From: a virus
IMG/VR virus record: IMGVR_UViG_3300027852_000160
Location: 1-24,961 of that record
Length of the DNA: 24,961 nucleotides
Direction: 5' to 3' (one strand)
The notes beneath the pieces are model-generated. The model ran no database searches. It worked only from the letters and a program-made list of their open reading frames with translations, and was not told where the DNA came from. The translations under genes were made by a program, and so were the position numbers. Position 1 is the stretch's first letter, and the number at the start of each line of letters is the position of its first letter. Positions 1 to 24,961 of this stretch are shown one piece after another.

Positions 1-150
1 CTCGTCACGTTCGGCGCGTAGGGCTTTGATTAGTTCTACCATTTGCGGGATACCCGCCTCATTGTCGGCAAACGGAGCTGCGTTACATACTCGCTCAACA
101 TAATCATTGCTTGTATCGGGGCAAGGTTTCGGCTCTTCAGGGGCGGTCAT
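1..150 (-). CDS. Hypothetical protein, C-terminus cut by the window edge
   Basis: Leftward open frame of 50 codons from an ATG at 150 with no stop before the window ends, so only the N-terminal part is visible. It begins MTAPEEPKPCPDTSNDYVER and continues as a soluble, acidic, probably helical chain. A good Shine-Dalgarno (AAAGGAG) lies 8-9 nt upstream. The start overlaps the stop of an 8-codon mini-ORF (173-147) in an ATGA arrangement. It is the most downstream visible member of the leftward operon. I recognise no family and give no function. Confidence 0.7.
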   Translation of the reverse strand, partial: MTAPEEPKPCPDTSNDYVERVCNAAPFADNEAGIPQMVELIKALRAERDE

Positions 151-173
151 TGGTCAGGCTCCTTTGGTTTCAT
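147..173 (-). other. Possible 8-codon leader ORF (MKPKEPDQ)
   Basis: A very short leftward ORF of eight codons plus stop has its own Shine-Dalgarno (TAGGAG, 7 nt before the ATG), and its stop shares bases with the start of the next gene (ATGA). The downstream gene's ribosome site lies inside this mini-ORF. It may be a coupling leader or may be chance; the peptide itself resembles nothing known to me. Confidence 0.3.
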
Positions 174-195
174 TCTTATTCTCCTATAATCGCGG

Positions 196-600
196 TTAGC
201 GCGTGACGGGCAATGTGATGGCCGCTATAGCCAAGTCCTGAACAACTTCCTGCTCGCTACCATCCCCCTCATAGGCATTGGCTTTGATAATAAGATCAAC
301 AACCGCGTCGTGTTCGGTTTCGCCCTCGCCGTATAGATCAGTATCTCCATCGTGGAATGATAGACGGGCATACCAATCATGGGAGCGGTCAGGGATTGGC
401 GGGAACACCCACTCGGTGATTATTTCCTTTGGCACGTTGATCTTACTCGCTGGCACATAACCCGCCTCAAGCATCGCCTCTGGCGTGTCACGGATGTATA
501 TCTCCATTTTCGGCTCCAACTTCAATTCCCCAACCTCAACCCATTGCGGGCCGTATTGCAGGGAAGTCCAAATGGCAATTTTGTTGGGCGGGTTTGTCAT
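196..600 (-). CDS. Hypothetical phage protein, 134 aa
   Basis: Leftward gene of 134 residues starting MTNPPNKIAIW. A longer frame reaches upstream to 681, but those residues overlap the 45-aa membrane-protein gene in another frame. The ATG at 600 forms an ATGA overlap with that gene's stop, so I chose 600. The protein is acidic. Its second half (around residues 85-115) has a small alpha/beta look, with an aromatic strand WYARLSFHDGD, then a GEGETEHDAVVDLI helix of the kind seen in small HicB-like or DUF folds. That is only a shape resemblance; there is no catalytic motif. Translation is probably coupled to the upstream membrane protein. Function unknown. Confidence 0.75.
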   Translation of the reverse strand: MTNPPNKIAIWTSLQYGPQWVEVGELKLEPKMEIYIRDTPEAMLEAGYVPASKINVPKEIITEWVFPPIPDRSHDWYARLSFHDGDTDLYGEGETEHDAVVDLIIKANAYEGDGSEQEVVQDLAIAAITLPVTR

Positions 601-734
601 AACGTCCACCTCGCCACAGCCACCCAAAAGGCTACGATTATAACAGCGGCCAAGCCCCATACGCCAACGCTTGGCCAGCATATGCGCTTACGGTCTAGCT
701 CGGCTTGGGATTTTAGTTCAGGGAAGGGCATCAT
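597..734 (-). CDS. Small single-span membrane protein, 45 aa
   Basis: Leftward gene of 45 residues, too short for most gene callers. It starts with two adjacent ATGs (734 and 731) after a GGAG ribosome site 5-8 nt upstream. Residues 1-19 are charged and polar; residues 21-41 (from WPSVGVWGL on) are a hydrophobic transmembrane helix ending in ARWTL. The start overlaps the stop of the 43-aa membrane protein upstream, and its own stop overlaps the start of the 134-aa gene, so three genes are linked by few-base overlaps. Tandem tiny membrane proteins in phages are sometimes holins, spanins or membrane-targeted takeover proteins; nothing in the sequence decides between these. Confidence 0.7.
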   Translation of the reverse strand: MMPFPELKSQAELDRKRICWPSVGVWGLAAVIIVAFWVAVARWTL

Positions 735-862
735 AAAGACTCCGTTAAGGTTTGTACAATAATCACTGCCCCTGATATAATAGCTAGGCAGAGGGCTGCG
801 GTGGCGAAGGCGGCAAGAATTACTAACGCACCTTCGAGCAAAGGGGTGATACGTTTATTCAA
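731..862 (-). CDS. Small hydrophobic membrane protein, 43 aa, TTG start
   Basis: Leftward gene of 43 residues read from a TTG at 862. The frame has no ATG upstream before an in-frame stop, a GAGG ribosome site sits about 7 nt before the TTG, and the start overlaps the end of the 81-aa gene (855-1100). The peptide begins (M)NKRITPLLEGALVILAA. After a short basic N-terminus, residues 9-37 form one long hydrophobic segment, followed by VQTLTESL. Its stop overlaps the start of the next membrane protein. The unbroken hydrophobic segment and the exact overlaps on both sides support a real gene. Holin-like or other membrane role possible; not determined. Confidence 0.65.
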   Translation of the reverse strand: MNKRITPLLEGALVILAAFATAALCLAIISGAVIIVQTLTESL

Positions 863-1100
863 AATCAGCCTCGGTTACTTCAGTTTCGAGGGATTGGACG
901 ATCGGTTCCCAAATGTCAGGGTTACGTTGAAAGTCCAACTCATCAAACCTTTGCCCTGCGATGATGACGGCCACGCATTCTACCTGGATGATTTGATCTT
1001 CCCACTGAGATGGGCCTTCCGTAGTCTCGAGTGGGACTCGTTCCGTGTAGGCGGTGAACTCGGCGGTGAACTCACCATTGTATGTGTGGCTAAGTATCAT
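855..1100 (-). CDS. Hypothetical phage protein, 81 aa
   Basis: Leftward gene of 81 residues starting MILSHTYNGEF with an AAAGG ribosome site 8 nt before the ATG. It is strongly acidic (many Glu and Asp, pronounced near the C-terminus), with beta-like segments at residues 1-20 and 36-50 (QIIQVECVAVIIAG). Its last codons overlap the TTG start of the 43-aa membrane protein. Acidic small early phage proteins can be nucleic-acid mimics, but this is only a thought. No family recognised. Confidence 0.7.
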   Translation of the reverse strand: MILSHTYNGEFTAEFTAYTERVPLETTEGPSQWEDQIIQVECVAVIIAGQRFDELDFQRNPDIWEPIVQSLETEVTEADFE

Positions 1101-1113
1101 CGGGAGACCTTTC

Positions 1114-1314
1114 TTAGATTTTTGTTATTCGAGCAAGATTGACGAAGCGGGCGAACCGCTCAAATTGATCGTGGGTCATACGGACAGTTGCTTCTTTAGA
1201 AGGATCGTCCTCATTATGGATAGACAATATGAATTGCTCTGATCCGTCGTCACATTCAGCGAATGATATATGGTTCATGTTCCAACCAACGTCAGGTATC
1301 ATTGTCGCTTTCAT
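1114..1314 (-). CDS. Hypothetical phage protein, 66 aa
   Basis: Leftward gene of 66 residues starting MKATMIPDVGWNMNH. A near-perfect Shine-Dalgarno (TAGGAGG) lies upstream; the TAG in it is the stop codon of the previous gene (1327-1683), so the two are translationally linked. The product looks like a small alpha+beta protein: beta-like 15-35 (ISFAECDDGSEQFILSI), then a C-terminal helix (MTHDQFERFARFVNLAR, residues 46-62). No known motif. Function unknown. Confidence 0.75.
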   Translation of the reverse strand: MKATMIPDVGWNMNHISFAECDDGSEQFILSIHNEDDPSKEATVRMTHDQFERFARFVNLARITKI

Positions 1315-1326
1315 TAGGTGTTCCTC

Positions 1327-1683
1327 CTAGGTTTCATCGTTTTTCAACTCCTTTAAGAAATTCTGCATCATTTCCTCAGCTTCTTCCATCGCGTTTCGTT
1401 TGGGTTCGAGGTCCTCGGCAGTGTGTTCGGTTTCAATTGTGCCCAGAAGCTGGCGCTTGGATATGATCAAGGTCTGGGGTTTTTCCAGCACTATCTGAAG
1501 CATGGCGTAGGGGGTGTTCGGGTCGGCTTGCTCGGTAAGGACTCGAAGGGTGTTGAGGCGGTGACGGGTGGCCATCATTTCCTTGACCGATCCTGCGCGG
1601 TAGCGGCACTCACCCGTTGACACGGCAAGATCGAGAAGGGGGCGCACATCACCATAGCGGGCGAGGTTTTTAGCGTGGGCCAT
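1327..1683 (-). CDS. Hypothetical phage protein, 118 aa, helical
   Basis: Leftward gene of 118 residues starting MAHAKNLARYGDVRPLLDLA, with an AAAGGA site 9 nt upstream that overlaps the end of the preceding gene. The N-terminal half is basic and helical (residues 10-60). The C-terminal quarter is acidic with a likely amphipathic helix (EEAEEMMQNFLKELKNDE). Charge asymmetry of this kind suits a nucleic-acid- or protein-binding adaptor, but no family is recognised. Neighbours are small unknown early genes on the same transcript. Confidence 0.75.
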   Translation of the reverse strand: MAHAKNLARYGDVRPLLDLAVSTGECRYRAGSVKEMMATRHRLNTLRVLTEQADPNTPYAMLQIVLEKPQTLIISKRQLLGTIETEHTAEDLEPKRNAMEEAEEMMQNFLKELKNDET

Positions 1684-1685
1684 TC

Positions 1686-1931
1686 TTACCGTCCTTTCAC
1701 GCGCACTTGCACGACTGCTAGTTTATCTTTCCACTCGATTACGAGATCAGTTTTCCCAGGGATTATGAACCCGCCCATCATTTCCCGAGCGGGGGATTGG
1801 TTAAACTGATCGGCAATGGAGTCGCGCACCGCCTCGACCTGTTCGAAAAGCTCATCAAGTTCAAGGAATAGGTCCGAGGTTTCGGGAATTGTGTCTGGGG
1901 TTATAGCGTACTGGATGGGCGGGTTTGGCAT
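1686..1931 (-). CDS. Hypothetical phage protein, 81 aa
   Basis: Leftward gene of 81 residues starting MPNPPIQYAITPDTIPETSD. The ATG overlaps the stop of the upstream 92-aa gene (TAATG) and has an AAAGGA site inside that gene. An acidic helix covers residues 20-45 (LFLELDELFEQVEAVRDSI). A beta-rich C-terminus (residues 52-80) ends in a basic VRVKGR. No recognised domain. Confidence 0.75.
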   Translation of the reverse strand: MPNPPIQYAITPDTIPETSDLFLELDELFEQVEAVRDSIADQFNQSPAREMMGGFIIPGKTDLVIEWKDKLAVVQVRVKGR

Positions 1932-2209
1932 TATGGGTTATCCTTTGTTTCTTTGTAAGGCACAATGTTACTCATTTTTTCGCCACTTATTGCAGTTCTT
2001 ACTATATACCCCAAAAACAACCCTACGCAATTTTTTGGGGTATGCAATCCTTTTAACTGACGCCCGTCATGAAACATTTCAAACAATTTAGAAGGATCGT
2101 TATCCTTGGGGGACATACTAAATCCAAAGGCTTCGACAGCCGCCCAAAGATAGGGCCGAGCCAACTCTTCAAGGTCAAGTGGCTTACCGGTTTCATAGTT
2201 CTTTTGCAT
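1931..2209 (-). CDS. Hypothetical phage protein, 92 aa
   Basis: Leftward gene of 92 residues starting MQKNYETGKPLDLEEL after an AGGAG site about 8 nt upstream. It is mostly helical, with a hydrophobic stretch CVGLFLGYIVRTAI at about residues 61-74 that is probably core rather than membrane-spanning given the polar flanks. It ends with a TAATG overlap into the next gene. No family recognised. A 68-residue frame overlapping it (2259-2053) is a shadow. Confidence 0.75.
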   Translation of the reverse strand: MQKNYETGKPLDLEELARPYLWAAVEAFGFSMSPKDNDPSKLFEMFHDGRQLKGLHTPKNCVGLFLGYIVRTAISGEKMSNIVPYKETKDNP

Positions 2210-2236
2210 CTCAGTTCTCCTAAAGGCGCAACCAGT

Positions 2237-2539
2237 TCATCGGGTGCGATTTGGTTCATCCTCAGTCACTTCTACAGCCTCCTGTTCCGTGTCGATTTTC
2301 GCCACAATCCAGCGAGCTTCTTCGGCAGACTCGATGTCGAAGGCGGCGTCGGCCTCAGTGATTTTGATGACTGCGAAGCCGTGACGAGAGTTAGTAGTGA
2401 CAACGACCAGATCGCCCTTCTGGATGCTGGAGTCGAAGGTCTTAAACAGTTCGGAGTTGGCGCGGTTGTCCTCGTAGACGCCCCGCATACTGCGAACGTC
2501 TTCGGCTACGACGACTGCGGTTGAGTTATTAATAGCCAT
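2237..2539 (-). CDS. Small conserved-type phage protein, 100 aa, function unknown
   Basis: Leftward gene of 100 residues. I chose the ATG at 2539 (MAINNSTAVVVAEDVRSMRG), which has AAGGAG 8 nt upstream, over the longer frame to 2677 that overlaps the upstream gene. The core, KTFDSSIQKGDLVVV followed by TNSRHGFAVIKI (residues 33-60), has the pattern of a small beta-barrel phage protein that from memory is widespread in siphophages and podophages (KxLDPxxxxGDLVVVPTxxRxGxxVVKV). No role is known to me. It lies directly downstream of the exported beta-sandwich protein. The family resemblance is recalled, not searched. Confidence 0.8.
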   Translation of the reverse strand: MAINNSTAVVVAEDVRSMRGVYEDNRANSELFKTFDSSIQKGDLVVVTTNSRHGFAVIKITEADAAFDIESAEEARWIVAKIDTEQEAVEVTEDEPNRTR

Positions 2540-2549
2540 TGGGTACTCC

Positions 2550-2975
2550 TTAATTACGGTTAGTTGTGAGTTCGTTAAGATCGACATCAAAATCCATATC
2601 TGGGATGATCGTTTGAGGCCGAAACATAACACGGTAGTGAAAAGTTGATACGTCAACGTTTTCAAGTTGTTCAGCAAAGAATGTCACGTTATCTGACAGC
2701 CCTAGAAAATGTTTCTTAAAGCTGTTTGGACCTGTTTTGCAGGTGACGGAAAGTTGCCCAGTGCTATCGAAGTTACCAAGGGAGCAAAGCCCCTCTACGG
2801 ATAGGATGTAAGCATCGGTGATACCGTTGTAAAAGACAACGCGACGATTAACCTCGAAATTATCCGCCGCTTGGGATAAGTTACGCGACGCAACGTCTGC
2901 GGGTTTGGACATAGCCGACAAGGTAGTTATACCTATAGCTCCGGCAAGCATAAGAGGGACGAAGGTTTTTAACAT
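2550..2975 (-). CDS. Exported beta-sandwich protein of a phage lipoprotein family, without lipobox Cys
   Basis: Leftward gene of 141 residues starting MLKTFVPLMLAGAIGITTLS at 2975, with AAAGGAG 8 nt upstream. The longer frame to 3062 adds a sequence with no ribosome site. Residues 1-21 form a Sec signal peptide (Lys3, hydrophobic 5-19, likely cleavage after LSA). The mature part (RRVVFYNGITDAYILSVEG, later KKHFLGLSDNVTFF and YRVMFRPQTIIPD) matches my memory of a common phage beta-sandwich lipoprotein family. Members normally carry a Cys lipobox just before a DxADVAS-like stretch; here the stretch is MSKPADVAS with no Cys, so a soluble periplasmic protein is expected. Cys64 and Cys79 could form a disulfide. 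A role at the envelope (for example exclusion or lysis control) is a guess. Confidence 0.8.
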   Translation of the reverse strand: MLKTFVPLMLAGAIGITTLSAMSKPADVASRNLSQAADNFEVNRRVVFYNGITDAYILSVEGLCSLGNFDSTGQLSVTCKTGPNSFKKHFLGLSDNVTFFAEQLENVDVSTFHYRVMFRPQTIIPDMDFDVDLNELTTNRN

Positions 2976-3009
2976 AGTGGACTCCTTTCGGGAGGGTAGA
3001 GGGTTAATG

Positions 3010-3045
3010 AAAGTGGGCCACTTTGGTAATGGTGTGGCCCACTCG
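3010..3045 (-). terminator. Hairpin after the first four genes, likely terminator or attenuator
   Basis: A perfect 9-bp stem (GTGGGCCAC at 3013-3021 with GTGGCCCAC at 3034-3042) and 12-nt loop lie about 12 nt past the stop of the 59-aa gene. Read leftward it is followed by TTTCATT, a short T-run. It may partly terminate, lowering expression of the exported protein and the genes beyond, or stabilise a processed mRNA end. Confidence 0.55.
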
Positions 3046-3054
3046 CTTAGCCTT

Positions 3055-3234
3055 CTAGCCACGTTCCGTTAATGCTTCAATCGTTTCTAGCATTATTCGT
3101 TTAGCTTCAAGATATTCATCCTCAATAGTTTTGAAATTGGAAGGGTCACCTGAACCCTTCCAAGCTTCTTCGAAACAAGCTATTTCAAACCGTTTGAGAG
3201 CTTTCATAGTACTAGCTCGGTTCGGATTTCTCAT
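3055..3234 (-). CDS. Hypothetical phage protein, 59 aa
   Basis: Leftward gene of 59 residues from the ATG at 3234, which shares an ATGA overlap with the stop of the HTH-like gene; a GAGG site is 7 nt upstream. A GTG at 3240 or an ATG at 3207 (MKALKRFEIA) are alternative starts. The protein is a helical, charged chain (FEEAWKGSGDPSNFKTIEDE, then LEAKRIMLETIEALTERG). No family recognised. It is followed by the 3010-3045 hairpin, so it closes the promoter-proximal group of four genes. Confidence 0.7.
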   Translation of the reverse strand: MRNPNRASTMKALKRFEIACFEEAWKGSGDPSNFKTIEDEYLEAKRIMLETIEALTERG

Positions 3235-3476
3235 ACCCACGCCTCGATTAGGTTGGGCACTTCCGGCTCTATGCGGTGCATGTTGTTCACCGAGTCCGGT
3301 AGCACGCGAGCACGAAGTGAGTTGGATGTGCGCAAGGCGTAGTGAACTTGGTGATAGCGTAAACCCGTTACCCGAACTAGGTCGGTGCGGGATAGTTCCC
3401 CCGAGGGTGCGGCGTTAAGTGCGCGCCAGATCATGAAGCGGTGTGCCTCGCGGGTGATTTTGTGAACGGTTTTCAT
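3231..3476 (-). CDS. Small HTH-like DNA-binding protein, 81 aa, possible regulator
   Basis: Leftward gene of 81 residues starting MKTVHKITREAHRFMIWRAL. Residues 12-50 fit a helix-turn-helix or winged-helix pattern: helix 12-22, helix 28-37 (SRTDLVRVTG), turn, recognition-type helix 39-50 (LRYHQVHYALRT), then a basic SLRARVLP. The protein is basic overall. The ATG overlaps the stop of the upstream 86-aa gene and its own stop overlaps the next start, so it sits in a coupled chain near the promoter, a common place for phage regulators. It is a candidate to bind the repeats in the control regions, but this is inference; the HTH call is by eye. Confidence 0.65.
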   Translation of the reverse strand: MKTVHKITREAHRFMIWRALNAAPSGELSRTDLVRVTGLRYHQVHYALRTSNSLRARVLPDSVNNMHRIEPEVPNLIEAWV

Positions 3477-3733
3477 TGTCCTGATACCTCACTAAGTAGT
3501 TTTTGCCTAAAGGAAATTCTTTTTATAGCGAAGGAGGCAATTCCATATGCCACATCAATTCCTTGTTGAAGCACTCGATGCTCGTTACTAATGCCCCCGA
3601 ACAGGTTTGCTTTGGTTTTCTCATACCGGGAGATTTGCGTACTGTGGAGGTTCGTTGCTAATTCGCTAACCTCGAGCATGGCGTCCATATACCCTATAAG
3701 GTATATGGGATTGTTTGAGTGATTTTCCTTCAT
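3473..3733 (-). CDS. Hypothetical phage protein, 86 aa
   Basis: Leftward gene of 86 residues from ATG 3733 (MKENHSNNPIYLIGYMDAML). The frame continues upstream to 3784, but that part overlaps the preceding gene, and the chosen ATG directly follows that gene's TAG stop, with AAGG 10 nt upstream. Largely helical; no motif recognised. The first codons contain a perfect 9-bp inverted repeat (3685-3708) that could fold in the mRNA and limit translation. Confidence 0.7.
   Translation of the reverse strand: MKENHSNNPIYLIGYMDAMLEVSELATNLHSTQISRYEKTKANLFGGISNEHRVLQQGIDVAYGIASFAIKRISFRQKLLSEVSGQ
3685..3708. repeat. 24-bp inverted repeat inside the 86-aa gene
   Basis: CCATATACC (3685-3693), a 6-base spacer and GGTATATGG (3700-3708) form a perfect 9-bp stem, 25-48 bases into the coding sequence. 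As RNA it gives a hairpin near the start codon; as DNA it is an operator-like dyad with CCATA/TATGG ends, the everted version of the palindromes at 4291 and 6033. Confidence 0.6.
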
Positions 3734-3735
3734 AC

Positions 3736-3942
3736 CTAGGCCACCTTCGTTGTGAAAACTGCCGCGTGGTAAAGGGCTTGACAATAGTCTGGGCCGAGGG
3801 CTTTGGCCACATCGAGCCAGAAGTGTTGGTCATATGAGTCTTGTGCGGATAGTTCATTAGGGAATAAACCCTCCTTTAGCAAGTTGGCGATAATCTCTTC
3901 AATCGCCTCCACTTGCGCAGGGGATAACAATAAGTTTTTCAT
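3736..3942 (-). CDS. Hypothetical phage protein, 68 aa, first gene of the leftward operon
   Basis: Leftward gene of 68 residues. I chose ATG 3942 (MKNLLLSPAQVEAIEEIIAN) because GGAG lies 8 nt upstream; an in-frame ATG at 3960 has no ribosome site. The N-terminal 25 residues form an amphipathic helix rich in Leu, Ile and Glu. A second helical part holds WLDVAKALGPDYCQALYHA (residues 42-60). It is the first gene after the sigma70-type promoter at 4045-4016, with a leader of about 67 nt. Stop and next start are 2 nt apart. Function unknown; position suggests early expression. Confidence 0.75.
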   Translation of the reverse strand: MKNLLLSPAQVEAIEEIIANLLKEGLFPNELSAQDSYDQHFWLDVAKALGPDYCQALYHAAVFTTKVA

Positions 3943-4003
3943 CTTTATAACTCCATTCATTTATCTATATGCAAGGCACATCGCGCCAAGGCGTCCCGTG
4001 TTG

Positions 4004-4045
4004 GGCCACATATCCCTTATACCCCGAAAAGTGGCCGAATGTCAA
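4004..4045 (-). promoter_or_regulatory. Leftward sigma70-type promoter of the 3942-1 operon, with an overlapping dyad
   Basis: On the minus strand a perfect -35 TTGACA (4045-4040), an 18-bp spacer and a -10 TATAAG (4021-4016, five of six consensus bases) put the transcript start near 4009, in a gene-free stretch just upstream of the first gene. An inverted repeat GGCCAC (4004-4009) / GTGGCC (4031-4036) straddles the -10 and could be an operator. The match indicates host RNA polymerase. Confidence 0.7.
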
Positions 4046-4118
4046 TGATTTAGGTGAGTGTGTGTATGGCCGATTAAAGGGTTTTGGCGGGGCAAGGTGT
4101 CTGGTGTTTGCTGTGTTG

Positions 4119-4168
4119 CTGGTGCGGATTTTGACATACCATGCGTATTTAGGGAATGTATGGCCAGT
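4119..4168 (+). repeat. 50-bp inverted element, right-facing copy
   Basis: It starts CTGGTGCGGATTTT and ends TGTATGGCCAGT; both end blocks are identical in the left-facing copy at 4375-4326, and the 24-bp middle matches at 14 positions, giving 40 of 50 without gaps. It includes TTGACA at 4131-4136, but no fair -10 follows at 16-18 bp. Confidence 0.75.
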
Positions 4169-4191
4169 GGGGTGAGGGTCCAGTGGGGGTG

Positions 4192-4225
4192 TTTTTTAAC
4201 CAAATGGTAAAAAAAAAAAAAAAAA
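4192..4225. other. AT tract: T6, short dyad, A17
   Basis: T6 (4192-4197), ACCA/TGGT (4199-4202 and 4205-4208) and seventeen A residues (4209-4225), lying between the two 50-bp inverted elements. A homopolymer this long is rare in a genome of about 50% GC. It could ease strand opening or promote polymerase slippage. It is not a normal terminator on either strand, because no adequate stem precedes the T-run in the reading direction. Confidence 0.6.
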
Positions 4226-4290
4226 TTAAAGACTGAAGAAAAAAAGATCGCCCTTCGCCCTCGCAAGAAACAAGCAAGAAGCGAGCCTTA

Positions 4291-4321
4291 TATGGATCGT
4301 CCCCCATGGGGATAGGCCATA
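4291..4321. repeat. 31-bp palindromic element, copy A
   Basis: TATGG at one end, CCATA at the other and CCCCATGGGG in the centre. Its reverse complement matches copy B (6033-6063) at 26 of 31 positions without gaps. It abuts the left-facing 50-bp element. Dyad symmetry suggests a dimeric protein site or an extruded hairpin. Confidence 0.75.
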
Positions 4322-4325
4322 CCTA

Positions 4326-4375
4326 ACTGGCCATACAATCCCCAATCCCGCCTTGTGCGTTAAAATCCGCACCAG
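4326..4375 (-). repeat. 50-bp inverted element, left-facing copy
   Basis: Partner of 4119-4168 in opposite orientation, 40/50 identical, separated from it by 157 bases. Read leftward it runs directly into the 31-bp palindrome and then toward the 3942-1 operon, so a regulatory role for that operon is possible. Confidence 0.75.
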
Positions 4376-4542
4376 ACACACAGGCGACATCAGCCCAACG
4401 GGGCATGATTTGGCGGGATTGGCGGGGGAAGGGACTGGATAGGATCGCCACACAAGCCGTGGGCGGGGGCAAGGACGGGCGAAAGGCGTGGTCGGGTGGT
4501 AACGGGCCGCCAAGCATTGAACCCGCGACGAGGCACGACAAA

Positions 4543-4564
4543 GGGCCACTCCGTAGAATGGCCC
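4543..4564. terminator. Weak hairpin, possible secondary leftward terminator
   Basis: GGGCCA (4543-4548) and TGGCCC (4559-4564) form a 6-bp stem with a 10-nt loop. Read leftward it is followed by TTTGTC, only a poor T-run. It could back up the strong terminator at 4756-4720 or be a structural element of the gene-free block. Confidence 0.3.
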
Positions 4565-4719
4565 AAACGTGAATTGCCTTACATTCTCAATTATCGCCAG
4601 AACACGTGGCAAGCCATACCGAGTATCACGGCCGCGACCAGACATCCGCCGAGTTTATAAAGGTCAAAAAGATAGGTGAAGGTATCGTGATCATAAATCA
4701 TAAGGGTGAATCCTTGTGT

Positions 4720-4756
4720 GAAAGAAGGGGCGCAACACCATGCCGCGCCCCTTTCG
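4720..4756 (-). terminator. Rho-independent terminator of the 5996-4762 operon
   Basis: Read leftward: GAAAGGGGCGC, an 11-nt loop, then GCGCCCC followed by TTCTTTC. The 7-bp all-G/C core pairs 4727-4733 with 4745-4751 and lies 11 bases past the stop of the 191-aa gene. It isolates this operon from the gene-free block. Confidence 0.8.
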
Positions 4757-4761
4757 GCGTC

Positions 4762-5337
4762 TTAAAGGCCAAGCTGGCCAAGATCAACAGACTCGGCTTG
4801 TGCTTTCATCGCGTCCAGTTCCTTCTGCGCTTGCACCAGAATGGACTCATTGGCCGCGATATACTTATCCAACGTGGCGACTTTCTCCCCCGTGTTCAAA
4901 CCCGTGTAAGCCTTGGCGTTCCCATCCCGCTTGACCAGCAAGCCCTTGATCAACACCGCCGCCAGTTGACGTGCCTTTGCCACCAACGGTGAAACCCCCG
5001 CGCCGCCGCCAGAACGCACCACGCCCCAGTCGCCATCCGCAAGACGATCCGCAACAAGCTGCATCATGTCCTTGCCCGTTTCCATGATGATTGCCCAATT
5101 GGACCCATCCCCCGTCCACTCCTTCACGTTGGCCTTGGACTTGAACTTCTCTTCCCCCAGTGCCGTTCTTGCCGCCGCTTGACTTGCACCCGCCGCCGCA
5201 TCCGCGATCTTTTGCGTAAGCCCGTGCAATACCGCCTTGACCAGAATAGACTCGTCAATCTTGCGTAGATCAAGATCAACTGATTTCGTGCGACTTTCAA
5301 CGGTGAGTGTGTCGGGAAGTGTAATCGTATATTCCAT
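4762..5337 (-). CDS. Phage protein of a common family of unknown function, 191 aa
   Basis: Leftward gene of 191 residues starting MEYTITLPDTLTVESRTKSV at 5337, with AAAGGA 9 nt upstream; the longer frame to 5382 has no ribosome site. It has a beta-like N-terminus (residues 1-25), then ILVKAVLHGLTQKIADAAAG (31-50), which I recall as the signature of a frequent family of phage proteins of unknown role (HGLxQKxxDAAxGA). Further on come a Gly-rich stretch at 109-115 and a C-terminal coiled-coil-like helix (about 153-184). It is followed at once by a strong terminator, so it is the last gene of its operon. The recalled family match was not searched. Confidence 0.8.
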   Translation of the reverse strand: MEYTITLPDTLTVESRTKSVDLDLRKIDESILVKAVLHGLTQKIADAAAGASQAAARTALGEEKFKSKANVKEWTGDGSNWAIIMETGKDMMQLVADRLADGDWGVVRSGGGAGVSPLVAKARQLAAVLIKGLLVKRDGNAKAYTGLNTGEKVATLDKYIAANESILVQAQKELDAMKAQAESVDLGQLGL

Positions 5338-5363
5338 GATATGTATTCCTTTATATATTTGAT

Positions 5364-5391
5364 GCGGGATTGCATCGCGCAATACCCCCGC
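5364..5391. other. Hairpin in the leader of the 191-aa gene
   Basis: GCGGG/CCCGC outer and ATTGC/GCAAT inner arms (5 bp each) around a 5-nt loop, between the 48-aa gene and the 191-aa gene. It could be an RNase processing site or translational control element; there is no T-run to make it a terminator. Confidence 0.4.
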
Positions 5392-5414
5392 AAGGGCACT
5401 GGCCGATATTATCC

Positions 5415-5561
5415 TTATTTACGTGACTCAACTACTTTCATCGCCTTTTGCAAATAGGTGTGGCAAGCGTTGTATTCTTTCCCCGAAAGGTTTCCATCTT
5501 CTTTCAACAAGTATTCCGCAGTATCCTTAACAATCTTTAACGCGGTTAGGTAGTTCATCAT
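5415..5561 (-). CDS. Hypothetical phage protein, 48 aa
   Basis: Leftward gene of 48 residues, too short for usual callers. It has two adjacent start ATGs (5561, 5558) with AAGGAA 6-9 nt upstream. The sequence MMNYLTALKIVKDTAEYLLK continues as a charged, mainly helical peptide ending MKVVESRK. Stop-to-start distance from the upstream 58-aa gene is 8 nt. Natural composition and a clear ribosome site support it; no family recognised. Confidence 0.65.
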   Translation of the reverse strand: MMNYLTALKIVKDTAEYLLKEDGNLSGKEYNACHTYLQKAMKVVESRK

Positions 5562-5569
5562 CCGATTCC

Positions 5570-5746
5570 TTATCTCTTGGACAACACAAGAAAATGTCCA
5601 TTGCCAAGATCGTCACTCGTGAAATAGTCTACCGTCCAAGGACTCCGAACCATAGTGACGTTTAATTGCACCGCAAGGGACGCAAAAGCATCTTGGGGTA
5701 TTTTGATCAAACCTTCATAGTTTTCATCATGTATAAAATAGTTCAT
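5570..5746 (-). CDS. Hypothetical phage protein, 58 aa
   Basis: Leftward gene of 58 residues starting MNYFIHDENYEGLIKIPQDA, with AAGGAG 9 nt before the ATG at 5746. It looks like a small alpha/beta protein with an amphipathic middle (DAFASLAVQLNVTMV) and a C-terminal strand HFLVLSKR. Its start overlaps (ATGA) the stop of the possible 40-aa gene upstream. No known family. Confidence 0.7.
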   Translation of the reverse strand: MNYFIHDENYEGLIKIPQDAFASLAVQLNVTMVRSPWTVDYFTSDDLGNGHFLVLSKR

Positions 5747-5865
5747 CGTATAGACTCCTTATCCCTTGGGGCAACATCGCCCACATGTATCCTTGCACAT
5801 CCCGCCCTTGCTTGCAAGCATTCATTTGAGTCTTTGTCGTTTTTCTTCCCGCCATCCCCACTCAT
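5743..5865 (-). CDS. Possible 40-aa mini-gene, Lys/Asp-rich
   Basis: Leftward frame of 40 residues, MSGDGGKKNDKDSNECLQAR and then a part with Cys16 and Cys23, very polar. It is joined on both sides by ATGA overlaps: its start uses the stop of the 44-aa frame and its stop uses the start of the 58-aa gene. That double coupling is the main argument for reality; its own ribosome site is weak. The same frame is open back to 6066 (107 residues), but the longer form has no ribosome site. Function unknown; it might be non-coding leader instead. Confidence 0.4.
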   Translation of the reverse strand: MSGDGGKKNDKDSNECLQARAGCARIHVGDVAPRDKESIR

Positions 5866-5996
5866 CCCCGTGCATCCCGTGGCCAGAGTCGGGGGGTCAT
5901 GCTTACCCACTGGCCCACCCCCACTTCGACGCATGCCCCCCTCATGTGCGCGGGAATACCCCTGAAAATAGTTGAGTTTATTTTCATCCTTGCCAT
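5862..5996 (-). CDS. Possible 44-aa mini-gene, first of the 5996-4762 operon
   Basis: Leftward frame of 44 residues starting MARMKINSTIFRGIPAHMRG. It has an almost ideal Shine-Dalgarno (AAGGAGG, 5 nt before the ATG), the best in the control region, and its stop overlaps the start of the 40-aa frame (ATGA). The product is basic with a Trp-containing beta-like middle (VEVGVGQWVSM). The region is GC-skewed and rich in GGGGATG words, so chance frames are a risk. No family recognised. Confidence 0.45.
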   Translation of the reverse strand: MARMKINSTIFRGIPAHMRGACVEVGVGQWVSMTPRLWPRDARG

Positions 5997-6032
5997 ACAG
6001 TCCTCCTTCCCTATCCACCTGTTCGAGGGATA

Positions 6033-6063
6033 TATGGCTCATCCCCACGGGGGACCGTCCATA
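6033..6063. repeat. 31-bp palindromic element, copy B
   Basis: TATGG ... CCCCACGGGG ... CCATA, 26/31 identical to the reverse complement of copy A at 4291-4321. It ends 16 bp before the -35 hexamer of the rightward promoter, a usual place for an activator or repressor site. Outside the 31 bp the similarity to copy A falls away. Confidence 0.75.
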
Positions 6064-6079
6064 CATGGGCCAAAACCGC

Positions 6080-6108
6080 TTGACTCGCGCCCGCCCGCGT
6101 GGTAGCCT
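6080..6108 (+). promoter_or_regulatory. Rightward promoter of the morphogenesis operon
   Basis: -35 TTGACT (6080-6085), a 17-bp spacer and -10 TAGCCT (6103-6108) preceded by TGG, an extended -10. The predicted start is near 6115, just before the first gene at 6138. The -10 is weak, so activation through the adjacent palindrome is plausible. A similar CTTG...TGGTAG layout recurs at 10103-10131. Confidence 0.55.
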
Positions 6109-6137
6109 CGAGCCATCCCCACCACTGGAGCAAGCGC

Positions 6138-6716
6138 ATGAACCAAGCAGACCTCGAACTTTCTATCGCAGGCAAACGAGCGGAGCCGCTCACGGCAAGC
6201 TACCTCCGAGACCTCGACGACGCCGACCTCCTAACCCGAGACCTGCCGAAACAGACCAAGCCAGTGCCGATCAAGAAAATCCGCGCCAACCATCGGCAAC
6301 TCGCCAAGTACGTCGCCAGTGGGATTAAGCAATCCGAGGCGGCCATTCTCTGCGGCCTGACCGATAGCCGCGTCAGCATCCTCATGGGTGATCCCATGTT
6401 CAAACAACTTGTCGGCATGTACGCGAAAGAAATCGACGACCAGTTTGTAACCATGAATGCGAAGATGGCAACTCTTGGCGAAGACGTGCTCGACAACATC
6501 TCAGAGAAGTTCGAGGACGATCCAGACTCATTCTCCCTTTCCGACCAGATGGCTTTGCTGAAAATGACAGCCGACCGGACTGGGAATGGTCCCGCCACCT
6601 CAGCCCCGAGTGTGAATGTGAACATCGGGATTGCTGAGAGGATGGAGTCGGCTCGCCTTAGGGTGGATGCCAACCGTATGCGCGATGTGACCCCCTCGAA
6701 AGAGGCTGCGGAATGA
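6138..6716 (+). CDS. terS: Terminase small subunit
   Basis: 192 residues from the ATG at 6138 (MNQADLELSIAGKRAEPL), with GGAG 8 nt upstream; the frame back to 6099 has no ribosome site. It recognises phage DNA and feeds it to the large terminase. Support: HTH-type region at about residues 48-90 (HRQLAKYVASGIKQSEAAIL, then CGLTDSRVSILM), a helical middle for oligomerisation (100-150), a disordered basic C-terminus, and position directly before the large terminase with ATGA overlap. Small terminases vary greatly, so the call rests on HTH plus context. It is the first gene of the rightward operon. Confidence 0.8.
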   Translation: MNQADLELSIAGKRAEPLTASYLRDLDDADLLTRDLPKQTKPVPIKKIRANHRQLAKYVASGIKQSEAAILCGLTDSRVSILMGDPMFKQLVGMYAKEIDDQFVTMNAKMATLGEDVLDNISEKFEDDPDSFSLSDQMALLKMTADRTGNGPATSAPSVNVNIGIAERMESARLRVDANRMRDVTPSKEAAE

Positions 6717-8245
6717 ATACCCCTGTAGATGATGTTGGCGACCTGATTGAGTTCGTCGCAAGCTTTTCCTCCGATCCATACGGTTTCGTGCTCGCGGCCT
6801 ATCCTTGGGGCGAGGTCGGCGGCCCTTTGCAGGACTTTACAGGTCCTGAACCTTGGCAGGTGGACATCTTAAATGATATGGGCAACGGAGTCATATCCGT
6901 GGTTGAGGCCATTGCAGCTGCTGGGGACCATGATATCGAAACCATGCCCATTCGTATCGCCCGAACCTCCGGCCACGGGATCGGCAAATCAGCTCTCGTC
7001 GCATGGATTATCGACTGGGCACAGTCTACCCTCGAAGACACCAAAGGCGTGGTGACGGCAAATACCGAGAATCAGCTGAAGACCAAAACCTGGGCCGAGT
7101 TGGCCAAGTGGCATCGCATGTCTATCACTAAGTCGATGTTTCGCATGACAGCCACAGCCCGTTTTTCCATGGACCCTGATCACGCATCCACATGGCGTAT
7201 CGACATGGTTCCGTGGAGCGAGAAAAACATGGAGGCTTTCGCCGGACTTCATAACCTGCACAAGCGTATCCTTCTTGTATTCGACGAAGCCTCGGCTATC
7301 GCTGACCTTATCTGGGAAACGTCCGAGGGTGCCATGACGGATAAATCTACCCAGATTATTTGGGCCGTATTCGGCAACCCCACGAAGAACACTGGTCGCT
7401 TCCGCGAGTGCTTCGATGGGGGTAAGTTTGAGCATCGGTGGAACCATGCTGCGGTCGACAGTCGCGAGGTTTCCCTCACTAACAAACAACAGATCAAAGA
7501 GTGGATCGACGACTATGGCGAAGACCATGATTTCGTCCGAGTGCGGGTCACGGGCAAATTCCCTCGAGTTGATGGTATATCTTTCATATCATATGAGTCC
7601 GTCAAGGACGCTCAAGCCCGTCCAGTTCCGGAAGGCAATCAAGCCCCTGTCGTCCTCGGCGTTGATGTCGCTCGCTTCGGGGATAATAAATCCGTGATCT
7701 ACCCTCGGCGTGGACGTGACGCTCGAACCTTGCAGCCTAAGGTCTTCTCCAGCTTATCCACCATTCAACTCGCCGCGTATACTCGAGACACCTTCTACGA
7801 ACTTGACGCCGTAGCGATTTTCGTGGATGGAGGTGGTGTCGGTGGCGGTGTCGTCGATCAACTCACCGCATGGGGTTTGCCCGTATATGAGGTGCAGTTC
7901 GGAGGCAAGTCTGACCACGGCGACCCTGGAGATCAACACACAAAGTACATGAACAAACGGAGTGAAATTTGGGGATCAATGCGCCGCTTCCTTGAAACCG
8001 GTTGCATCCCTGAAGACATCCCTATGTTGGAGAACAGTCTATCCGACGAATTGACCGCGCCAACCTACACGTTCTCAAAGGAGGACACAATCCAACTGGA
8101 GTCGAAGAAAGACCTTCGCCGCAGGAATGTCGCTAGCCCAGACGCTGCCGATGCTCTCGCGTGTACTTTTGCCTACCCCAGTTTAATCTTCCGCGCTCCT
8201 GTAGGCGCGGCCTCACAGTATGAAAATGCCAACCCTCATAGTTAG
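6713..8245 (+). CDS. terL: Terminase large subunit (packaging ATPase and nuclease)
   Basis: 510 residues; pumps DNA into the prohead and cuts it. ATPase domain: Walker A GHGIGKS (87-93), Walker B LLVFDEA (187-193), coupling motif FGNPTKNTGRF (220-230). RNase H-like nuclease: first acid Asp318 in GVDVARFGDN, second Asp372 in FVDGGG, third in SPDAADA (Asp477/Asp480). All key acids are present, so it looks functional. The N-terminus (FSSDPYGFVLAAYPWG) is typical of podophage terminases. The start overlaps the small-subunit stop (ATGA). Confidence 0.95.
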   Translation: MNTPVDDVGDLIEFVASFSSDPYGFVLAAYPWGEVGGPLQDFTGPEPWQVDILNDMGNGVISVVEAIAAAGDHDIETMPIRIARTSGHGIGKSALVAWIIDWAQSTLEDTKGVVTANTENQLKTKTWAELAKWHRMSITKSMFRMTATARFSMDPDHASTWRIDMVPWSEKNMEAFAGLHNLHKRILLVFDEASAIADLIWETSEGAMTDKSTQIIWAVFGNPTKNTGRFRECFDGGKFEHRWNHAAVDSREVSLTNKQQIKEWIDDYGEDHDFVRVRVTGKFPRVDGISFISYESVKDAQARPVPEGNQAPVVLGVDVARFGDNKSVIYPRRGRDARTLQPKVFSSLSTIQLAAYTRDTFYELDAVAIFVDGGGVGGGVVDQLTAWGLPVYEVQFGGKSDHGDPGDQHTKYMNKRSEIWGSMRRFLETGCIPEDIPMLENSLSDELTAPTYTFSKEDTIQLESKKDLRRRNVASPDAADALACTFAYPSLIFRAPVGAASQYENANPHS

Positions 8246-8253
8246 GATATCCA

Positions 8254-8424
8254 ATGCCAAAAATTAAATCCCCTGCGATCAAACCTCTTCCTTCTACGCC
8301 AACACAGGCTTCCTTTGTATCCCGTGGAAATGCTACTTCAGCCCTACTACCCACCGCCAGCCCCTTATCCAAGTTGGCCAAGGCGAAGACTTCCAAGCCT
8401 TCCCTCGTCGGAGGCGTTGTATAA
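8254..8424 (+). CDS. Small Ser/Pro/Lys-rich protein before the portal, 56 aa
   Basis: 56 residues starting MPKIKSPAIKPLPSTPTQAS, with TTAGGA about 7 nt upstream; its stop overlaps the portal start (TAATG). Basic, low in complexity and probably disordered (many Pro, Ser, Thr, Lys). A tiny gene between terminase and portal occurs in several podophages and may encode a minor head component (compare the position of T7 gp6.7/gp7.3), but I see no sequence motif that proves it. Confidence 0.65.
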   Translation: MPKIKSPAIKPLPSTPTQASFVSRGNATSALLPTASPLSKLAKAKTSKPSLVGGVV

Positions 8425-10097
8425 TGGCTGTTCGTCTCACTATGCCTAGTGACTCACATCGGAAGAAGAAACGCCTACTCATGGCTATGGACAAGGAGCG
8501 TTCGCCGTGGTTTGCCCACTGGCAGACTATCTCAGACTATTACCTCCCACGTCGTTATCCTTACCTTGAGGGCAAAGCTAGTCTGAAAAACAAATCCTCC
8601 TATAATACCAAACTCCTAACCTCGGTATCGACGATGGCAGTTCGTACCCTCGCCAACGGAATGATGAACGGCGTGACCTCGCCCGCACGTCCTTGGTTCC
8701 GCCTCCGTATCGCAGGGTTTGAAGAAGAAGAATTGGATTTCGAGGTGAAGGTCTACCTCGAAGAGGTGACTCGTCGAATGCTTCTGATCCTTGCTGAGTC
8801 CAACTTCTACAACGCTATGGCGATCCTGTATCTCGAGTGGTGTACCTTCGGAACCGCCGCCATGTCGATCTATGAAGACTTCAGCGATGTCCTGCGGTTC
8901 TACAACCACTCCCTCGGGGAGTTCTACATCTCCCAAGATGAGACCGGACGGGTCAACCGCTTCTCCCGTAGGTTTCAAATGTCCATTGAGAATATGGAGG
9001 CCAAGTTCGGTCTCGAGAACATGAAGGATGAACACCAAGTGGCCTTTCGTGAGGGCGGCGAAAGGCTTTTCGAACTCGTAACTATCCATCATCTTGTTGA
9101 GGACAATGACCCTTCGGATAACCTCATCCCTGAGAACATCAAGTTTCGCGAACTTTACTGGGACCCCTCTGATAAGGAGGGCAATATTCTCATGGTCGCA
9201 CCACTTCATGAGTGGAATGCCATCACTCCGCGTTGGGAACTCCTATCTGGAGAAACTTATGGGGTCAGTCCTGCCATGGACGCGCTCGCTGATGTGAAGG
9301 AACTTCAACATACCCTCTACGAGCGGAAGCAAAGCCTTGAGAAACAGGTTTCCCCTCCCCTTCTAGTAGATGCAATGCTGCAAAACCGGCCCACCGCCCT
9401 CGCGGCTAAGGGTATGACATTCGTACCTAACCTCGGTAACGCCTCTGGGGCACGTGCAGCCTACGACACCCGCGCGCCATTGCAGGAACTTAGCGCGGAT
9501 GTACAGTCCCTAACAGGCCGCATTCAAGAAACTTGCTTCACCCATCTATTCAATATGATTAGTCAACTCGACACAGTGCGTTCTTCGAACGAAATCGACG
9601 GACTTCGCGAGGAGAAACTGGTTGGCCTTGGCCCTGTACTTGAACGCTTCCACCACGAGGGATTGTCAAAAATTCTCGTGCGCAGCTTCGGTGTGTCAGA
9701 GCGGGCTGGACTCATGCCCGAACGTCCCGAAGCCCTCGGGGAATTGGAAATGCAAGTCCAGTATATCAGCATTCTTTCCGATGCCCAGCGCTCAGTAGGC
9801 ACCACTAGCATCGAGCGGTTCCTAGCCTTCACAGGTAATCTTGCGGGCGTCTATCCTAATGTAACTGAGGTCCCGAACATCGAGGAACTTACTCGTGATT
9901 ACGCCGAGGGCATTGGGGTCAAGGCCACTGGGCTGAACTCACGGGAGAAAGTGGCCGAGGATCGGGCCGCGAAAGAACAACAAGAACAGATGGCCGCTGC
10001 AGCCGCGATTGGTAAAGACCTTTCTCAAGGGGCTAAGACCCTATCCGACACTGACGTTGGCGGAGGTGCAAATGCCCTGCAGTCCATGGTAGGATAA
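8424..10097 (+). CDS. Portal (head-to-tail connector) protein
   Basis: 557 residues. Forms the dodecameric ring at the capsid vertex through which DNA enters and leaves. It belongs by sequence style to the T7-type head-to-tail connecting family: N-terminal basic helix, WQTISDYYLPRRY (33-45), and the hallmark ANGMMNGVTSPARPWFRL (77-94), followed by the long alpha/beta wing. The C-terminus (from about 510) is Ala/Gln-rich and flexible. The start overlaps the preceding stop. Length fits podophage portals (about 500-600 residues). Confidence 0.92.
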   Translation: MAVRLTMPSDSHRKKKRLLMAMDKERSPWFAHWQTISDYYLPRRYPYLEGKASLKNKSSYNTKLLTSVSTMAVRTLANGMMNGVTSPARPWFRLRIAGFEEEELDFEVKVYLEEVTRRMLLILAESNFYNAMAILYLEWCTFGTAAMSIYEDFSDVLRFYNHSLGEFYISQDETGRVNRFSRRFQMSIENMEAKFGLENMKDEHQVAFREGGERLFELVTIHHLVEDNDPSDNLIPENIKFRELYWDPSDKEGNILMVAPLHEWNAITPRWELLSGETYGVSPAMDALADVKELQHTLYERKQSLEKQVSPPLLVDAMLQNRPTALAAKGMTFVPNLGNASGARAAYDTRAPLQELSADVQSLTGRIQETCFTHLFNMISQLDTVRSSNEIDGLREEKLVGLGPVLERFHHEGLSKILVRSFGVSERAGLMPERPEALGELEMQVQYISILSDAQRSVGTTSIERFLAFTGNLAGVYPNVTEVPNIEELTRDYAEGIGVKATGLNSREKVAEDRAAKEQQEQMAAAAAIGKDLSQGAKTLSDTDVGGGANALQSMVG

Positions 10098-10102
10098 AAG
10101 GC

Positions 10103-10131
10103 TTGCAATAGTCTCCGGCTCATGGTAGTAT
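10103..10131 (+). promoter_or_regulatory. Internal rightward promoter before the head genes
   Basis: -35 TTGCAA (10103-10108), 17-bp spacer, -10 TAGTAT (10126-10131) with TGG just before it (extended -10), in the 70-base gap between portal and the Bbp19-like gene. It would boost scaffold and capsid, which are needed in hundreds of copies. The layout resembles the operon promoter at 6080-6108. Confidence 0.6.
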
Positions 10132-10167
10132 CAACCCAACAAACCTAGAACATATGGCGAGTATTCG

Positions 10168-10479
10168 ATGGCAAACAATCCGGCAAAAGACCCTGAGCTA
10201 CTTCAACTAACCCGAGGGTTTGAGAAGCTTGCGAAAGACCCAGACCTGCGATTTCTCTTGGCCAACATACTCGTCATTACGGGGGACAGCACTACACCTT
10301 TTGACCAGAACGCCCTGCGCATGGCCTATCTAAACGGGCGACACAGCGTTGGCACCGACATTCGCGCAAACATGGAGCGCCTTGCGCCTAAGCTATATAT
10401 TCGACTACTCCAAGATGGCCTCGCCATACAAACCCGCAACGAAGAAAAGGATAACTCCTATGAAGACTCTGTTGAATGA
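10168..10479 (+). CDS. Bbp19-like phage protein, 103 aa
   Basis: 103 residues starting MANNPAKDPELLQLTRGFEK. The segment FLLANILVITG ... NALRMAYLNGRHSVGTDI ... LAPKLYIRLLQDG (about 28-88) matches my memory of the Bbp19-type domain of BPP-1-like phages, whose pattern is a short helix, then (x)F(x)EGRRSVGLxL, then a final helix. Such proteins sit next to the scaffold gene and probably act in head assembly; the molecular role is not established to my knowledge. The end overlaps the scaffold start by 20 bases. The ribosome site is weak, but the promoter lies directly upstream. Confidence 0.7.
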   Translation: MANNPAKDPELLQLTRGFEKLAKDPDLRFLLANILVITGDSTTPFDQNALRMAYLNGRHSVGTDIRANMERLAPKLYIRLLQDGLAIQTRNEEKDNSYEDSVE

Positions 10480-11137
10480 ACTTATTTTCCGTACCCCACT
10501 TTATGCGCCGGATGAGCCACCTGCGGCCCTGCCCACCGACCCTCCGGCCAGTATCCTTGAAGGTGACGAGCCGCCTGCAGACCCACCTAAGGTGGACGAT
10601 CCTCCAGCGGACTCAAACGATACGGACCCGAAGGCTAACCCACCGGAGGGTGATGAACCGGCGCCGCTGACCTTTGAGGATTTCAATCTGCCCGAGGGTG
10701 TGGATGTCGAAGACGCCAATTCCGTAGCCTTTCTCGAACTTGTGAATAACACCAAGCTCACCCCCACCGAGCGAGCGCAAGGCCTCATCGACCTACAACA
10801 AACCGTGACGCAAACCATGACGGAAAACTTAACGAAAGAATTACAAACATACTGGGACAATAATCGTACAACCAATCAAGAGGCTGTGCGGGCACTTCCA
10901 GGATTTGAAGGCGAGAAACTTCACGAAAACCTCGCGCAAATCAAAAAAGGGTTGGAAGCTGTCGGAGCTACAGCGGAAACCTTTAAGGCGTTCACCACGA
11001 CTGGAGCAGGGGATGATCCTCATATTGTGCAGGTCTTGTTTGAACTAACTAAAAGGCAGAAAGAAGGCGGTCCTATTTCTGGGCAGCCCGATGGAGCAAA
11101 ACTCTCTCAAGCCGATCGTATGTTCGGCACTAAATAA
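10460..11137 (+). CDS. Capsid scaffolding / assembly protein
   Basis: 225 residues from ATG 10460 (MKTLLNELIFRTPLYAPDEP), with AAGGAT 7-8 nt upstream; the longer frame to 10349 runs inside the Bbp19-like gene. Residues 17-68 are a disordered Pro/Asp/Glu-rich stretch. Then comes FEDFNLPEGVDVED (72-85), a motif typical of podophage scaffold or assembly proteins (xxFKLPEGxxLD), followed by helices and a basic end with LSQADRMFGTK. Position directly before the major capsid protein supports the role: it shapes the prohead and then leaves or is digested. Confidence 0.85.
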   Translation: MKTLLNELIFRTPLYAPDEPPAALPTDPPASILEGDEPPADPPKVDDPPADSNDTDPKANPPEGDEPAPLTFEDFNLPEGVDVEDANSVAFLELVNNTKLTPTERAQGLIDLQQTVTQTMTENLTKELQTYWDNNRTTNQEAVRALPGFEGEKLHENLAQIKKGLEAVGATAETFKAFTTTGAGDDPHIVQVLFELTKRQKEGGPISGQPDGAKLSQADRMFGTK

Positions 11138-11159
11138 ACCTCTGAAAGGATAGACAAAA

Positions 11160-12164
11160 ATGTCTACACTCGCTGTTACTAATCCAACCTTGTTGGACAA
11201 ATTCTCCGGAGAGAACCCTGATGGCTCCATCGCTGTCATTGCTGAAATCCTCAACGAAACCAATGAAATCATGCAAGACTGGACCATGATGGAAGGCAAC
11301 CTTCCAACAGGTCATTCGACCACAGTCCGAACCGGTATCCCAACCGCAACGTGGCGTCAACTCTACGGCGGCGTACAGCCAACCAAATCGACACGCGCAC
11401 GTATCACAGACTCGTGTGGTATGCTCGAGGCTTATGCCGAAATTGACAAAGCCGAAGCTGACTTGAACGGAAACTCTAACGCCTTCCGTCTTCAAGAAGC
11501 TCGAGCGCACATCGAAGGTATGTCGCAACAAGCTGCCGAAGCGTTGTTCACCGGTAATGAAGCCGTAAACCCTGAACGTTTCACCGGCTTGAATGCGCGC
11601 TACAACGACCTTTCCACCGAGAACGGCCAAGATAACATCATCGACGCTGGCGGCACAGGCTCGGACAACGCGAGTATCTGGCTGATCGGTTGGGGTCCAA
11701 ACACCATTCACGGTATTTACCCCAAAGGCTCGATGGCAGGGCTTCAGACTACCGATAAAGGTCAAGTGACTATTGAAAACACTGACGGCGCAGGTGGCCG
11801 TATGGAAGCCTATCGTCAGCACTTCCGCTGGGACCTGGGTTTGACCGTTCGTGACTGGCGCTATGTCGTGCGGATCGCAAACATCGACCGCAGTCTGCTA
11901 TCGGCTGACGCATCAACTGGCGCGAATTTGCCTGACCTGATGTTTGAGGCGGCTGAGATCGTACCATCCCTTGCGGGAGGAATGCGTTTCAGCTACTCGA
12001 TGGATCGCACAGTGCGGACCAAAGTGCGTCAACAGTTGGCATCTGCCACTGCAGGCTCCACCTTGACCACCACTGATGTGGGCGGCGTTCGTGTTACCTC
12101 GTTCGATGAAATCCCTATGCGCCGTGTCGATGCTCTTGCCGTTGACGAAGCTCGCGTAACCTAA
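11160..12164 (+). CDS. Major capsid protein
   Basis: 334 residues starting MSTLAVTNPTLLDKFSGENP, with AAAGGA 9 nt upstream. It has the features of the capsid family seen in BPP-1-like and related podophages: VAEILNETNEIMQDW-type N-terminal helix (here residues 26-40), GHSTTVRTGIPTATWRQLYG (50-69), SQQAAEALFTGN, and later RVASFDEIP-like end (here VRVTSFDEIPMRRVDA). It assembles the icosahedral shell (HK97-like fold expected from family). The gene follows scaffold and precedes the cement protein, the usual order. Confidence 0.9.
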   Translation: MSTLAVTNPTLLDKFSGENPDGSIAVIAEILNETNEIMQDWTMMEGNLPTGHSTTVRTGIPTATWRQLYGGVQPTKSTRARITDSCGMLEAYAEIDKAEADLNGNSNAFRLQEARAHIEGMSQQAAEALFTGNEAVNPERFTGLNARYNDLSTENGQDNIIDAGGTGSDNASIWLIGWGPNTIHGIYPKGSMAGLQTTDKGQVTIENTDGAGGRMEAYRQHFRWDLGLTVRDWRYVVRIANIDRSLLSADASTGANLPDLMFEAAEIVPSLAGGMRFSYSMDRTVRTKVRQQLASATAGSTLTTTDVGGVRVTSFDEIPMRRVDALAVDEARVT

Positions 12165-12190
12165 GCCGGAAGGCAAAGAAAGGACTTACT

Positions 12191-12643
12191 ATGATTACCG
12201 ATAAACTCACAACATTCGCCAATGGCGAAGCGTTGAATACCGGTGCAGCGGGAACCTACCTCGTTGGCGACGTTGTTGATCTGGAGGTTGCGCGCGATAT
12301 TGGGAACGCTGTTCCTATGTACCTCGTCGTGACTATTCCAGTTACTGCAACCTCAGGCGGTTCGGCTACCTTGCAAATCCAACTCGTTTCGGATGCTCAA
12401 GCAGCCATCGCCACTGACGGTTCGGCCACAATCCACTTGGCCAGTGACGTGTTCACTGTAGCAGCCTTGTCTGCAGGTACAAATGTTATGCGCGCCGTTC
12501 TGCCACTGGAAGGTGCCTCATACGAGCGCTACCTTGGTATCCTGCAAATCACTGGCACAGCCGCTTTCACAGCGGGTACTGTCTCGGCGATGATTACTCC
12601 AACCCCGTCCGCGTGGAAAGCCTACGCTGACAACAACAAATAA
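12191..12643 (+). CDS. Bbp16-like capsid cement protein
   Basis: 150 residues starting MITDKLTTFANGEALNTGAA, with AAAGGA about 6 nt upstream. It has an all-beta, Thr/Ala/Val-rich sequence with the motif VARDIGNAVPMYLVVTI (35-51) and a later TLQIQLVSD strand, matching my memory of the Bbp16 family. In Bordetella phage BPP-1 that protein is a jelly-roll that clamps neighbouring capsid subunits. Placement right after the capsid gene agrees. It probably gives the mature head mechanical strength. Confidence 0.85.
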   Translation: MITDKLTTFANGEALNTGAAGTYLVGDVVDLEVARDIGNAVPMYLVVTIPVTATSGGSATLQIQLVSDAQAAIATDGSATIHLASDVFTVAALSAGTNVMRAVLPLEGASYERYLGILQITGTAAFTAGTVSAMITPTPSAWKAYADNNK

Positions 12644-12654
12644 GGAGCCGCACC

Positions 12655-12846
12655 ATGGCTAAGGAACCTAAAGTAGTGGAGGCGCCGGAAGGCACCACCC
12701 TCTACAAGCTCAAGCGACCGTTTTGGGACGGTCGAGTTCGTCATGATCGGGGCACTGAAGTGCGTTTCGTTAAAGGCGAACAGCCAAAATCTGCAGTAGA
12801 GCTGGACAAAGACGGCAAACCTGTAAAAGCTACCCCAGAAGTATAG
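12655..12846 (+). CDS. Small hypothetical protein of the head-tail junction region, 63 aa
   Basis: 63 residues starting MAKEPKVVEAPEGTTLYKLK, with a strong AAGGAG 7 nt upstream. The chain is charged and rich in Lys/Glu with a short beta-like core (TLYKLKRPFWDGRVRHDRGT). A similar tiny gene between cement protein and tail adaptor is common in such modules, but I know no assigned role. Confidence 0.7.
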   Translation: MAKEPKVVEAPEGTTLYKLKRPFWDGRVRHDRGTEVRFVKGEQPKSAVELDKDGKPVKATPEV

Positions 12847-12857
12847 GAGTCATCCCC

Positions 12858-13532
12858 GTGGCTAATGACAAGATAACCATTTGGAACCTTGCGCTATCGG
12901 CTGCGGGGGCGATTGCTACTATTTCTGACCCTGATGAGACGAGCCGAGAGGCAAATCTCTGCCGTCTTCATTACGACTTGGTGCGGGATAGCGTACTGAA
13001 GGCGGCACCTTGGCCTAGCGCAGAGACTTCCGACAGGTTGACTCTAGCGGCCACTAGGGATTTCACCCTCGATTGGGTGAACACTGACCCGCCCGTAGGG
13101 TGGAAATACGACTATGCCCACCCTACGGGGATGCTCGCACCACGTTATTTGACCACTTGGGCCACGTTTAAGAACGGCTGGTCCTCAGGGCGACAGGTGA
13201 ATACCATCTCATCCAACCAGAAGAATGCAATCCTACACTACACTTTCCGTCAGGAAGATGTGAGTAAGTGGGACTCTGGCCTTACCACTACGATGGTGGA
13301 CGTGTTGGGCGCAACCCTCGTCCAACCTCTTAATGGTAAGGTGAGTCTATCTGAACGGTTACTCGAGCGGGCGAAGGAGCGTATACTTATAACCAAAACA
13401 GAAATCGCCAACGAGCAACATGAACAATACGATCGTATTCCTGAGGGGATCATGCAACGAGGTTATGATGCTCCGGTATCTCAAACTCGCTACCACTACC
13501 CATTTGAGGAAATTCGACTAGGAGCCGTCTAA
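12858..13532 (+). CDS. Tail adaptor, T7 gp11-like (tail tubular protein A)
   Basis: 224 residues from a GTG start (12858) with TAGGAG 8 nt upstream. It forms the ring between portal and nozzle. Support: N-terminal IWNLALSAAGAIATISDPDE, then REANLCRLHYDLVRDSVLKA (30-49) and PWPSA, the conserved head of the gp11-type adaptor family; W-K-Y-D-YAHP (about 82-90); and the C-terminal LSERLLERA helix. Size fits (T7 gp11 is about 196 residues). It overlaps the nozzle gene start (TAATG). Confidence 0.85.
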   Translation: MANDKITIWNLALSAAGAIATISDPDETSREANLCRLHYDLVRDSVLKAAPWPSAETSDRLTLAATRDFTLDWVNTDPPVGWKYDYAHPTGMLAPRYLTTWATFKNGWSSGRQVNTISSNQKNAILHYTFRQEDVSKWDSGLTTTMVDVLGATLVQPLNGKVSLSERLLERAKERILITKTEIANEQHEQYDRIPEGIMQRGYDAPVSQTRYHYPFEEIRLGAV

Positions 13533-16339
13533 TGCCCGAACAACATCCAACCTATGCGTTTGTTTCTGGCGAGATCGGCCCAGATGCTTATGGTCGCCCT
13601 GATCTTAGCAAGTACGACCTTGGCATGGCTTTGGCTCGAAACTATTTCGTGAACTATCGAGGGGCTTTAGTATCTCGTCCCGGTACTGAGTCTGTAGGAA
13701 AGATCGCATCTGGAGGAACTGGTTTCTCTATCCAGCGTTTTAAGACCTCAACTGACGACCTGTTGCTGGAATTTGGCCATAATACTATGCGAGTTGTGCA
13801 AGATGGCGGATACGTAACTGACCTTTCGGCCACAATTACAGCCTATACCATAGCAAATCCTGCGGTTTTCACGGCTACTGGGCATGGTTTCACCTCAGGT
13901 GATCAACTTTACCTAAAGAATATTGTGGGTGAAGAGTTACTGAACGAGCGTTTCTACATCGTAACTGTTCTTGGTGCGAATACTTTCACCCTAGTCGATG
14001 TGTTTGGTAACACGGTGGACAGTACCCCGTATGATGCTTACGTCTCCGGAGGAACTGCCGAGCGAACTTTCACCCTCACAACCGTATTTGACGGGGCTGA
14101 TGTTGCGAATTTTTCTTATGAGCAAGAACAAGACGAGATGGTCATAACCGGAGACTCAACCGGTGTATATGAATTGGCTTTCACCTCCACTACTTCGTGG
14201 GCTTTAACATTGGAAACATTTATCCCAACAGAGGTGGTTCCTACTAACGTAACTCTAACCCCTAGCACTGCAGGTACAGCGGGTATGGCCTTTGCGGTTT
14301 CGGCTATTATCGACGGGAAAGAGTCTGCCCCCTCCGAGTACGTGCTGAACGAACTTTCGGTGAACTACACTGATGAAGCCGGTTCGATGTTGGTTGAGTG
14401 GGATGCTGTAAGTGGCGCTACTAAGTACAATATTTACCGATCGTTAATTCTGCCCACAGGTACAGAAATTTCTCTTGCTCAAGAAGTTGGTTATATCGGG
14501 CAATCCCGTAGCCCTCAGTTCACGGATACCAATATCATCGGGGATTTCACTAAGTCTCCCTCTATATTACATAACCCTTTTGCGAATGGGCAAGTATTAA
14601 CTATTGATGTCACAGCCGGAGGTACGGGTTATTCCAAATCCGACACTGTAAGCGTATCTGGCGGGGGTGGTTCAGGTTTTTCTGGCTACCCTGTAGTTAA
14701 CGCTAGCGGTGTAGTTATCGGGGTGGTGGTGACTGCAGGAGGCTCGGGATATTCTTCCCCCGTTGTTACGATAACGTCTTCCGGTACTGGGGCTACGGCT
14801 ACAGCAACCTTAGGCGCAAGCACTGGTAATCAACCCACAGCCTATAAGAAATTCCAGCAACGCGGAGTTTACGTGGGAGTACCTAATTTTCCTATGACAA
14901 TTTTCGCAAGTAAACCTGGCCTTCGATCCAATATGTCGGTAAGTACTATCGTGAACGCAGGTGACGGATACACTTTCACTCTTGACTCTGGCGAGCCGAA
15001 AGGCATTAAACACATGGTTACGTTGAAATCTGGCTTACTCCTAATGACGGATGAAGGTGTAACTCAGCTACGTGCGGAAGAAGGTCGGGCGGTCTCAGGT
15101 ATAAATGCGTTGGCCGAACAACAAATCTATAAAGGAGTTAGCGATGTAAAACCCCTGATAATCAATAACGATGTATTGTTTTTGCAGGCTGAAGGATCGG
15201 CCTTGAACGTGATGGTTTACACGGCCTATACTCAATCATTTGAATTGCAAGACATCAGTGTATTATCTAACCACTTACTCGCCAATGACAATCGTGGCGT
15301 TAGAATGGAGTATGTGGATGAACCCTACCGTATGATTTATATACCTCGTGAGGATGGCGCCCTTATCACCTGTGCTTATGAACGGGCACAGGACGTATTC
15401 GGCTGGACGCGCTACACGACACAAGGAATGTACCGTGACTGCACCCCAATCAAAGAGGGGACTCGTACCACTATGTATTACGCCGTTGAGCGTTACCTTC
15501 ACGGGCAATGGGTGTGGATGCTGGAACGTGAGAAGGAACGTGAGCAGCTTCTTGAAGAAGATGTGTGGGCCGTGGACTGTGGTTTGTCTTATCTACCTAC
15601 CCCTGTAGCTGCTGAAGCTACGTTAGTTGAGACTGTTGCTGAAACAACATGGACCGTCGAGACTGATAGTGCTGTATTCACTGCAGGTAACGTAGGGGAT
15701 ATAATCTATATTCACGGCGGAAAGCTGGAAATTGATACCTTCACCTCCACTACTGAAGTTATTTGTTCCGCGCATCGAGCCCCAACGGCTTACGTGCATG
15801 AACGTACTGGTACTGATATGGCTTTCATGTATCCGCCAGCCACCTCTGAAACGTGGTCAATGGGAACGCCCGAAACTGCGTTGAATGGCCTATGGCATCT
15901 TGAGGGTAAGACTGTAAGTATTCTTGCGGATGGCTCAGCTTTCCTTGAGGCCGTGGTAACTGACGGGAAGATAACTCTTGACCAACCCGCGACTAAGATC
16001 ATGGTTGGTCTTGGCTACACCTGTTTAGGTAAAACCCTTGACTTATCTGCCCGAGATTTGGTTGTCCACACTAAGAGGAAGAAAGTCTACTCTGTGGATA
16101 TTCGGCTGCAGAATAGTCGTGGCGTTGAAGTAGGTGACAGTCCTTCAAGAATGTATGCTTTTCGAGAGGAAACTGACGATGTATTGTGGGGCAACCCTCC
16201 CAATGTGGTTAACGGCACAGAGGAAGTCGCCATTTCTCATGGCTGGAAACGTGATGCCGCTATTTATATCCAGCAGCGTTGGCCTCTTCCTGCTACTATA
16301 AACGCCTTCCTTGAAAACTATGACGTGGGAGATTCCTAA
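13532..16339 (+). CDS. Tail nozzle protein (T7 gp12-like) with inserted beta domains
   Basis: 935 residues starting MPEQHPTYAFVSGEIGPDAY; it forms the hexameric tail tube end. The N-terminus, with YGRPDLSKYDLGMALARNYF (20-39) and GALVSRPGTESV, is typical of podophage nozzle proteins. Insertions seen: an FCCH-like beta unit (about 100-180: ANPAVFTATGHGFTSGD), an Fn3-like unit (about 238-335: WDAVSGATKYNIYRS at 290-304), and a tandem GTGY/GSGY glycine-rich beta unit (about 355-428). After about 440 the propeller-like core resumes (FQQRGVYVGVPNFPMTIFAS). The inserts probably decorate the tail surface and may bind sugars. Starts and stops overlap the neighbours (TAATG). Confidence 0.85.
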   Translation: MPEQHPTYAFVSGEIGPDAYGRPDLSKYDLGMALARNYFVNYRGALVSRPGTESVGKIASGGTGFSIQRFKTSTDDLLLEFGHNTMRVVQDGGYVTDLSATITAYTIANPAVFTATGHGFTSGDQLYLKNIVGEELLNERFYIVTVLGANTFTLVDVFGNTVDSTPYDAYVSGGTAERTFTLTTVFDGADVANFSYEQEQDEMVITGDSTGVYELAFTSTTSWALTLETFIPTEVVPTNVTLTPSTAGTAGMAFAVSAIIDGKESAPSEYVLNELSVNYTDEAGSMLVEWDAVSGATKYNIYRSLILPTGTEISLAQEVGYIGQSRSPQFTDTNIIGDFTKSPSILHNPFANGQVLTIDVTAGGTGYSKSDTVSVSGGGGSGFSGYPVVNASGVVIGVVVTAGGSGYSSPVVTITSSGTGATATATLGASTGNQPTAYKKFQQRGVYVGVPNFPMTIFASKPGLRSNMSVSTIVNAGDGYTFTLDSGEPKGIKHMVTLKSGLLLMTDEGVTQLRAEEGRAVSGINALAEQQIYKGVSDVKPLIINNDVLFLQAEGSALNVMVYTAYTQSFELQDISVLSNHLLANDNRGVRMEYVDEPYRMIYIPREDGALITCAYERAQDVFGWTRYTTQGMYRDCTPIKEGTRTTMYYAVERYLHGQWVWMLEREKEREQLLEEDVWAVDCGLSYLPTPVAAEATLVETVAETTWTVETDSAVFTAGNVGDIIYIHGGKLEIDTFTSTTEVICSAHRAPTAYVHERTGTDMAFMYPPATSETWSMGTPETALNGLWHLEGKTVSILADGSAFLEAVVTDGKITLDQPATKIMVGLGYTCLGKTLDLSARDLVVHTKRKKVYSVDIRLQNSRGVEVGDSPSRMYAFREETDDVLWGNPPNVVNGTEEVAISHGWKRDAAIYIQQRWPLPATINAFLENYDVGDS

Positions 16340-16740
16340 TGCTTCGCCACTCTACATATGATTTTCCCTTCGAGCTTGTTTCAGATTACAACCACGAGCT
16401 AACCGAGGATGAGGTGGCCCTGCTCGCAACGGCCAGCCTTGACATCAATATCGTCACCGATGCTCAGGCTATTGTCGGAGTGTTCGGTTGCGTTCCACTA
16501 GGCTTCCTTTCCGATGACGCACTGACTTGGATACTACTCCCCGAGAAGGTGAAACTGTCCCGCGAGGCTATTCGAGGTGCGCGGGACTTATTTGCGAAAT
16601 GGGCGGTCAACGCGCCTTGGACATTATACGCCGAGGTATGGAATGAAAACTGTAAAGGACACAGCCTTGCAAAATTTATGGGATTTGTCCCCGTCGAGTA
16701 CGATGATGATTTAATCCGCTACCAGTACAAGGGACACTGA
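16339..16740 (+). CDS. GNAT-like internal virion or assembly protein, 133 aa
   Basis: 133 residues starting MLRHSTYDFPFELVSDYNHE. An acyltransferase-like (GNAT) layout is visible: strands 43-66 (AIVGVFGCVPLGFLSDDALT, then WILLP), helix 73-90, strand WTLYAEVW (94-101), then HSLAKFMGFVPVEYDDDL (108-125), the usual helix-GF-x-P end. A GNAT-like protein at this place is frequent in podophages (compare T7 gp13 by position); whether it has enzyme activity is doubtful. Start overlaps the nozzle stop. Confidence 0.65.
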   Translation: MLRHSTYDFPFELVSDYNHELTEDEVALLATASLDINIVTDAQAIVGVFGCVPLGFLSDDALTWILLPEKVKLSREAIRGARDLFAKWAVNAPWTLYAEVWNENCKGHSLAKFMGFVPVEYDDDLIRYQYKGH

Positions 16741-16741
16741 A

Positions 16742-17248
16742 ATGGAAAGTATAGGAATTGCAGGCATTATGTCATTGGTGGGCACAGGTGTTTCAACTGT
16801 GGCTCAGATGTCTGCCGCCTCAGCTGCGGCCCAACAGGATGCGAACAATGCAGCAATCGCAGATGCAAATGCAAAGCAAGCATTGTTCGAGTCTACCGTG
16901 GCCGCTCAAGATAATGATTTTCAAGCCAACCTAGAACTGGGGGCATTCATTGCAGGTCAGGGGGCAAGTGGGTTGAACCTTGGTTCTGGCTCCGCATTCC
17001 TTCAACGAAGAACTAAGCAAGAACTGGCTTCGAAAGATCGGGCAAGGATTGAACACTCAGGAGAAATTGATAAGACTAACTTACAGGCTCAAGCCGCAGA
17101 TTACCGCGCCTCAGCTTCCGCGAAAAAACGATCTGGAACGTTTTCAGCTATTTCTGGGGCACTCGATCTTGGTTCGTCTTATATCAGTTCAGCGGCTAAG
17201 GTAAAGAAACGCAAGGCAACAACGATTACTGGAAAGAGTGGTACCTAA
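16742..17248 (+). CDS. Small internal virion protein (T7 gp14-like by position)
   Basis: 168 residues starting MESIGIAGIMSLVGTGVSTV. It has a hydrophobic Gly/Ala-rich N-terminus (5-36), a long Ala/Gln/Asp helix (AQQDANNAAIADANAKQA), then GQGASGLNLGSGSAF (63-78), which I recall as typical of podophage internal core proteins. A second Gly/Ser segment near 135-152 precedes a basic tail. It is expected to enter the outer membrane at infection and form part of the DNA channel. Stop overlaps the next start (TAATG). Confidence 0.75.
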   Translation: MESIGIAGIMSLVGTGVSTVAQMSAASAAAQQDANNAAIADANAKQALFESTVAAQDNDFQANLELGAFIAGQGASGLNLGSGSAFLQRRTKQELASKDRARIEHSGEIDKTNLQAQAADYRASASAKKRSGTFSAISGALDLGSSYISSAAKVKKRKATTITGKSGT

Positions 17249-20085
17249 TGGCTATTGGTGACGTAGGAGTAACTCAAGCGCGAAGAACCCCAAGCAACTC
17301 GGCAAGCGGCCAAACTGCCCAGAGTTTTGGGGCGGGTATAGGGCAAGCCATTAACGGACTGGCCAATGCTTTTAATGAGAACGAAGATGCGAAACTGATG
17401 CTGGAGAATGCACAGTTTAACCGTCAGTACAAAATGGACAACTTTGAAACTGAGCGCAGGTTCCAAGATTTCAAACGTGTGCAGGTGCAACAACAGGACG
17501 ATCGTTTCCGTGACGCCCCTGTGAATGGGCAAGGACTGACCAACACCACTGAGTTCGATATGAAGGCGGCGCAGGAAGAGTTTCTGAAAACTGTGCCAGA
17601 ACCTTTGCGCGAAGTGTACCACACTAAGCTGAATGAATTTACCGAGTCCAGCATTCTTGGCGCGTTCACGATGGAGAGGAAGCTGGGGGATACTCACTTC
17701 CGCACTGAGTTGACCCGCTCGACGAATAAACTGGGCGCGGATGTCTACTCGGGCAATGTTACCTATGAAGAAGCTCTCGCATCCTCAGAAGCGATGGTCG
17801 AAGCATCCGACCTGACCGAGATTGAGAAGGACGAGCTGCGGCATAATTCCAAGATTTTTCTGCAAGAGGCTAGGTTCAAGGCCGACGCTCGTTTCCGGTT
17901 ACTCAACGGTGAGGCAATGTCCACGGTTCCTCCTGCAGGGCAAAGGTTGCTGGATGGTATTTCCAAACCTGAAAGTGCGGGACGATATAACGTGAGGTTC
18001 GGCGGGGCAGGTAGCGAGGGGAAAACTTTCGACGACTACTCCCGTCATCCTCGCATCTACGAACGTCGGGCTGATGGCCGGATGTCCTCAGCTGCAGGGC
18101 GTTACCAGTTTGTCTATTCAACTTGGGTTGAAGCTCGGGATGCTCTTAACCTTCCTGACTTTTCTCCTGAGTCTCAAGATCGTGCAGCCTTGTGGTTGGC
18201 TGAGCGAGACTACAATTTGCGTAATCGTTCCGGTCCTCGCTTCCAAGAAATCCTTAACTCAGGTGATCCGATCTTGATCCTCGGACTGAAGAAGTCCCTT
18301 GGCGCTACTTGGGAAGGCTTGCCTACTATGGACGATCAAGAGTTCCTTGACATCATGTCAGGGAAAGTTATCTATGGCTCCTCGGGAGACAATCGCCAAG
18401 GTGTGCCGAGCATGTGGGGCAATTCCGACTACGCGGATATTCCATTCGATCGCCAGCTGGCCTTGGTGAATGCGGCTACTACGGCTTTAAACTCCCAACA
18501 AACTGCCGAGAATAAAGCGGCCAACGATGCACAGGTTGCTGCGTTACAAGAATTATATCGGGGAGCGGAAAACGGTTCCGTAACTCCAGATATGATGGAC
18601 GACCTACGCGCAGGTGGCGCGTTCAAATCTTATGCAGAGGAGGAAAAGTTATCAAAACTTATGAAAACCTACGGCGAGAATGTCGGACAGGATAAGGAGG
18701 TGGCCACATCTATCCTCACAGGGGCAGGGACACTCACGCAAGACGAGCATGGGAACTCTCTGAACAGGCTCTATGGGGATCAATCTCGAGAAGCTTTCGG
18801 CCAGATGGATACGGATTACGTTAACGACACTGTACTCCCTTTGGTCGATCGCCTTGGCTTTATACCTACGGATATTAGTGATGCACTGAAGGTTATGGTT
18901 AACGGTGCAGACCCTGCGAAACGCCTGTATGCTATGGATGCCCTACTGGCAATGAAGGAGGGAAACCCTAATCTCCGAGGACTTGGCGAACAGTTGGATA
19001 AAGACCTCTCCCTTTACAAAGCTATGTTAGGCCGTACTCCAATGAACGAGAAGGCCAGTATTCTCGAAATGATGGACATGCGAAATGATCCAGCTTTTGC
19101 GCAAATTCTCGCTCAACGGACTAAAGATGCTACGAAACTTCTTGCCAGTAACTACCCTCTAAACGTGCTATCGGATAAGATTTTTGACAATCTTATACCA
19201 TTTAATGAACCAGCCTTGCCGATGGACCCTCGACAGCAAATGTCACTGCAGGTAGATTTCAATCAGAACTATACCTACGGTTTTGAAACCACGGGTAGCG
19301 ACGAGGATGCTTTTGCCTTTGCCAGTGAACAGGTGTTGAAAATTTGGGGCGTGAGTGAACTGGGAGGGAAAACTCGTATCATCAAGTATGGTGTAGAGAA
19401 ATTCTACCAACGCCCTGATCTCGTGGATCAACAAATTCGTGCCGAGTTCGGTCGACGTGGTATTTCCCCTAAAGCTGATTATGAACTAATTCCTTCAGGT
19501 AACGCTGCGGTAGAAGCTGCGGCATTCGCAGAGGGTAAAGTAAACGCTAATGCCTCGTATCAAATTATCGTAACAGATGGAACCACGCGAATGATCTTGC
19601 GCCCACCTGAAGGTACGAATGCTTGGTCGTTCAGCGGTGTGGCCGAGGACGGTTCCTCTCTTGAATATCCTCAAGAGCAGTTGGACGCCATTCAGGAAAA
19701 TGCTAAGGCAGTTGATCTCGCGTATGAATTAGACTTAGCTGATGAAGCCTTGGCAGAGTATGAAGAACTAAATACGCCTCTTCCGGGAACTCGTTCTACA
19801 GAAAACGTTATCTCTGACGATGAAATTTATCAACAGTTGTTAGCTGCTCGGGACAATGCACGACTAGCGTTGGACGATGCACAAACCCACCTGCAGAATG
19901 ACGAAACAGTCTCGATGATTGAAACCTTCATGGGATCGTTTGATTTGGAGAAAGACCCTCTGGATAAAATCATGAAGGCTATGGGGGATTTGATCTACGA
20001 GGGCGGTGATGGCGTGGTACTCCGCAACCACCCTGAGTTCATCCGCATTCAAGAAATCCTGAAACGTCGTCGAGGAGAAAAATAA
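17248..20085 (+). CDS. Internal virion protein with lambda-R-like (GH104) transglycosylase domain
   Basis: 945 residues starting MAIGDVGVTQARRTPSNSAS. Residues 1-225 are helical and structural. Residues 228-372 look like the phage lambda endolysin R family: LLDGISKPESAGRYN with probable catalytic Glu242 (lambda Glu19), FDDYSRHPR (261-269), SAAGRYQ (281-287), DFSPESQD (304-311) and TWEGLP (354-359), in the same order as in R. This would cut peptidoglycan during DNA entry. The rest is a long helical chain. In T7 the muralytic domain is in gp16 and of a different type, so the location differs. Start and stop overlap the neighbours (TAATG). Confidence 0.85.
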   Translation: MAIGDVGVTQARRTPSNSASGQTAQSFGAGIGQAINGLANAFNENEDAKLMLENAQFNRQYKMDNFETERRFQDFKRVQVQQQDDRFRDAPVNGQGLTNTTEFDMKAAQEEFLKTVPEPLREVYHTKLNEFTESSILGAFTMERKLGDTHFRTELTRSTNKLGADVYSGNVTYEEALASSEAMVEASDLTEIEKDELRHNSKIFLQEARFKADARFRLLNGEAMSTVPPAGQRLLDGISKPESAGRYNVRFGGAGSEGKTFDDYSRHPRIYERRADGRMSSAAGRYQFVYSTWVEARDALNLPDFSPESQDRAALWLAERDYNLRNRSGPRFQEILNSGDPILILGLKKSLGATWEGLPTMDDQEFLDIMSGKVIYGSSGDNRQGVPSMWGNSDYADIPFDRQLALVNAATTALNSQQTAENKAANDAQVAALQELYRGAENGSVTPDMMDDLRAGGAFKSYAEEEKLSKLMKTYGENVGQDKEVATSILTGAGTLTQDEHGNSLNRLYGDQSREAFGQMDTDYVNDTVLPLVDRLGFIPTDISDALKVMVNGADPAKRLYAMDALLAMKEGNPNLRGLGEQLDKDLSLYKAMLGRTPMNEKASILEMMDMRNDPAFAQILAQRTKDATKLLASNYPLNVLSDKIFDNLIPFNEPALPMDPRQQMSLQVDFNQNYTYGFETTGSDEDAFAFASEQVLKIWGVSELGGKTRIIKYGVEKFYQRPDLVDQQIRAEFGRRGISPKADYELIPSGNAAVEAAAFAEGKVNANASYQIIVTDGTTRMILRPPEGTNAWSFSGVAEDGSSLEYPQEQLDAIQENAKAVDLAYELDLADEALAEYEELNTPLPGTRSTENVISDDEIYQQLLAARDNARLALDDAQTHLQNDETVSMIETFMGSFDLEKDPLDKIMKAMGDLIYEGGDGVVLRNHPEFIRIQEILKRRRGEK

Positions 20086-23000
20086 TGCAAGGTGTTAAAT
20101 CCGAGGGTGCAGTTTCCTTCAATCCAATGCTACCTGAGACTGAATTGGACTTCGACCGTCCAACCTTTATCGACTCTCTTGGGGCAGCCTTCCGTGTGGA
20201 AAATGACGTTTACGCCGCTTGGCAACTGTTGAACCGTCCGCAGTTTGAACCTGACGAGGCGTTCAAAGCCTATGAACACGGGCCGACCACTCCGAATTGG
20301 ATTACCAACTCAGAGGAACTTTCGCGTGCGCAGTCTTTGGACGAGTTCAACTGGATTGAACAACGAGTGCTGAAGGATGCGGCTGACCGTCAAGAAATTA
20401 TGGCTAATGGTACGGGCTTGGGGATACTTGCTTCGTCAATAGCGGGCTTATCGTCGCCAACGTCCCTTATCCCCCTTACAACCACCGCCAAGGGGGCTAA
20501 AGGTATGCGTGACGCATTCGCCCTTGCCGCCGCCGCTTCCACCGCCCAAGAAGGCATTCTATACGCCGAACAAGAAACCCGTTCCGGTTCGGAGGTGGCT
20601 TGGGGAATTGGTGGAGGAACTGTTCTAGGCGGTCTCCTTGGTTCTGCTGCCGTTCTCTTGCGGAAAGGTGACGTGAGTCGCGTGATGGACGACATGGCCG
20701 GAGTACCCACTCGAGGTACTGTGGTTCGTTCTGGTGCCCCGTCAGCTCTAGAAGCCTTGCCTGATGATGTGCACGTGAAACTTCATAACTCTAATGAGTA
20801 TATTCCTCGTCGGGCAGATTACCAGAAACATGTAGAAGATTACCTTGGTAAAGAGGGTTTGCCCGAATTGAATCTGGCTAAAGCTGAAGATTTACACGTA
20901 CCTATTCAACATATACCCGAAAAGTTTCCTGAATTACATATGGTTGCTCGAGATGTTGATCCTCAACTTTTCAACAAGTTTGATGTTCTTCTTACACGTA
21001 AGCAGGTGTTAGAAAAATTGGTAGTCGAGTCTAAAGTTAAAAGTTCTAACCTTGATACCGTTAAAATTAAAACTGATCTAGACGAAGCTAAGGCTGACAT
21101 TAAAGAGGCCGCCATGGCTATTGAGGATATTTATGATGCTGTGGCTTTTAAAGATCTCGAAATACCTAAAGCTACGAGAGCCAAGAAAGACTATCTCGAA
21201 GGCAAGACGACTACGAGGGAACTTGTCGAAGAAACCGAAGCCGAGGGTCAAAGCCTTAGCGCTGCTTCTCGCGATGCTCCCGTCCACGGACTGATGCCGG
21301 CGCCGAACCGTGTGTCCAGTGCGGTGGCCAACACCCTTGCCCACATCTCCGGCGTGGGTCGGACATTGAAACAGCAGACCTCGCCTGTCGCCCGTCAAGT
21401 TATGGCCAAGTTTCACGATGCAGGTATTTTCCTCGACACCCGCAACGATCCGAACCTACCCCTTTCTCACCCTGACAATGCGGACATTCGGCCCTCGGCT
21501 GCAGGTGGTACGATCACCCATCGGAGGGATGTGCATGAAACTGCTACCGCAAGAGTTATTCAGAAGATTGATGATGCCTATGCTCGCTATGTGTATGACG
21601 ATACAGATGTACCTGCGGAACTTCGTAACAGTACTATGGCCGATATTCGCTCGGGTACAGGAACTTTACCAGAAGGTAAAATGTCGAGGAAGGAATGGGA
21701 TACGGAAATCTTCGATATGCGGAACAAGGGACAAACCTCGGACAATCCACACACTCAAAAAGGACTGGACGCGATTGATGAGTTCTATAAATATTTCCGC
21801 GAGGTTCATGATGAGGCGTGGGAGGAAGTCAAACTTAAATGGGGCACGAAAGAACTACCACTCATTCCTGAAGATGCTAACCTTGGGAAAGATGTGGAAG
21901 AATATCTGAACCACGTGTACGACACTCGAAAGGTCAATGCAGGTGGCTCGGCCTTTCAAGATGCCCTTACTGAGTCTGCCGAGAAGCATCTAACTGCCAA
22001 GTACCTGAAAGAGCTTGATAAGTTGCGTAAATCCACAGGAAAGCTTGATGAAGAGACTGTAATGCTGGCAACCCCGACAAAAGGCATGACTAAGGAGATT
22101 GCCAAACTCGACGCCGAGATTAAACGTCTTGAAGCCGAACCTGATATGCAGGATGGGGTCAAGTATCTGACCGACCTTCGTGCGCAACTACGGGCAGCCA
22201 AGGCCACACCGGAGGAAAGCAAGATCGCACTGGCTGAGGCTAGGGAAGGTTTAGGCCAGTCCTACAATAGCCTAACCCGTGAATGGGCGGCTGCTCGTGC
22301 GATGAAGAAATCGTGGGAGGAGGCGAAAGGACGTGCGCCGAAATCACGTAAGACTCGTACCGAAAAATTGCGCAAAGAGCGGAATGGTCTTGAAGATGAG
22401 TTCGAAGCTCGGTGGCGCAAGAAAGGTGCCGAGGGTTCGGAAACCACTATCCTCAAGGGTGAAGCCTCTCTTCACACGAGAGCACTGGATGATGCACAAG
22501 AACTCCAGCACAACATTCGTGGAAATAAAAACCGTGTGGCTGGCATGGACATCATTGGAGGCGAGCGAGGGCCGGAATTGGCTCGCTCCCTCGATATGCC
22601 GTTCGATGTGAAGAAGCAGTTTCTTGTGACTAACCTCGAACAACTCATGCGGATATACTCCCGTCATATGGCTGCAGACCTTGAAATTTGGCGGGCCACC
22701 GGTTCGGTGAATGGTGCTCGAGCAATGGACGAGGTTAAACTTGACCTTCGAAATGCTGAACAGAAAATCATGAACGCCACGACTATGGAACGAAAGGGTA
22801 AGCAGGTGCCAATCACTGCGGCGCAGAAGGAGCGGGATTTACTAGCCTTTCATAAGGCTGAGAAACAAATCAAGCAAGACTTCCAAGTTGTGATTGACCG
22901 CATCCGGCACACTCGCGCGGCGAACATGGACACCGATAGTTGGACTTATCGTCTTGGCACCTTGGCCCTGAACCTGAATGTCACACGGTCGATGGGTACA

Positions 23001-24179
23001 GTGGTCACATCGTCAATCTCGGATGTGGGTCGTCCTGTGATGATGTTCGGGCTGACCAATACCTTTCGCCACGGTTGGGGTCAGTACATTCAAGGATTGA
23101 TCGGTTCAGGAAAAGGAATAACCCGCGAAGAATTGATGAACTACGGTATTGGCCTTGACCCTGTGTTACACAATCGAGCACAGGCGATATTTGAGATGAT
23201 GGACGTAGAACCTGGCCGCCAGTCCTTTGTAGAAAAGGGCGCGCAATTTTTCGCTAACAAGACGGGAGCTGTGGCGCTGTTTGATCGGTGGACAGCTGAG
23301 ATGAAATTTATCGCTGGGACAACTGCCGTGGGAACTGTGGCCGACGCCATGAAACTTGTCGCAAAGGGCGGTACAGGTAAACGCGTAACTTGGGCCAAAA
23401 CCTTGCTCGCAGATGGGGGGCTTGATGCTCAGATGATTACCCGTATCCAGAAGCAGTTGAACGCTGAGGGAGGAAGTCAAAAAATCGGAGGGCTACAACT
23501 TCCAAACACTAAGGCGTGGACTGACATGGAAGCAATTTCAGCCTATCGCCAAATGATCAACAAATTCACCAACGACGCAATCATAACTCCTGGCCCTGAT
23601 CGTCCGAATTGGATGGATGCCTCAATCGGCTTTAGGATGTTGTCTCAGTTCCGTACATTCAATATGACTGCAACCAACCGTACAATGATCCGTGGCCTCC
23701 AACAGTCCGATATGGCCGTTCTGAACGGTGTGATGGTTTCCCTTGCTATGGGGGGCTTATCATATTATACTTGGGCAATGACTGTCGGAGGAAAAGCCAA
23801 GGCTGAGATGTTAAAAGGAGACCCCGAGACATGGGCATACCAAGCAGTGAGCCGCTCTGGACTCCTAGCGGTTTTAGCAGAGCCACAGCGAATTGGCGAG
23901 AACGTGCCGGCGCTGCAAGATTACGCGATGTTCGGCGGGAAGGCTGCAAGGACACGTCGAGCCTCGTCAGTGCTGGGTGCGGCTCTGGGCCCCTCTTTCG
24001 ACCTCGCGGAACGAATTTCAAAACTAATAGTAGGGATAGATGACCCAACTAAATCAACCCTGCATCAAGGTAGAACCCTGATGGCCTATCAAAACGTATT
24101 CTACCTCCGTCAGTTGTTTGACGTGGTAGAACAAGCCGCAGGGGATATGTTAAATCTCCCTGATAAACGAGGACAATAA
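20085..24179 (+). CDS. Large ejection (internal virion) protein, 1364 aa
   Basis: 1364 residues starting MQGVKSEGAVSFNPMLPETE, the largest gene here; by size and place the counterpart of T7 gp16. It has hydrophobic, Gly/Ala-rich helices at about 105-193 and a hydrophobic helix near 1211-1232, fit for membrane insertion, and long charged coiled-coil-like parts (about 640-800). No muralytic motif was seen; that function sits in the preceding gene. The stretch coding for about residues 225-385 is AT-rich (38% GC in 180 bases counted, against 57-58% in nearby samples), suggesting an acquired insertion. Start overlaps the previous stop. Confidence 0.8.
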   Translation: MQGVKSEGAVSFNPMLPETELDFDRPTFIDSLGAAFRVENDVYAAWQLLNRPQFEPDEAFKAYEHGPTTPNWITNSEELSRAQSLDEFNWIEQRVLKDAADRQEIMANGTGLGILASSIAGLSSPTSLIPLTTTAKGAKGMRDAFALAAAASTAQEGILYAEQETRSGSEVAWGIGGGTVLGGLLGSAAVLLRKGDVSRVMDDMAGVPTRGTVVRSGAPSALEALPDDVHVKLHNSNEYIPRRADYQKHVEDYLGKEGLPELNLAKAEDLHVPIQHIPEKFPELHMVARDVDPQLFNKFDVLLTRKQVLEKLVVESKVKSSNLDTVKIKTDLDEAKADIKEAAMAIEDIYDAVAFKDLEIPKATRAKKDYLEGKTTTRELVEETEAEGQSLSAASRDAPVHGLMPAPNRVSSAVANTLAHISGVGRTLKQQTSPVARQVMAKFHDAGIFLDTRNDPNLPLSHPDNADIRPSAAGGTITHRRDVHETATARVIQKIDDAYARYVYDDTDVPAELRNSTMADIRSGTGTLPEGKMSRKEWDTEIFDMRNKGQTSDNPHTQKGLDAIDEFYKYFREVHDEAWEEVKLKWGTKELPLIPEDANLGKDVEEYLNHVYDTRKVNAGGSAFQDALTESAEKHLTAKYLKELDKLRKSTGKLDEETVMLATPTKGMTKEIAKLDAEIKRLEAEPDMQDGVKYLTDLRAQLRAAKATPEESKIALAEAREGLGQSYNSLTREWAAARAMKKSWEEAKGRAPKSRKTRTEKLRKERNGLEDEFEARWRKKGAEGSETTILKGEASLHTRALDDAQELQHNIRGNKNRVAGMDIIGGERGPELARSLDMPFDVKKQFLVTNLEQLMRIYSRHMAADLEIWRATGSVNGARAMDEVKLDLRNAEQKIMNATTMERKGKQVPITAAQKERDLLAFHKAEKQIKQDFQVVIDRIRHTRAANMDTDSWTYRLGTLALNLNVTRSMGTVVTSSISDVGRPVMMFGLTNTFRHGWGQYIQGLIGSGKGITREELMNYGIGLDPVLHNRAQAIFEMMDVEPGRQSFVEKGAQFFANKTGAVALFDRWTAEMKFIAGTTAVGTVADAMKLVAKGGTGKRVTWAKTLLADGGLDAQMITRIQKQLNAEGGSQKIGGLQLPNTKAWTDMEAISAYRQMINKFTNDAIITPGPDRPNWMDASIGFRMLSQFRTFNMTATNRTMIRGLQQSDMAVLNGVMVSLAMGGLSYYTWAMTVGGKAKAEMLKGDPETWAYQAVSRSGLLAVLAEPQRIGENVPALQDYAMFGGKAARTRRASSVLGAALGPSFDLAERISKLIVGIDDPTKSTLHQGRTLMAYQNVFYLRQLFDVVEQAAGDMLNLPDKRGQ

Positions 24180-24180
24180 T

Positions 24181-24961
24181 ATGGCGCTAACAAGCACAAC
24201 ACGATATGTAGAGGCAATTGGTGATGGGATTGTTACTACATTTCCCTACGCATTCTTTATCCCAGATGCCGCTTCCTTGGTTATATATACTGAAGTAATC
24301 GCCACAGGAGTTCGCACTGTGGTCACTCCTTCTGAGTATAGTGTAACAGGTCTCGGCACTTACGTTGGCGGGAATATTACTTACCCACTGGCAGGGTCTC
24401 CATTACCCGCAACAGAAAAACTTATTATTTACCGCAATACTGTGGCCTCACAAGAGATCGTTATCACTGATCAGACTGCTCGATTTGCAGGGTTGTCTAT
24501 GGGCGTATGGGATAAACTGACGGCCATTGCTCAAGACCAAGGGGATGGTATCGCCCGTACTTTACGTTTGCGGGAGGGAACTACAGGCTTCACTACTGAA
24601 CTGCCGGCACCTATTGCCAATACTACGTTTATAGTCAACTCTGCAGGTGATGCTCTTACAGTAGGCCCAACCGCTGATGAGATTACCAACGCTCAAGGCT
24701 ATGCCGAAATGGCCCAAGCCTATGCCCCCTTTGCGGATCGAGCGACTTTTGAGGCGGCTACGATTGCTGACGAAGTGCTGGGATGGTCCATTCTCCACAA
24801 CGGCTATGTGACGCGGTTTGTTCGGGATGCGACAGGCACGGCAATCACCAGCGCAAACGGGGTTAAAGGATCTCCAGAAAGCATCATGACCCCCGAACAC
24901 TGGGGCGTTCCGGCGTCTGGCGATTGCACCACCGAACTTGACGCCATGTTCACATATGCCA
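24181..24961 (+). CDS. Tail fibre / tailspike, 5' part only
   Basis: At least 260 residues, running off the right edge; start ATG 24181 with GAGG 8 nt upstream. Residues 1-118 (RYVEAIGDGIVTTFPYAFFI, later IIYRNTVASQEI and GVWDKLTAIAQD) are the N-terminal attachment module of the T7 gp17 type that docks fibres to the tail. Then comes a linker with an Ala-rich AQGYAEMAQAYAP. From about residue 183 a second domain leads to SIMTPEHWGVPASGDCTTEL (about 234-253), which resembles the entry to a pectate-lyase-like beta-helix of tailspikes. It recognises and perhaps degrades surface polysaccharide. Confidence 0.8.
   Translation, partial: MALTSTTRYVEAIGDGIVTTFPYAFFIPDAASLVIYTEVIATGVRTVVTPSEYSVTGLGTYVGGNITYPLAGSPLPATEKLIIYRNTVASQEIVITDQTARFAGLSMGVWDKLTAIAQDQGDGIARTLRLREGTTGFTTELPAPIANTTFIVNSAGDALTVGPTADEITNAQGYAEMAQAYAPFADRATFEAATIADEVLGWSILHNGYVTRFVRDATGTAITSANGVKGSPESIMTPEHWGVPASGDCTTELDAMFTYA

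Follow-up and report, generated by a model that had tools for sequence, protein, structure and literature searches.

In mycobacteriophage L5, a temperate phage, many copies of the stoperator are scattered through the genome, often at stop/start codons, and serve as short asymmetric sites of the repressor. Recognition of DNA sites by proteins of the ParB family depends on identified residues: in Caulobacter ParB, R173 contacts G1 of parS, and in Noc a glutamine (Q158) reads A1 of the NBS (Jalal et al. 2020, PMC7383237). KorB is a CTP-dependent clamp like ParB and Noc (PMC11790492). Proteins in which the ParB-CTPase fold is fused to an N6_N4 methyltransferase (PF02195 + PF01555) are frequent in phages (PMC12704722), and the ParB-methylase of B. 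cereus nicks DNA (PMC5512222). In the parts of these two papers that are used here, the role of the phage fusions is given as unknown and a cognate DNA site is not named.

The window analysed here is an IMG/VR virus record of 24,961 bases, probably a fragment, and the two 31-bp palindromes within it are predicted, with good probability, to be parS-like sites of a phage-encoded ParB-methyltransferase fusion. The gene for this fusion lies outside the 25-kb window and the protein is known from relatives, in which it has the same domain set as the published phage fusions. As in ParB-parS and Noc-NBS, a ParB_N domain carrying GERR and ENxxR is combined with a helix-turn-helix (HTH), the site is a palindrome with half-sites of similar length, and a residue-to-base rule (R to G, Q to A) applies at the residue equivalent to R173/Q158 (PMC7383237). 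Unlike parS and NBS, the phage dyad is odd (7-1-7), lies within an invariant TATGG/CCATA frame and has a phage-specific sequence; in addition, a methyltransferase domain follows the HTH and ParA was not found. The system was not filed under ParABS, since both ParA and the C-terminal dimerisation domain were searched for and not found. KorB and its OB sites on plasmid RK2 provide a further parallel, namely a ParB-family protein with several dispersed sites near promoters, and KorB is among the structural matches of the phage protein; however, KorB has no methyltransferase, and a KorA-like partner was not identified in the phages. The L5 stoperators resemble the present sites in being many copies of one site over a phage genome, but the latter are 31-bp dyads and occur in phages without a detected tyrosine integrase. 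The parts are known; as far as the open-access literature shows, what is new is the combination of frame and dyad in one site, the layout of such sites over the phage genomes and the proposed protein-site code. Together, the site family, its placement rules and the residue-to-base rule provide a first candidate target for phage ParB-methyltransferase fusions, and the dozens of protein-site pairs constitute a natural experiment on the diversification of ParB/Noc recognition.

The two sites of the window and their outer frame

Site A, TATGGCCTATCCCCATGGGGGACGATCCATA, occupies positions 4291..4321 on the minus strand and site B, TATGGCTCATCCCCACGGGGGACCGTCCATA, positions 6033..6063 on the plus strand. 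Each consists of the TATGG/CCATA frame and an inner 7-1-7 dyad, located at 4299..4313 (minus strand) in site A and at 6041..6055 (plus strand; ATCCCCA-C-GGGGGAC) in site B, both inner dyads conforming to RTCCCCA-Y-GGGGGAY. The inverted match described in the first-pass annotation was reproduced in full, an ungapped comparison of the reverse complement of 4291-4321 with 6033-6063 giving 26 identities in 31 positions and the flanks being at background identity. The two sites are the top-scoring inverted 31-mer pair of the window, and the joint site pattern was found twice in the window compared with no occurrence in 100 dinucleotide shuffles. The self-dyad of each site is imperfect, with 20 of 31 positions (10 of 15 pairs) equal to its own reverse complement. 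A near match to the window at the DNA level was not found in INPHARED. Folding, compared with shuffles, gave z values of -0.9 and -1.2 for the two window sites.

A scan of IMG/VR with the whole dyad returned two further contigs only, L005 and L006, the latter being a true relative (TerL 60%) with its site in the same position as that of the window. Of the element as first described, the TATGG/CCATA ends and a centre reading TCCCC-AY-GGGGGA stood, but this centre is local, recurring in IMG/VR in L006 and L005 only, and the central CCCC-NN-GGGG was rejected as the element because its sharing with the window is limited to these contigs. The TerL of the window is epsilon15-like (about 45% identity), and genes for portal, capsid, tail and internal virion proteins come after it; 80 TerL relatives amounting to 1.09 Mb were collected. 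In this set TATGG-N21-CCATA occurs in 37 copies at 29 loci against about 1 expected, whereas the same ends at other spacings between 0 and 60 gave 0-4 copies each, N7 excepted (13 copies), and the 37 exact-end sites in real sequence compare with 0 in a Markov control. The family-wide conserved part is the outer frame with its spacing, rather than the CCCC..GGGG centre. Lack of conservation in relatives and commonness by chance, the two doubts raised when the palindromes were first noted, were both addressed by these searches, and the outcome favours an element, with the frame conserved and far above chance.

Exact copies number 1-6 in 16 of the 27 longer relatives (34-51 kb), which were searched whole, and most site-bearing genomes have 2-6. 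The TATGG/CCATA frame is nearly invariant and is enriched between genes; TATGTA or TATGCC ends are present on the same 31-bp frame in relatives G010, G011 and G004, in some cases, such as G010 and G004, the frame is turned round with respect to the inner dyad, and 17-bp TATGG-N7-CCATA palindromes occur alone. No such sites were found in the cultured phages AF, Kuura and Tiera, which have TerL or polymerase in common with the group, or in the GTDB loci L147-L163, one pair being present in L146; tblastn against INPHARED gave no homologue of c37, a gene at one of the recurring sites. The 31-bp sites form a family that is dispersed over a group of bacterial viruses without cultured members.

The inner dyad and its candidate reader

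The inner 15 bp form a 7-1-7 dyad that is common to the sites of one phage and differs from phage to phage, with half-sites such as TATGTCA (G005), TATAAAC (G027), GTTCAAC (G012) and CTTTACA (G021). The RTCCCCA half-site of the window is the same, or nearly so, in L009, and a near variant, TTCCCC, is found in L006. In an unbiased search for repeated 31-bp dyads, the sites were the top result in most site-bearing genomes, with 0-3 in Markov controls. The arms pair at 6.2 of 10 positions within a site compared with 7.0 of 10 between sites of the same phage (p=0.002), and the mismatches at the site junction are constant. Because the two arms of one site are no more complementary than arms taken from different sites of that phage, the arms are taken to be independently read DNA half-sites, and the within-site compensation expected of a hairpin was not seen. 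A hairpin formed by RNA or by extruded DNA, such as a promoter of the N4-like hairpin type or a signal for processing, is consequently very improbable: every site is foldable, folding is better than in shuffles for two of the four relatives examined (z -3.3 and -3.8) though not for the window sites, and 17-bp palindromes with the same ends are also present, but both the pairing values and the constant junction mismatches argue against it. The proposal of hairpin promoters made at first pass likewise found no support, no large non-structural ORF of the size of a single-subunit RNAP being seen in the three fully listed relatives.

A candidate reader is encoded in the replication module of the relatives, where ParB_N, HTH and an N6/N4 methyltransferase are joined in one protein (PF02195 + PF01555; hereafter ParB-MTase) and a single ParB_N gene (PF02195) per genome was found in 20 of 21 relatives with this module covered. 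Two scans for this protein, with about 480-560 relatives reported and 80 kept per scan, yielded 132 sequences together with five earlier genomes. The CTP-binding motifs GERR and ENxxR are present in 130 and 132 of the 132 proteins, respectively, and a DFPYG-type catalytic motif in all 132. The profile of the family aligns to the structures of Noc, Spo0J and ParB and to DpnA/M1.HpyAVI, and an AlphaFold model (pLDDT 84) matches M.BceJIV, M1.HpyAVI, CcrM, Noc-NBS and KorB. The C-terminal part of the model, where ParB has its dimerisation domain, matches methyltransferases, and a Pfam scan of one protein gave ParB_N and N6/N4 methyltransferase only, the C-terminal ParB dimerisation domain not being found. 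Mean entropy is 2.6 bits in the recognition helix versus 1.4 bits in the ParB_N and methyltransferase domains, with the linker higher still. ParA (PF13614) was detected in none of 21 records and tyrosine integrase (PF00589) in none of 15, the control of each search being positive in 14 of 14 genomes, so that plasmid-style partition and integrase-based lysogeny are both unlikely, and an integrase-based temperate-phage reading was rejected on the latter count. A partition (centromere) system like plasmid ParABS would fit a ParB_N-HTH protein with dyad sites, one of which is near the origin-like poly-A region; however, with ParA and tyrosine integrase both undetected and a methyltransferase after the HTH, such a system is hardly credible.

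At least one 31-bp site is located on the same DNA stretch as the gene for 73 of the 132 ParB-MTase sequences, 57 of these being non-identical. Of the 70 ParB-MTase loci that are 12-30 kb long, 44 carry sites, 56 in all compared with 1-3 in Markov controls, and 26 have none by the criteria used. Comparison of helix and half-site distances with whole-protein distance removed (partial Mantel, 41 phages) gave r=0.19 (p=0.0015), and the recognition helix was the best of 204 protein windows for helix-site association; after the strongest thinning, to 23 phages, the value for the helix was p=0.019 and some methyltransferase windows scored slightly higher. A mutual-information scan placed four of the top five column-position pairs inside the helix, with equally high scores in the control proteins Sak4, Cas4 and Pol. 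Shared ancestry inflates such covariation statistics and, because mutual information was also high in the control proteins, a disjoint-pair test was used. Across 28 disjoint nearest pairs, helix and site were correlated (Spearman 0.54, p=0.003; partial 0.44, p=0.016), and the two HTH helices were among the top three of 419 windows. In all 7 pairs with identical residues at helix position 2, the bases at half-site position 2 were identical too; where the residues differed, so did the bases in 15 of 21 pairs (p=0.0014 for the two counts together). A whole-protein Mantel test in up to 15 phages, with few similar pairs, gave p<0.05 for one of 24 families (helicase, p=0.04), which is at chance level.

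A rule relating residue to base was obtained for helix residue 2, with Q accompanied by A (0.93, n=14), R by G (0.59, n=11) and other residues mostly by T; Fisher's test of Q/R versus A/G gave 7e-5, uncorrected for relatedness. Alignment to Noc places this residue at the position of ParB R173/Noc Q158. As the rule was derived from the phage data before comparison with PMC7383237, its agreement with that work was not built in. In a small out-of-sample set the rule held in three cases and failed in one, where a TQ..SQRR helix was paired with T; L211 behaves in the same way as this exception. The L009 helix, STTKLSIRL, has T at position 2, fitting the T at half-site position 2, and the window sites would belong to the same system as an L009-type ParB-MTase. 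From the covariation of dyad and helix across phages, the inner dyads of sites A and B are each proposed to be contacted by a ParB-type HTH.

Reading of the inner dyad by a phage-specific ParB-type HTH at module-start sites is supported by these sequence comparisons. The first-pass annotation had considered sites of a phage regulator, with the HTH-like ORF at 3231-3476 as its candidate; helix-dyad covariation retains a dimeric phage DNA-binding protein as candidate, the proposed reader being the ParB-MTase fusion and not this ORF, which was rejected for want of family support, its PHROG match being sub-threshold only. Alternatively, a repressor or activator of the phage that is unrelated to ParB-MTase, such as a small HTH or ribbon-helix-helix protein, could use the sites as operators in timing the early and late operons, the link to ParB-MTase being a by-product of shared ancestry. 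The sites do precede operons, near sigma-70-like promoters, and all covered relatives have a 62-aa protein, ribbon-helix-helix-like by sequence reading, whose strand is conserved and which could read the invariant TATGG. However, a conserved strand leaves the variable inner dyad unexplained, and the 62-aa protein shows no association with the half-site. The ParB helix shows one, which persists in disjoint pairs and follows the known R to G and Q to A rule, so that operators of this kind are an unlikely explanation. The ParB HTH alone does not account for the outer TATGG, and TATGG/CCATA may be the sequence that is methylated, may be contacted by the conserved portion of the fusion, or may be bound by a second conserved protein.

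Placement of the sites and proposed mode of action

Placement is recurrent across divergent phages, with sites before TerS, at UvrD/c37, at the end of the portal or capsid gene, at ParB-MTase/UDG and at the poly-A tract beside c12. The UvrD/c37 site is present in 12 of 14 relatives listed, a site before TerS was also found in L011, L019, L051, L052, L055, L059, L064, L065, L070 and L075, and a site between c12 and the poly-A tract, as site A, in L006, L014, L030 and L060. In eight phages a site lies inside the gene for the ~1350-aa internal virion protein, at nt 602-647 and in the same frame; as the encoded peptides across the site vary among phages, the constraint there is on DNA. The alternative to this in-gene site is the junction of the internal virion gene with the tail-fibre gene.

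Site B of the window precedes the probable TerS gene (6138..6716, plus strand), the first of the late operon, which clusters with the gene preceding TerL in 51 relatives. The sequence TTGACT-17-TAGCCT at 6080..6108 (plus strand) is indeed 16 nt downstream of site B, as first noted, but as a sigma-70-like promoter it is weak, with 3 of 6 positions in the -10 element, and it is absent from the output of a consensus scan. TerS sites usually have a sigma-70-like promoter downstream, at distances that, judged by eye, vary from 0 to about 56 nt. The position of the sites at module starts thus corresponds to the KorB-like arrangement of sites near promoters of several operons, the promoter in the window being weak.

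Between sites A and B lies c12 (4762..5337, minus strand), a leftward ORF of ~190 aa conserved in a cluster of 23 loci. Its predicted model is confident (pLDDT 92) and has no known fold match; a role as DNA-binding protein was rejected, with no Pfam, PHROG or fold match. The arrangement had suggested that the sites delimit a mobile gene cassette, or serve in recombination, around the leftward c12 operon: two sites flank c12 in the window and in L052, its flanking sites in L060 and L030 are one of 31 bp and one of 17 bp, and in L022, L031 and L072 a leftward ORF comes next after the portal-end site. However, the same operon junctions carry sites in divergent phages irrespective of the intervening content, and in eight phages a site lies at a conserved place within coding sequence. 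Tyrosine integrase was not found in the 15 records searched with PF00589, and independent insertions bounded exactly by sites were not seen in otherwise identical phages. Cassette boundaries are therefore extremely improbable.

The site family, its placement, the common inner dyad within each phage and the covariation of helix and site are computational results; for the predicted parS-like sites, we infer binding, clamp behaviour, methylation and regulation by ParB-MTase. The ParB-type HTH of this protein would read the inner dyad, whose sequence would be phage-specific because changes in the recognition helix are followed by changes in the site. A ParB-MTase dimer would dock on the scattered sites and in this way reach the DNA of its own phage in cis, to act there as a methylating enzyme and/or as a regulatory clamp of the KorB type where transcription units begin, the units concerned being the late operon before TerS, the replication operon before c37, the capsid genes and the origin-like region. 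The clamp would possibly be CTP-dependent, as are ParB, Noc and KorB, and could affect promoters. This mode of action, methylating and/or as a KorB-like clamp delivered in cis, is put forward tentatively; if the clamp reading is true, it would offer the virus a route to methylate its own genome in cis. The sites may load a sliding methylase, serve as KorB-like operators, or both. That they are loading points, with a methylase-bearing CTP clamp that enters solely at phage-specific sites, slides and methylates the phage genome in cis, is rather doubtful. If this were nevertheless true, the virus would mark its own DNA and leave that of the host unmarked, TATGG/CCATA would be a local mark or docking element, and the fast change of the inner dyad would bar co-infecting phages from each other's marker.

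Site A adjoins an origin-like region with a poly-A tract (A17) at 4209..4225 (plus strand), which has counterpart tracts in relatives. Tracts of at least 11 A occur singly per genome in most relatives, with TATGG half-sites flanking them, and in the relatives checked the A residues are on the TerL strand. An inverted element does lie beside site A, as the first-pass annotation had noted, its size being revised from 50 bp to arms of 73 nt (75%); the left arm (4101..4173, plus strand) and the right arm (4321..4393, minus strand) enclose the poly-A tract together with site A.

Palindromic sites in a virion gene and at the terminase position

In eight related phages (G021, G022, G018, G010, G006, G017, G012 and G015), a 31-bp site of the TATGG-N21-CCATA family was found at nucleotides 602-647 of the gene for an internal virion protein of ~1350 residues, where its position and frame are constant and the encoded peptide is variable. 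Phages without this in-gene copy carry the site at the junction of the internal virion and tail-fibre genes instead. A 17-bp palindrome, TATGG-N7-CCATA, was present in 13 copies across nine loci of related phages, including L012 (6620 and 6635), L021 (9356), L024 (564), L030 (5933), L060 (4242) and L044, which holds several; some of these occupy the TerS terminase position, where the 31-bp site stands in other phages.

The poly-A tract region

One poly-A/T tract of at least 11 nt per genome was identified in most relatives, flanked by TATGG half-sites and adjoining the conserved gene c12 and usually also a 31-bp site; examples are L006 (1098-1110), L014 (5476-5487), L030, L031, L060, L032, L078 and L088. 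The A residues lie on the strand of the terminase gene TerL in the relatives checked, and both ends of records G012 and G015 fall within the tract. In the window, the tract (4209-4225) is enclosed by a 73-nt inverted repeat (4101-4393). The tract region, in the window as in the relatives, looks like a replication origin.

Early and small proteins

A 62-aa protein (L090 10325-10513; orthologues in 19 further relatives), in which a KHTLNL strand is conserved, is a possible reader of the invariant TATGG. No family was matched in Pfam or PHROG; by eye, the protein appeared ribbon-helix-helix-like. The window ORF at 2550-3062 strongly matched PHROG 478 (E 4e-48), labelled 'recombination directionality factor'. 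No tyrosine integrase (PF00589) was found in relatives (0/15 records), and the label may be misleading. The conserved early proteins c12 (window 4762-5337) and c37 (L009 15105-15623) are each encoded beside a site. The predicted structure of c12 was confident (pLDDT 92), and no match was obtained against known folds. A distant similarity between c12 and c37 was apparent by eye.
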